DNA of 49,013 nt, taken from positions 1 through 49,013 of the forward strand of contig CAMDCX010000011.1 of assembly GCA_945890715.1 (NCBI GenBank). Reading direction: 5' to 3'. Under the pieces are notes generated by a model. The model made no database searches and was not told the DNA's origin. It saw only the letters and a list, made by a program, of their open reading frames with translations. Made by a program: the position numbers and the translations under genes. Within the stretch, counting starts at the first letter, position 1; the number at the start of each line of letters is the position of its first letter. This DNA is from PVC group bacterium (GTDB lineage Bacteria; Verrucomicrobiota; Kiritimatiellia; CAIKKV01; CAITUY01). Positions 1 to 49,013 of the stretch are shown here, piece by piece.

Positions 1-170
1 GACGGACCCTAAACTGCACCGGACCACATGGTATGGTCCACTATGAGTGCGAATGGAAGCCTGACGGCGACGGGAGTTCTTGATTGGTGTCCGCCACAGC
101 GGACGCTTGACATAGCCTTCTCATGGAAGTCGCAAAGAACGCAAAGGGAAGAGGCTGATCCCGTGTAAAT

Positions 171-218
171 GGTGCGGGATTTGTATTTCCGGAGTACCAG
201 AAATAAAAATCCCGCACC
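171..218. repeat. long hairpin element 1 (19-bp arms)
   Basis: Left arm 171-189 and right arm 200-218 are inverted complements with a single mismatch. They are separated by the 10-nt loop CGGAGTACCA. The loop core resembles that of two other hairpins in the window (263-312 and 43044-43091) although the arms are unrelated. Confidence 0.8.
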
Positions 219-262
219 ACCCCTTGGTAAGAGAGATAAGTTTTCTGTTTCCCCAGCATACC

Positions 263-312
263 GTGGCGTTTATGTCGTTGCCATGTACCCGTGGCAACGA
301 CATAAACGCCAC
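263..312. repeat. long perfect hairpin element 2 (21-bp arms)
   Basis: Arms 263-283 and 292-312 are perfectly complementary over 21 bp around the 8-nt loop TGTACCCG. Read on the other strand the loop is CGGGTACA, close to the loops of the other two long hairpins. There is no T-run after it, so it is not an ordinary intrinsic terminator. Confidence 0.85.
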
Positions 313-452
313 ATTGGACCTTTGCGAACTTCGCGAGCTTCTGTTCAATTCTCTTGGATTGGTGGGTATTTAGATGCGTCTGCCCTGTCGAATTATCCTG
401 TTCCTCATACTTCCTTCTGATATCCTCATCCTCTTGCAACAGGAGAATCCGT

Positions 453-944
453 ATGCCGCTGACCAATAATGATACGCTGAGACGACTTCGTTATAACCTC
501 AACCTGAATGACAATAAACTAGTTGAAATCTTCCGGCTCAGCTCCTCTCCGCTGGATCGGGAGGTCATTCAGAACTTGCTCAAGCAGGAGGACGCGGAAG
601 GTTTCATGGAGTGTCCCGATGCCCTCCTCTCGGCGTTTCTCGACGGACTTATCATCAAGCGCCGCGGAAAACGTGAAAATGCGTCGCCTGCTCCCGTCAA
701 TCCCACGTCCGTCCTGAGCAACAATGATATTCTCAAAAAACTCCGTATCGCACTCGAACTGAAAGAGGAGGATGTTCTGGCTATCATAAAAAAATCAAAG
801 CCTGACATCACCCGTTCGGAACTGGGTGCCCTGTTCCGGCAGAAGGACAACCGGAACTTCACACCCTGCGGTGACCAGTTTCTACGAAACTTCATCACCG
901 GCTTGAAGGATCTCTATAACCAGGAAGTTTATGAAGGGAAGTGA
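453..944 (+). CDS. DUF1456 (YehS-like) protein
   Basis: A 163-residue cytoplasmic protein made of two copies of the same helical module. Each copy begins with an 'NND.L..LR..L.L' pattern: 'TNNDTLRRLRYNLNLND' at the N-terminus and 'SNNDILKKLRIALELKE' about 90 residues later. This duplicated layout and length fit the DUF1456/YehS family, whose biochemical function is unknown. The start at 453 is chosen because AGGAG at 441-445 sits 7 nt upstream; the longer open frame from 354 runs through repeat sequence. Its last 14 bases overlap the start of the methyltransferase gene, so the two are probably co-translated. Family assignment is confident; function is not known. Confidence 0.85.
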   Translation: MPLTNNDTLRRLRYNLNLNDNKLVEIFRLSSSPLDREVIQNLLKQEDAEGFMECPDALLSAFLDGLIIKRRGKRENASPAPVNPTSVLSNNDILKKLRIALELKEEDVLAIIKKSKPDITRSELGALFRQKDNRNFTPCGDQFLRNFITGLKDLYNQEVYEGK

Positions 945-2013
945 CGGACAGAAGAACCCGGCTCCCGGGCCTGTCGATCCCTCCTCCATAGACAGTCAGC
1001 CGCATCGACGTCGAACGCGCTACCCCGGAAAAAACCCCTGCCGGTTCGCGGATAAATACAAGGAACTCGAGTCGGCGGATCATCCCGAAACGATCCGTAA
1101 ACTTCTCGCGGCCGGCAAAACTCCTGCGGGCACACATCGTCCGATCATGGTTGCTGAAATCCTGCTGGCGTTGAATCCCCACCCCGGCGAAACGGCCGTG
1201 GATTGCACACTGGGTTACGGCGGCCACGCCCGGGCGATACTCCCTTTGCTTCAGCCTGCCGGGCGGCTGATCGGCCTGGATGTCGATCCGATCGAACTCC
1301 CGAAAACAGAAGCCAGGCTGCAAGCTCTTGGATTTGGATCCGAGACATTCCGTGCTCACCGCAGCAACTTCGCCGGCCTCCCGAAGATTCTCATAACCGA
1401 AGGCCTCGGCGGTGTGGACCTGATCCTCGCCGACCTGGGCGTCTCCTCCATGCAGATCGACGACCCGGCCCGCGGGTTTTCGGTGAAACGGGATGGCCCG
1501 CTTGACATGCGAATGAACCCGCAGCGGGGACAATCCGCCTCCGATCTGATTCAGAGAATCAGTCCTGAAAAGCTGGCGCGTTTACTGGCGGATCATTCCG
1601 ACGAGCCTCATGCCAAAGCGCTGGCAGGTGCCCTTGCCGGATGTCGTTTCGACACCACTCTATCGCTTGGTAACGCCGCCCGTCAGGCCCTCCCTCAATC
1701 CGTCTCTGAAGCGGATCGTGTCAAATCCATCCGCCGCCTATTTCAGGCTCTCCGCATCGCCGTCAACGAGGAATTGGTCGCGCTCGATCAGTTCCTGCGC
1801 GTGCTTCCAGAATGCCTCAATTCCGGCGGCCGCGTTGTCCTCCTGACCTTTCACTCAGGCGAAGACCGACGGGTGAAAAAAGCCTTCGAAGCCGGACTTC
1901 GTAACGGCACCTATAGCGCCATCGCTGACGATCCGATCCGCCCAAGTCCCTCTGAAATCTTCGGGAACCCCCGCTCAAGCTCCGCAAAACTTCGCTGGGC
2001 GATAAGGCCCTGA
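931..2013 (+). CDS. rsmH: RsmH-type 16S rRNA (cytosine-1402-N4)-methyltransferase with N-terminal extension
   Basis: The 360-residue protein carries the RsmH signatures in order: 'HRPIMVAEIL', the SAM-binding 'DCTLGYGGHARAIL', 'GLDVDP', 'ADLGVSSMQIDDPARGFS' with 'DGPLDMRMN', 'FHSGEDRRVKKAF', and a C-terminal 'NPRSSSAKLRWA'. RsmH enzymes methylate C1402 of 16S rRNA in the ribosomal P site using S-adenosylmethionine. About 65 residues precede the usual N-terminus and are basic and proline-rich, which is unusual. 'LGYGGH' replaces the common G-rich 'FGGGGHS', and 'HSGEDR' replaces 'HSLEDR'. It is not beside mraZ, ftsL or ftsI but beside a DUF1456 gene, so it may be a divergent or second copy. 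A weak AGGAAG lies just before the ATG. Confidence 0.85.
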   Translation: MKGSDGQKNPAPGPVDPSSIDSQPHRRRTRYPGKNPCRFADKYKELESADHPETIRKLLAAGKTPAGTHRPIMVAEILLALNPHPGETAVDCTLGYGGHARAILPLLQPAGRLIGLDVDPIELPKTEARLQALGFGSETFRAHRSNFAGLPKILITEGLGGVDLILADLGVSSMQIDDPARGFSVKRDGPLDMRMNPQRGQSASDLIQRISPEKLARLLADHSDEPHAKALAGALAGCRFDTTLSLGNAARQALPQSVSEADRVKSIRRLFQALRIAVNEELVALDQFLRVLPECLNSGGRVVLLTFHSGEDRRVKKAFEAGLRNGTYSAIADDPIRPSPSEIFGNPRSSSAKLRWAIRP

Positions 2014-2061
2014 TAAGCCCCCTGGTTTGGCCGCCGTTTAGCTTGTTTTTCGATTCTCACC

Positions 2062-4533
2062 ATGAGAGTCTCTGATTTTTATCACATGATTATAGATCGT
2101 CCAACCCATTGCGATGTCGTCATCATCGGGGGAGGCATTGCCGGGTTGACCGCTGCCGCTCTGTTGTCAAAGGCTGGCCTCCGCATCGAGCTTTTCGAAA
2201 CGGAACCGCAGGCAGGGGGCTGTCTGGCCGCATTCCACCGCAAGGGATTCACGTTTGACACCTCCATCGAATGGCTGAACCAATGCCGCCCAGGTGGTTT
2301 CCTCGCCCGCATCCACCACTTCATCGGCAACGACGGCCCGCGCTATGTCCCGCTCCAGCGGATCCATCGCTATAAGGACACTGCCCACAATTATCTACTC
2401 ACTTCAGACCCCTTGGAATTCCGCGATCATCTGATCCGGGATTTTCCCCATGAAAAAAAGGGCATTCAGGAACTCTTCCGGGACGCCGAGAAACTCGGCC
2501 GCCATATGCTATTTCTCGACAACCGCATGCGGTCGGTGAAAACCATGTCCTTGCGCGAACTTCTAGGCCACGGTCTCGCCATGACACGCTGGGTGTGGCC
2601 CATCCGCCATGTGGTCTCAACTCCGGCCGTCAAGGGATTGACCCGTTATTTCAAGACCCGCGAGCTCCTGGACCTTTTTCATTCCGATGGCACCATGATG
2701 TCGGTCCTCGTTCCACTGGGATTCGCCTTTACAGGTGATTTCCAAAAGCCGCCTGAGGGAGGCTGCGCCGTGCTGGTGAACTGGCTGTGCCGAAAAATCA
2801 CCGCGAACGGCGGCCGGATCACCCTGAATCAACGTGTCCAGGAAGTCCTGGTCAATGCCTCGAAAGAAGCGACCGGAGTCCGGCTCACCACCGGTGATAC
2901 CGTGCACGCCCGCTATGTCATCGCCGCCTGCGATGTGGAACAGCTCTTCACCACGATGCTTCCCCCCGCCAGCGTCCCGGCCAAAACGCTCAAACGCCTC
3001 CGTCATGCCGATCTCTTTTACTCCAGCTTCTCAATTTATCTGGGACTGGATTGCACCCCCGCCTCACTCGGACTGGATGAGTCACTCATCCGCCTGACCG
3101 ATGCCTCCATTCCACTGGATAATCGGGTTAATGGAGAAGCCCCATCCACTCTCATCAGCGTCCTGGCTCCCTCCCTCCGCGATCCTTCCCTCGCGCCCGC
3201 GGGAAAAGGCACACTCCTCATCCAGTGCCCCGCCTACCTCACCCATCACAATCACTGGGACACGGGACCGAATCTGGAGCGCGGGGACGCCTATCGCCGG
3301 TATAAGCAGGAGTTCACCGACATCATTCTCGACCGGGTTGAGCGCCTGCTGATCCCCGGCCTGCGGCGTCACATCGAAGTCATGGAAGTGGCCACTCCGG
3401 TGACGTTCCACCGCTATACCGGAAACCGCGGCGGATCCATCATGGGACACAAACCGACCAAAAAAAACATTCATGCCTGCCTCGCCAACCTCACGACCCC
3501 CGTCAAACGGCTGTTGCTGGGCGGGCAATGGGCAGAATACGGGGGCGGAGTGCCCATGGCCACCAAAGCCGCCGTCAATTCCAGCCTCATGATCCTCAGG
3601 GAAATGCGCCCGGCCGTCTTCGCCGACTTGAAAACGGTGGTGGATGGCACTGGGTTCACGCCCCTGACCATCGGAATTCCCCGTGCCCTGTATTATTTTT
3701 ATTATCCCTCCCTCTTCGAAACCTTCTTTACCCGGCTCGGCCACATCCCCGTGCTCTCCGGCAACTCCACCCGCCACACGGTCGAGCAGGCCGCTCTGAT
3801 CTCCGAATCGGAACATTGCCTGCCGCTCAAACTGCTCGACGCCCACCTGGCCGAACTCGTCGGCAAAGTGGATCGACTTTTTGTTCCACGTCTTCTCTCG
3901 GGACTGAAGGGACACATCGCCTGCCCCAAACTCTCCGCCCTGCCCGATGTCGCCCAGGCCCAGTTCGGCGACCGCACCCGAATCCTGAGCCTGGACATCC
4001 ATGAAGGCACAACGCCCCTACGTGACTCCCTGCTGGAACTGGGACGCCGCCTCGGCGCGGAGGACAGCCTGATCCGAAACGCCACCGAGGCCGCCCTGTC
4101 TGCTCTGGCCGAGGCACGCCGCCCTCCTATCCGGAAACCCGGCCAAACGAAAAAAAGACTCCTGGTCATCAGTCATCCCTACAACCTCCACGACGACTAT
4201 ATTTCCGGACCCATTCTCGCCACCTTGAAACGACTTGATGTGGATGTTGACCTGATGCCGTTTGACGGCGAGGACATCCCACCGGGCAACATCAAGTGGG
4301 ATACCTGCGGAAAAATGATCCACCACCTCAAAACGCTGAATCCGGCCGAATACGCCGCCGTGATCCAACTCACCTCCTTCAATTGCGGGTGCGATTCCAT
4401 TGTGATGGAATTCAACCGTGAAATCCTCAAGAATAAGGGAATTCCCACCATGACGTTCGTGGTGGACGAACACGCCGCACAGGCCGGAACAGAGACCCGG
4501 CTGGAGGCATTTGTGGATTCAACGAGATGGTAA
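2062..4533 (+). CDS. CrtI/RetSat-like FAD oxidoreductase fused to a DUF2229 (dehydratase-type) subunit
   Basis: An 823-residue two-part protein. Residues about 18-515 resemble phytoene-desaturase/retinol-saturase flavoproteins: Rossmann motif 'VVIIGGGIAGLTAAALL' and a C-terminal FAD segment 'LLLGGQWAEYGGGVPMATKAA'. From about residue 534 ('IGIPRALYYFYYP') it becomes a DUF2229/HgdB-like domain of acyl-CoA dehydratase activase-related proteins. Conserved cysteines are C586 in 'HCLPLK', C621 in 'ACPKL', and C775/C777 in 'FNCGCDS', followed by a family-typical 'VDEHAAQAGTETRLEAF'. Homologous DUF2229 domains usually sit in one very large protein with the activase; here they are split and joined to a flavoprotein. 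Likely an iron-sulfur/flavin redox enzyme; the substrate is unknown and a polyene or isoprenoid is speculation. The start could instead be 2086. Four bases separate it from the next gene's start. Confidence 0.8.
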   Translation: MRVSDFYHMIIDRPTHCDVVIIGGGIAGLTAAALLSKAGLRIELFETEPQAGGCLAAFHRKGFTFDTSIEWLNQCRPGGFLARIHHFIGNDGPRYVPLQRIHRYKDTAHNYLLTSDPLEFRDHLIRDFPHEKKGIQELFRDAEKLGRHMLFLDNRMRSVKTMSLRELLGHGLAMTRWVWPIRHVVSTPAVKGLTRYFKTRELLDLFHSDGTMMSVLVPLGFAFTGDFQKPPEGGCAVLVNWLCRKITANGGRITLNQRVQEVLVNASKEATGVRLTTGDTVHARYVIAACDVEQLFTTMLPPASVPAKTLKRLRHADLFYSSFSIYLGLDCTPASLGLDESLIRLTDASIPLDNRVNGEAPSTLISVLAPSLRDPSLAPAGKGTLLIQCPAYLTHHNHWDTGPNLERGDAYRRYKQEFTDIILDRVERLLIPGLRRHIEVMEVATPVTFHRYTGNRGGSIMGHKPTKKNIHACLANLTTPVKRLLLGGQWAEYGGGVPMATKAAVNSSLMILREMRPAVFADLKTVVDGTGFTPLTIGIPRALYYFYYPSLFETFFTRLGHIPVLSGNSTRHTVEQAALISESEHCLPLKLLDAHLAELVGKVDRLFVPRLLSGLKGHIACPKLSALPDVAQAQFGDRTRILSLDIHEGTTPLRDSLLELGRRLGAEDSLIRNATEAALSALAEARRPPIRKPGQTKKRLLVISHPYNLHDDYISGPILATLKRLDVDVDLMPFDGEDIPPGNIKWDTCGKMIHHLKTLNPAEYAAVIQLTSFNCGCDSIVMEFNREILKNKGIPTMTFVVDEHAAQAGTETRLEAFVDSTRW

Positions 4534-4534
4534 C

Positions 4535-5608
4535 ATGACAGCCCTGGCCATACCCCCCTGGGGAAACTATTCCATTGCGCTGGCCGCCTCCGTGGAGTGC
4601 CTGCGGGTCACCCCGTGGAGCACCCGAAGCACCACGCCCGAGATCATGAAACTCGGAGCGGAAGCCTCGCCCGAATTCAGTTGCCTGGCTTTCAAGGCCA
4701 CCACCGGTTACTTCATCAAGGCGGCCATGGAGGGCGTGGAATATGGCGTCATGGTCAACAGCGTGGGCACCTGCAGGCTCCGGTACTACCGGGAACTGCA
4801 GCAAAAAATTCTCAAGGATCGCGGGCTCAACCTGTTCATCTTCGGGCTCGGCTATGACGGGATCAAGCCGCCGCTGATTCGCCATTTTGACCCGACGATG
4901 GGCGACTTCCTCCGCTGCTCCGCCCGCGCCTTTTTCAAGGTTCATGCCGTGGACGCCATCGAAAAGCTGGCATGGGAAACACGGGCACGGGAACTTCACA
5001 CAGGCGATACCACCCGCCTCATGAACACCTGCCTCAAGGATCTGGACGACGCCCGGACCGTGCCCGCCATCCGGGCCGTATCACGGGCGGTTCCCGCGCG
5101 CTTCCAAACCGTCCCCACCGATGCCGCCGCCAGCCCCCTGAGAATCGGACTCCTGGGCGAGGCGTCGATTCTGCGGGACAGCTATTTGAACCACAACCTG
5201 GAGGAAACCCTAGGCAGCCTGGGAGTCGAGGTCCGGAATTTCTTCCTGCTCGGAAATGAAATGGCTAAAATCTTCAACATCGGCCTGTGGAGCCCGGAGT
5301 CCCGTGGCGCCCTGACCCGGCTCGCACGCCCCTATCTTAAGTCACGGGTGGGCGGCCACGCTTTGGAATCCGTGGCCTACACCCTGCGCTGTGCCCGGGA
5401 ACAATACGACGGAGTCATCCATGTCTCCCCCACCGGCTGCATGCCGGAAATCAGCATCCGTCCGATCCTACGGAAGATCAGTCAGGATCACTCAATCCCC
5501 ATCCTCGAACTGTCATTTGACGAACACAGCAGCCATGTCGGGGTCGTCACCCGACTGGAAGCTTTTACGGACATTCTGCGGGAACGAAGAAAGCAGGCCT
5601 CATCATGA
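4535..5608 (+). CDS. 2-hydroxyacyl-CoA dehydratase (HgdB/DCCP-like) family subunit
   Basis: A 357-residue protein related to the last section of large acyl-CoA dehydratase activase proteins and to HgdB-type subunits. Diagnostic stretches are 'GVMVNSVGTCRLRYYRELQ' with 'KILKDRG' (the family's 'G.CR.G.Y' motif), 'HVSPTGCMPEI' and 'LSFDEHSSHVGVVTRLEAF'. The last parallels the C-terminus of the preceding protein, so the two probably form a heterodimer like HgdA/HgdB. Cysteines in 'TCRL', 'RCSARAF' and 'GCMPE' are candidate iron-sulfur ligands. The ATG at 4535 follows the upstream TAA by a single base. The gene overlaps the activase gene by 4 bp (ATGA). Catalysis is probably ATP-driven electron transfer at low potential; the substrate is not deducible. 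Confidence 0.8.
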   Translation: MTALAIPPWGNYSIALAASVECLRVTPWSTRSTTPEIMKLGAEASPEFSCLAFKATTGYFIKAAMEGVEYGVMVNSVGTCRLRYYRELQQKILKDRGLNLFIFGLGYDGIKPPLIRHFDPTMGDFLRCSARAFFKVHAVDAIEKLAWETRARELHTGDTTRLMNTCLKDLDDARTVPAIRAVSRAVPARFQTVPTDAAASPLRIGLLGEASILRDSYLNHNLEETLGSLGVEVRNFFLLGNEMAKIFNIGLWSPESRGALTRLARPYLKSRVGGHALESVAYTLRCAREQYDGVIHVSPTGCMPEISIRPILRKISQDHSIPILELSFDEHSSHVGVVTRLEAFTDILRERRKQASS

Positions 5609-6579
5609 CAACCCATGCCTATCTCGGAATTGATGTCGGGTCGATCAGCACCAATCTGGTCCTGATCGATTCCGCCTCAACAGTTCTGTTCACGGCCTAC
5701 CGACGGGTCGATGGCAATCCCATCCACTCCGTCCAGAAGGCGCTTCTTGAAATGCGCGAGGCCGTGCCGGGCACCCTTGAAATCGCCGGGGTCGGCACCA
5801 CGGGTAGCGCCCGCACTTTGATCGGCGCCGTCGTCGGGGCGGACATCGTGAAAAACGAGATCAGCGCCCATGCCCGGGCCGCGCTCCATCTGCACCCGGA
5901 GGCTCAGACCATTTTTGAAATCGGGGGACAGGACAGCAAGGTCACGATCCTGCGCAATGGCGTTGTGGTGGACTTTGCCATGAATCTGGTCTGCGCCGCC
6001 GGTACGGGAAGTTTTCTGGATTCGCAGGCCAAGCGGCTCAGTCTCTCGATTGAGGAACTGGGGGAACGGGCACTCCTCTCGAACGATCCCACCACCATCG
6101 CGGGACGCTGCACCGTCTTTGCCGAATCCGACATGATCCACAAGCAGCAAACCGGCCACCAGCAACACGACATTGTCATGGGTCTGTGTCAGGCCATGGT
6201 GCGAAATTTCCTGAGCAATGTTTGCGCCGGCAAGGAAATCCGTCCCCCCATCGTCCTGCAGGGCGGAGTCAGCGCCAACCGCGGAATCCGCCGGGCCTTC
6301 AACGAGGCCCTCCGAACCGAGGTGATCATTCCGCAGCACAATATGGTCATGGGGGCCTACGGTGCCGCCCTGCTCGCGGCCCGGGCCAATCCCGCCCGAA
6401 CCCGGTTCCGGGGCTACAGCCTCTGTGACCGGGAGATCGCCACACGCAGCTTCCGGTGCAACGATTGCCCGAATCAGTGCGAGGTGATTGAGATCATGGA
6501 TCATGATGACTCTTTGGGTCGGAGCGGGGGACGGTGCAGAAAATGGGAACAAGGGGTTCAGGCAGGGGGCTCGCAATGA
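5605..6579 (+). CDS. BadF/BadG/HgdC-type ATP-dependent activase
   Basis: A 324-residue ASKHA-fold ATPase that in known systems injects a low-potential electron into a 2-hydroxyacyl-CoA dehydratase, benzoyl-CoA reductase or double-cubane-cluster protein. Visible motifs are 'GIDVGSISTNLVLID' (phosphate 1), 'GVGTTGSAR', 'EIGGQDSK', and the cysteines that bridge one [4Fe-4S] cluster between two monomers: C130 in 'CAAGTGSFLD' and C169 in 'GRCTVFAESD'. Their spacing of 39 matches HgdC. A short C-terminal tail adds a cysteine cluster, 'FRCNDCPNQCEV' (C285, C288, C292), which in the large single-chain relatives lies in the linker before DUF2229. The gene therefore looks like a cleanly detached N-terminal part of such a protein. 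It overlaps both neighbours by 4 bp. Confidence 0.9.
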   Translation: MTTHAYLGIDVGSISTNLVLIDSASTVLFTAYRRVDGNPIHSVQKALLEMREAVPGTLEIAGVGTTGSARTLIGAVVGADIVKNEISAHARAALHLHPEAQTIFEIGGQDSKVTILRNGVVVDFAMNLVCAAGTGSFLDSQAKRLSLSIEELGERALLSNDPTTIAGRCTVFAESDMIHKQQTGHQQHDIVMGLCQAMVRNFLSNVCAGKEIRPPIVLQGGVSANRGIRRAFNEALRTEVIIPQHNMVMGAYGAALLAARANPARTRFRGYSLCDREIATRSFRCNDCPNQCEVIEIMDHDDSLGRSGGRCRKWEQGVQAGGSQ

Positions 6580-7478
6580 GGTCGCCCACCCTTCTCGTAC
6601 GCTTATCAGGCCTAATCTTGCTGGCAGGACTCGTGTCATCCTGTCGCTCCATCCCTGCCCCCTCCGCGCGCCCGGCGGGCATCCCGCCCCCGGTGATCCG
6701 ATTCATCCTTTCGTTTGATGACGGCCCCAGCATCACGAAACCCTACAACCCGACCCTCGCCATCATGAATCAACTGGCCACCAATGATGTCCAGCCGGGC
6801 GCCAAGGCTCTCTTCTTTGTCCAAACGGAGCACCCACGCGGCGGAGGGACCCCGGAAGGCCGCGAGGTCATGCGGACCCTTGCCGCAGAAGGGCACCTGC
6901 TTGGCATTCACAGCGTGTCACCCCGGGGTCATGTGGATCACCGGAAAGTCCCTCCTGAGGAATTGGAGGCAAGACTCAAGTCGGCCCAGACGCTGCTTCG
7001 GGATATCACGGGTTCGGATCCGGTATTCGTGCGCCCGCCGTTCGGGGCAAAAAACGCGATCACACAGACACTCTACCAGAAGTTGGGGCTTCACATGCTT
7101 ATGGCGGATATCCGGGCACGGGATGGCCTGATCTACGGGTACAAGGCAAGCCTGTTTCGTCGGGTTCACATCAGAAACGCACTCATCGAGATATGGCATA
7201 ACGCCTGGCAGAGCCCTCAGCCGGCGACCCCGCTCACCGTCATTCTGAACTTCCATGATGTGAATCCTTATACAGCGCGGCATATGACGGAGTACCTTCA
7301 TATTCTGGTGGACGAAGCCCGGCGAGTGGGATTCACGATTCCGGACAAACCCTTCTTCGAGGGTCCACAGGCCCTGAAAGAGGCGGGGCTCTGCCGTTGC
7401 ATCCCCCTCCAGACATCATCCGTCACCTCCGTCGCGATCGCTCATTCCCCTCTTGACCCTCTCTGCCACGCCCCCTAA
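6576..7478 (+). CDS. NodB-type polysaccharide deacetylase lipoprotein
   Basis: A 300-residue exported protein. The N-terminus has a hydrophobic stretch ending in the lipobox 'LVSSC', so it should be lipid-anchored. Carbohydrate esterase 4 motifs follow: 'LSFDDGPS' (motif 1, catalytic Asp and metal Asp), 'GIHSVSPRGH' (motif 2, a widened version of HS/TxxxH), 'VRPPFGA' (motif 3) and 'ILNFHDV' (motif 5 His). The likely reaction is removal of acetyl groups from an amino sugar polymer in the envelope. The start at 6576 overlaps the activase stop as ATGA and gives a proper lipoprotein signal; an upstream in-frame start at 6534 would bury it. Translational coupling to the redox operon may be only positional. 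Confidence 0.85.
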   Translation: MRSPTLLVRLSGLILLAGLVSSCRSIPAPSARPAGIPPPVIRFILSFDDGPSITKPYNPTLAIMNQLATNDVQPGAKALFFVQTEHPRGGGTPEGREVMRTLAAEGHLLGIHSVSPRGHVDHRKVPPEELEARLKSAQTLLRDITGSDPVFVRPPFGAKNAITQTLYQKLGLHMLMADIRARDGLIYGYKASLFRRVHIRNALIEIWHNAWQSPQPATPLTVILNFHDVNPYTARHMTEYLHILVDEARRVGFTIPDKPFFEGPQALKEAGLCRCIPLQTSSVTSVAIAHSPLDPLCHAP

Positions 7479-7491
7479 AGTATGCCCCCAT

Positions 7492-8514
7492 ATGCGTTTC
7501 ATGACACAACTCTTTTTGCTTCTGGCGCTGTTCTGGGCAAACCCCTGTCGAGCCAGTTATGACAGTATGCCCACCCCGTCCCCCACTGCCCCGTCGACCC
7601 AGAATCAGTCCAAAGGGGACAAAGCGCAGGTTAAACGGGGCATTCACTGGTATCGAAGTCCCTCCTGCGCCACCGCGGCGGAGCAAATGAAACTGGCGGA
7701 ACAATTCCATCGGGAAAAACGCTACCGGAAAGCGGCCAACGCCTATCAGGCTCTGGTCTACGCCTGGCCGGACTCGCCCGAGGCCCCACTGGCTCAATTC
7801 GCGCTGGCCCGGGTTCAGGAGGAACGTGAACTCTACAACAAGGCGTTTGACGAGTACCAATACCTGTTCGACTATTATCCCGGCCAATTCGACTACCGGG
7901 ACGTTCTGAGCCGTCAGTTCAAAATTGCCAATTACCTTATGTCCACACGAAAAGGATCCTTCCTGTTCTTCCCCGGATTCGAGGCGCCCGAACGGGCCAT
8001 CCCCCTCTTTGAAAAAATCATCCAGAACGCGCCCACCTGGGACTATGCCGCCACCTGTCAGTTGAATATCGGAATCATTCATGAATTGAATGAGGAGGAA
8101 GAAGAGGCGGTAGCCGCCTTTGAGATCGTCCAGAACCGGTACAACGATGAGACAATCCTGGCACAGGCCTCCTTCCGTGAAGCCCAGTGCCTGACCACAC
8201 TGTACCGGAATCGTCCCAACGATGAAAACTCCTGCAATGCCGCCCGGGCCGCGCTGGTGCAGTTCATTCGAACCTATCCCGGCCATGAGAACGTTCCGGA
8301 ATCCAGAACCACTTTGTCAAAACTTAATGATGAGCAGGTCAGGCGGGCGTTTGAACTGGCCCGCTATTACGATCAAATCGCCCGTCGCCCGAAAGCCGCG
8401 CTGATCGCTTACGAAGAATTCCTAAGAAAATATGCCTCGCATGACTGTGCAGGAGTGGCTCGCCAACGAATCGAGATCTTGAGAAAGGATATCCAAAACA
8501 ATGAAAAAAAATAA
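7492..8514 (+). CDS. TPR-repeat outer-membrane assembly (BamD-like) protein
   Basis: A protein of about 340 residues with an N-terminal secretion signal ('FMTQLFLLLALFWAN') and then tetratricopeptide-like pairs: 'AEQFHREKRYRKAANAYQAL', 'ARVQEERELYNKAFDEYQYL', and later 'AFELARYYDQIARRPKAALI'. The spacing and final repeat recall BamD/YfiO and related tol-pal assembly factors. A cysteine sits near the signal-peptide end ('ANPCRAS') but the residues before it do not form a normal lipobox, so lipidation is doubtful. The start could also be 7501. Its last 14 bases overlap the LptE-like gene, supporting a joint envelope-assembly role. BamD itself is not certain. Confidence 0.7.
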   Translation: MRFMTQLFLLLALFWANPCRASYDSMPTPSPTAPSTQNQSKGDKAQVKRGIHWYRSPSCATAAEQMKLAEQFHREKRYRKAANAYQALVYAWPDSPEAPLAQFALARVQEERELYNKAFDEYQYLFDYYPGQFDYRDVLSRQFKIANYLMSTRKGSFLFFPGFEAPERAIPLFEKIIQNAPTWDYAATCQLNIGIIHELNEEEEEAVAAFEIVQNRYNDETILAQASFREAQCLTTLYRNRPNDENSCNAARAALVQFIRTYPGHENVPESRTTLSKLNDEQVRRAFELARYYDQIARRPKAALIAYEEFLRKYASHDCAGVARQRIEILRKDIQNNEKK

Positions 8515-9016
8515 TCTATCTGCACTTCTCGGGCTTATCAGCGTGATTTTAGCCACCTCCGGATGCGTAGGCTATAAGCTGGGGAGCAACCTCCCTCCGG
8601 GGATCACCTCCATTAATATCCCGGTGTTCACGATTGAAGCCAAGGAACCCGGAATGGAAACCATTCTAACCGGCGCCGCCATCCAGGAATTTCAGAAAGA
8701 CGGATCGCTGAAGGTTCTCCCCAAGGAGCAGGCCAATAGTATTCTGGAGGTCACCGTCAGGAAATATGAACTGGAACCCCTCCGGTATCGCCGGGATCAG
8801 GCCACTACCGCCAAGGAATATCGCCTGATCCTGACGGCCGACGTCATTCTGAAAAAGCTTCCCTCGAATGAAATCGTGGTGAACACCAAAGGGGTCATCG
8901 GCTTCACCACCTTCACGGCGCTCGCGGATCTGCCCAGCGCACGCCGCATCGCCCTCCCGAAAGCCGCCACAGATCTCGGCCAGCGGATCGTCAAGTGCGT
9001 GGTGGAGTATTGGTAA
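8501..9016 (+). CDS. LptE-like LPS-assembly lipoprotein
   Basis: A 171-residue lipoprotein: signal 'ALLGLISVILATSGC' with the lipobox cysteine at about residue 22, then 'GYKLGSNLPPGITSINIPVF', a layout typical of LptE/RlpB-type proteins. These plug the LptD barrel and help deliver lipopolysaccharide to the outer leaflet. The remainder is the expected alternating strand/helix pattern with 'LEVTVRKYELEPLRYRRD' and ends with 'IVKCVVEYW'. It overlaps the preceding TPR gene by 14 bp and ends at a bidirectional terminator. The family assignment rests on N-terminal pattern, size and neighbourhood, so lptE proper is likely but not proven. Confidence 0.75.
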   Translation: MKKNNLSALLGLISVILATSGCVGYKLGSNLPPGITSINIPVFTIEAKEPGMETILTGAAIQEFQKDGSLKVLPKEQANSILEVTVRKYELEPLRYRRDQATTAKEYRLILTADVILKKLPSNEIVVNTKGVIGFTTFTALADLPSARRIALPKAATDLGQRIVKCVVEYW

Positions 9017-9035
9017 CCCTCCCTTGCAACAACAC

Positions 9036-9071
9036 AAAAAGCCGTGTCCGGTCGCCCGGCACGGCTTTTTT
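9036..9071. terminator. bidirectional intrinsic terminator
   Basis: AAAAAGCCGTG and CACGGCTTTTTT flank a GC-rich loop. The stem is followed by T-runs in both directions, serving the convergent LptE-like gene (+) and rpsT (-). Confidence 0.85.
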
Positions 9072-9092
9072 CACAATCTCACCCAGAAAAAC

Positions 9093-9356
9093 TTACACCA
9101 TCTTCGCGAGCATGGCGGCGGCACGCGATTTGCGACGATCCGCCGTGTTTTTCTTAATGATGCCCCGCTTGGAGGATTTATCGAGAATTGAGCAGAATAC
9201 GCTGAATTCCTTGAGCGCCTTGACTTTATCCTTCGACTCGATCGCCGCGACATACACGCGACGCCCCGTGGCAATTTCACTCTTGGTGCTGCGATTGCGT
9301 ACCCGCCGGACCAGCGCCTGTTTCGCCCGCTTGCCCGCTTGCTTGATATTCGGCAT
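9093..9356 (-). CDS. rpsT: 30S ribosomal protein S20
   Basis: An 87-residue basic protein that binds 16S rRNA early in 30S assembly. The sequence opens 'MPNIKQAGKRAKQA' and contains 'NRSTKSEIAT', then 'KGIIKKNTADRRKSRAAAM'-like helical C-terminal residues, all standard S20 features, and the length is normal. The start at 9356 is preceded by AAAGGA on the minus strand; a longer frame from 9428 has no S20-like residues. It is a single-gene unit with its own promoter (9414-9441) and terminator (9036-9071). Confidence 0.97.
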   Translation of the reverse strand: MPNIKQAGKRAKQALVRRVRNRSTKSEIATGRRVYVAAIESKDKVKALKEFSVFCSILDKSSKRGIIKKNTADRRKSRAAAMLAKMV

Positions 9357-9413
9357 AAGACTATCCTTTACCCTAACTTCGGTTGTTGCTTGCTGACCGC
9401 AAAAAACGCCGAC

Positions 9414-9441
9414 ATAATATCGGTCCATCAGTCCAAGTCAA
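9414..9441 (-). promoter_or_regulatory. sigma70-type promoter of rpsT
   Basis: On the minus strand, TTGACT (9441-9436) and TATTAT (9419-9414) are 16 bp apart, about 60 bp upstream of the rpsT start codon. This is close to the housekeeping consensus. Confidence 0.6.
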
Positions 9442-9481
9442 CCTGTAATTTGCATAAAATAAACAAGGGTGCCCGTTCGTT

Positions 9482-10102
9482 ATGAATAGTGAGGACGTAA
9501 ACAGGGGCGGCGGCCAGCCCGGGAAGACCCGTGATGAGGATCTCATTGCGGCCTATAACCGGGGAGACCCCCGGGGGCTCGATGAATTGGTGGAACGTTA
9601 TCGGAAACCCCTTTTCAGCTTTCTGGTTCGGACAACAAAGTGCGAGGCGGAGGCAGAGGAGATTTTCCAGAACACGTGGATGCGGGTCATTACCAAGGCC
9701 CACGGGTTCAAGGGGGATCATTTTAAGAGCTGGCTGTTCAAGATCGGGTATAACCTGGTCGTCGACTGGAGCAGACGGGAAAAGAAACAGGTCAGCATGG
9801 ATGCCCCATGCGGGGGCAGTGAAAACGACGCCACGTGGAGCGACCGGATGAAAACCCCGGAGCCGGGGCCGGATCTGCTGGCAAACAGCCGGGATCTGGG
9901 AAGGGCGATCGAGTTGGCGCTGGCACAGTTGCCCGCTGAACAACGCGAGGTTTTCACACTCCGCATGGAGGCGGATATGGCGTTTAAGGATATTGCAAAA
10001 TTGCAGCGTGTCTCACTGAACACGGCGCTTTCGAGAATGCATTATGCACTCGATAAAATGAGACTGCTGCTGAAGGATCACGAGCCGGATCGGAAAAAAT
10101 AA
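9482..10102 (+). CDS. ECF-type RNA polymerase sigma factor
   Basis: A 206-residue sigma70-family factor with only regions 2 and 4. Region 2 is visible in 'DEDLIAAYNRGDPRGLDELVERYRKPLFSFL' with 'EEIFQNTWMRVI' and 'HFKSWLFKIGYNLVVDWSRR'. Region 4 is 'ALAQLPAEQREVFTLR' followed by the helix-turn-helix 'FKDIAKLQRVSLNTALSRMHYAL'. An acidic linker of about 45 residues joins them. It directs RNA polymerase to a dedicated set of promoters, which cannot be named from here. The next gene begins one base after its stop and encodes a zinc-finger anti-sigma factor, the usual partner. The Shine-Dalgarno (AAGGG near 9466) is rather distant from the ATG. Confidence 0.93.
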   Translation: MNSEDVNRGGGQPGKTRDEDLIAAYNRGDPRGLDELVERYRKPLFSFLVRTTKCEAEAEEIFQNTWMRVITKAHGFKGDHFKSWLFKIGYNLVVDWSRREKKQVSMDAPCGGSENDATWSDRMKTPEPGPDLLANSRDLGRAIELALAQLPAEQREVFTLRMEADMAFKDIAKLQRVSLNTALSRMHYALDKMRLLLKDHEPDRKK

Positions 10103-10103
10103 C

Positions 10104-10706
10104 ATGACCTGTACGCATCTTGAAAACCTGATCCTCCTGCAGGACTCAGGGGAATTGACCAGACGGCAACAACGGGATCTGGAAGGCCATCTCGCGGAAT
10201 GCCCCGCCTGCCGCCAGAGTCAGGCTGACCTGATCCTCCTGCGCGAAGCGCTGAGAGAAACCCCGGTGTCCCGCAGCTCCCCCTCACCGGCGGTTCTGGA
10301 ATCCATACGGGATGCTGCGAAACGACATGCCCGGCGAACCCCGCGGCAACTCTCCATTCCCTGGCGCGGCATTCTGGCCGCAGCGGCAAGTCTGGTCATT
10401 TGTCTCGCCAGCCTCACATTCATGGCCCCACACTCTCGCCCCGCCGCCCCCGCACTGGTCCATGATTCGACAGCCACGGAAATTGTTTCCCTCATCGCGC
10501 TGGTCATGGGGAGTGAGGGATCCGACGCGAATTATTCCGATGAATCCGACATCACCATTCTCGCGGATCAGCTTCTGATTCTTCAGGGAATGAAGGTGGA
10601 TTCGCGAACCGACCTGATGGATGACTTCACGTCACTTGAGGACAATCAGCCCACAACTCTTCAATGGAATAAAAATTCCGAACCTCGTCCTGAAAAATGT
10701 GGATGA
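10104..10706 (+). CDS. zf-HC2 anti-sigma factor, membrane-anchored
   Basis: A 200-residue protein whose N-terminus has the anti-sigma zinc-binding pattern H-x3-C-x2-C in 'GHLAECPACRQ', with an earlier Cys/His pair in 'MTCTHLENLI'. A single membrane segment, 'GILAAAASLVICLASLTFM', lies near residues 92-110; the C-terminal part would be periplasmic. It most likely holds the adjacent ECF sigma factor inactive until an envelope signal releases it. The final 80 bp overlap, on the opposite strand, the 3' end of rsfS. No regulated-proteolysis site is obvious. Confidence 0.88.
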   Translation: MTCTHLENLILLQDSGELTRRQQRDLEGHLAECPACRQSQADLILLREALRETPVSRSSPSPAVLESIRDAAKRHARRTPRQLSIPWRGILAAAASLVICLASLTFMAPHSRPAAPALVHDSTATEIVSLIALVMGSEGSDANYSDESDITILADQLLILQGMKVDSRTDLMDDFTSLEDNQPTTLQWNKNSEPRPEKCG

Positions 10707-10965
10707 CCACATCGAACAGGTCGAGCACCATCCACCCGTCGTCCGGGGTTCCCGAAATGCGGGGACGGCTTGAGTCTGTCGCCTTGATATCCTTGATCAC
10801 GGCATTCATCATGGCCTTCAACTGGGCGGGCGTGGCACCGGACGTGATCATGTAATAATCCGTCACGGGCGACGTTTTCCGAACATCAAAAACAACAAGG
10901 TTGGAAGCCTTCTTTGAAAGCAGGGCTTCCCGGGCAAGGTGCATCAATTTCAATGAATCCATCAT
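10627..10965 (-). CDS. rsfS: ribosome silencing factor RsfS (YbeB/Iojap)
   Basis: A protein of about 112 residues. RsfS binds ribosomal protein L14 and blocks joining of the 30S and 50S subunits when nutrients are scarce. Family marks are 'LVVFDVRKTSPVTDYYMITSGATPAQ' and 'DDGWMVLDLFDVVIHIF' followed by 'RNFYSIEELW'. An ATG at 10974 overlaps the nadD stop as ATGA, but the AGGAG there abuts it directly, whereas the ATG at 10965 is 9 nt downstream, so I favour 10965. It sits directly after nadD, a very common pairing. It overlaps the anti-sigma gene tail to tail. Confidence 0.93.
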   Translation of the reverse strand: MMDSLKLMHLAREALLSKKASNLVVFDVRKTSPVTDYYMITSGATPAQLKAMMNAVIKDIKATDSSRPRISGTPDDGWMVLDLFDVVIHIFQDEVRNFYSIEELWADCPQVT

Positions 10966-10970
10966 TCCGT

Positions 10971-11600
10971 TCATCTCCTGTATAGGGAATGCTCAGCAAT
11001 ATACATATCCACCCCCGGCGGCACAAGATAACGAATACTCATGCCTTCCGCCACCCGATACCGGATATCAGTCGAAGACACCTCCATCCGATGCCCAACC
11101 CGGATGCCTGCCTGAAGCAGCTCGGGCCAAGGATCCTTTAACTTAATGTCTTTAGCCTGAAGGGCCGCCAGATTCACGCCCGGCCGCGCAATGGTCACAA
11201 TCCGGCACAACCCCAGCAGCGTCTCAATCTCGCGCCAGAGATGCAGTTCAACCAGCGAATCCGCCCCGATGATAAAATACAGATCCACCCCCGGATGATC
11301 CGCCGCCACAGCGCGCAGGGTATCAATCGTATAAGAGGTTCCTCCCCGCTGAAGCTCCAGATCGGATACCTCAAACCTCAAATCCCCCTCAATCGCCGCC
11401 TCCAGCATGGCTAACCGGTGGGGTGCGGGAGCAAGGCCGGCCGCAGATTTATGGGGCGGACAGGCACAGGGCACAAACATGACCCGGGATAAATCAAAGG
11501 CCTCCATCGCATCCTGGGCCATGATCATATGACCCAGATGAACCGGATTGAAGGTTCCTCCAAAAACACCCAACCGGGGAGGATGACTCAGTTCGTCCAT
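10971..11600 (-). CDS. nadD: nicotinate-nucleotide adenylyltransferase
   Basis: A 209-residue nucleotidyltransferase that adenylates nicotinate mononucleotide in NAD synthesis. The catalytic region is 'LGVFGGTFNPVHLGHMIMAQ' (the GxFxPxHxGH signature), followed by 'FVPCACPPHKS', 'DLYFIIGADSLVELHLWREIETLL' and the C-terminal 'SSTDIRYRVAEG' (ISSTxIR motif). The length is normal. Its ATG follows the stop codon of the homocysteine methyltransferase gene directly, and its stop overlaps the rsfS region, giving a three-gene operon. nadC lies about 8 kb away on the same strand. Confidence 0.95.
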   Translation of the reverse strand: MDELSHPPRLGVFGGTFNPVHLGHMIMAQDAMEAFDLSRVMFVPCACPPHKSAAGLAPAPHRLAMLEAAIEGDLRFEVSDLELQRGGTSYTIDTLRAVAADHPGVDLYFIIGADSLVELHLWREIETLLGLCRIVTIARPGVNLAALQAKDIKLKDPWPELLQAGIRVGHRMEVSSTDIRYRVAEGMSIRYLVPPGVDMYIAEHSLYRR

Positions 11601-12497
11601 CTAGGCCTTTAAATCCAGTACAGCCCGCTTGATGGCCGCAATATGCGCGGGGGTGGTCCCACAGCAGCCGCCAATGATATTAACTCCCGCCGCGACCAGG
11701 GCAGGAACGCGAGCCGCCATGTCGGCCGGGGTTTCCGGAAAGACATCGAGGCCATTGACCGACTTGGGCAATCCCGCATTGGCGTGAACCAGTATGGGTG
11801 TGGTCGGGGCGGCGGCCCTCATTTCCCGAACAATCTCCACCATGCGCTCCATTCCATTGCCGCAATTCGCGCCGATGATATGGGCGCCCGCCTCAAGGGC
11901 CGCGCGGGCCGCCTCGGTCGGAGAGACGCCCATCATCGTCCGGTATTCGCCCTGGATCGTCCGTTCAAAGGTGAAGGTACAGATCACCTCGCACGAAGTA
12001 TGCTCCCGGCTGGCCCTCACAGCCGCTGCCGCCTCATCCACCGCACTCATCGTTTCAATACAAAGGGCATCGGCTCCGCCAGCCGCCAGCGCCAGGACCT
12101 GTTCCTTGAAATCACGGTACAGGTCATCCTCGGTCACATCACCCAGAACGGTCATTAATCCGGTGGGCCCCACGGAGGCAATCACCCACCGGTCAGCCCC
12201 TGCGGCCTCCCGTGAAAGTGCCGCCGCCGCCCGATTCAGTTCGGTGGTTCGATCCTCAAGCCCGAAATGCTGAAGCTTGCTACGGGTCCCCCCAAAACTG
12301 TTGGATTCAATCATGTCGGCACCGGCCTCGACATAACTGCGGGCAATGTCGAGAACCTCTGCGGGATGGGTCACACACCACAATTCCGGGCATTCGCCCG
12401 GCTTCATGCCTTTTTTCTGAAGGAACGTTCCCCATGCGCCGTCTGAAACTAAGACTCGGCCCGACTGAACGGCCGCCAAAATGGTTTTCTTCGCCAT
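11601..12497 (-). CDS. homocysteine S-methyltransferase family protein (single domain)
   Basis: A 298-residue protein matching the N-terminal homocysteine-binding barrel of methionine synthase MetH and stand-alone homocysteine methyltransferases. Zinc ligands are visible as the cysteine in 'GANCGN' and the pair in 'GGCCGTTPAHI' (about residues 278-279). 'SDGAWGTFLQKKGMKPGECPE' and 'ADMIESNSFGG' are typical of MetH-like rather than plant-type enzymes. No folate-, cobalamin- or SAM-activation domain follows, so the methyl donor must be another protein or a free methyl compound. The start at 12497 is supported by AGGAG upstream; an upstream start at 12572 lacks one. It begins the operon with nadD and rsfS. 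Confidence 0.88.
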   Translation of the reverse strand: MAKKTILAAVQSGRVLVSDGAWGTFLQKKGMKPGECPELWCVTHPAEVLDIARSYVEAGADMIESNSFGGTRSKLQHFGLEDRTTELNRAAAALSREAAGADRWVIASVGPTGLMTVLGDVTEDDLYRDFKEQVLALAAGGADALCIETMSAVDEAAAAVRASREHTSCEVICTFTFERTIQGEYRTMMGVSPTEAARAALEAGAHIIGANCGNGMERMVEIVREMRAAAPTTPILVHANAGLPKSVNGLDVFPETPADMAARVPALVAAGVNIIGGCCGTTPAHIAAIKRAVLDLKA

Positions 12498-12616
12498 GAT
12501 GTGATCTCCTGCTTTTCCGAACGACTTTACACCGCCTCCCCCCTGAACATCCAGCCGATACTGCTTTTTCATTTAAGATTGATGCCCCATGATTCCCTGC
12601 TAAAGTTCCCCTCCTT

Positions 12617-15397
12617 ATGAATCAAGAAAAAAACCAGCGCCACACGATGCCTTCGACTGAGATTTCCCCGCCCCCAGCCTGGCACGCCATGCGCCCGGAC
12701 TCCGTTTTGGAGACCATCGGCTCCCGCTTGCATGGATTGACCCCGGCCGAAGTTGTCAAACAACGTGAAACCTATGGCGCCAATGTCCTGCCCAAAACGA
12801 CAGGGGACAGCCCGTGGCTGATGTTCTGGCGACAGATCAACAACCCCATTGGCTGGCTGCTGATTGGCGCCGGAAGCCTGGCCCTCCTGCTTCATAAAAC
12901 AACCGACGCCATTGTGGTCTTCGGCGCCCTGGTGGTAAATGCCATCATCGGCTTTTTCCAGGAATACCGCGCAGGGAAGGCCATCGAAGCCCTTTCAGCC
13001 ATGGTGCCCGAAATGGCCAATACGCGCCGGGGAGGAAGTCCCGTCACCCTGCACGCCTCCGAACTTGTTCCCGGCGATATCGTCACCCTCCAAAGCGGCG
13101 ATAAAATTCCCGCAGACTTGCGGCTGATCCAAATTAAAAACCTGCTGATCGAGGAAGCCACCCTGACCGGGGAGTCCCTGCCCGTTGCGAAACATACCGA
13201 TGCCACGGCCCCCGACGCGGCCCTCGGCGACCGGTTTGGCATGGCCTACAGCGGCACCATGGTGCTTCAGGGAACGGCCACCGGGGTCGTGGTGGCAACA
13301 GGGAGCCAGACCGAACTCGGCCACATCAATACCCTGCTGAACCAGACCCGGGAAATCGAGACCCCACTGACGCGGCAACTTGCCAAAGTCAGCCTCTGGA
13401 TCACGGCGGCGGTGGTGATTCTCGCCGCCGTACTCCTGGTTTTCGGACTCTGGATCAAACACGCCCCCTTAAATGATGCGCTCATGGTGGCCATCACGCT
13501 GGCCGTCGCCGCCATTCCGGAGGGATTGCCCGCCATGATCACCATTTCCCTGGCTCTTGGCGTCAGAGCCATGGCTTCACGCCACGCCGTGGTTCGTCAC
13601 CTTCCCGCCGTCGAAACGTTGGGATCAACGTCCGTCATCTGCACAGACAAAACCGGTACCCTGACCCGTAATGAGATGACCGTCCAAGTCGCCTGGACCG
13701 GCTCCCGTGAATACCGCTTTTCCGGGGTGGGCTATTCCCCCGAAGGCGTCATTGAGCATAATGGGGTCGCCATTACCTCTGAGCTTCCCCCTGAACTCCG
13801 GGAGATCCTGTTAATCTCCGTGTTGTGCAACGATTCCTCCCTTCAACGGGAGGAGGAGGAGGGTTGGGGCATCACGGGCGACCCGACGGAGGCCGCCCTG
13901 GTGGTTGCCGGAGAAAAAGCAGGTCTCTCCGCACAGTCCCTGCGCCGGGAACACCCCCGTCTGGATGTGATCCCGTTCGAATCGGAAACCAAGTTCATGG
14001 CCACGCTCAATACCCTTAACGAAACCCTTCACATCAGCCTTAAGGGCGCGCCTGAAACCGTTCTGCAACGGTGCTCCCTGGAGGAATCGGAACGCATCCG
14101 GATTCACGAGACGATTGAAACCTACGCCCGACAAGGCATGCGGGTCATCGCCTTTGCCAGAAAATCCGGTGCTGAAAACGAGGCGCTTCATCCGGAAACC
14201 GTTTCGGGCGGCCTCACATTCGTCGGGCTGATGGGCATGATTGATCCGCCCCGAACCGAGGCCATGGATGCCATCCGCGTCTGCCATGCAGCCGGCATCA
14301 CCGTCAAGATGATCACCGGCGATCACCCCACCACAGCTCAGGCCATCGGACGGCAACTGGGACTCCTGAACCCCTCCCAGCAGGCCTGTATTGGGCGTGA
14401 ATTGGACGGGTTGACGGAGAAACAACTTCAGGATCGTGTTCTGGAAACCAATGTGTTCGCCCGGGTGGCGCCCGAGCACAAGATCCGGATTGTGGAAGCC
14501 CTGCAGGCCCGGGGACATGTGGTCGCCATGACCGGCGATGGCGTCAATGACGGCCCCGCCCTCAAAAAGGCGGACATCGGCATTGCGATGGGCATCACCG
14601 GAACCGCCGTCGCCAAGGAAGCCTCCAAGGTGATTCTGGCGGATGACAATTTTGCCTCCATCGCCGCCGCCGTGGAGGAAGGCAGGCGGGTTTATGACAA
14701 CCTCATCAAATCCCTCGCCTTCCTTCTCCCCACCAACCTTGGCCTGGCCTTTATTCTGGCGGCCGCCGTATTCTTTTTCCCGGTCATTTTGATTGAAGGA
14801 AAACCCGCCCTGCTACTGGCCATGTCCCCCACCCAGACGCTCTGGATCAACCTTGTGGCCAGTCTGGCCTTGTCAGTTCCTCTCGCCTTTGAAGTGCTGG
14901 AGCGCAACGCCATGCGCCGGAAACCACGAAGCCCCGATGAACCGGTGTTTTCCGGGTTTATTGTGTTCCGCCTCTTCATGGTGGCCGGACTCATGACAGC
15001 AGGATCATGCGCCCTCTTCCTCTGGGAATATTACCAAATGGCCGGCCCGGCTCCCGTCTCGGCAGCACGTCATACCCTGGCTCTTTCGGGGGCGCAAAGC
15101 ACCTGCGTCACCACAATCGTGTTCTTTCAGATCTTCTACCTGCTTAACTGCCGCTCCTTGAAAAACTCCGTTCTGTCGTTGGGGATTTTCTCCAATCCAC
15201 CCGTCTTCGTGGGAATAGGCACCCTCCTCCTGCTTCAGGCCTGCTTTCTTTATCTCCCCTTCCTGCAAACCCTGTTCAAATCAACGCCTCTGGGCTGGAC
15301 CGAGTGGTCCCATGCCATGCTTGTGGGAGCCACGGTTCTCCCCGTGATTTCCATTGAAAAATGGATTCGCACCCGACTGTCACCACACCCGCTTTGA
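12617..15397 (+). CDS. P2-type cation-transporting ATPase
   Basis: A 926-residue membrane pump. In order: an N-terminal cation-ATPase domain ('LTPAEVVKQRETYGANVLP'), actuator motif 'TGESLP', membrane helix 4 with 'PEGLP' (about residues 301-305), phosphorylation site 'DKTGTLT' (D344), the nucleotide-binding 'KGAPE', and hinge 'MTGDGVNDGPALKKADIG'. Eight to ten hydrophobic helices are present. It groups with SERCA/PMCA-like type II pumps, but the helix-6 segment reads 'INLVASLALSVPLAFE' (about 744-759): the aspartate of the Ca-pump motif NLVTD is serine. Calcium specificity is therefore uncertain; H+, Na+ or K+ are alternatives. It is divergent from the methyltransferase gene, with about 120 bp between. 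Confidence 0.92.
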   Translation: MNQEKNQRHTMPSTEISPPPAWHAMRPDSVLETIGSRLHGLTPAEVVKQRETYGANVLPKTTGDSPWLMFWRQINNPIGWLLIGAGSLALLLHKTTDAIVVFGALVVNAIIGFFQEYRAGKAIEALSAMVPEMANTRRGGSPVTLHASELVPGDIVTLQSGDKIPADLRLIQIKNLLIEEATLTGESLPVAKHTDATAPDAALGDRFGMAYSGTMVLQGTATGVVVATGSQTELGHINTLLNQTREIETPLTRQLAKVSLWITAAVVILAAVLLVFGLWIKHAPLNDALMVAITLAVAAIPEGLPAMITISLALGVRAMASRHAVVRHLPAVETLGSTSVICTDKTGTLTRNEMTVQVAWTGSREYRFSGVGYSPEGVIEHNGVAITSELPPELREILLISVLCNDSSLQREEEEGWGITGDPTEAALVVAGEKAGLSAQSLRREHPRLDVIPFESETKFMATLNTLNETLHISLKGAPETVLQRCSLEESERIRIHETIETYARQGMRVIAFARKSGAENEALHPETVSGGLTFVGLMGMIDPPRTEAMDAIRVCHAAGITVKMITGDHPTTAQAIGRQLGLLNPSQQACIGRELDGLTEKQLQDRVLETNVFARVAPEHKIRIVEALQARGHVVAMTGDGVNDGPALKKADIGIAMGITGTAVAKEASKVILADDNFASIAAAVEEGRRVYDNLIKSLAFLLPTNLGLAFILAAAVFFFPVILIEGKPALLLAMSPTQTLWINLVASLALSVPLAFEVLERNAMRRKPRSPDEPVFSGFIVFRLFMVAGLMTAGSCALFLWEYYQMAGPAPVSAARHTLALSGAQSTCVTTIVFFQIFYLLNCRSLKNSVLSLGIFSNPPVFVGIGTLLLLQACFLYLPFLQTLFKSTPLGWTEWSHAMLVGATVLPVISIEKWIRTRLSPHPL

Positions 15398-15433
15398 AAG
15401 AAATAAAACAACACCAACACTAGGGCGGCACCC

Positions 15434-17008
15434 ATGAAATATGCGTTCGTTTCAGATCTTCACGCAAACCTTCAGGCCTGGAAAATGGTTTTCCATGATA
15501 TTCAGGCAAATAATGTGGATCGGATCATTTCGCTCGGCGACGTGGTCGGCTACGGCCCGAATCCGCGCGAAATACTCCGGGAAGTCCGCGCCAAGGTGGA
15601 TGCCTTTGTGCTCGGAAACCACGATGCCGTGGTAGCTGGAAAATTGGAAGAATCCCTGTTCAATGACGATGCCCAGAAAGTAATCGCCTGGACAAAAAAA
15701 CAACTGAAAGACGAGGATCTGAATTTCCTGGGAACATTCCCCCTGACCCTGGCTGGCGACGGGTTCCGTTGCGTCCATGGAGAATTCACTGCACCCGCCA
15801 ATTTTGATTATGTCCTGGACGCGGAAAGCGCCCTCGCCTCCTGGAAAGCGGTGGAGGAGCCCCTGTTGTTGGTGGGTCACACGCATGAACCCGCCCTCTA
15901 TATCCTGGGAGCCAGCGGAACCCCCCGGAGCGTCGAACCCCAGGATTTTGTGGTGGATCCGGGCAAGCGCTATCTGGTGAACATCGGATCAGTGGGACAG
16001 CCGCGGGGTTCGGATGTCCGGTCGTGTTACTGCATTTATGACTCGGAAATCAAGGCGCTTTACTGGCGGCGTGTGTCTTTTGATGTGGATGGCTACCGAA
16101 AATCACTCAAGGCCACGGGGCTTCAACTGGATCCCAGTTACTACCTGCAACCCGCCCCTAAAAATGCCCCGGCGCAAAAACTCAAGGTCTTCATCCCGCC
16201 GAAATCCGGAGACAAGGCGGCTCATGATGTCGTTGCCGTTCAGGATATCACGATACTCCCGCGCCGCCCCCAGAAAATGCCGCTGAACATGAAAGTCATC
16301 CTGGCAGTGGTCGTCCTCATGATCGGAACCGCCATCTGGAGGACTCTGCCCCATACCCGCGAACTCGAGGGGGGCGGAAGCTCTCCGATTGCTTCCGCTT
16401 CGGTCAACAGGCTCGCCCTCCCCGCCCGTGTCATTGAGCCCGGAACTCCCATTCCCGGCTGGACGATTCACCTGGAGGATAAATACAGGCAGGCCGCTGG
16501 CTTGAATCTGAATCCCTTTAAACAGTCTTTCCTCTACCTCCGCTCCAAACGGGAAAAACACGCTATCCAGATGGTGTCCTCCCGGATCAATACGGAACCG
16601 GGTCAAACCTGGATCCTGGATGCCGCCGCCCAGAAATATAATAATTTTTCAGGCCGCTTCACCGTCTCCCTTATTTTTTCTCCCACCGGGGGTTCCTCCC
16701 GGAAAATCCTTTTCAAACAGGACGTGGGTGACATGTTGATTTCAGGATTGTCAAAAATGCAGGAACAGATCACCCTGCCCGCCTCACGCGGCACGATTCA
16801 GGCATGCCTCGAAGGCAACTTCACGGGCACCATCCTGTTCCCTCAGTTGTCCTTGAAACCCTCAGACAACGGCACGCCACTCCCTGAACCGGCAACCCCC
16901 ACGATTGAGGAGGCACCCGGGACTGAGGTGGCCCCGACCGCCGTCACTCCGGCGCTGAGCCCGGCCGACAAAAACAACGACCCCTGGGCCATGCCCCCGA
17001 AAAAGTAA
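15434..17008 (+). CDS. membrane-anchored metallophosphoesterase (paralogue 1)
   Basis: A 524-residue protein. Residues 1-230 form a YfcE/MJ0936-like calcineurin phosphoesterase with every metal motif visible: 'SDLHAN', 'GDVVGYGPNP', 'GNHDAVV', 'CVHGEF' and 'VGHTHEP'. No signal peptide precedes it, so the catalytic domain should be cytoplasmic. One membrane helix follows at about 285-303 ('VILAVVVLMIGTAIW'). The remaining 200 residues, presumably outside the membrane, look like a beta-rich domain plus a Pro/Ala/Thr-rich tail. The substrate is unknown. The next gene is a clear duplicate of the catalytic and membrane parts. It follows the P-type ATPase by 36 bp and may be co-transcribed. Confidence 0.88.
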   Translation: MKYAFVSDLHANLQAWKMVFHDIQANNVDRIISLGDVVGYGPNPREILREVRAKVDAFVLGNHDAVVAGKLEESLFNDDAQKVIAWTKKQLKDEDLNFLGTFPLTLAGDGFRCVHGEFTAPANFDYVLDAESALASWKAVEEPLLLVGHTHEPALYILGASGTPRSVEPQDFVVDPGKRYLVNIGSVGQPRGSDVRSCYCIYDSEIKALYWRRVSFDVDGYRKSLKATGLQLDPSYYLQPAPKNAPAQKLKVFIPPKSGDKAAHDVVAVQDITILPRRPQKMPLNMKVILAVVVLMIGTAIWRTLPHTRELEGGGSSPIASASVNRLALPARVIEPGTPIPGWTIHLEDKYRQAAGLNLNPFKQSFLYLRSKREKHAIQMVSSRINTEPGQTWILDAAAQKYNNFSGRFTVSLIFSPTGGSSRKILFKQDVGDMLISGLSKMQEQITLPASRGTIQACLEGNFTGTILFPQLSLKPSDNGTPLPEPATPTIEEAPGTEVAPTAVTPALSPADKNNDPWAMPPKK

Positions 17009-17010
17009 CC

Positions 17011-17062
17011 AATTTAGTTTAGTTTTAGTTGACGGCTAGTCGCAACTAGGTTATCGACTAGT
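17011..17062. repeat. CTAG-rich short repeat between paralogous genes
   Basis: This spacer has several TTAGT copies and then a CTAGTCG...CGACTAG inverted repeat around GGTTATCG. A similar arrangement, TAGTTATCGCTA with CTAGTTA/TAACTAG arms, occurs at 43937-43969, so both probably belong to one degenerate dispersed repeat family. Confidence 0.5.
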
Positions 17063-17063
17063 C

Positions 17064-18152
17064 ATGCGTTACGCCTTCATCTCGGATCTTCACGCCAACC
17101 TTCAGGCGTGGCATGCGGTTCATCGGGACATCCGGAGCCAGCACGCGGATTATATCATCTGTCTGGGGGATGTGGTCGGATACGGCCCGTCCCCCGCCCG
17201 GCTCCTCAATGAAGTCCACTCCCACATTGACGCCTTCGTCATGGGCAATCACGACGCCGTGGTGGGTGGCAAAATGGATGATTCCTCCTTCAACCCGGAA
17301 GCAAGGGACATTATCCGGTGGACGACTGGACAGCTCAACCGGAAAGCGGCGGCATTTCTCGGATCATTTCCCCTGACGTTGGTGGGCAACGGATTTCGGT
17401 GCGCCCATGGGGATTTTTCAAAACCGGCAAATTTCGAGTATGTCCTCAATCCCGAAGACGCCCTCCCATCATGGCAGGCCGTTGACGCGCAACTGCTCCT
17501 GGCTGGTCATACCCACGATCCCGCCTTCTTTCTCATCGGCTCAAGCGGCATTCCCCGCGAAATTGAGCCGCAGGATTTTGAACTGGAACCCGGCAAACGC
17601 TATTTTATCAATGTCGGGTCGGTGGGCGCCCCCCGGGACGGAGACCCGCGTGCCAGTTATTGCCTGTATGACACGGAAGCCCGGGCCGTTTTCTGGCGCC
17701 GCGTTGCCTTCGACCTCGACAGTTATCGTTCCGCCATCATTCAGTCGGGTCTGGATGTGAACCGATGCCATTTTCTGAAGCAGGATCCCCTCCAGAAGAC
17801 CATCCCGGTCCGGGAACAGTTGGACTTCACACCACCCACCACGCCCGGGAAAGCCGCACAAACCCTGCTGACCACTCAGGATGTCACGCTTCTGAAACGA
17901 AGCCTCAGGCACTGGAAACAGTTATTTTTTGCCCTGGTGATCACCGGGTTGCTTGCCGGTGTGAGCGTGGCCTGGTTCTGGAACGGCCATAAAAGCCACA
18001 AGAGGACAACCCGTCCCCGGTCGACACAGATGAAGGCTCCCGCAAACCCGGATAGACCCCTCACGGCCAAACCAAAATCGCGAAAACGGAAAACCGCGTC
18101 CCCTGCTCCGGATCAATCGGGATCGCGCAAAGAGTCATCATCAGGGTTGTAA
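17064..18152 (+). CDS. membrane-anchored metallophosphoesterase (paralogue 2)
   Basis: A 362-residue tandem duplicate of the preceding protein. The same motifs occur at the same places: 'SDLHAN', 'GDVVGYGPSP', 'GNHDAVV', 'CAHGDF' and 'AGHTHDP', then a membrane helix near 286-306 ('LFFALVITGLLAGVSVAWFW'). Instead of the beta-rich outer domain it has only a basic tail rich in Lys, Arg, Ser and Pro. The shared position of the membrane helix shows that duplication included it and the C-termini diverged later. Substrate unknown. The last 40 bp overlap ruvX on the opposite strand. Confidence 0.87.
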   Translation: MRYAFISDLHANLQAWHAVHRDIRSQHADYIICLGDVVGYGPSPARLLNEVHSHIDAFVMGNHDAVVGGKMDDSSFNPEARDIIRWTTGQLNRKAAAFLGSFPLTLVGNGFRCAHGDFSKPANFEYVLNPEDALPSWQAVDAQLLLAGHTHDPAFFLIGSSGIPREIEPQDFELEPGKRYFINVGSVGAPRDGDPRASYCLYDTEARAVFWRRVAFDLDSYRSAIIQSGLDVNRCHFLKQDPLQKTIPVREQLDFTPPTTPGKAAQTLLTTQDVTLLKRSLRHWKQLFFALVITGLLAGVSVAWFWNGHKSHKRTTRPRSTQMKAPANPDRPLTAKPKSRKRKTASPAPDQSGSRKESSSGL

Positions 18153-18574
18153 AATTGGGGCCCCGCCTTGGCATCCAGGTATCCCTGCAAAATAACCTGC
18201 GCGGCCAGTTTGTCGCGGACTTCCTTCCGCCGCCCCCGTGAAACATCGGCATCCACCAGCATACGCTCCACGAGGCTGGTGCTGAGCCGCTCATCAGTCG
18301 TATCAACCGGAAGCCCGCTCGCTCCCCGAAGCCGCTCGATGAATTGCATGGCCTCCAGGGCCATCGGGCCATTGGTTCCATTCATGTTGACGGGAATGCC
18401 CACCACAATCTTCTCAACACCCCGCTCCCGGGCAATGCGACAGGCCACGGTGACCGCCTCATCCATGGAGTGAACCGATTCAACCGATACCGGCGTAGAC
18501 AGCATGGCCGTGGCATCGCTGATGGCGATTCCCATGCGTTTGGTTCCGTAATCAATTCCCAGAATTCTACCCAT
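18113..18574 (-). CDS. ruvX: putative pre-16S rRNA nuclease / Holliday junction resolvase RuvX (YqgF)
   Basis: A 153-residue RNase H-fold protein. It starts 'MGRILGIDYGTKRMGIAISD', the family N-terminus with the first catalytic Asp, followed by 'IVVGIPVNMNGTNG' and 'LPVDTTDERLSTSLVERML' with the conserved Glu/Arg, and a basic 'GRRKEVRDKLAAQVILQGYLD'. YqgF is linked to maturation of the 16S rRNA 5' end and has been proposed as an alternative junction resolvase. Length is normal. It is the distal gene after coaX (5 bp gap), and its 3' end overlaps the metallophosphoesterase gene. Confidence 0.93.
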   Translation of the reverse strand: MGRILGIDYGTKRMGIAISDATAMLSTPVSVESVHSMDEAVTVACRIARERGVEKIVVGIPVNMNGTNGPMALEAMQFIERLRGASGLPVDTTDERLSTSLVERMLVDADVSRGRRKEVRDKLAAQVILQGYLDAKAGPQFYNPDDDSLRDPD

Positions 18575-18579
18575 GATGT

Positions 18580-19344
18580 TTATTGCAGAATGTTGATTTC
18601 CCTGAGCAACACCAACCCATCCAGTGTTAATTCAGGAATAATATCCACCGGGGCCTCGAGCCCTTTCAACGCCAACCCCGCATACCCTCCGGTGGCGCAG
18701 AACCGGACACGGCGTTCCTTCATTCCGGACTTAATGTGACGCAGGATTTCGCGAACCATGCCGCAATAGCCCACCATGGCGCCGATCCGCATCGCCTCGT
18801 CCGTGCTACGCCCGATGGCCTTGAAGCGCCCGCCCAGTTTGATGTGTGGCAACAGGGCTGTTCGTTCAGAAAGATAATCGGTCATCAAAGGCAACCCTGG
18901 CGCGATAACTCCTCCCACATAACGGCCGTCCCCGGTAATCACGTCAAACGTCAGGGCTGTTCCAAAATCGGCCACAATCACCGCGCTCTTGTAGCGGGCC
19001 CAGGCGGCCGCCGCATCGGCAAGGCGATCCGCCCCGATGGTTTCGGGATGAGGATAGTCCACCGTGATGTTGAGATGAATCCGGTGATCCACCACAAGCG
19101 GAAGAGAGCCGCACAATTTCATCAGGATCTCCGACCAGAGGGGGTTGAGCCCGGGCACCACGGAACACAAAACAGAACCCGTCACCGTGCGGCCACCCGC
19201 GACCTGGCGCAAAAGCGCGGTGATTTTCCGTTCATCCCGCCCCTCCCGCGTGGACATACGTCCCTGACGCAGAATCCGGCGCCCCCTGACCAGCCCCACA
19301 TGGGTGCTCGTGTTGCCGACATCAATGACAAAAAACACATCCAT
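18580..19344 (-). CDS. coaX: type III pantothenate kinase
   Basis: A 254-residue ASKHA-fold kinase catalysing the first step of coenzyme A synthesis. Motifs: 'FVIDVGNTSTHVGLV' (phosphate 1), 'SVVPGLNPLW', 'TIGADRLADAAAAW' (the conserved GADR) and 'VADFGTALTFDVI' (phosphate 2), then 'GGVIAPGLPLM' and 'FCATGGYAGL'. The usual CoaX features and length are present. Its start codon directly follows the stop of nadC (TAA then ATG), so translation is probably coupled. CoaX enzymes are insensitive to CoA feedback. Confidence 0.95.
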   Translation of the reverse strand: MDVFFVIDVGNTSTHVGLVRGRRILRQGRMSTREGRDERKITALLRQVAGGRTVTGSVLCSVVPGLNPLWSEILMKLCGSLPLVVDHRIHLNITVDYPHPETIGADRLADAAAAWARYKSAVIVADFGTALTFDVITGDGRYVGGVIAPGLPLMTDYLSERTALLPHIKLGGRFKAIGRSTDEAMRIGAMVGYCGMVREILRHIKSGMKERRVRFCATGGYAGLALKGLEAPVDIIPELTLDGLVLLREINILQ

Positions 19345-20199
19345 TTAATCGAGCTCCAGAGATAAATCGGCCGCTGGCGAGGAGTGGGTCAACCCTCCAA
19401 TGGAAATGGCATCGACCCCGGTTGCGGCAATGCTCTCGACCGTGGCGAGCGTAACTCCTCCTGAAGCCTCCAGCTTGGCACGTCCTGCACAAATCGAGAC
19501 GCATTCGCGCATCCGAACCGGCTCCATATTGTCGAGCATGATCCATTCCGGAGCCGCCCGCAACGCATCCCGCAATTCCGCCTCGGATTCCACCTCGACC
19601 TCCACGGGAATGCCGGGAAATTTTTCCCGTGCGGCCGCCACCGCACCCTGCAGGTTGCTGATCCCCGCCGCCTGCCACAGACGCCGGTGGTTGTCTTTGA
19701 TCAGAACCATGTCATAGAGACCCATCCGGTGATTCGTCCCGCCTCCGCAGGAGACCGCATATTTCTCCAGAATCCGAAGCGTAGGGGTCGTCTTGCGCGT
19801 GTCCAGAATCCGCGTCCCATAGGGCTTCACCTTGTCTGAAAATTCACGGGTCCGCGAGGCGATCCCCGTCATCCGCTGCATGAAATTCAGAGCGGTACGC
19901 TCCCCCGTCAAAATTCCCCGGATACCCCCTTCGAGGGTCATCAAGGGCTGATCCGGTTTTACGCCATCGCCATCGGTACACAAACACCGGCACTGGAGCG
20001 AGGGATCCACAGTGGCGAACACGGCGGCGGCGACATCCAGACCGGACACCACATAATGTCCGCGCGAAAGAATCACCGCCCGACCCCGACTGGATTCAGG
20101 CACCACCGAAAGGGTCGTCACATCGCCGGAACCCACATCCTCCTCCAGCGCACGGCGGATCAGGTCTTTCACCATTGGATTATCAGAAATTGCCTTCAT
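19345..20199 (-). CDS. nadC: quinolinate phosphoribosyltransferase (nicotinate-nucleotide pyrophosphorylase)
   Basis: A 284-residue enzyme converting quinolinate and PRPP to nicotinate mononucleotide. Visible features: 'RALEEDVGSGDVTTLSVVP', 'GERTALNFMQRMTGIAS', 'ILDTRKTTPTLRILEKYAVSCGGGTNHRMGLYDMVLIKDNH' in pieces along the middle (substrate-binding Arg, His and Lys), 'VEVEVESEAELRDAL' and the C-terminal 'SGGVTLATVESIAATGVDAISIGGLTHS'-type phosphate site. It heads the nadC-coaX-ruvX operon and provides the substrate of NadD encoded upstream in the window. No nadA or nadB is nearby. Confidence 0.96.
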   Translation of the reverse strand: MKAISDNPMVKDLIRRALEEDVGSGDVTTLSVVPESSRGRAVILSRGHYVVSGLDVAAAVFATVDPSLQCRCLCTDGDGVKPDQPLMTLEGGIRGILTGERTALNFMQRMTGIASRTREFSDKVKPYGTRILDTRKTTPTLRILEKYAVSCGGGTNHRMGLYDMVLIKDNHRRLWQAAGISNLQGAVAAAREKFPGIPVEVEVESEAELRDALRAAPEWIMLDNMEPVRMRECVSICAGRAKLEASGGVTLATVESIAATGVDAISIGGLTHSSPAADLSLELD

Positions 20200-20243
20200 G
20201 TGATTTGACTATAAAAGGAGGACCGTCGGCCTGTCGATTGTTT

Positions 20244-21239
20244 TCACAGCGGCTCGGCGGGAGTTTTGATGGGCAGGACGCGGTGAGCCACGGAAACCGT
20301 GAATCGTGAATTAGCGGGAAACTCTTCGCCATCCACCTGGGCCGACTCGGCATCCTCCAGCAAAACTTCAATTTCACGCCCCTGAATCTGCATGGAGCGC
20401 CGGTGCAATTCAGCCGAGAGATCCCTGATTTTGTCCGGGTTATGACGAATCGCCAGGAGATAGCGGGTCAGATAGTCCACATGCGCATTGAACAGAACCA
20501 CATCCAGAAGGCCGTCATCGGGATAGGCGTCCCTGCTGAAATCAAAATCCCCGGCATAAATCCGGGTATTATTGATCACCACATTGATCAACTTCCCCTT
20601 GTACCAGGATCGCCCATCCACCTTGATTTCGCCCTCCACGGGAGCATGCTGAAAGAACCGGGATCCCCACGACATCGTATAAAGGAATCGTCCCTTCGCC
20701 AGGTATTTCAGAAGCGGAATAGACTCAAGAGCCCGTTTATGAGTATTCCGCTCCATGAGAATGCGGGAATCAAGTCCGATGGTCAGGGCATCGGCAAAAT
20801 AGGTTCCGTCGATCACCCCCAGGTCGAGACAGTAATCAGCCCCATGCAAGATGGTTGAAACGGCACGCCGGAGATCGCGGGGCGAATAATCATCCTGAAT
20901 CCGGATTCCGAGGGATTTAGCGATGTCGTTTCCGGTGCCGAGGGGAATAAAGGCATACCGGGGTTTCAGGATTCCTCCGCAAGCCGCCCGGATCTGCATC
21001 AGACCATTGATCACGGCCGCGTGGGTGCCATCTCCGCCGATCCCCGCCACCACGTCATAGGCAGCGGGCCCGGCCGTCATCAGATGGGTATAAACCTGAT
21101 CTTTGATCCGGGATCCGCAGTCGCAGGACAACAACTCATAGTCAGCGCCCTGCTGTTGAAGCAATTCAGCCACAACAGGCCAGAACTTTAAGGCATCGCC
21201 ACCGGCGGCGCCGGGATTGAGTACACAAAGCACTTTCAT
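20244..21239 (-). CDS. diacylglycerol/sphingosine kinase-type lipid kinase
   Basis: A 331-residue protein of the DAGK catalytic family (YegS/DgkB-like). It begins 'VLCVLNPGAAGGDA' and has the nucleotide-binding 'VAGIGGDGTHAAVINGLM' and 'FIPLGTGNDIAKSLGI', and the C-terminal domain has 'DDGLLDVVLF' and ends with a 'VDGEEFPANSRFTVSV' stretch typical of the family ('DGE' near the end). It should phosphorylate diacylglycerol or a related lipid at the inner membrane. The start at 21239 is preceded by AGGGTG. The gap to nadC is 44 bp, so it may head that operon. Exact lipid substrate cannot be told. Confidence 0.9.
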   Translation of the reverse strand: MKVLCVLNPGAAGGDALKFWPVVAELLQQQGADYELLSCDCGSRIKDQVYTHLMTAGPAAYDVVAGIGGDGTHAAVINGLMQIRAACGGILKPRYAFIPLGTGNDIAKSLGIRIQDDYSPRDLRRAVSTILHGADYCLDLGVIDGTYFADALTIGLDSRILMERNTHKRALESIPLLKYLAKGRFLYTMSWGSRFFQHAPVEGEIKVDGRSWYKGKLINVVINNTRIYAGDFDFSRDAYPDDGLLDVVLFNAHVDYLTRYLLAIRHNPDKIRDLSAELHRRSMQIQGREIEVLLEDAESAQVDGEEFPANSRFTVSVAHRVLPIKTPAEPL

Positions 21240-21283
21240 GGATTACACCCTGCTGTAGAATACGCCACAGATTCCAGGGAATA

Positions 21284-21326
21284 AAACAAAAAAAACGCCA
21301 GACTGACCGGAGTGGTCAGGCTGGCG
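21284..21326 (-). terminator. intrinsic terminator of the small basic protein gene
   Basis: On the minus strand a CGCCAG/CTGGCG and GGTCAG/CTGACC stem (21296-21326) is followed by a long T-rich run (A-run 21283-21295 on the plus strand). It ends the 61-residue gene and separates it from the lipid kinase gene. Confidence 0.8.
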
Positions 21327-21351
21327 GATCGATTTCGAAGAAAACGGCCTC

Positions 21352-21537
21352 TTACTTTTTCAACTTGGCCGGCCGCTTCAACATCGTGCGAACCTCGGTC
21401 GGGTTCATCGTCTTCACCGTTGCTTCAGGAACACCCAATCCGATCAAACGGAGAGCTTGAACCTTTTCGCGACGCTTCTTGTCGGACGTTCCCTTAACAG
21501 GCCGACCCATACGGGTATTTACACCTTTTCCAGACAT
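21352..21537 (-). CDS. small basic protein of unknown function
   Basis: A 61-residue, strongly basic protein ('MGRPVKGTSDKKRREKVQALRL', ending 'RTMLKRPAKLKK'). The centre, 'LIGLGVPEATVKTMNPTEVRTML', could form helices with a turn, but I recognise no domain. It looks like a real gene: it has a plausible AAGG upstream, its own strong terminator directly after the stop, and codon use like its neighbours. The charge suggests nucleic-acid or ribosome binding, which is only inference. Confidence 0.65.
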   Translation of the reverse strand: MSGKGVNTRMGRPVKGTSDKKRREKVQALRLIGLGVPEATVKTMNPTEVRTMLKRPAKLKK

Positions 21538-21755
21538 GACAACACCTTCCCTCTCAATACATTAATTCAATTAACAGATGCACCGGAATGCACGGGCGCA
21601 CACCATGCCCAGAAATACCCCCCAAGTCAACACATCATTCATTAAAACCAGCAGGGCGTTCATTGAAGATTTCGCTTGTCCCTCCCTGATTATGGGCTAG
21701 ATTTACCCAGTCCGCCGGTTCATGAATCAGGGCGACAGATTGATCAGGAATAACA

Positions 21756-22484
21756 ATGGCAGACAAAGAAGCCACTGCGCGCATCAAAATCAACAAACTG
21801 CTCGAAGCCGCAGGATGGCGCTTCCTTCCAGACGGCCACCATCCGGCCAATGTCTTCCTTGAACCCAGCGTCGCCATCAAATCAACCGACCTGGACGCCT
21901 TCGGTCACAATTTCGAGAAACTCAGCAAGGGGTTCATCGACTTCCTGCTCTGCGACGCCAAGGGATTTCCCCTCATCATTCTGGAGGCCAAGGCGGAACA
22001 GAAGAACCCGCTCTCCGGCAAGACCCTCATCGCCGCCGCCATTGAGGCCGGGCAATGGGACCGGGTCGTTGATTATGTCAACCGCGAGGTGTTCGACAAA
22101 CCCAAGGAATATTACACCCTTGATAAACTACGGAAGGCTGCCGCCGTGGACCGCCGCCTCACCCTGCGCGAAATCCTGGAGAAAATTTTCGGCCTCATCC
22201 CTAGTTTCAAGTCCAAGGACGAACTACTGGAAGAAGAATTCGCCAAATTCGTCGCCGACACCAAGCCCGATGAATCTGACGCCATTCCGGCCATCAAGAC
22301 CTATTTCAAGGCCTACATCACCAGCGATCAGGTGCGCCACATCATCGAGAGCAAGCAGTTTACCGATCTGGCCACCAACCCGGTCTTCTCCACCCGCGAC
22401 TTCAAGGCGATTCCCGCGAAATACCGCACGCTGGTGCCCGAATATGTAAGAGACTATGTTCCCTTGAATCAATTTGCTGCATAG
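21756..22484 (+). pseudogene. type I restriction subunit HsdR with the motor core deleted in frame
   Basis: A 242-residue frame consisting of the two ends of an EcoEI-like HsdR. Residues 1-89 are the N-terminal nuclease-domain region: 'ARIKINKLLEAAGWRF', 'GFIDFLLCDAKGFPLIILEAKAEQKNPLSGK', with the PD-(D/E)xK-like 'D...EAK'. From about residue 90 it jumps to the C-terminus: 'FDKPKEYYTLDKLRKAA', 'LREILEKIFGLIPSFKSKDELLEEEF' and 'NPVFSTRDFKAIPAKYR'. Normal relatives are several times longer, with a DEAD/helicase translocation motor between these parts. No Walker A or B remains. The junction is near nt 22020-22030 and is in frame, so a protein can still be made but cannot translocate or cleave DNA as a normal HsdR. 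Confidence 0.8.
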
Positions 22485-22496
22485 GAAGAATGACTC

Positions 22497-23255
22497 ATGG
22501 CTAAAATCAGACCCAGCGGTGGTTATCGCGACCTGCGCAGCTTTCAGGCGACCACCATCATTTATGACGCTACCTACTGGTTTTGTGAACGCTATCTCGA
22601 GCCCCGGTCACGGATGAGCGACCAGATGGTACAGGCCGCCCGCAGTGGTCGGCAGAATATCGCCGAAGGGAGCCGCGCGGCGGCGACCTCGTCGCAAACC
22701 GAACTCCGGCTGATGAATGTTGCCCGGGCGAGCCTGGAAGAGCTTCTGCTCGACTACGAAGATTTCCTGCGCCACCGCCGTCTCAAGCGGTGGAAACCCG
22801 ATTCCCCCGAAGCCATGGCCGTGCGAAACATCGGCCGAAATCGACCTGATCCGAATGATCCGTCCGATCCGACTGATCCGACTGATCAATACGCGCTGTA
22901 CGCCGAGTGGCTTGACCACGAGAACCCCGCCATTCGCGCAAACGCCCTGATCTGCCTGATCAACCAAGCCAACACTCTGCTCGACAGGCAAATCGAGGCA
23001 CTGGAGAAGCAGTTTATCGAGGATGGCGGCTATAGCGAGCAACTGGCAACCGCCCGTTTGGCGGAACGCACTCGAAAGAAGTTCAATCATCCGACTGATC
23101 CGTCGGATCAGTGGAATAAACCCGATCCCATTCCCCCTTGCGCCAAGTGTGGCAAGTCGATGGTGCTGCGCACTGCCAAGACGGGCAAAAGCGCGGGCAA
23201 ACAATTCTGGGGTTGCTCAGGCTACCCCGACTGCAAAAACCTCGTGGAAATCTAG
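22497..23255 (+). CDS. four-helix-bundle suffix protein with C-terminal zinc ribbon (restriction-locus accessory)
   Basis: A 252-residue protein between hsdR and hsdM. The N-terminal part ('FQATTIIYDATYWFCERYL', 'SDQMVQAARSGRQNIAEGS', 'LRLMNVARASLEELLLDYEDFLR') resembles the four-helix-bundle proteins encoded in 23S rRNA intervening sequences. The middle has a tetrapeptide-like 'DPNDPSDPTDPTDQ' linker, partly repeated later as 'PTDPSDQ'. The C-terminus is a topoisomerase-type C4 zinc ribbon: 'PCAKCGKSMVLR' and 'FWGCSGYPDCKNLVEI'. The combination occurs beside type I systems, where a role in DNA or RNA binding is plausible but undemonstrated as far as I can tell. AGGAAG at 22483-22488 supports the start. 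Confidence 0.75.
   Translation: MAKIRPSGGYRDLRSFQATTIIYDATYWFCERYLEPRSRMSDQMVQAARSGRQNIAEGSRAAATSSQTELRLMNVARASLEELLLDYEDFLRHRRLKRWKPDSPEAMAVRNIGRNRPDPNDPSDPTDPTDQYALYAEWLDHENPAIRANALICLINQANTLLDRQIEALEKQFIEDGGYSEQLATARLAERTRKKFNHPTDPSDQWNKPDPIPPCAKCGKSMVLRTAKTGKSAGKQFWGCSGYPDCKNLVEI
22845..22888 (+). repeat. in-gene 9-bp tandem repeat (Asp-Pro linker)
   Basis: Four to five degenerate copies of a nonamer containing TGATCCGA encode the 'DP(N/S/T)' linker. A shorter related run occurs at 23088-23112 in the same gene. Copy number could vary between strains without shifting the frame. Confidence 0.65.
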
Positions 23256-23263
23256 GCACCCCC

Positions 23264-25243
23264 ATGCTCGACACTGACACCAAACGCCGTATCGACACCG
23301 CTCGCGATATTCTCGTCGGCAAGGTGCCCGATCCCAAGTCTCAGGTTGAGCAGATCACTATTGCGCTCATCTACAAGTTCATGGACGACATGGATGCCCA
23401 GAGCGAGGAATTCGGCGGCAAGCGCAAGTTTTTCGCTAAGGAATTCGCCCGCTACGGTTGGGCCAAGCTCATGCGGTCGGGACTGGGCGGACACGAAACC
23501 CTCGCCCTCTATGCCGAGGCCATCACCAAGATGCCCGAAAACCCTGGTGTTCCGCTGCTTTTTCGCGACATCTTCAAGAATGCCTACCTGCCCTACCGCG
23601 ACCCCGAAACCCTGCGCGCGTTCCTCAAGATCATTGACGAATTCAGCTATGACCACAGCGAAAAGCTGGGTGATGCCTATGAATATCTGCTCTCCATTTT
23701 AGGTTCCCAAGGCGCGGCCGGTCAGTTCCGCACCCCACGCCACATCATTGATTTCATGGTCGAAGTACTGGATCCGAAAAAAAACGAGACGGTTCTCGAT
23801 CCCGCCTGCGGAACCGCCGGGTTTTTGATTTCGGCTTACAAGCACATCCTGCGCGCCCATGATCCAGCTGATCGCGCGAATCAGTCCCGATCCGTTAAAC
23901 CCCTAACGCCGGACGAAAAGGGCCGTCTTGCCAAGAACTTCAAAGGCTACGACATTGATCCGCTGATGGCCCGGCTCGCCAAGGCCAACCTGTATCTCCA
24001 CGGCTTCACCGACCCGCACATCTTCGAATATGATTCCCTCACCAGCCAGGACCGCTGGAGCGATTACGCCGATGTAATTCTAGCCAATCCGCCGTTCATG
24101 TCGCCAAAAGGCGGGATCAAGCCCCACAACCGCTTCACGGTCCAGAGCAAACGCAGCGAAGTCCTGTTCGTGGACTACATGGCCGAACACCTGACGCCCA
24201 ACGGGCGTTCGGCAATCATCGTTCCCGAGGGGATCATTTTCCAGAGCCAGACCGCCTACAAACAACTGCGGAAGATGCTGGTTGAAGAATATCTGGTGGC
24301 CGTCGTTTCCCTGCCTGCCGGGGTGTTCAATCCCTATTCCGGCGTCAAGACCTCGATCCTGATCCTGGATAAGTCCCTGGCTAAGAAAACCAACACCATC
24401 GCCTTCTGCAAGATCGAGAACGATGGCTACGGCCTCGGCGCCCAGCGGCGCGAGATCGAGAAAAACGACCTGCCCGCCGCCGCCACCTTTCTAAAGTCCT
24501 GGATCAAGTCCCCAACCTGCCCCTCAACTGATACGCCTGCCCTCCATAGCTTGCAGAGCGGCGGAGGGTCCAATGTGTCCGATGCCTGTGCCCAAATTGT
24601 CCCCAAAGCCAAGATTGCCGCGAATGGCGAGTTCAATTTGAGCGGGGAGAGGTATCGGGAGGGAGCAACGCAAAACCACCATTACCCGTTGGTTCCCTTG
24701 GGTGAGGTATGCACCATCAACCCGCCCAAAAGCCTCCTGAACAAACTGCCGCCCGACACCCGTGTATCTTTCGCACCAATGGCTGATATCAATGAGAATC
24801 AAATCACATTTGAGCCCAAAGCCGAGAAACGCCTCTCTGAAGTTACAGCCAGTTACTCGTATTTCCAGGACAACGATATCCTTGTAGCCAAGGTGACTCC
24901 CTGTTTCGAAAACGGAAAAGCAGGCATAGCTCGCCGTCTTCTGAACGGCGTAGGCTTTGGCTCAAGTGAATTCTATGTTTTGCGCCCAAATGAATTCGTG
25001 CTGCCAGAATGGATTTATTTCTGCATGATGCATCCAGCATTTCGTGTCGCTACTATTGCCCAAATGACTGGAACAGGAGGATTGCAACGTGTCCCAAGGG
25101 CATACGTTGAAAACTTCCAAATCCCCCTCCCCCCCTCGAAATCCAAAAAGAGATTGTATCCGAGATCGAGGGCTACCAAGAGGAAATTAGGAATTACGAA
25201 TTACATATTAGGTCGTGCCGAGATAAGATTTCAAAGGCGGTGA
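23264..25243 (+). CDS. hsdM: type I HsdM N6-adenine methyltransferase fused to a half HsdS, frameshifted near the C-terminus
   Basis: The 659-residue frame has an N-terminal HsdM helical domain, then the methyltransferase with SAM motif 'DPACGTAGFL' (about residue 180) and catalytic 'NPPF' (about 275). From about 473 ('YPLVPLGEV') it becomes a single HsdS target-recognition domain: 'FQDNDILVAKVTPCFENGKAG' and 'SSEFYVLRPN'. The last 40 residues as written ('SKSKKRLYPRSRATKR') are out of frame. One extra C in the C7 run at 25129-25135 restores 'PLEIQKEIVSEIEGYQEEI', a normal HsdS spacer helix, ending at 25272. Only one recognition domain is present, so a dimer would be needed for a bipartite site. 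The start at 23264 follows the previous stop by a few bases; the longer frame from 23138 is a shadow. Confidence 0.85.
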   Translation: MLDTDTKRRIDTARDILVGKVPDPKSQVEQITIALIYKFMDDMDAQSEEFGGKRKFFAKEFARYGWAKLMRSGLGGHETLALYAEAITKMPENPGVPLLFRDIFKNAYLPYRDPETLRAFLKIIDEFSYDHSEKLGDAYEYLLSILGSQGAAGQFRTPRHIIDFMVEVLDPKKNETVLDPACGTAGFLISAYKHILRAHDPADRANQSRSVKPLTPDEKGRLAKNFKGYDIDPLMARLAKANLYLHGFTDPHIFEYDSLTSQDRWSDYADVILANPPFMSPKGGIKPHNRFTVQSKRSEVLFVDYMAEHLTPNGRSAIIVPEGIIFQSQTAYKQLRKMLVEEYLVAVVSLPAGVFNPYSGVKTSILILDKSLAKKTNTIAFCKIENDGYGLGAQRREIEKNDLPAAATFLKSWIKSPTCPSTDTPALHSLQSGGGSNVSDACAQIVPKAKIAANGEFNLSGERYREGATQNHHYPLVPLGEVCTINPPKSLLNKLPPDTRVSFAPMADINENQITFEPKAEKRLSEVTASYSYFQDNDILVAKVTPCFENGKAGIARRLLNGVGFGSSEFYVLRPNEFVLPEWIYFCMMHPAFRVATIAQMTGTGGLQRVPRAYVENFQIPLPPSKSKKRLYPRSRATKRKLGITNYILGRAEIRFQRR

Positions 25244-25272
25244 ACAAGGTGTGGGGAATTGATGAAGACTGA
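25129..25272 (+). other. C7 homopolymer frameshift and out-of-frame HsdS helix
   Basis: Seven C residues (25129-25135) separate two coherent reading frames. Upstream is the recognition domain; downstream, in the +1-restored frame, 25135-25272 encodes a 45-residue coiled-coil-like tail ending 'KVWGIDED' before TGA. It could be a mutation, a phase-variable tract or a sequencing error. Confidence 0.75.
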
Positions 25273-25330
25273 CAATGTCATTCAAAGCAAAAGTTATGCT
25301 TTTGCGGCGCGGATTGCAATTCTTCCATCG

Positions 25331-25358
25331 TTGACTGAAGCGTGAAATATACTAGAGT
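25331..25358 (+). promoter_or_regulatory. possible promoter of the AAA ATPase operon
   Basis: TTGACT at 25331 is followed after 16 bp by TAGAGT (four of six bases match TATAAT), in the 140-bp gap before the ATPase gene. The -35 box is good and the -10 box weak. Confidence 0.3.
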
Positions 25359-25414
25359 GATAATTAAATAGTGCGCTTGACTTCCTTTGTCAGGTGGCTC
25401 GAAATGAGGCAGTT

Positions 25415-26746
25415 ATGTTGAAGCGTATTGCGATCAAAGGGTATAAATCATTGGCCGATGTTGAGCTAAAGCTCGGCAACTTATGCGTTTTGTTCGGCCC
25501 CAATGCCGCAGGCAAGAGCAACCTGCTGGATGCGCTACAATTGATCGGACGACTGGCATCATCACGAAATCTAAACGAGGCTTTTGAATCTCAATACCGG
25601 GGAACCCCGCTCGAATCATTCACCTTTCCGGCAGATGGCATTCCAGGACTCCTGGCGCGGGGTAAGGCGGAGTTCACCATTGAACTGGATGTCGAACTGT
25701 CTCAGGCAGTGATTACGCGCATGGAACAACGCATCCAGGAAATGAAACGCTCCCATGCCGTGAAGGAGGAAGGCGAGCCTTATGGCGGAGCCAAGAAGAG
25801 CGGGCCGATCAAGGAGCACTACCTGCGTTATCGGTTAAGCGTCGAAATCTTATCCAAGTCAGGAATTTTGCGCGTGACCGATGAATACCTGGCTGCGCTT
25901 AATGAAAAGGGTGAACCACGCCCGGGACGACGCCCCTTTTTGGAGCGGATGAACAGTCGTTTGCATTTGCGGATGGAAGGTCAGGCACACCCCACATACT
26001 ATGACTTGCATCTCGATCATACCGTAATCTCCAAGCCTCACTATCCCCCCCATTATCCTCACCTTTCGGCATTACGAGAAGAACTGGCTAGCTGGTGTTT
26101 CTTCTATTTTGAGCCACGGGAACAGATGCGACTTCCAAATCCGGTGAAAGAAGTGCGCCACATCGGACTCATGGGGGAAGAATTGGCTGCTTTCCTGAAC
26201 ACATTAAGGGCAACAGATGAAAAACAGTTCAAGGCGTTGGAACGCTCACTTCATCTTGTCATTCCCTCGGTAACGGGCATTGATGTGGCGCCCAATAATA
26301 TCGGCGAAGTTGAACTCAAGATCCGTGAGGGAGAAATGGCTGTTCCGGCGCGTGTCGTGTCCGAGGGGACTCTGCGAATCCTGGGCTTGCTTTCACTTAA
26401 GGCTGTACGTGAACCCATGGCTCTGGTCGGGTTTGAAGAACCGGAAAATGGAGTGCACCCCCGTCGCATCCGGTTAATAGCTGAAATTCTCCAAACTTTT
26501 GCAAAAGAGGGTGATACGCAGTTGATCGTCACAACTCATTCACCGTTACTGCCTGATCTTCTTCCGGCGGAGAGCCTTTATGTGTGCCGCCGACAGGGAT
26601 GCAACACAGAAATCGCCTCCTTTGAAAGCTGGGGCCCTTTGGCTAAAAGGCAGGGTATCGACGCGGCCCTTGATGATCTACAATCTGCGACCAAATCGAC
26701 ATTGCCTGTTTCCGCACGAATGCTTAGAGGTGACTTCGATGCCTGA
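25415..26746 (+). CDS. AAA/ABC-type ATPase (AAA_21, OLD/RecF-like)
   Basis: A 443-residue ATPase. Walker A is 'FGPNAAGKSNLLDAL' (about residues 28-37), an ABC-like signature is 'EGTLRILGLLSL', Walker B is 'LVGFEEPENGVHP' (about 338), and the switch histidine is in 'TTHSPLL' (about 373). The N-terminal 'IKGYKSLADVELKLGNL' is the standard opening for OLD/RecF-like defence ATPases. The middle third is the family's helical insertion. The start at 25415 is chosen because GAGG (25406-25409) is 5 nt upstream. It overlaps the next gene by 8 bp. Such ATPases often sense phage or DNA ends and activate a partner nuclease; here the partner is the TOPRIM-like protein. Function is inferred from architecture and island context. 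Confidence 0.85.
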   Translation: MLKRIAIKGYKSLADVELKLGNLCVLFGPNAAGKSNLLDALQLIGRLASSRNLNEAFESQYRGTPLESFTFPADGIPGLLARGKAEFTIELDVELSQAVITRMEQRIQEMKRSHAVKEEGEPYGGAKKSGPIKEHYLRYRLSVEILSKSGILRVTDEYLAALNEKGEPRPGRRPFLERMNSRLHLRMEGQAHPTYYDLHLDHTVISKPHYPPHYPHLSALREELASWCFFYFEPREQMRLPNPVKEVRHIGLMGEELAAFLNTLRATDEKQFKALERSLHLVIPSVTGIDVAPNNIGEVELKIREGEMAVPARVVSEGTLRILGLLSLKAVREPMALVGFEEPENGVHPRRIRLIAEILQTFAKEGDTQLIVTTHSPLLPDLLPAESLYVCRRQGCNTEIASFESWGPLAKRQGIDAALDDLQSATKSTLPVSARMLRGDFDA

Positions 26747-27332
26747 AGTCCTTCTTTTCGGTGAAGATTACGGTCACGAAGCAGTGGTGAAGGCTGTCAT
26801 TGAGCGGGTCGCCGATGACCTTGGAATGAATATCTGTGCCAAAGTCAGAAGCTCGCGCGGCGGCTATGGCACCATGCAGGCGGAACTTGCGACCTTCGTT
26901 CGTGATCTTGTTCGACAGCCAGCGGGGCGACCGGACTTGCTTGTCCTGGCCACGGATGCCAATTGTGTTGGCAGGCGAAAACGCGAGGAACAACTGCTCC
27001 CCATCCTTGAGCCCTTGACTGGTCTCCTGCCTACTGTCATGGCAATCCCGGATCCACATATTGAGCGATGGCTACTGATTGATTCACATGCCCTCAAGGC
27101 TGTTCTTGGACGCGGTTGTAGTGCGCCGGTAACCAAGTGCCAAAGGGGGCTGTACAAGGATTTGCTCGCAAAGGCGATCTCCGCCACAGGTGTGCGCCCG
27201 TTGATCGGTGGCATAGAACACGCCGAGGAGATCGTGAATGCAATGGATATTCCGAGGCTTCGTCTCGCAGAGGAATCTTTCGGCAGACTGATTGGCGATT
27301 TGGAACGGGAGCTCAGAAAACTTCAGGATTAA
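26739..27332 (+). CDS. TOPRIM/DUF4276-like protein, putative nuclease partner of the ATPase
   Basis: A 197-residue protein with a possible TOPRIM-type arrangement: an early glutamate in 'VLLFGEDYGHEAVVKAV' (about residue 8), then an Asp-rich strand 'DLLVLATDANCVGRRK' (about 66-80), then 'MAIPDPHIERWLLID', similar to the E-x-W-L/D segment of DUF4276 proteins. The standard DxD is 'DAN' here, so assignment is tentative. It overlaps the AAA gene by 8 bp, indicating stoichiometric production. ATPase plus small TOPRIM-like protein is the layout of several abortive-infection systems. It could alternatively be a regulatory subunit without nuclease activity. Confidence 0.6.
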   Translation: MPEVLLFGEDYGHEAVVKAVIERVADDLGMNICAKVRSSRGGYGTMQAELATFVRDLVRQPAGRPDLLVLATDANCVGRRKREEQLLPILEPLTGLLPTVMAIPDPHIERWLLIDSHALKAVLGRGCSAPVTKCQRGLYKDLLAKAISATGVRPLIGGIEHAEEIVNAMDIPRLRLAEESFGRLIGDLERELRKLQD

Positions 27333-27344
27333 GAAGGGCTGACC

Positions 27345-27617
27345 ATGGCTAAGCTAGGATCCGCAAAACATCCGGCGATAGTTCGCGTAAAGACAGAGGC
27401 GCGCGGAAAAGAGATCGTAGCCCTCTGCAATTCCAAGGGATGGCAGGTCATCGTCGGAATCGAGGCGGATAAGCCGGAAAATATGGAAGATCTTGATAGG
27501 CTCATGGGAAAGATGCCTGAAGCTACTGCGGCAAAGCCGCCGGTGAATCCAGTGAGCGGGAATGACTTCTGCCCTTGCGGGAGCGGGAAGAAATTCAAGA
27601 CGTGTTGTGGTGGGTAA
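27345..27617 (+). CDS. SEC-C/SWIM metal-binding mini-protein (PBPRA1643-like)
   Basis: A 90-residue protein. The C-terminus is a SEC-C zinc motif, 'DFCPCGSGKKFKTCCGG' (C-x-C-x8-CC), as in the SecA tail. The N-terminal part begins 'KLGSAKHPAIVRVKTEARG' and includes 'CNSKGWQVIVGIEADKPENMEDLDRLMG'. This matches the small PBPRA1643-type SEC-C family, of unknown function. It lies 12 bp after the TOPRIM-like gene and may belong to the same operon. Zinc binding is likely; a role in the putative defence pair is not established. Confidence 0.85.
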   Translation: MAKLGSAKHPAIVRVKTEARGKEIVALCNSKGWQVIVGIEADKPENMEDLDRLMGKMPEATAAKPPVNPVSGNDFCPCGSGKKFKTCCGG

Positions 27618-27624
27618 GGCAGAG

Positions 27625-27820
27625 GTGCGGCGGTTGGATGTCTGCATCCAGATGTGCAAGGAATTGGAGCAGACCGATGCTGTTCTTCTATAAACAGCTT
27701 GTCCTCCGCGCGGTGGCCGAAGATCTGATCAGTGCATCAAAGGGAGCGGCTCTGCTGAATTGCCCCCTGGATGATTTCCTTGACTCTGCCGCCACCCATG
27801 GTTTGATTAGGGGCTTATGA
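27625..27820 (+). pseudogene. remnant of an XRE/ImmA-associated antitoxin-like gene
   Basis: In one frame 27625-27693 reads 'VRRLDVCIQMCKELEQTDAVLL' then stops. A second frame continues at 27677 with 'YKQLVLRAVAEDLISASKGAALLNCPLDDFL' to 27820. The latter resembles the C-terminal helices of XRE-type antitoxins paired with ImmA/IrrE peptidases ('A.R...EGLISESKAAELL'). The two segments would join if one base were lost, and no helix-turn-helix or toxin is present. It overlaps the next gene start by 4 bp. A short genuine protein from 27677 cannot be excluded. Confidence 0.45.
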
Positions 27821-30210
27821 AGCCACCGGTCAAATCACTCTATGCGCCTTATCTTCTGGCCGCCGCACTCCTGCTGGCGGTTGCGGCTCTGATTTTTCCG
27901 TTTGACTCCGCTATCTACCTGACCCTGCGAACCTTTTCCCACCGGGTCGGAAAAATCCATATTGTTCAGGAACTCCTGAATCTTGTCCGCCCCTTCGGGA
28001 AGGGCGACGTGATTCTTCTCATTATCGCCGCATTGGGGATGGCCGGAGCGCGGCGAAAAGCGATGCATATCCTGCTGGCTCTCGGCGTGGTCGCCATCCT
28101 GGTCACGCCTCTCAAAGCCATCGTTGGACGCGAACGCCCGGCCTTTACAAATGACGAGTCATTTCCCAGCGGAGATGCTGCCACAGCGGCCGCTTTCTGC
28201 GTCCCTCTGTTGACGGCTTCGCCGTGGACCGCACCCCTCGCCGCCGTGATTACCGGCGGCGTGATCACGGGACGGATCTATGACGGCCGGCATTTCCCCA
28301 GTGATGCCCTGACGGGTGCCGCGCTCGGCCTGGTCGCTTCCGCCATCGCCCTGGCCATTCTTCGAAGGTGGCGCTGGCGGCCGCCCCGCCGCTGGTTTTT
28401 CATCGCCGGAATTCTAATCATCGCCTTTGCCGTCATTAACCTCTCCTGGGCCCGTGCCACACCCTTTGTTCTGGATTTTCTTCGCATCTGGGGCCCACCC
28501 GGCGTCTTCCTGTTGATCGCCCGCCTTTTGCCAGTCTGGCAGAGAAAGCAAAAACACGCCGAGAAGGCTCGATACCCGATCCTCCTCTTCGCCCTCCTCT
28601 TCACCCTTTACCTCGCGCTCTGCACCGCCTCGTCGCTGTGGGATCGCGATGAACCCCGGTTCTCGCGTGCCACCGTCGAGATGGTGGAATCCGGAAACTA
28701 TCTCGTCCCGACATTCAATGGCCAGTTGCGGGCTGATAAACCCATCCTGATCTACTGGCTCATGTCGTTACCGGTTCGCCTCCTCGGCCCCTCCGAACTG
28801 GCCTGCCGCCTGGTCGCGCCAGTTGCCACACTCATCACGGCCCTGCTCACGTTTTGGATTGCCCGCCGTCTGGCCGGCCCCAAGCCGGCCCTCATGGCAG
28901 GACTGGTTCTGATGCTCTCCCCCCTCATGGCCGTCAGCGGTACCGCCGCCACCACAGACGCCCTGCTCCTTGCCTGCATCACCGGCGCCATCGCGACCTT
29001 CCTGTTGTCATGGTTCCAGGGATTCAAGGTCTGGCACCTTCCCCTGATGATCCTTGCGCTAACCGGAGCGATTCTGACAAAAGGCCCGGTCGGGCTGGCC
29101 GTCCCGCTCCTGGTCATCACCGCCGTCATGATCTTCGCCAAAGGCGGAGCCCTCAAGCGACTCCCCTATCTGGGATGGCTTGTCTTCGCCATCGCCTCAG
29201 CCACGCTGTTGTTTCTGGCGTGGGGTCTGCCGGCCAATGCCGCAACCAACGGCGAGTTCCTGCGCCTGGGTATTGGGAAACATGTCGTGGACCGATCCCT
29301 GAACGCCATGGAAAGCCATGGTGGAAAATCCATCGTGTTTTATTTCTATTATCTACCGGTCATTCTCCTGGCTTTTTTTCCGTGGACCCTCTATCTGCCG
29401 AGACTTTTTTCAAGGCGCGGCACCCTCACCCCGACCCTCTCCCCTGAAGGGAGAGGGCGAAAACTTCTTCTCTGTTGGGGAGTGCCGGTGATTCTCCTGA
29501 TGAGTGTGGTGGCCACCAAACTGCCTCACTATATCCTGCCCGCCTGGCCGGCGCTGGCTATCGCCACGGCACTCGGACTTCAGCGGGCCATGAATGAGGG
29601 GCGGGCAGGAAACCGAACCCTTTCCGCCCGGATCGGACTCGGTCTTTTTCTTCTGGTCGGCCTCATTCTCGGCTTCGTCCTGATCTGCGTCCCCTGGTTC
29701 CTTCCGGTTTTCGGAGTGCGGATTCCCGCCACCGGAATTGGAATTGTTTTCCTCACCATGGTCTTTCTGGCGTGGCGTCACTACCGGAGCGCCCGACACA
29801 AAACGGTGGCTGGAATCCTGATCGCGGGCATGATGACAATCTTTCTTTCCGCTGCCTTGTTCCTGCTTCCCGCCATAGAATCCTACAAACTGGCGCCCCT
29901 CATCGCGACCTTCATCCAGAAGCAATCCAGCCCCGATACCCCGGTAACCACCTGCGGGTACGGCGAACCGAGCCTGAATTTCTACCTGGGCCGGAAGGCG
30001 CCGATCACGTCCCTGGAAGGCCCCGACCTGCCAACCTGGGCGACGGCACCGGGGAAAGGAATCCTGGTCGTCACCGAAACCCGTCTTGATCCCGTCCGGG
30101 AGGCCCTGAACACCCCCCGCATTGAAACACTGGATATCCTTCCGGGCTTCAACTACTCTCAAGGGAAATGGGTCAGGATCCATATCCTGGCGAGGGACAT
30201 GCAACCATGA
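27817..30210 (+). CDS. PAP2 phosphatase fused to an ArnT-like glycosyltransferase (GT39/83)
   Basis: A 797-residue multi-pass membrane protein. Residues 1-190 are a PAP2-type lipid phosphatase: 'KAIVGRERPA' (about 98), 'FPSGDAATAAAF' (about 116) and 'GRIYDGRHFPSDALTG' (about 153). The motif-2 histidine is aspartate here; the nucleophilic histidine in motif 3 is kept. From about 250 it resembles ArnT/PMT glycosyltransferases: 'WDRDEPRFSRATVEMVESGN' (catalytic DE near 277), 'RADKPILIYWL', and about ten further hydrophobic helices. It probably transfers a sugar from an undecaprenyl carrier onto an envelope lipid, with the phosphatase handling the carrier phosphate; this coupling is inference. 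A short palindrome encoding 'LTPTLSPEGRG' is inserted in a loop at about residues 538-548. Confidence 0.85.
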   Translation: MKPPVKSLYAPYLLAAALLLAVAALIFPFDSAIYLTLRTFSHRVGKIHIVQELLNLVRPFGKGDVILLIIAALGMAGARRKAMHILLALGVVAILVTPLKAIVGRERPAFTNDESFPSGDAATAAAFCVPLLTASPWTAPLAAVITGGVITGRIYDGRHFPSDALTGAALGLVASAIALAILRRWRWRPPRRWFFIAGILIIAFAVINLSWARATPFVLDFLRIWGPPGVFLLIARLLPVWQRKQKHAEKARYPILLFALLFTLYLALCTASSLWDRDEPRFSRATVEMVESGNYLVPTFNGQLRADKPILIYWLMSLPVRLLGPSELACRLVAPVATLITALLTFWIARRLAGPKPALMAGLVLMLSPLMAVSGTAATTDALLLACITGAIATFLLSWFQGFKVWHLPLMILALTGAILTKGPVGLAVPLLVITAVMIFAKGGALKRLPYLGWLVFAIASATLLFLAWGLPANAATNGEFLRLGIGKHVVDRSLNAMESHGGKSIVFYFYYLPVILLAFFPWTLYLPRLFSRRGTLTPTLSPEGRGRKLLLCWGVPVILLMSVVATKLPHYILPAWPALAIATALGLQRAMNEGRAGNRTLSARIGLGLFLLVGLILGFVLICVPWFLPVFGVRIPATGIGIVFLTMVFLAWRHYRSARHKTVAGILIAGMMTIFLSAALFLLPAIESYKLAPLIATFIQKQSSPDTPVTTCGYGEPSLNFYLGRKAPITSLEGPDLPTWATAPGKGILVVTETRLDPVREALNTPRIETLDILPGFNYSQGKWVRIHILARDMQP
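29420..29461 (+). repeat. REP-like palindrome inserted in frame in the glycosyltransferase gene
   Basis: CCCTCTCCC (29435-29443) and GGGAGAGGG (29449-29457) form a stem with a 5-nt loop, preceded by CACCCTCACCCCGA. The encoded 'LTPTLSPEGRG' is a known signature of a widely dispersed bacterial palindromic repeat. It sits in a loop between hydrophobic helices. Confidence 0.75.
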
Positions 30211-31064
30211 GCGAAGAGTTTGATGACCGACACACGGATCCTTCAACATTTGAGGGAGCCACTCCCGTTTCCCCGCCGGGGTCATCCACGACGCCACCCC
30301 CTCCCGCCCCTTCGGATGATCCGGATCCGGTTCCCATTGAATTGGAACTCGAGGTAGCGGAATCCGCTGGGAAATCGGAGCAAAAACTCCTGCTCATGGC
30401 GCTGGTGGTGGTCGCCTGCATCGCCATCGTGCATTTCACACCCCTTCAGAAACTGACCAACGACCAGACCTGGAAGCACTATATCCAGCAACTCGGATTC
30501 TGGGCCTCGACATTGTTCTTTCTGGTCAGCACCGGCCTGATTGCCCTCGGCACGCCCCGCATGTTTCTGTGTGGGCTGGCGGGCGTCCTGTTCGGGTTTC
30601 AAGCCGGTTTTATCATCGGCCAGATGTCCGCCCTTTTCGGGTCCTACACGACCTTCGTCTTTGCCCGCTGGGGCGGACGGGACTGGGTGATGAAGCGTAT
30701 CGAGAACAACCGGCGGCTCCGCGACTTGTTGCGAAAACCCTCCACGTTCACCATTTTCCTGGTACGCCAGCTTCCCATCGCCGGGGTGGTTCCCAATCTC
30801 ATTCTGGGTCTGACACCGGTTAAACACCGGTATTTCCTGCTGGGTTCGTTTCTGGGCTACCTGCCCAGCTCCGCCCTGGTGGCGGCAATCGGAAGCAGCT
30901 TGGGAAAGGGCTTCAGCAAGGAAACCCTGATTCATTCCATCGGCCAGATTACTCTCGCCATGCTTGCCCTGGGGGGCATTTCATTCCTGGTGTGGACCCT
31001 CAAAAAGAAACTGTCAGCTATCGCAGCCGCCAGGTCAGCCAGCCGCCAATCCCCAGAAATGTAA
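30207..31064 (+). CDS. VTT/DedA-family membrane protein (TVP38/TMEM64-like)
   Basis: A 285-residue protein. About 65 N-terminal residues are acidic and proline-rich and probably cytoplasmic. A membrane helix ('LLLMALVVVACIAIVHF') follows, then the VTT domain: 'IALGTPRMFLCGLAGVLFGFQAGFIIGQMSALFGS' in sections, 'FARWGGRDWV', and 'FLVRQLPIAGVVPNLILGLTPVKHRYFLLGSFLGYLPSS' in sections, where the conserved 'R..P..p....n...G' element is visible. DedA-type proteins scramble or export lipids such as undecaprenyl phosphate, fitting the PAP2-glycosyltransferase neighbour. The ATG at 30207 overlaps the previous stop (ATGA). The 3' end overlaps the LptF/G gene by 47 bp. Confidence 0.85.
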   Translation: MSEEFDDRHTDPSTFEGATPVSPPGSSTTPPPPAPSDDPDPVPIELELEVAESAGKSEQKLLLMALVVVACIAIVHFTPLQKLTNDQTWKHYIQQLGFWASTLFFLVSTGLIALGTPRMFLCGLAGVLFGFQAGFIIGQMSALFGSYTTFVFARWGGRDWVMKRIENNRRLRDLLRKPSTFTIFLVRQLPIAGVVPNLILGLTPVKHRYFLLGSFLGYLPSSALVAAIGSSLGKGFSKETLIHSIGQITLAMLALGGISFLVWTLKKKLSAIAAARSASRQSPEM

Positions 31065-32133
31065 GATTCGGAAGCCAACCGGCAAGCCAGGGGGAAATAA
31101 GCTCCCGTTTACCCAGAATCATTCCCAGCTGAATCAGCACATAAAACGCAAACAGGGCCACCACTCCGAAGGCCACACTCCGCATCGCCGATTGTCGAGC
31201 CCCGCCCATGGTGGCAGGCAGACCCAGCAAAATCAGAACCAGGCAGGACCACGGCATCGCCACGCGGGAGTTGATATCCGTCAACCGCTTCGCCAGCCAT
31301 CGCCCCGAGACATCCGGCCGCTTCTGAATGGAACGAATCATGTCGGTCGTGGATAAAAAGTCCACATCCTTGAGCTCATTGATGAAATCATCCGGCTGCT
31401 CATCATACTCGGTCATTTCCACCGGCTTATCCAATACCTCGATCTGCGCCCCGACCGGATCGCTCTTTTCATTGTAGTCCCGCCGCCGCATTCCGTAAAA
31501 CCACCAGGTGCCATCCATCCATTCGGCACGGTCGGCCGTAACTTCCATGGCCAGTGAACGATCCGGCCGTTCATGCGTGACTTTGACGCCCTTCAGCACG
31601 GTGGGGGTACGCTGATCAAATTGTTTGATCAGCCACTGCCGGTTCGCCGTTCCGGAATGATACAGGTAATCCCCCACAATAAAGGAAGACTCGCTTGAGC
31701 GCTTCAACACCCGCTTGGTGTAGTCGGAAATCCAGCGTGTCGCCATCGGCCCCATGGTTTCCTGGAGCACGGCCCCCAACATACTGGCGAACAATCCCAC
31801 CATCATCAGGGGCAACATCAGGCGCCGCAGACTGACCCCGCTGGCGCACATGGCCGTCAGTTCGTTATGCCGGGCGAACATCGTCAGGGTATACAGCGTG
31901 GCGAGCAGCATCGCGATCGGAAGCACCATGACCAGAAAGGGAACAAACCCGTTCACCTTGAACAGGAAATAGGCATAATACAGCAGGATATCCAAGGCAT
32001 CCGCCTTAACGGCCACAAAATCAGAAAACCGGTCGAACAAATCCAGAATGATGTAGAGCAGACTGAAGGTCCCCAGAATGTACCCGAACGGGATGAGGTA
32101 CTGCTTCAAAATGTAACGATCAATAATCTTCAT
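31018..32133 (-). CDS. LptF/LptG-family LPS transport permease
   Basis: A 371-residue inner-membrane protein starting 'MKIIDRYILKQYLIPFGYILGTFSLL', the standard opening of LptG/YjgQ. Helices follow at 'FVPFLVMVLPIAMLLATLYTLTMF', then the conserved 'ARHNELTAMCASGVSLRRLMLPLMMVGL' in sections. A periplasmic jelly-roll segment of about 170 residues comes next, then three C-terminal helices including 'VLILLGLPATMGGARQS' and 'FYVLIQLGMILGK'. It forms the membrane part of the LptB2FG machine extracting LPS. Whether it is LptF or LptG cannot be decided here, and the usual partner is not adjacent. The LptE-like gene elsewhere in the window fits the same pathway. Confidence 0.9.
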   Translation of the reverse strand: MKIIDRYILKQYLIPFGYILGTFSLLYIILDLFDRFSDFVAVKADALDILLYYAYFLFKVNGFVPFLVMVLPIAMLLATLYTLTMFARHNELTAMCASGVSLRRLMLPLMMVGLFASMLGAVLQETMGPMATRWISDYTKRVLKRSSESSFIVGDYLYHSGTANRQWLIKQFDQRTPTVLKGVKVTHERPDRSLAMEVTADRAEWMDGTWWFYGMRRRDYNEKSDPVGAQIEVLDKPVEMTEYDEQPDDFINELKDVDFLSTTDMIRSIQKRPDVSGRWLAKRLTDINSRVAMPWSCLVLILLGLPATMGGARQSAMRSVAFGVVALFAFYVLIQLGMILGKRELISPWLAGWLPNLTFLGIGGWLTWRLR

Positions 32134-32225
32134 GATGAACCCTAAAACCGCGTCACTCTAGCCGAGCTCACCCTCTTCCGTCAACGGCGGCATCCAACTA
32201 TTCAAAACTCGGCAGGTTCGCGCAA

Positions 32226-32254
32226 TTGACGGGAAGCAAGCCGGGGCGTATAAG
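32226..32254 (+). promoter_or_regulatory. sigma70-type promoter of the channel operon
   Basis: TTGACG (32226-32231) and TATAAG (32249-32254) are separated by exactly 17 bp, about 30 bp before the start of the ExbB-like gene. This is the best promoter match I found in the window. A TTGACG also occurs on the minus strand nearby (about 32201-32206) and may serve the LptF/G gene. Confidence 0.65.
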
Positions 32255-32287
32255 GGTTCCTTCACATTCAACCTCACGGGGGATATC

Positions 32288-33427
32288 ATGACAAAAACAG
32301 TACCGTCCCGGCAACGATCCATGCTGCTCCTGGCACTCGCCTGCCTGATACCACTGCCCTTCTGTATCGGCGCCTTCCTGATTAACATTGAAATGGCCGT
32401 CCGGGTGTTTGCCCCAACCCTTCGCTTCTTCGACGGGATCTTCCCGCATGGACTAATCCGCATCTGGCAAATTCTTTCCGCCGACCTGAGCACGGTCAGT
32501 ACGCTGATTCCCGTCATGATCCTGGCTTTCCCGCTCGCTCAACTCATCCGGATCCATCTGCAACGGGAATCCGACCCAACGCTCGCCCAACGCCTGGGCC
32601 CCGACCCCTATCCCTCCCACTTCGGCTTTTTCCAGGTCATGCTGGGTCTCACCGGAACGCTCTACGGCATGTACATCGGACTGGATGTAAGCGGCGTCAG
32701 CCAACTCGCCGGCCAGACCCCCACCGCCGACTCCATCCGCCAATCACTGGATCGTCTTCTGGGCGGAACCGCTACCGCGCTGTTGAGTTCGCTCGTCGGC
32801 TTGATCGGTGCCTTCATCACCGCCCGCCCCATCCCCTGGCTCTTCGGCCGCGTCACCGGCGTGAAGGCCGATGAAACCCGCCAAACTCTTACGGCAACCA
32901 TTGAACGGTTAACCGACGACCTTCGCGGCTTGAGCCAGGCGAGCCGAACCTTCACCGATTACCTCAATCCCGACACCGCCAATACCGTGCTCCAGCGAAT
33001 GGACCGGCAGGAAGCCGCCACCCGGGAGGCCTGCACCCGGCTGGACGCCATCATCAGCCAACTTGAAACCCTCAACCAGGGTCAATCCCTCCAGGCCCGC
33101 CAACTCACCGCCCTGGAGGCGCTGGCCGGCATCGCCGCCTCATCCCGTGATAAGCAGGATCAGGCTAATACCACACTCGCCGCAATCGCCCTCTCCCAGT
33201 CCGAATCCGCCGGGCGGCTCACCCGCCTGGAGTCCGTCGATCAGTCCGTCCAGCAGGCCAGCACACTCCTGCGCCGTCTGGTTGAGGGCGATGAAGCCCG
33301 CCATCAGGACACCCTGAAGACCTTGGCCGGGCTAGCCGCCGCTGCCAACGCGCAACGCGAACAACTGCAGCGGGATCAGGATGCCCTTCGGAACGCCCTG
33401 GCCGCCTACCTCAATCCCACCCGGTAA
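32288..33427 (+). CDS. ExbB/TolQ/MotA-like proton-channel subunit with long coiled-coil tail
   Basis: A 379-residue protein. Hydrophobic helices lie at about 12-32 and 72-88, then the two signature channel helices: 'LGLTGTLYGMYIGL' (about 119-132; compare ExbB 'LLGTVxG') and 'LLGGTATALLSSLVGLIGAF' (about 157-176; compare 'ALxxTxxGLxxAI'). From about 195 to the end the sequence is Ala/Leu/Gln/Glu/Arg-rich, free of Pro except near 230 and the C-terminus, and should form a long cytoplasmic coiled coil. That plan, channel plus cytoplasmic rod, recalls ZorA of Zorya defence as much as ExbB. It is 6 bp from an ExbD-like gene. The energised process is unknown. A promoter and the GGGGGAT before the ATG support the start. 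Confidence 0.75.
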   Translation: MTKTVPSRQRSMLLLALACLIPLPFCIGAFLINIEMAVRVFAPTLRFFDGIFPHGLIRIWQILSADLSTVSTLIPVMILAFPLAQLIRIHLQRESDPTLAQRLGPDPYPSHFGFFQVMLGLTGTLYGMYIGLDVSGVSQLAGQTPTADSIRQSLDRLLGGTATALLSSLVGLIGAFITARPIPWLFGRVTGVKADETRQTLTATIERLTDDLRGLSQASRTFTDYLNPDTANTVLQRMDRQEAATREACTRLDAIISQLETLNQGQSLQARQLTALEALAGIAASSRDKQDQANTTLAAIALSQSESAGRLTRLESVDQSVQQASTLLRRLVEGDEARHQDTLKTLAGLAAAANAQREQLQRDQDALRNALAAYLNPTR

Positions 33428-33433
33428 TCTGCC

Positions 33434-34207
33434 ATGAGTTCAAAGCACGACGAACATAAGGACTACGAGCAACTGGACGAGGCCATCGGCCATTCCACGC
33501 ACAAGCTCTTCAACATGAGCCCGAACGATGTGCTCGTTCAAATCTCCCTGCCCGTCGTGCTCATCCTCGCCATTGCCACCCGCCTCATTACCATTGGACA
33601 GGGCATGACCAACCAGAGCCAGAATCCAGCCGTCCTTGACCTGTGGAAACAACACCTCATCCTCCGCGTGGATCGCACGCTTGAACAGTGGGAAAAACAG
33701 TCCGGCCTGCCCCAGTTTTCCGACTTCGGAAGGGTCTATTGGGCCAACCAGTGGCCGGAAGACGACCGGTTCCGCCAATTATGCAAAAAGGCCGAAGAAC
33801 TGGCGGATATGGAAAAACTCAAGGAAACCCTTTATCGGGAATCGCTCAACGCCCACACTTCCACAGAACCCGGAGCCGCCTCGTCCGGCCAGTTTGTCAC
33901 CCTCTATGACTCCCGCTATGCCCCGCCCGGTGTCTCCTCCAATTCCGTCCCCCCCGAATTCAGGATTGATGATACCCGGCGCCAATACGCCTTCCAATAC
34001 ATTGAAGAACGCTGCAAGCGCTGGAACCGGGAAATTGAAGACCTGCAATGGAAACTGGTAGATCAGCTTGCCTCCCGCCTGCCCGCCGGCGATCCCCTCA
34101 CCGATGCGCGCCTGGAAACCCAGATGAAAAACATCGCCACCGCCCTGGAAGCCAAGGGCTACCCGCTGTTGCCTGGCATTACCCGTGAATATCGGAAGGG
34201 ACCCTGA
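33434..34207 (+). CDS. ExbD/MotB-like partner subunit, single-pass membrane protein
   Basis: A 257-residue protein with about 30 hydrophilic N-terminal residues, then one membrane helix: 'SPNDVLVQISLPVVLILAIATRL' read in sections, about 28-52. An aspartate (N-D-V-L-V) precedes the helix at the position where ExbD, TolR and MotB carry the proton-binding Asp. The remaining 200 residues are presumably periplasmic and contain many aromatic and charged residues, including 'FAFQYIEERCKRWNREIEDLQWKL'-like helical sequence. There is no OmpA peptidoglycan-binding domain, so it is not MotB or ZorB proper, and it is longer than ExbD. Tight spacing to both neighbours (6 and 3 bp) implies a complex. Confidence 0.65.
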   Translation: MSSKHDEHKDYEQLDEAIGHSTHKLFNMSPNDVLVQISLPVVLILAIATRLITIGQGMTNQSQNPAVLDLWKQHLILRVDRTLEQWEKQSGLPQFSDFGRVYWANQWPEDDRFRQLCKKAEELADMEKLKETLYRESLNAHTSTEPGAASSGQFVTLYDSRYAPPGVSSNSVPPEFRIDDTRRQYAFQYIEERCKRWNREIEDLQWKLVDQLASRLPAGDPLTDARLETQMKNIATALEAKGYPLLPGITREYRKGP

Positions 34208-34210
34208 ACC

Positions 34211-36595
34211 ATGAAAACAACCCCTTTCATTGCGCTGGGACTCGGCCTTCTTGCCGTATGCGGGAGCCCATCGGGAGGATTCGGAGAACCCACTAACGCA
34301 CGTCCTGCTCAGGCGGATTCCGCCAAGGATCGCGCCAAGTGGCGGCTGGCCACCCTTTCCGCAGCACGCGAGATTCTTGATGAGCTGAATCAACCCAAAC
34401 CGCTTGGAACCGAAGACCGTGCCATCCTGCTTGAAAAACTGAACACCGCCATGCGGGCGGATGTGAAAACCCATGCCGTCCGCGCGGCCAGCCGCACGGT
34501 GTGTACCGGAATTGCCATCCGCATGAGACGGGACAGTCTGGATCAACGATTCAAGGATGTGACTGCCCATGCAAATGAACGATCCACCACCCCTATCCTC
34601 TGGTCCGATGTGGCCTCACACCTCGGTGCCGGCTGGAGTAACACCGTGGAACAAACCCTCCGTTCTTTTGCCGACACCGAATTGGAGCCCCTGTTCAAGG
34701 ATGCCCGGAATCGCGCCGTTGGCCTGCTCCGGCAGGAATGGGAACAGAACCTGCGCTTCCCTTCAGAAAAAGAACTGAATGACATCCTGGGCGAACTTCT
34801 AGCCCGGCATCCCGATACGATGCGTCTCTCAGGCAATGACGAAAAACAGCTTCAACAGAAAATAGCGGCACTGGCCAACCCTGATAACGCCGTTTGTTTT
34901 GAGGAATTAAAATCTCTCCTGAATGACCAGACGCACACGATCTCCATCGAGGTTCGAAAGCAATACGACCAACAACTGGCCCTGCTTGAATCAACGGCCG
35001 CCAAGGGCATCCCGGATGACCGGCGCCAGGCCGCCGTCATTGCCACTGCCCTGATCACCGCCATCGAATCCAGCCTGACTGGCGAACGCGCCAAGGCAAC
35101 TGTGCCGCAATACCCTCTTCTCGCGCCAATCCGGGACAGCATCCCCGGCCGCGCCACCAAACTGGAGACAGACCGCTTCGTCGATTTCATGGCACATCAT
35201 TCCCTTCTCGCCATTCAAGTCGATCCCCTTTCCAATGCCATTCGCTCCAACCCGGAAGCTCACCTCACGCCTGCCGCAAGTGAGACCGTGTTCACCCAAT
35301 CGTTGGCTCCAGCCCTCCGGGAACAAGCCATTACGGCTTATGCCACAGGCGCAAACCCGACCGGCAAGGCTGATTATTTCAAAACACTTCTGACGACCAA
35401 CACGATCATTTCCGGCGCCTTTGAGTCACGATTCCGCCGTGAACTCAACACCGGGCTTCCTGTGGCCCGCCAGATCGTCAGCACGGAACAGTTCACGAAA
35501 TCCTTCTCCTCCCTGGAGAAGCCCGCCATCCTATCCCCCGAGGCATTGCTCGCCCTGCAGGACTCCGGAGGGGCGCCCTTGACCAACCTCACGGAGACCT
35601 TGAAGCTTTTTGATCTTTCCGACCGTAACAGCCATAAGCTCCTCGAGGAAACCGTCAGCCTGGTTCTGACGATTGCCAATCAAAAAGCGCAGGAAGGGTA
35701 CAACGTCCTGACCGCACAGTTGGCGCTGGTTCGAAAACTGGAGCAGGATCGTCTCGACAAACTTCGTCAGGACATCGTCGCGAAACGCCCCTTCAAGGAA
35801 ATCAGAACCGAATGGCAATCTGCGCTGGAAGCCCTCTGGGCGGCCGATTCACGGGCCCGGACAACCCCCTACAAGGATCTTCTGGACCTCACTCTGGCCA
35901 GCTTGAACAAGACCGTCCGGCAGCTCTACGATTCGGTCAAAGACAACCCGAGCACGACGGCAACGCCCACCCCGTCCGAAGCGAGACCCAGTACCGAAAC
36001 CGAACAAGGGAAGATCAAGGAATTGCAACAGAATCCCGCCAAACCGGAAGACCAGAATCAGGAGCAGCCCAAGGAAGTCCAGCCCCCCGCCCCGAAGCCA
36101 AGTCCCAAGGCAGGCGGAAGCGAAGGGGCCTCCAATACGGTTCTCAGCCGTACCCGTGTCGATCGCCGAAATGAGCCCGATGGCATCGTCCTGCTGACCG
36201 CCGCCAACACCGGACCCGCCACGGCACGCTTGCTGAGCCAGGAGGGAACCACAACCTGTACGGCCTCATTTGATCCCGGGAAACCCGGTGATGCCGCTGA
36301 CACCATTTTTACCGCCCTAAAGCCGCAACTGAAGATTATGTGGGATAACACCGTTTCAAACTGGCAGCGGGAACACAGCGGGTTTGGCATCCTGAAGCGC
36401 AAAACCCCACCAAAATTGAAATTGTTTATTGTCATTGAAAGCGACGACATCCGGCATCGTATGAGCCTTCGGCTCCGGCAACACATTGAGGAGGCGCTTC
36501 AGGACTGGTATAAGGGCGGCGAAAAAGGAACCCCTGAAGTTGAGCTGGACTGGAAAGTCGGCCTCACCTTCGATCCGGCTGCGCAACAACTGTGA
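34211..36595 (+). CDS. large exported protein of unknown function linked to the channel pair
   Basis: A 794-residue protein that starts with a secretion signal ('TPFIALGLGLLAVCGSPSGG'); the cysteine could be lipidated but the residue before it (Val) is atypical. Residues 25-575 are mostly helical, with many 'L..E...' patterns and no motif I recognise. A Pro/Thr/Glu/Gln-rich linker at about 579-640 leads to a C-terminal domain (about 641-794) containing 'GIVLLTAANTGPATARLL' and 'KLKLFIVIESDDIRHRMSLRL'. It begins 3 bp after the ExbD-like gene, so it is probably the periplasmic or outer-membrane effector that the channel energises. I know of no named family; function is open. Confidence 0.6.
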   Translation: MKTTPFIALGLGLLAVCGSPSGGFGEPTNARPAQADSAKDRAKWRLATLSAAREILDELNQPKPLGTEDRAILLEKLNTAMRADVKTHAVRAASRTVCTGIAIRMRRDSLDQRFKDVTAHANERSTTPILWSDVASHLGAGWSNTVEQTLRSFADTELEPLFKDARNRAVGLLRQEWEQNLRFPSEKELNDILGELLARHPDTMRLSGNDEKQLQQKIAALANPDNAVCFEELKSLLNDQTHTISIEVRKQYDQQLALLESTAAKGIPDDRRQAAVIATALITAIESSLTGERAKATVPQYPLLAPIRDSIPGRATKLETDRFVDFMAHHSLLAIQVDPLSNAIRSNPEAHLTPAASETVFTQSLAPALREQAITAYATGANPTGKADYFKTLLTTNTIISGAFESRFRRELNTGLPVARQIVSTEQFTKSFSSLEKPAILSPEALLALQDSGGAPLTNLTETLKLFDLSDRNSHKLLEETVSLVLTIANQKAQEGYNVLTAQLALVRKLEQDRLDKLRQDIVAKRPFKEIRTEWQSALEALWAADSRARTTPYKDLLDLTLASLNKTVRQLYDSVKDNPSTTATPTPSEARPSTETEQGKIKELQQNPAKPEDQNQEQPKEVQPPAPKPSPKAGGSEGASNTVLSRTRVDRRNEPDGIVLLTAANTGPATARLLSQEGTTTCTASFDPGKPGDAADTIFTALKPQLKIMWDNTVSNWQREHSGFGILKRKTPPKLKLFIVIESDDIRHRMSLRLRQHIEEALQDWYKGGEKGTPEVELDWKVGLTFDPAAQQL

Positions 36596-36626
36596 ACCTC
36601 GCTCTGCATAATCAAGGAGATTGAAT

Positions 36627-37346
36627 TTGCCCCATCGTTCCATGAGCATCAAGGAGGTCGCCACCTATCTGCATCTGGCGACCGCCGACGTTGAAAAACT
36701 TGTCCGGGAGCGGGAAATTCCCTGCGAAAAACAGGGCGACCGGGTCACCTTCCGCCGTTCCACCATTGACGCCTGGGCCTCGCAGCGTATCCTCGCCCTA
36801 TCCACGCCCCGCCTGGCCGAATACCATTCCAAAACTTCTTCCAAAGTCGGTGAATTCTCCCCCGATTCCGCCATGATGCCGTCACTGATCACGCCCGAAC
36901 GGCTCAATCCGGAAATGACCTCAAAAACCCGTTCATCGGCTATTCGCGACCTGGTGGCCATGGCCGAAAAAAACGATCTGGTTTCGGATCCCGAAGATCT
37001 TCGGAAAATGCTTGAGGAACGGGAAGCGCTTTGTTCAACCGCCCTGCCCGGCGGCTGGGCCGTGCTGCACCCCCGCCATCACGACCCCTATCTGGTCGCC
37101 GAATCCTTCATGGTGCTCGGCCGCACCATCCAGCCGATCCATTTCGGCTCACAGGACGGAAAGCCGACAGATATGTTCTTTCTGCTCTGCTGCCAGGATG
37201 ACCGCCTGCACCTGCATACCCTGGCCCGGCTCTGCACAATGTGCATGGAAACCCCGCTTCTGGATGAACTCCGGACCGCCGATTCCGGAGCCGCCATGCA
37301 GGACATCATTCTCAGGACAGAAGCCGAAATCATCCGCCGCCTGTGA
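36627..37346 (+). CDS. excisionase-like HTH fused to a PTS EIIA (fructose/Ntr-type) domain
   Basis: A 239-residue cytoplasmic protein. The N-terminus is a MerR/excisionase-like helix-turn-helix ('SIKEVATYLHLATADVEKLV' and 'VTFRRSTIDAWAS'). From about 95 an EIIA type 2 domain follows: 'AEKNDLVSDPEDLRKMLEEREALCSTALPGGWAVLHPRH' in sections, with H148 ('VLHPRH') where EIIA-Ntr has its phosphorylated His, and 'FFLLCCQDDRLHLHTLARL'. It likely senses phosphoenolpyruvate-PTS state and may regulate the operon. I prefer a TTG start at 36627: AAGGAG (36614-36619) is 7 nt upstream, while TTG 36621 is too close and ATG 36642 too far. It overlaps pabB by 4 bp. Confidence 0.75.
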   Translation: MPHRSMSIKEVATYLHLATADVEKLVREREIPCEKQGDRVTFRRSTIDAWASQRILALSTPRLAEYHSKTSSKVGEFSPDSAMMPSLITPERLNPEMTSKTRSSAIRDLVAMAEKNDLVSDPEDLRKMLEEREALCSTALPGGWAVLHPRHHDPYLVAESFMVLGRTIQPIHFGSQDGKPTDMFFLLCCQDDRLHLHTLARLCTMCMETPLLDELRTADSGAAMQDIILRTEAEIIRRL

Positions 37347-39118
37347 CACACTCCATTGTCATTCATGACCCGAAAGCCGGACACTGGCTGACCTTCGAAA
37401 ATCCGGTTAGAATTGTTTCCGCTTCCTCCCTGTCGGAAGTCCTTCCCGCCCTGCGCGAGATTGAAGCCGAAGTGAATCAGAACGGTCTTTTTGCGGCGGG
37501 CTTCATGAGTTATGAAGCGGCACCCGCTTTTGATTCCGCCTTGAAGGTCCGGCCTGATGATTCCGGGTTTCCCCTGCTCTGGTTCGGCCTCTATCACGCC
37601 CCCCAGCACACCCTGACCTCCATAGCCTCCGTCGCCGAGGCTATGGAGGCCAGGGCCTTGGCGACGGAGACTGGCTCCTGGCTCCCTACCATAACGCGCG
37701 AGGAGTATGAGACGACGGTGGCGCGACTGCGGCAATATTTATTTACGGGCGACACCTATCAGGTCAATTATACTTTCCGACTCAGGGGCCCCTGCCCGGC
37801 TTCGCCTGAAGCCCTCTTCCACAATCTTGTCCAAGCTCAGGGGCCGCATTATTCGGCCTTCGTGGACACCGGTGACTTCGTCCTCTGTTCGGCCTCGCCT
37901 GAGTTGTTCTTCCGTCTGGAGGGCGACCGCCTGGAATCCCGCCCAATGAAGGGAACCCAGAAACGCGGACTGACCCTTGAGGATGACCGGAATCAGGCCC
38001 AGCGACTGAAGGATTCCGAAAAAAACAGGGCCGAAAACATCATGATCGTCGACATGATCCGGAACGACATGGGACGAATCGCCATTCCCGGAAGTGTGGT
38101 ACCCGAACGGCTTTTTGAAATTGAGCGGTATCCCACCGTCTGGCAAATGGTGTCCACTGTCACCTCACAAACCCGAGCTTCTCTCAGCCACATCTTTTCC
38201 GCCTTGTTTCCCTGTGCCTCCATTACCGGGGCACCCAAACCCCGAACCATGGACATCATCGCCCGGGAGGAGACCACGCCACGTCGGATCTATACAGGCA
38301 CCATCGGCTATCTGGCGCCCGGCCGCCGCGCTCAGTTCAATATTGCCATCCGCACCGTTCTGGTTGATCGCAAGGCCAGCACGGCAGAATATGGCGTGGG
38401 GGGCGGTATTGTATGGGATTCCGAAACCGGAAATGAATACGAGGAGTGCTGGCTCAAGGCGAAGGTGCTAACCGAAACCCCGCCTGTATTTGACCTTCTG
38501 GAGACCCTTCTCTGGACTCCTGAGAACGGCATTTTTCTTTTGGATCGGCACCTGCATCGCCTGGCGGAATCCGCCGAGTATTTCAACATTCCCCTTTCCC
38601 TGCCCACTCTGCGTTCTCTGCTGAATGTTGAATGTTCAACGTTCAATGTTCAGTTTCCCAGCCGCCTCAGACTCCGAGTCGCCCGCGATGGAAACATCAC
38701 CATAGAATCGACCCCTCTGGATCTGAGGGACGCCTCATCTCCCGTCCGTGTCCGTCTGGCGGCGAAGCCGGTTGATCCCGGTGACCGATTCCTCTATCAC
38801 AAGACCACCCATCGGGCTGTTTATGAGCAGGCAAAGGCGGGAGTAGAGGATTGTGACGATGTGCTACTCTGGAATCCAGACGGTGAGCTGACGGAATCCA
38901 CTATAGCCACTATTGTGGTGGAACGTAACGGGGAATTCCTGACACCGCCGGTCCGCTGCGGCTTGTTGCCCGGAACCTACCGTTCGGAATTACTCGATCA
39001 GGGGATCATCAGGGAAGCCATCCTCCCTGTTTCAGAACTCCCCCATTGCGACACAATCCACCTGATCAATTCCGTGCGAAAATGGCGCAAGGCGGTCCTG
39101 ATCCCTACAGCGTCTTAA
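37343..39118 (+). CDS. pabB: aminodeoxychorismate synthase component I fused to aminodeoxychorismate lyase (PabB-PabC)
   Basis: A 591-residue bifunctional enzyme for p-aminobenzoate in folate synthesis. Residues up to about 375 are the chorismate-binding domain: 'FMSYEAAPAFD', 'YQVNYTFRLRG', 'PMKGTQKRG' (lysine of the PIKGT motif), 'ENIMIVDMIRNDMGRIA', 'SITGAPKPRTMDII'. The remainder is a class IV aminotransferase: 'LLETLLWTPENGIFLLDRHLHRL' in sections and 'LYHKTTHRAVYE', where Lys should bind PLP. The start is GTG overlapping the previous TGA. Two small repeats sit in frame: a 13-bp-arm palindrome coding 'SIASVAEAMEA' and a 7-bp-period repeat coding 'LNVECSTFNVQ'. Both fall in likely loops, so the gene is probably functional. 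It overlaps the aminotransferase gene tail by 14 bp. Confidence 0.92.
   Translation: MTHSIVIHDPKAGHWLTFENPVRIVSASSLSEVLPALREIEAEVNQNGLFAAGFMSYEAAPAFDSALKVRPDDSGFPLLWFGLYHAPQHTLTSIASVAEAMEARALATETGSWLPTITREEYETTVARLRQYLFTGDTYQVNYTFRLRGPCPASPEALFHNLVQAQGPHYSAFVDTGDFVLCSASPELFFRLEGDRLESRPMKGTQKRGLTLEDDRNQAQRLKDSEKNRAENIMIVDMIRNDMGRIAIPGSVVPERLFEIERYPTVWQMVSTVTSQTRASLSHIFSALFPCASITGAPKPRTMDIIAREETTPRRIYTGTIGYLAPGRRAQFNIAIRTVLVDRKASTAEYGVGGGIVWDSETGNEYEECWLKAKVLTETPPVFDLLETLLWTPENGIFLLDRHLHRLAESAEYFNIPLSLPTLRSLLNVECSTFNVQFPSRLRLRVARDGNITIESTPLDLRDASSPVRVRLAAKPVDPGDRFLYHKTTHRAVYEQAKAGVEDCDDVLLWNPDGELTESTIATIVVERNGEFLTPPVRCGLLPGTYRSELLDQGIIREAILPVSELPHCDTIHLINSVRKWRKAVLIPTAS
37617..37649 (+). repeat. 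palindrome inserted in the PabB part
   Basis: CCTCCATAGCCTC (37617-37629) and GAGGCTATGGAGG (37637-37649) are perfect 13-bp arms around the 7-nt loop CGTCGCC. A further GGCGACGGAG follows at about 37660-37669. It lies between 'HTLTS' and 'ITREEYE' of the protein, where orthologues are expected to be shorter. Confidence 0.75.
38622..38652 (+). repeat. 7-bp-period repeat inserted in the PabC part
   Basis: Four degenerate heptamers in a row, GAATGTT GAATGTT CAACGTT CAATGTT, encode 'LNVECSTFNVQ'. The same type of translated repeat is familiar from spurious proteins of other repeat-rich genomes. It lies in frame before 'FPSRLRLRVARDG'. Confidence 0.65.
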
Positions 39119-40268
39119 CGAAACGCTCCAGCCGGGTCATGCCTTCCTCGATATTCGCCGTGTTACAGGCATAGGAAAGCCGGATATGCTCGTCGGCACC
39201 GAAGGGAAGTCCGGGCACCACGGCCATCTTTTCCTGAATCAACAGTTTTTCCGCAAAGTGAAGCGAAGACAATCCGAACGCAGCGATATTCGGAAACATG
39301 TAGAACGCGCCGACGGGCTTGACGCAGGTAATCCCCTTGATCGAAGTCAACCGCTCGTGGAAAAACTTCCGTCGTTCATCAAAGGCCTGAACCATCTTCG
39401 TCACGCAATCCTGGGGTCCGCGCAGGGCCGCCACAGCCCCGTATTGGGCAAAGGTGTTGGGGGCCGAGGTGCTATGGCTCTGGAAGGCCGAACAGGCCTT
39501 GACGATCTCAATCGGCCCGGCAAAGTAACCCAGGCGCCAACCGGTCATGGCATACGGCTTGCTGAACCCATTTACCGTGATGGTGCGTTTGAAAATTTCC
39601 GGCGAAAGCGCTCCCACGCTGACCGCCTCCATGCCATCATAAACCATCCGCTCATAGATTTCGTCGGACACAATATAAAGATTGTGCTTCACGGCCACTT
39701 CCGCCAGCGCCCGGAGTTCAGCCCGGCTGTACACCATTCCTGTGGGATTGGAGGGGCTATTGAGGATCAGAGCCTTGGTGCGAGGGGTGATGGCCGCTTC
39801 CAGCTGGGACGCCGTAACCTTCAGTCCGTGGGCTTCGGTTCCACGAACGAACACCGGCTTGCCTCCCGCAACACGCACCATTTCCGGATAACTCAGCCAG
39901 AAGGGGGCGGGAATGATGACTTCATCCCCCTCGCGGCACAACGCCATGAAAATATTGAACAGCGAATGCTTGGCGCCATTGCTGACCAGGATCTGCTCCT
40001 GCTTGTAGGACAATTTGTTTTCAACGGAGAGCTTGTCTGCGATGGCCGCCCGCAATTCCATGATGCCGTCATTGGGAGCATACTTGGTCTTGCCTTCCCG
40101 GAGTGCCTTGGCGGCCGCCTCCTTGATGTGCTCAGGCGTGTCAAAATCAGGCTCACCCGCACCGAATCCGCATACCTTTTCCCCCGCTGCAGCAAGTGCC
40201 TTCGCCTGGGCGTCAATCGCCAGGGTTAACGACGGCGCAATTTTCCCTACCCGCTCATTAAGCTCCAT
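39105..40268 (-). CDS. class I pyridoxal-phosphate aminotransferase (aspartate aminotransferase type)
   Basis: A 387-residue enzyme of the AspC/AAT-I beta family. Motifs: 'AGEPDFDTPEHIKEAA', 'YAPNDGIMELRAAIA', 'APFWLSYPEMVRVAGG', 'LNSPSNPTGMVYS' (cofactor Asn), 'YIVSDEIYERMVYDG' (Asp and Tyr) and 'TVNGFSKPYAMTGWRLGY' with the PLP-binding Lys, and the substrate Arg in 'HIRLSYA'. It should exchange amino groups between aspartate and 2-oxoglutarate, though aromatic or other substrates are possible. The start at 40268 has GGAG upstream and overlaps the NDK-like gene by 11 bp; a longer frame from 40316 lies inside that gene. Confidence 0.93.
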   Translation of the reverse strand: MELNERVGKIAPSLTLAIDAQAKALAAAGEKVCGFGAGEPDFDTPEHIKEAAAKALREGKTKYAPNDGIMELRAAIADKLSVENKLSYKQEQILVSNGAKHSLFNIFMALCREGDEVIIPAPFWLSYPEMVRVAGGKPVFVRGTEAHGLKVTASQLEAAITPRTKALILNSPSNPTGMVYSRAELRALAEVAVKHNLYIVSDEIYERMVYDGMEAVSVGALSPEIFKRTITVNGFSKPYAMTGWRLGYFAGPIEIVKACSAFQSHSTSAPNTFAQYGAVAALRGPQDCVTKMVQAFDERRKFFHERLTSIKGITCVKPVGAFYMFPNIAAFGLSSLHFAEKLLIQEKMAVVPGLPFGADEHIRLSYACNTANIEEGMTRLERFVKTL

Positions 40269-41424
40269 AATACTTCTCCACCCAATCCCGTATTGTATCG
40301 TTTTGAACATCCACAATCTTCATTTCCCGGGCCGCATTCTCAGGCGAATCCGAGGCATGCGCGGCATTGACCATGATATCGCTGCCGTACTCACGGCGCA
40401 CGGAGCCGACCTGCGCCTTGGCCGGATCCGTCGGGCCCAGCAAGTAGCGGATCTTCTCCACGGCACTCATCCCCTTGTAAATCAAAGCGAGGCAATTTTC
40501 CGATCCGGTCTTCGCCTTGTCCGCCTCCGCCACCTCGGAGGGGCGATGTCCGGTCATGAACTTGACGATTTCCTCAAACTGGTGTTCCCCCACAATCGGC
40601 CCGATCTGTTCACCGATCGCCGCCTTGGCGTTCTCGGGAATCTCGATATTCAGGGCCTTTTCAAGGATATCACCGGCGCGCTGCGCGGTGATCTGCTTGA
40701 ACTTTTCGTGAAGAATAGCACGCACCGGCCCGTAAAAATCCTCGGCCTGGGCAACCGTCATGGCGATTTTCCGCAATCCCACAATCCGTAGGCCGGATCG
40801 GGACAACAGGTCGATGATGTGACCCGGGCGGACGGACGGAAACCGGAAATTGTCCGGTTTAATCAGAACGAGCGTGCTTTGGACCCCTTCCGAATCGGAG
40901 ACATCCTGGCTCTGGTCCATGATCCCGCCATCGGTCTCTGAATACTCCGCCCACAAGCGTAGTACCGAAGCGGCCCGTTCAACGGAGGGCGCCACCAGAA
41001 CCGCAGGCTCAAAATAGGTTACTTTCCCAGACTCATCCTCCACATAATCCCCGTAGGTGTCACGAATCGTTTCGCCACCCACCCAGCCGGCGCGGAGATG
41101 CCCCGTGGCTTCGCGCACTTTCTGAATGGCATTCTCCCCTTCAAACGTCAGCAAAATGACACGGCGTCGGCGCCCCGTTGCCGCATCCGGAGCATAGTTT
41201 TTCCGGACATATTCACTCAATAACCGGGCGAACTCAGGCTCCGTCTGGTTGCTTGTCAGCAGGGAATCGGCATAGCGAGTCACCAGTTCCTGGCTCGGAC
41301 CGAACATGCGGGCGGCCGCCAACTCCAATCCGGTACGGCTCATCAGCCGTCCAATGACTCCACCCGTCCGTGATTTCGAGATCGTATAGGGATTAATCAG
41401 TGCAAATGCCAGTTCCTGTGCCAT
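40258..41424 (-). CDS. tandem-domain nucleoside-diphosphate-kinase-like protein
   Basis: A 388-residue protein made of two NDK-like domains. The first (about 1-170) begins 'LAFALINPYTISKSRTGGVIGRLMSRTGLEL' and has 'ATGHLRAGWVGGETIRDTYGDYV' but no catalytic His after it ('YFEPAVLVAPSVERA'). The second (about 195-388) begins 'STLVLIKPDNFRFP' and keeps the phospho-acceptor: H356 in 'NAAHASDSPENAAREM'. Single NDKs are about 140 residues, so both domains also carry an insertion, seen in the second as 'KALNIEIPENAKAAIGEQIG'. The active domain should transfer gamma-phosphates between nucleotides; the first is likely regulatory or structural. The start at 41424 follows the domain boundary. Confidence 0.85.
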   Translation of the reverse strand: MAQELAFALINPYTISKSRTGGVIGRLMSRTGLELAAARMFGPSQELVTRYADSLLTSNQTEPEFARLLSEYVRKNYAPDAATGRRRRVILLTFEGENAIQKVREATGHLRAGWVGGETIRDTYGDYVEDESGKVTYFEPAVLVAPSVERAASVLRLWAEYSETDGGIMDQSQDVSDSEGVQSTLVLIKPDNFRFPSVRPGHIIDLLSRSGLRIVGLRKIAMTVAQAEDFYGPVRAILHEKFKQITAQRAGDILEKALNIEIPENAKAAIGEQIGPIVGEHQFEEIVKFMTGHRPSEVAEADKAKTGSENCLALIYKGMSAVEKIRYLLGPTDPAKAQVGSVRREYGSDIMVNAAHASDSPENAAREMKIVDVQNDTIRDWVEKYYGA

Positions 41425-41517
41425 AAAACGGTCCTGCTTTCTCTTCGCGTGCCCCACAATTCGGGCGAAGTATCCCGATTGCATTCCTGCGAATCAAGCC
41501 TAATCCTCGTAAAAGAT

Positions 41518-41546
41518 TTGACATAATCAGAAGGGTTCGCCATGCT
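41518..41546 (+). promoter_or_regulatory. possible promoter of the response regulator operon
   Basis: A perfect TTGACA -35 box at 41518-41523 is followed after 17 bp by CATGCT, a poor -10 match, about 25 bp before the ATG. Supporting evidence is only the -35 box and the divergent intergenic position. Confidence 0.3.
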
Positions 41547-41570
41547 GAATCAACAGGGAAGGGTTTACTT

Positions 41571-42233
41571 ATGGCCATCAGAGTCGTGTTATGCGATGAC
41601 CACCAGATCATTCGGGAAGGATTGCGTTCCCTTCTTGAAAAACAGACCGACATCACTGTCGTGGGGGAAGGAACCAACGGATTAGACGCCATCCGCCTCG
41701 TCCGCGACAAGAAACCCGATATGCTCGTGCTGGATATCAGCATGCCGGAGATGAACGGCATCACGGCGGCCCGCCGTGCCTTTCAAGAATACCCGAAGCT
41801 TAAGATTCTTGCGCTATCTGTTCATTCCGATCAGCATTTCGTGACTGAAATGCTGGAAGCGGGGGCCTCGGGCTACATGCTCAAGGACAGCGCTTTTTCG
41901 GAACTTTCCTCCGCCATCCGGACCATCATGTCTGGCGGCCTATTCATCAGCCCCCGCATTGCGAATAATGTTCTGGAGCAATTCGCCAAGCGTGCCGCAC
42001 CTGTTACGCGGAAAAAAAAGGCTCACAAGGCTGAACTCAGCCAGCGCGAATCGGAAATCCTGCAGATGATTGCCGAAGGAAAAAGCTCCAAGGATATTGC
42101 GCAAACAACCTGCATCAGCGTTAAAACCGTCGAAACGCACCGCATGCACATCATGCAGAAAGTTGGCGCCCATAATGTCGCATCCTTGACCAAATATGCG
42201 ATCCGGGAAGGCCTCACCAGCCTGGAAGAATGA
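41571..42233 (+). CDS. NarL/FixJ-family response regulator
   Basis: A 220-residue two-component regulator. The receiver domain begins 'IRVVLCDDHQIIREGLRSLLEKQ' with the acidic pocket 'DD', the phosphorylation site D55 in 'MLVLDISMPEMNG', and Lys in 'MLKDSAF'. The DNA-binding domain is a LuxR-type HTH near the C-terminus: 'ELSQRESEILQMIAEGKSSKDIAQT' and 'SVKTVETHRMHIMQKVG'. Its histidine kinase is not in the window, so the signal is unknown. The stop overlaps the start of nth by 4 bp (ATGA), an unusual partner. Confidence 0.95.
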   Translation: MAIRVVLCDDHQIIREGLRSLLEKQTDITVVGEGTNGLDAIRLVRDKKPDMLVLDISMPEMNGITAARRAFQEYPKLKILALSVHSDQHFVTEMLEAGASGYMLKDSAFSELSSAIRTIMSGGLFISPRIANNVLEQFAKRAAPVTRKKKAHKAELSQRESEILQMIAEGKSSKDIAQTTCISVKTVETHRMHIMQKVGAHNVASLTKYAIREGLTSLEE

Positions 42234-42889
42234 AGCCGACCTTTATCCCCGCACTCCATCGCCGACTTAAGCGATATTTCGAGGAAACCCCGAGCCCCGT
42301 CGCTCACTTCATGAAAGTGCGGACCTTCGACCCTTTCCGTGTACTCGTGGCCACTATTCTGAGCGCCCGCACCCGGGATCAGACCACCACCCTGGCCGCC
42401 GAACGGCTGTTCCAGGTCATCCGGTCCCTGAACGACCTCCAGAAACTCCCGCTTAAACAGCTGGAAACACTCATTTACCCCGTGGGCTTTTACAAAACAA
42501 AGGCCCGCATGCTGAAACAACTTCCCGCTGCCGTCATCACTCTCACAGGCGGTACCCTGCCCGACACCGTGGAGGAACTGATCAAGTTGCCCGGCGTCGG
42601 ACGTAAAACCGCCAATCTTGTCGTGACCGAAGCCTTTGACGGCGACGGCATTTGCGTGGACATTCATGTTCATCGTATCAGTAATCGCCTGGGCCTTCTC
42701 AACACCAACACCCCGGAAAAAACGGAAGTCGCGTTGCGAGAAATTCTCCCCAGGACATACTGGAAAACCTGGAACCGGTACCTGGTCGCCTTTGGCCAAA
42801 CGCTCTGCCTCCCCCGAACTCCCCGTTGCGGCACCTGTCCCATCCATTCCTACTGTCGCCGCGTGGGCGTGGCCAGAAAAAATGGTTAG
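42230..42889 (+). CDS. nth: endonuclease III (DNA glycosylase/AP lyase)
   Basis: A 219-residue HhH-GPD base-excision enzyme that removes oxidised pyrimidines and cuts at the resulting site. Visible: 'DPFRVLVATILSARTRDQTT', helix-hairpin-helix 'LPGVGRKTANLVV' with catalytic K126, 'CVDIHVHRISNRLGL' with D144, and the C-terminal [4Fe-4S] loop C-x6-C-x2-C-x5-C in 'CLPRTPRCGTCPIHSYC'. The length is normal. It is coupled to the upstream response regulator by a 4-bp overlap. Confidence 0.95.
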   Translation: MKPTFIPALHRRLKRYFEETPSPVAHFMKVRTFDPFRVLVATILSARTRDQTTTLAAERLFQVIRSLNDLQKLPLKQLETLIYPVGFYKTKARMLKQLPAAVITLTGGTLPDTVEELIKLPGVGRKTANLVVTEAFDGDGICVDIHVHRISNRLGLLNTNTPEKTEVALREILPRTYWKTWNRYLVAFGQTLCLPRTPRCGTCPIHSYCRRVGVARKNG

Positions 42890-42930
42890 GCGCTGCCAAA
42901 AAAACAACCTGCTCACATTCTTAACGATTC

Positions 42931-43148
42931 ACCACCCGCTTCGCTAGAGGAAACGGAGGGGGCGTGAGAGAAAAGGAGACCGTTTTTAATCGTGTGAAAC
43001 ACAACAGGAATATCCTGCTCTCCCCTCTTCCTTCCAAGGAGGCGTTTCGCGATTTTCAAATGGGGTACTCGCCATTTGAAAATCGCGAAACATTTTCTTC
43101 GTTTTCCTCTCTCTTGAACCCTCCGTTTCCTCTAGCGAAGCGGGTGGT
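42931..43148. repeat. MITE-like element with 30-bp perfect terminal inverted repeats
   Basis: 42931-42960 and 43119-43148 are perfectly complementary over 30 bp, beginning ACCACCCGCTTCGC and ending GCGAAGCGGGTGGT. The 158-bp interior contains the separate 20-bp-arm hairpin 43044-43091, so the whole folds as nested stems. No transposase and no clear target duplication are visible. Confidence 0.8.
43044..43091. repeat. long perfect hairpin element 3 (20-bp arms)
   Basis: Arms 43044-43063 and 43072-43091 pair perfectly around the loop GGTACTCG, which on the other strand is CGAGTACC. The loop core matches those of the hairpins at 171-218 and 263-312. Confidence 0.85.
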
Positions 43149-43189
43149 TAAAATCCTTACTGATACTTAGGTTATTTTCTGACGAATCC

Positions 43190-43927
43190 TTACTGCACGA
43201 TGAGGAATGTTCCGGCCGACTTGACCCCGAACCTTACGGGCCATTGGTTGGGATTGATCCAGTCCACACTCGTCACCCAATTACTGGAATTCGAAATGGC
43301 CGAGAGTAATCTGGAAACCGTTCCCGAACACGGCCCTGCATAAAAGGCATTACGCTGGTTGCCCGCATGAACCGCCGTGCACGCCTCAACAGACAATCCT
43401 GCCGGAATAAAACTGGTAATAAGATTTCCCCCGGTCACGTTGTCCCAGCCCTCATTTGCAAAATTCAGGCCATACACCATGCGGGCCTGAGCCGGATCGC
43501 CACTCCACGGCGCCCGCCCGGCGGAATTAGAGACAATCATCCCCGTATAGGCAAAAATCTGATCTCCGGTCGAACTTAATGTCGGCGCGCCCCCCGAAAT
43601 AGCACCCTCGCTCCAGCATTTCGGAGTGCCTGAAATCCAGGTAATGACCGAACCGGCCTTAACCCAATTCGTGCTGGTCCAGGTCAGGGGCCCCGGCTGC
43701 ACCGACCTCCCGATATGGTCTCCCCACCGAAACCAGCCATTACTCACGCAAGCGGTTGCGAAATGAATCACCGTCCCTTGCGGCATATCCCGGAGCGCCA
43801 CCCAGGCAAAGGAATCGGTGCCCGCCGTATTATACGCCACCACCGCCAGGTCGCCCGGCTGAATCTGGGACTGCACCGTCATGACCAGCCCGCCGATCAG
43901 AAAGATTAAGAAAAAATTTAACTTCAC
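43190..43927 (-). CDS. secreted protein of unknown function
   Basis: A 245-residue exported protein. The signal peptide is 'LNFFLIFLIGGLVMTVQS' and the mature part starts 'QIQPGDLAVVAYNTAGTDSFAWVALRDMPQGTVIHFATA', which resembles a 'GDIAFVGYNTDG.D.FAFVLL.DIPAGT.I.FTD' domain often found in exported proteins of Bacteroidota and PVC bacteria. There are six cysteines that may pair outside the cell. The start is GTG at 43927 with GGTGA 4-5 nt upstream. It stands alone next to repeats on both sides, and no function can be assigned. Confidence 0.7.
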   Translation of the reverse strand: MKLNFFLIFLIGGLVMTVQSQIQPGDLAVVAYNTAGTDSFAWVALRDMPQGTVIHFATACVSNGWFRWGDHIGRSVQPGPLTWTSTNWVKAGSVITWISGTPKCWSEGAISGGAPTLSSTGDQIFAYTGMIVSNSAGRAPWSGDPAQARMVYGLNFANEGWDNVTGGNLITSFIPAGLSVEACTAVHAGNQRNAFYAGPCSGTVSRLLSAISNSSNWVTSVDWINPNQWPVRFGVKSAGTFLIVQ

Positions 43928-43936
43928 ATAGTCACC

Positions 43937-43969
43937 ATTTAGCTAGTTATCGCTAAATGTATTAACTAG
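43937..43969. repeat. CTAG-rich short inverted repeat
   Basis: ATTTAGC/GCTAAAT (43937-43943 and 43952-43958) and CTAGTTA/TAACTAG interleave around TTATCG. It resembles the repeat at 17011-17062 and lies directly upstream of the secreted-protein gene. Confidence 0.5.
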
Positions 43970-44006
43970 TGATTAAAAGTCCGTCAAGTCTGAATGTTGG
44001 GACACC

Positions 44007-45548
44007 CTACCGTCTCGGGGGACGGCGGGCAAAAGAACCGCGGCTCGGGGGACGCCCGAAGGAGGGGCGACGGGGACTCCGGTGCTCGTTTCCCACACCG
44101 GGAGGCATCACCAACAGGGCGGGCTCGGGATTCTCGTAGTCGAGCGGGCGCCCGATATATTTCTCAATCTCCGGCATCGAAAACGCCTCGTTCTCACAGG
44201 CAAACGTATACGCCGTGCCTTTTTTACCGGCCCGGCCTGTTCGACCGATGCGGTGCACATAATCTTCGGCATCCAACGGGATATCATAATTAATCACATG
44301 GGAGATATCGTTGACATGAAGTCCACGCCCGGCCACATCGGTGGCCACCAGAACCCGAATCGTGCCGGCGCGGAAGGCCTCCAGAACCTTGAGCCGCTTC
44401 ACCTGGGGGACTGCCCCTGAAAGCATCTCGGCCTTGATTCCACAACGTTCCATATAGCCCAGCACCCGCTCCGTGTCGTCCCGGCGGTTGCAGAACATCA
44501 GAACCCGCTCGGGATTATCACGCTGAAGGAGATTGTAGAACAACGCAAACCGCTTGTCCGACGGCACCGTGTAAACCACCTGCTTGATGTTATCGACGGT
44601 GACCTTCTCCGGCTCAATTTCAATCTGAACCGGTTCATTGGTCCACTTGGATGCCAACCGGAGAATATCTTCCGTCAAGGTCGCACTGAAGAGGAGCGTC
44701 TGGCGTTCCTCCTTGCGGGGCATGGAATAGACAATCGTGCGCACATCGGGAATAAAGCCCATATCCAGCATCCGGTCGGCCTCGTCAATGACAAGCACCT
44801 CGACATGCTTCAGATCCAGCAGACCGCCGCGCCGGAAATCCAGAAGACGACCCGGTGTGGCCACCATGATTTCGGGACTGACCTCGCGAAGCTGCCGCTG
44901 CTGCTTGTCATAGTCCATTCCACCATAAATTCCCAGAATGCTGAATCCGCAGTACTTTCCGATATCGCGAGCGTCCTTCTCAATCTGGATCACCAGTTCC
45001 CGTGTCGGGGCCAGAATCAAGGCACGAGGCGCACCCAGCTTGGTGGGGCGTTTTCGGGGATGACGTAGAAAATGGGTGAACATGGCGATCAGGAACGCCG
45101 CCGTCTTGCCGGTCCCCGTCTGAGCCTTACCTGTGACATCGCGCCCTTCCAGGGAGGGCGGAATCGCCACCGCCTGAACCGCTGTGCAATACTTGAAGCC
45201 CAGATCATCCACCGCGTGCATGATCTGCTCCGGCATATTCAGGTCATGAAACCGGACTTTTCCTTCAACCGGCGGAACGACATAATCCCCCACAACCCAT
45301 TTTTTTACAGGTTCGACGGGACGGGGCGCGTGACGGATCGGAACCGGTTTATGCGGCTCAGCCTGGCGATGAACCGGATGGGGCGCGGCCGACTTATGCG
45401 AACCAGAGGAGGGTTTATGACCCGTTGAGCGGTGCGGAACGGGAGCTGCGGAAGCGGCAGGCGCCTTGGATTTAGGCGCAGGCTCTGAAGCCTTGCCTCC
45501 CATGCGCTTAATTTGATTCTTAATTTTTTGAAATAATCGACGTACCAT
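44007..45548 (-). CDS. DEAD-box ATP-dependent RNA helicase (RhlB/RhlE-like)
   Basis: A 513-residue helicase. About 85 basic, Pro/Ala/His-rich residues precede the core. Motifs: Q-motif region 'MPEQIMHAVDDLGFKYCTAVQ', I 'AQTGTGKT', Ia 'APTRELVIQ', Ib 'ATPGRLLD', II 'VIDEADRML' (DEAD), III 'LFSATL', then 'LMFCNRR', V 'ATDVAGRGLHV' and VI 'HRIGRTGRAG'. The C-terminus ends in an Arg/Pro/Ser-rich tail ('RRPSFGRPPSRG'), which commonly binds RNA. It unwinds structured RNA in ribosome assembly, decay or cold growth. An ATG at 45548 is preferred; the frame opens with a TTG at 45560, and neither has a clear Shine-Dalgarno. Confidence 0.93.
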   Translation of the reverse strand: MVRRLFQKIKNQIKRMGGKASEPAPKSKAPAASAAPVPHRSTGHKPSSGSHKSAAPHPVHRQAEPHKPVPIRHAPRPVEPVKKWVVGDYVVPPVEGKVRFHDLNMPEQIMHAVDDLGFKYCTAVQAVAIPPSLEGRDVTGKAQTGTGKTAAFLIAMFTHFLRHPRKRPTKLGAPRALILAPTRELVIQIEKDARDIGKYCGFSILGIYGGMDYDKQQRQLREVSPEIMVATPGRLLDFRRGGLLDLKHVEVLVIDEADRMLDMGFIPDVRTIVYSMPRKEERQTLLFSATLTEDILRLASKWTNEPVQIEIEPEKVTVDNIKQVVYTVPSDKRFALFYNLLQRDNPERVLMFCNRRDDTERVLGYMERCGIKAEMLSGAVPQVKRLKVLEAFRAGTIRVLVATDVAGRGLHVNDISHVINYDIPLDAEDYVHRIGRTGRAGKKGTAYTFACENEAFSMPEIEKYIGRPLDYENPEPALLVMPPGVGNEHRSPRRPSFGRPPSRGSFARRPPRR

Positions 45549-45596
45549 ATGTTTTGACAAGATACGCCGTCAGGGTCGTCTATTCAAGCCCGCGTT

Positions 45597-45920
45597 TTAG
45601 CGGATCATGATCAACATCATTTTAAACCGTTCCACGGCCTTGAGGGAATGGGGAATATTGGCGGGCATGATAAATAATTGACCCGCCTTGACCTCATGCG
45701 GGGTTCCGCCCACGGTCAGTTCCGCCATCCCATCCACTATCTGCACCGTCGCGTCATACGGCGCGGTATGCTCACTGAGCCCCTGCCCCTTATCGAAGGC
45801 AAACAACGTCAGCGTCCCAGCTTTCTTGTCCAGAATCGTCTTGCTGACCACCGCCCCGGTGGCATAGTCCACCCCCGTCACCAGATCAATGGCCTTGCCT
45901 GTGTAGTCATTCATAAGCAT
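45597..45920 (-). CDS. small cupin-domain protein
   Basis: A 107-residue single-domain cupin. The beta-barrel signature is visible as 'GQGLSEHTAPYDATVQIVDG' (metal His/Glu region, partly altered) and 'GTPHEVKAGQLFIMPANIPHSLKA' (second motif with PxxxPH). It starts at 45920, where TAATG overlaps the upstream stop, and GAGG lies about 9 nt before; an in-frame ATG at 45929 is too close. Co-translation with the ferredoxin gene in the hcp operon suggests a role in nitrogen-oxide or redox stress, but ligand and reaction are unknown. Confidence 0.88.
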   Translation of the reverse strand: MLMNDYTGKAIDLVTGVDYATGAVVSKTILDKKAGTLTLFAFDKGQGLSEHTAPYDATVQIVDGMAELTVGGTPHEVKAGQLFIMPANIPHSLKAVERFKMMLIMIR

Positions 45921-46780
45921 TACACCCATTCCTCTTTAAGAATCACTCCCTGCAGCCCCACCACGACGCACTTGATGGGAACCTTCCGGGCGGCCTGTCT
46001 GGCCGCCTCCTTGGCCAGCCGCAACAGGCCCGAACAACAGGGCACCTGCATAATCAGCACCGTCAGCGTGTTGATCTTGGCTTCGTCAATCAGCGCCTTG
46101 ATCTTCTCCACATAAGTCTCCTGCCCCTCGTCCAATTTCGGACAGGCAATCACCAGCGTCTTTCCCTTCAAAAAGTTCTTATGAAAATCCCCGAAGGAAA
46201 ACGCCGTGCAATCAGCCGCGAGCAAAAGATCCGAACCCTGAAAATGCGGAGCCTGCGGCGCAATGAGATGCAACTGGACCGGCCAGTGAGTCAACTGAGA
46301 CGGCCGGGTTCCCGGCTCCGGCGCCGTCTCGGCCGCCGGGTTCTCAAAACTCATGGCTCGCGACCCGGCGCAACCGCCCCCCCCGCCATGTCCATGAAAG
46401 CCACCCGTCGGGCATGCGGCCGCCAACTCAAGCGGATTAGGGAGCCCCTTCTGCTTCAACACCTGAAGCGCCTGCGCTAGAAACTCCTTCTGACCATGAT
46501 CCCGAAGGTGTTCCAGATGCGCCCGAATGGTGTTGGGCCCGGCCTGAATAATGTTCTCCATTACCCGGGGCTCATCGTACGCATCCGCCTCGCGTTCCTC
46601 CAACGTGATGGCCCCTTCCGGGCAATGCCCCAGGCAGGCGCCCAATCCGTCGCAGAACAGATCGCTAATCAACCGCGCCTTGCCGTCAATCAACTGAATC
46701 GCGCCCTCCGGGCAGTTGGGGATGCACAGGCCGCAGCCTGTGCACCGATCCTGATCAATCGTGATGATGCTTCGTTTCAT
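45920..46780 (-). CDS. 2x[4Fe-4S] ferredoxin-domain protein, partner of Hcp
   Basis: A 286-residue iron-sulfur protein. The first cluster site is standard: 'CTGCGLCIPNCPEGAI'. The second reads 'CDGLGACLGHCPEGAI', in which the second cysteine is replaced by leucine, so a [3Fe-4S] cluster or an alternative ligand is possible. A glycine/cysteine segment 'HGHGGGGGCAGSRAMSF' follows in the middle. The C-terminal half ('LLAADCTAFSFGDFHKNFLKGKTLVIACPKLDE', 'IMQVPCCSGL') may bind a further cofactor. It lies 8 bp after hcp and overlaps the cupin gene, so it is probably the electron donor for hydroxylamine or NO reduction by Hcp. Confidence 0.85.
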   Translation of the reverse strand: MKRSIITIDQDRCTGCGLCIPNCPEGAIQLIDGKARLISDLFCDGLGACLGHCPEGAITLEEREADAYDEPRVMENIIQAGPNTIRAHLEHLRDHGQKEFLAQALQVLKQKGLPNPLELAAACPTGGFHGHGGGGGCAGSRAMSFENPAAETAPEPGTRPSQLTHWPVQLHLIAPQAPHFQGSDLLLAADCTAFSFGDFHKNFLKGKTLVIACPKLDEGQETYVEKIKALIDEAKINTLTVLIMQVPCCSGLLRLAKEAARQAARKVPIKCVVVGLQGVILKEEWV

Positions 46781-46788
46781 CAGGGTGA

Positions 46789-48414
46789 TTACGCTCCTGC
46801 TAAAGCCGCCTTGAGATCGGCTTCCACGGTAGTAATGGGCTTGATGGCAAAATTATCCACCAGTACCTTGAGCACCGCCGGCGTCACAAACGCAGGCAGA
46901 CTCGGGCCAAGCCTAATGTTCTTGATGCCGAGATGCAGGAGCGTCAGCAGAATACAAACCGCCTTCTGCTCGTACCAGGACAGCACCATGGACAACGGCA
47001 GGTCATTCACCGTGCAGTTGAAGGCACCCGCCAGCGCGCCGGCAATCTTGATCGCGGAATAGGCATCATTGCACTGCCCGATATCCAGCAGCCGGGGCAG
47101 GCCCCCGATCGTCCCGAATTCGAGTTTATTGAACCGGTACTTGCCGCACGCCAGTGTCAGGATCATGCAATCCTGCGGAACCGCCTGGGCGAAATCGGTG
47201 TAGTAGTTTCGGCCTGTCTTAGCGCCATCGCACCCGCCAATCAGGAAGAACCGCTTGACGGCCCCCGACTTGACCGCGTCGATCACGGTCCCGGCCACAC
47301 CGAGCACCGCCGCGTGACCAAACCCGACCAGAATGGTCTTTTCAGGTTCATCGGCCGCAAATCCGGGCGCCGCCAGGGCCGCCTTGATTACTGGGCTGAA
47401 ATTCCCATCAGCAATATGATCCACCCCGGGCCACGCCACCAGACCGCTCGTAAAAATCCGGGCCTTATAGGTATCCTTCGGCTTCTGGATGCAATTGGTG
47501 GTCATTAGAATAGCGCCCGGAAACTCGTCGAATTCCTTGCGCTGATCCTGCCACGCTCCACCATAGTTCCCCACCAGATGCTTGAACTTCTTCAGGCCCG
47601 GATAGCCGTGACAGGGCAACATTTCGCCGTGGGTATAGATGTTGATCCCGGTTCCCTCGGTCTGCTTGAGCAGCAATTCCAGATCCTTGAGGTCATGCCC
47701 TGAAACCAGGATCGCTTTCCCCTTCACCGGCGTAATGCGAACGGGTGTGGGAGCGGGGTTTCCATAGGCGCCTGTATTAGCCGTATCGAGCAGTTCCATG
47801 ACCCGGAGGTTCACTTCACCGGTCTTGAGTGTATAGGCCAGCAGCTCATCCATCGTCGGGTTCGCCTTGACCAGGAAATCCAGCGCCTCATGAATGAACG
47901 CATAAACGGCATCGTCCTCCTGTCCCAGAATCCGGGCATGTTCCGCATACGCGGCCATCCCCTTGAGTCCCAGGAGAATCAAATCCTGCGTGGCGGCGAT
48001 ATCCGCCCCGAGCGCGGCGGTGCGCTTCTCAATGGAGGCCTCCTCGCCCTGCCGGATCAATCCCTGAAGATCCGCGGCAGGCGTCCATTGCGCCGGGCCA
48101 TCAGGAGCGTCGACCTGCTTCTGGAGACGCGCCTTGACGGCCGCTCCCTTGCGCAGGATTCCTTCCAGGCGTTTCGGATCGAAATTGACATTGGTCACGG
48201 TGGTGAACAGAGCCTCGACGACAAAGTGGTCGGCGTCATGATCCACGACCCCACGTTGACGGGCGCGGTGCGCCACCTGACTGACCCCTTTAGCCACATA
48301 GACCAAAAGATCCTGGAGCGCGGCGGTTTCGGGGTCTTTTCCGCATACGCCGAACTGGGTGCACCCGGTTCCCTTGCCGGTCTGCTCGCACTGGTAACAA
48401 AACATACTGCTCAT
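46789..48414 (-). CDS. hcp: hydroxylamine reductase / hybrid-cluster protein
   Basis: A 541-residue protein containing a [4Fe-4S] cluster and the unusual Fe-S-O hybrid cluster. Its N-terminal cysteines, '[15 protein letters not shown]' then 'GVCGK', follow C-x2-C-x8-C-x5-C, the class I pattern of anaerobes. Hybrid-cluster ligands appear in '[13 protein letters not shown]', 'TTNCIQKP', '[13 protein letters not shown]' and '[11 protein letters not shown]' regions. Hcp reduces hydroxylamine in vitro and is now regarded mainly as an NO reductase or S-nitrosylation enzyme. The start at 48414 is backed by AGGAG; an upstream start at 48516 would include the operator. It leads the hcp-ferredoxin-cupin operon, controlled by the FNR-type site at 48499-48520. 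Confidence 0.97.
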
Positions 48415-48498
48415 GATTTTCTCCTGCTTTCGTTTGACTGGGTTGTTTTCGTTCTTGTTCCCGTGAACGCCACCCATTATGCACACGACTGAAACAGG

Positions 48499-48520
48499 AA
48501 CCTTGATCAAGATCAAGGTT
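48499..48520. promoter_or_regulatory. Crp/Fnr-family operator upstream of hcp
   Basis: TTGATCAAGATCAA (48503-48516) matches the FNR consensus TTGAT-N4-ATCAA exactly. The symmetry extends to a 22-bp palindrome with 10-bp arms around AA. It lies about 85-105 bp upstream of the hcp start codon, suitable for activation around -41.5. FNR, HcpR or a DNR-type NO sensor are possible regulators. Confidence 0.8.
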
Positions 48521-48551
48521 TCAGAAGAAAGTTACCGGAGAGGGAAAGGGA

Positions 48552-48782
48552 TCAGGTTTTATGCCGGTAGGTAATCCGGCCCTTGGTGAGGTCGTAGGGG
48601 GAGATTTCGACCGTCACTTTATCGCCTGAGGTAATACGGATGAAATGCTTGCGCATCTTGCCGGAGATATGGGCCAGGATCTCGTGACCGTTGTCCAATT
48701 TCACCCGATACATGGTAGCGGGCAACACCTTAAACACGGTGCCATCAATCCTGATCGAATCATCTTTTACTTCTTCCGGCAT
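48552..48782 (-). CDS. infA: translation initiation factor IF-1
   Basis: A 76-residue OB-fold protein that occupies the ribosomal A site during initiation. It reads '[21 protein letters not shown]', '[27 protein letters not shown]' in sections, and ends '[19 protein letters not shown]', the standard IF-1 C-terminus. Normal length. The start at 48782 has AGGAG upstream; the longer frame from 48848 has no IF-1-like residues. It stands apart from any ribosomal protein operon. Confidence 0.97.
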
Positions 48783-49013
48783 AACATCTCCTGAAAATTC
48801 ATCACATAAAACGGGGCTATGTTTACCACACACCCCACGCCATGTCAATGAAGGGAGAGCTCCCGCAGCGGTTCCGAAAGTGGGCGGGGCGGCGCGCGGG
48901 AGGAGCGCGATACGAGGCTGGTTTGACGAAGCTATGCGGCGGGATCGAGAGGGGTGGCAGTTTCGCAGGTGATTTTCTCGTGATTTTCCCGTATTTGGGC
49001 AGAGTCCGGCGGA
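48783..49013. other. right end, no gene seen
   Basis: The 230 bp beyond infA hold no supported gene. The GC-rich stretch at 48885-48910 is not a repeat I recognise. An upstream promoter for infA is expected but I could not assign it. Confidence 0.4.

Follow-up and report, generated by a model that had tools for sequence, protein, structure and literature searches.

Three adjacent genes in a 49,013-nucleotide stretch of DNA (the window) from a little-known lake bacterium probably encode a single ATP-driven, oxygen-sensitive reductase with a flavoprotein partner, which would play an accessory, tailoring part in an oxygen-free pathway to an unusual membrane lipid of the aryl-polyene type. The first gene fuses a CrtI-like flavin domain to a DUF2229 subunit. 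What is new here is the genomic context, which ties this module to a polyene-lipid cluster.

The fused protein and its partner subunits

The fused protein P1 (823 aa; 2062..4533, + strand) is encoded by a single intact open frame, with Pfam and NCBIfam matches to both halves; its true start may be M9 at 2086, because homology in more distant relatives begins near residue 10-11. The FAD domain (about residues 16-520; 2107..3621, + strand) carries a GGGIAGL dinucleotide motif and a C-terminal YGGGVP motif. In Pfam, residues 26-506 match Amino_oxidase (PF01593) with 68.8 bits against a cut-off of 19.8, a whole-length match including the FAD motif that places the domain among the broad CrtI-like flavoproteins, whereas its score against crtI_fam (TIGR02734) is 121-123.5 bits, below the curated cut-off of 238.1, and it is accordingly described as CrtI-like and not as a member of that family. 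A profile of the FAD clade aligned end to end (profile positions 14-509) with the CrtI structure 4dgk at an E value of 1.3e-26. Stand-alone orthologues of the domain were found in six genomes at 41-66% identity. When P1 was compared with plasmids, no match spanned 80% of its length, and among the matches listed most were CrtI-like proteins. The remainder of P1 is the DUF2229 catalytic subunit, RED1 (about residues 536-820; 3667..4521, + strand), in which residues 536-729 match PF09989 over model positions 1-212 of 218 (112.7 bits, cut-off 29.4), placing it in that family. Stand-alone RED1 orthologues are 44-56% identical, and cysteines C586, C621, C775 and C777 are invariant in 14 triads. The open frame, the PF01593 and DUF2229 matches and the 4dgk alignment bear out the sequence-only reading of this DNA as to a complete CrtI-like FAD domain fused N-terminal to a DUF2229 half; that reading had called the domain CrtI/RetSat-like. 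With 4-5 close sequences as the sole input, AlphaFold2 modelled P1 (pLDDT 44) and the second subunit, RED2 (pLDDT 55), too poorly for a fold search.

The genes lie in the order P1-P2-P3 as adjacent open frames, with the ATG of P2 at 4535, one base past the P1 stop, and the start of P3 at 5605 overlapping the end of P2. P2 (357 aa; 4535..5608, + strand) is a putative HGD-D-type catalytic subunit, RED2, with a partial C-terminal match to PF06050 that covers model positions 242-342 alone (30.8 bits, cut-off 28.4). RED2 is 63-97% identical across 14 genomes, its cysteines C22, C50, C80, C286 and C302 are invariant in the 14 triads, and it shares recognisable similarity with RED1. P3 (324 aa; 5605..6579, + strand) is an HgdC-type acyl-CoA dehydratase activase, ACT, which over the whole domain exceeds the curated cut-off of TIGR00241 (193.4 bits against 125.4) and also exceeds that of BcrAD_BadFG (158.6 against 31.5). 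Its best solved relatives are 4eht and 1hux, and it is the sole PF01869 match in the window's genome. C130, in a CAAGTG motif, and C169, in a GRCTVF motif, correspond to the inter-subunit [4Fe-4S] ligand cysteines and are invariant in the 14 triads. From family membership and these conserved cluster cysteines, ACT is predicted to drive ATP-dependent electron transfer to RED1-RED2.

ACT ends in a cysteine tail (6457..6537, + strand). C285, C288 and C292, whose likeness to the linker of the single-chain form had been pointed out from the sequence, are confirmed, and a fourth cysteine, C311, can be added; all four are invariant in 14/14 triads. The Monoglobus activase has the same pattern, as do most PlsA-type single chains in the linker that follows their second activase domain. 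The stop of ACT overlaps the start of the next gene by ATGA. That linked gene encodes a polysaccharide-deacetylase-like lipoprotein, NodB (6576..7478, + strand; PF01522), whose orthologues (45-67% identity) adjoin a polyene-cluster B12 radical-SAM gene in genomes G007, G032, G076 and G451, and in G006 the orthologue adjoins the fused gene.

Association with aryl-polyene-type lipid clusters

In genome G032, the RED1-RED2-ACT triad lies inside a contiguous aryl-polyene-type lipid cluster of ~37 kb (contig C42). This cluster comprises KS, CLF (chain-length factor), ACPs, a ketoreductase, an ApeI-like dehydratase and a thioesterase, accompanied by LolA, an MMPL exporter, a DUF3261-like protein, a GT2, a lipid-A-type acyltransferase, a second CrtI-like enzyme and several radical-SAM genes. 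This content agrees with the published E. coli aryl polyene (APE) gene list (PMC8253772). In G453 and G451, a stand-alone FAD gene lies within or beside the same cluster genes. In G015 a CrtI-like gene adjoins the triad, but with 437 bits it belongs to the phytoene-desaturase family proper and was left out as support.

The association extends across the class. CLF was found in 14/16 class genomes with the module and in 11/252 without it (Fisher p 6e-15), although this and the other co-occurrence p-values are too small, the genomes being phylogenetically non-independent. A Fisher test by family, which rested on an assumed family count, is given no weight. A condensation-like protein is present in 14/18 genomes with the module and 0/32 without, and a B12 radical-SAM protein in 11/18 and 1/32, respectively. 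The module is not essential to the polyene pathway, given the eleven CLF-positive genomes that do without it. FAD domain and triad also occur apart: G007, G468, G453 and G429 have the former alone, and eight genomes have a triad without the FAD clade of P1, which counts against the proposed joint role.

In the window itself, the module is surrounded by housekeeping genes. An early view that this genome has no polyene pathway was corrected by the finding of a partial polyene cluster on another contig, C14, in the order FabG-CrtI2-KAS-ACP-acyltransferase-AMP-ligase-SPASM-LolA-MMPL-DUF3261. The CLF, dehydratase and thioesterase of the polyene cluster were not seen in this genome, and contig C14 ends soon after the DUF3261 gene. 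The orthologues tested for CLF, the condensation-like protein and the B12 radical-SAM protein were not found in this genome or in its sister G005, both of which are incomplete MAGs; true loss of these genes is possible. The earlier suggestion that the module reduces, dehydrates or saturates a lipid or polyene is substantively supported by the occurrence of the module in or alongside aryl-polyene-type clusters and by the partial cluster in its own genome; the exact reaction is one that we infer.

Proposed function and alternative explanations

In the proposed mechanism, the activase would hydrolyse ATP and deliver electrons of low potential, one at a time, to an iron-sulfur centre on RED1-RED2. 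There, a polyene carbonyl (ester or thioester) or a conjugated enoyl group would be reduced through a radical, as modelled on plasmalogen synthase, the 2-hydroxyacyl-CoA dehydratases and benzoyl-CoA reductase. The CrtI-like domain would hold the same long polyene chain, and its flavin would saturate, desaturate or isomerise the adjoining C=C bonds. The nearest relatives with tested function are the PlsA/Ger ester reductases (PMC8788747, PMC13274423); given the pathway, a PlsA/Ger-like reduction of a polyene acyl ester or ACP thioester is offered as the best, if tentative, single assignment. It is a more speculative idea, with long odds against it, that PVC-group bacteria make polyene or polycyclic (ladderane-like) membrane lipids without oxygen by means of an HgdC-driven iron-sulfur reductase that feeds single electrons straight to a fused CrtI-type flavin, so that saturation, desaturation or cyclisation would be powered by ATP and not by oxygen or quinones.

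The electron link between the two halves of P1 can be disputed while the polyene pathway is kept, if the fusion is a physical tether and the FAD domain desaturates or isomerises the polyene alone, drawing no electrons from the ATP-driven subunits. This is a real possibility, if a somewhat doubtful one. Orthologues of the FAD domain stand alone without a triad in G007, G468, G453 and G429, and in the FAD tree the fused G006 protein has the stand-alone G007 protein as its sister, showing that the flavin domain survives without RED1. Against a tether, three further MAGs of this family carry the fusion unbroken, G005 (95% identity), G003 (88%) and G006 (66%), and dN/dS values of 0.04-0.20 across the P1, P2 and P3 genes indicate that these four genomes keep it under strong purifying selection; it was found in no further genome among the 346 of the class. 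FAD and RED2 also co-occur beyond chance when the fused genomes are left out (Fisher p 0.007), though both track the same cluster.

A second alternative moves the substrate away from the polyene: the triad would be an ester-to-ether reductase of general membrane phospholipids, analogous to PlsA/Ger, with the FAD domain saturating the vinyl ether to an alkyl ether and the link to polyene clusters reflecting shared anaerobic lipid metabolism instead of a shared substrate. The RED1 profile reaches PlsA-type single chains (Listeria, 3e-27; Paraclostridium, 9e-42), the activase tail is common to ACT and the second PlsA activase domain, PlsA is a tested ester reductase and Ger yields alkyl ethers (PMC8788747, PMC13274423), and two genomes in which no CLF was found nevertheless retain the module under purifying selection. 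This explanation is judged unlikely, as the module is nearly confined to polyene-cluster genomes, and elsewhere in the phylum PlsA-type single chains take the place of the triad. In the activase tree, moreover, the triad activases and that of Monoglobus form a clade (99/93) apart from the single-chain activase domains and do not group with PlsA. In the Listeria PlsA-type protein a single chain combines the reduction domains with two activase domains, whereas here there are three separate genes and one activase; the triad thus lacks the joining of activase and reduction domains in one or two chains by which PlsA/PlsR are recognised. The three-gene arrangement is not new, versions of it being found elsewhere in the phylum and in a clostridium. 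The sequence-only reading had the DUF2229 activase protein split into three genes, but derivation from a single chain is unsupported, the three-gene form being a separate lineage in the activase tree, which gives no support to a recent splitting of PlsA into the triad either.

A role for the triad as a 2-hydroxyacyl thioester dehydratase, turning an aryl-lactate into the arylacrylyl starter of the polyene and so replacing an ammonia lyase, is improbable. P2 does match the HGD-D family, the AMP-ligases and ACPs of the cluster could load a hydroxy acid, and no ammonia lyase was seen among the scanned cluster proteins. When the catalytic subunits were compared by profile, however, the solved 2-hydroxyacyl-CoA dehydratase subunit 3o3m_B matched weakly (E 0.0045), the Azoarcus 2-hydroxyacyl-CoA dehydratase pair was reached by neither the RED1 nor the RED2 profile, and the CrtI-like domain would be left unexplained. 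RED1 and RED2 resemble the double-cubane and PlsA-type branch more closely, so that the HgdAB-type likeness noted earlier calls for caution. Finally, the view that a frame or assembly artefact has fused two unrelated genes, in whose favour stands the fragmented state of the MAG, is refuted by the same junction in four MAGs at 66-95% identity and by dN/dS well below 1 in both halves.

Comparison with known systems

The known roles of ATP-driven HgdC-type reductases lie in amino-acid fermentation, in the anaerobic degradation of aromatics and, as recognised recently, in making plasmalogens and ether lipids. A limited literature search, which is weak evidence, found no paper with an HgdC-type reductase in a polyene pathway or fused to a carotenoid-desaturase-like flavoprotein. 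If confirmed, the module would give anaerobes a concrete enzyme for the difficult reduction of long conjugated lipids. It would also mark out, in PVC bacteria, a family of uncharacterised clusters for anaerobic polyene lipids, which bear a likeness to those proposed for ladderane lipids as well.

The relatives' clusters share with APE clusters the KS, CLF, ACPs, ketoreductase, ApeI-like dehydratase, thioesterase, LolA, MMPL/RND exporter, DUF3261, GT2 and acyltransferases, and differ from them in having several B12 and SPASM radical-SAM genes, CrtI-like enzymes, the condensation-like protein, the deacetylase lipoprotein and the ATP-driven reductase. By gene description they also resemble the Kuenenia/Desulfotalea FASII clusters, put forward as sources of ladderanes or polyunsaturated hydrocarbons, in their radical-SAM, phytoene-desaturase-like, phenylacetyl-CoA-ligase-like, divergent KS and polysaccharide-deacetylase-like genes; the part of that source drawn on here makes no mention of a DUF2229 reductase (PMC2649909). 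The FAD domain of P1 is like the CrtI/CrtD/CrtISO flavoenzymes in its whole-length alignment, FAD motif and C-terminal GGG-P motif, but it falls below the family cut-off, forms a clade of its own and is fused to a DUF2229 subunit.

A close arrangement is the three-gene acyl-CoA dehydratase activase-related/2-hydroxyacyl-CoA dehydratase/activase operon of Clostridia, exemplified by that of Monoglobus pectinilyticus, which has the same RED1-RED2-ACT order and an activase that is 52% identical and sister in the activase tree; it differs from the window triad in having no flavin domain, RED1 and RED2 that are only 27-28% identical to those of the window, and no adjacent polyene genes. The PlsA/PlsR plasmalogen synthase and the Ger glycerol ester reductase (BCR/HAD-type) share with the triad an HgdC-type activase, a DUF2229 subunit, a second HGD-D-like subunit and a cysteine tail or linker after the activase. 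In those enzymes, the parts sit on a single chain or on two, and the chain holds one activase domain or a pair of them, whereas the triad consists of three genes with one activase of a separate clade and an added flavin domain.

The FAD-RED1 fusion

Three adjacent genes on the plus strand make up the reductase locus: P1 (2062-4533), which joins a CrtI-like FAD domain to a DUF2229 subunit (RED1) in a single open frame; P2 (4535-5608), an HGD-D-type subunit (RED2); and P3 (5605-6579), an acyl-CoA dehydratase activase (ACT). A gene for a polysaccharide-deacetylase-like lipoprotein (6576-7478) follows P3, with which it shares an ATGA overlap. P1 and P3 are the single matches in the genome to DUF2229 and PF01869, respectively. 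RED1 and RED2 are recognisably similar to one another, as expected of a pair of related subunits.

The fusion described in the sequence-only reading is genuine, as it is found at full length in three other genomes of the window's family, G005 (95% identity), G003 (88%) and G006 (66%), with pairwise dN/dS of 0.04-0.20 for both halves of P1 and for P2 and P3. It is also rare. Proteins of the FAD clade (the family of the P1 flavin domain, at least 41% identity) occur in 10 of 346 class genomes, four fused and six stand-alone, and the matches that follow have at most 29% identity; RED2 is present in 12 of the 346 and in two more genomes of the phylum sample. In a tree, the FAD clade stands apart from the remaining CrtI-like proteins encoded in these genomes (base support 87/99), and within it the stand-alone protein of G007 pairs with the fused one of G006 (100/100). 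Neither RED2 nor the RED1-RED2-ACT triad was found in G007, which is most simply explained by a single fusion whose RED1 part G007 later lost; the flavin domain (L045:9309-10889) has been retained there and the reductase apparently lost. A second, different fusion to RED1 was observed in a relative, G236 (L066:8168-9961, minus strand), where RED1 carries at its N terminus a domain resembling Kdo/WaaP lipopolysaccharide kinases (PF06293; 118.7 bits).

The split form and its nearest relatives

The three-gene split is not new, as the RED1-RED2-ACT order without a flavin domain is found in ten other class or phylum genomes and in the clostridium Monoglobus. The Monoglobus pectinilyticus operon (L059:5767-8984) lies beside TSCPD-domain and dapF genes. 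In an activase tree with long deep branches and an arbitrary root, the triad activases and that of Monoglobus form one clade (99/93), with the single-chain activase domains of Listeria, Collinsella, Haliovirga and PVC genomes outside it. The earlier comparison of the activase cysteine tail (C285, C288, C292) to the single-chain linker was apt, since the pattern matches the linker that follows the second activase domain in most PlsA-type chains, but it missed a fourth cysteine, C311; all four are invariant in 14 triads.

The best solved relatives of P3 are the activators of 2-hydroxyisocaproyl-CoA and 2-hydroxyglutaryl-CoA dehydratases and a 3-methylbenzoyl-CoA reductase subunit. The RED1 profile matches chains 7yyl_C and 6eno_A (E 4e-6 to 1e-5), each annotated as a "dehydratase family protein" and presumably the double-cubane protein, and the RED2 profile weakly matches a 2-hydroxyacyl-CoA dehydratase subunit (E 0.0045). 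The FAD half is CrtI-like, scoring under the crtI_fam cut-off. Among proteins of tested function, the RED1 profile places a Listeria PlsA-type protein in the DUF2229 branch; PlsA and PlsR convert acyl esters to vinyl ethers, and Ger forms alkyl ethers (PMC8788747, PMC13274423, PMC12838417).

Association with polyene-lipid genes

Chain-length factor (CLF), a marker of aryl-polyene (APE)-type lipid clusters, was detected in 14 of 16 class genomes with the triad or FAD protein versus 11 of 252 others (268 genomes; Fisher p 6e-15). In a 50-genome panel, a condensation-like protein was present in 14 of 18 module-bearing genomes versus 0 of 32 others; for a B12 radical-SAM protein the counts were 11 of 18 versus 1 of 32. 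Because the genomes share ancestry, the p-values overstate these associations, but the positives cover eight families. Of the 346 genomes, 6 have both FAD and RED2 (p 8e-8), or two once fused ones are excluded (p 0.007).

In G032, a relative of the window's genome, the triad at 27.1-30.1 kb of contig C42 lies inside a gene run of ~19.0-56.3 kb. The run encodes KS-type synthases including a KS/CLF pair, ACPs, a ketoreductase, a 4HBT thioesterase and a weakly matching ApeI-like dehydratase, together with PlsC- and LpxL-type acyltransferases, AMP-ligases, LolA, an MMPL exporter, a DUF3261-like protein and a GT2. Also present are a CrtI-like enzyme, a condensation-like protein, a deacetylase lipoprotein and SPASM, HemN-type and B12 radical-SAM proteins. 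This ~37-kb aryl-polyene-type lipid cluster (C42:19000-56340; L038, L121, L137) carries several B12 and SPASM radical-SAM genes and more than one CrtI-like enzyme. The stand-alone FAD genes of G453 and G451 lie within or beside the same cluster genes. In the window's genus, G001 (C376 and C100; L117, L170) carries polyene cluster genes and CLF; no triad or FAD-clade protein was found in that genome.

Neither the window's own genome, an assembly 89.5% complete, nor its sister G005 yielded CLF, the condensation-like protein or either of two B12 radical-SAM orthologues searched for. Contig C14 of the window's genome nevertheless carries part of such a cluster, in a cluster-like order, FabG-CrtI2-KAS-ACP-acyltransferase-AMP-ligase-SPASM-LolA-MMPL-DUF3261 (L182:7807-18913), which reaches to ~1 kb from the contig end and is also present in G003. 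Pathway genes are scattered across several loci in this family, and the window therefore shows the reductase locus only. Two minus-strand genes at 39108-41484 of the window are 78-81% identical to a pair adjoining ACP-KAS-CLF in G007 (contig C95, L169); no KAS or CLF adjoins them in the window.

Proposed function

The module likely functions in an anaerobic polyene-lipid pathway; at the level of the reaction its role is speculative. Sequence comparison establishes the domains, the cluster cysteines, the fusion, the selection acting on it and the link to polyene-lipid genes. Judging from the protein families, the activase would drive ATP-gated one-electron transfer to an iron-sulfur centre on RED1-RED2, where a carbonyl or enoyl group might then be reduced by a radical route. 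The fusion and gene context suggest that the substrate could be a polyene chain or its ester or thioester, gripped by the CrtI-like domain, in line with the lipid or polyene reduction guessed earlier. FAD proteins exist without the triad, and the triad without FAD, which speaks for each being able to work on its own. FAD-RED1-RED2-ACT is a real, conserved and new arrangement of known modules, and its tie to an anaerobic polyene-lipid pathway was unexpected. Compared with the published APE gene complement (PMC8253772), the G032 cluster is a close match, differing in its anaerobic extras.
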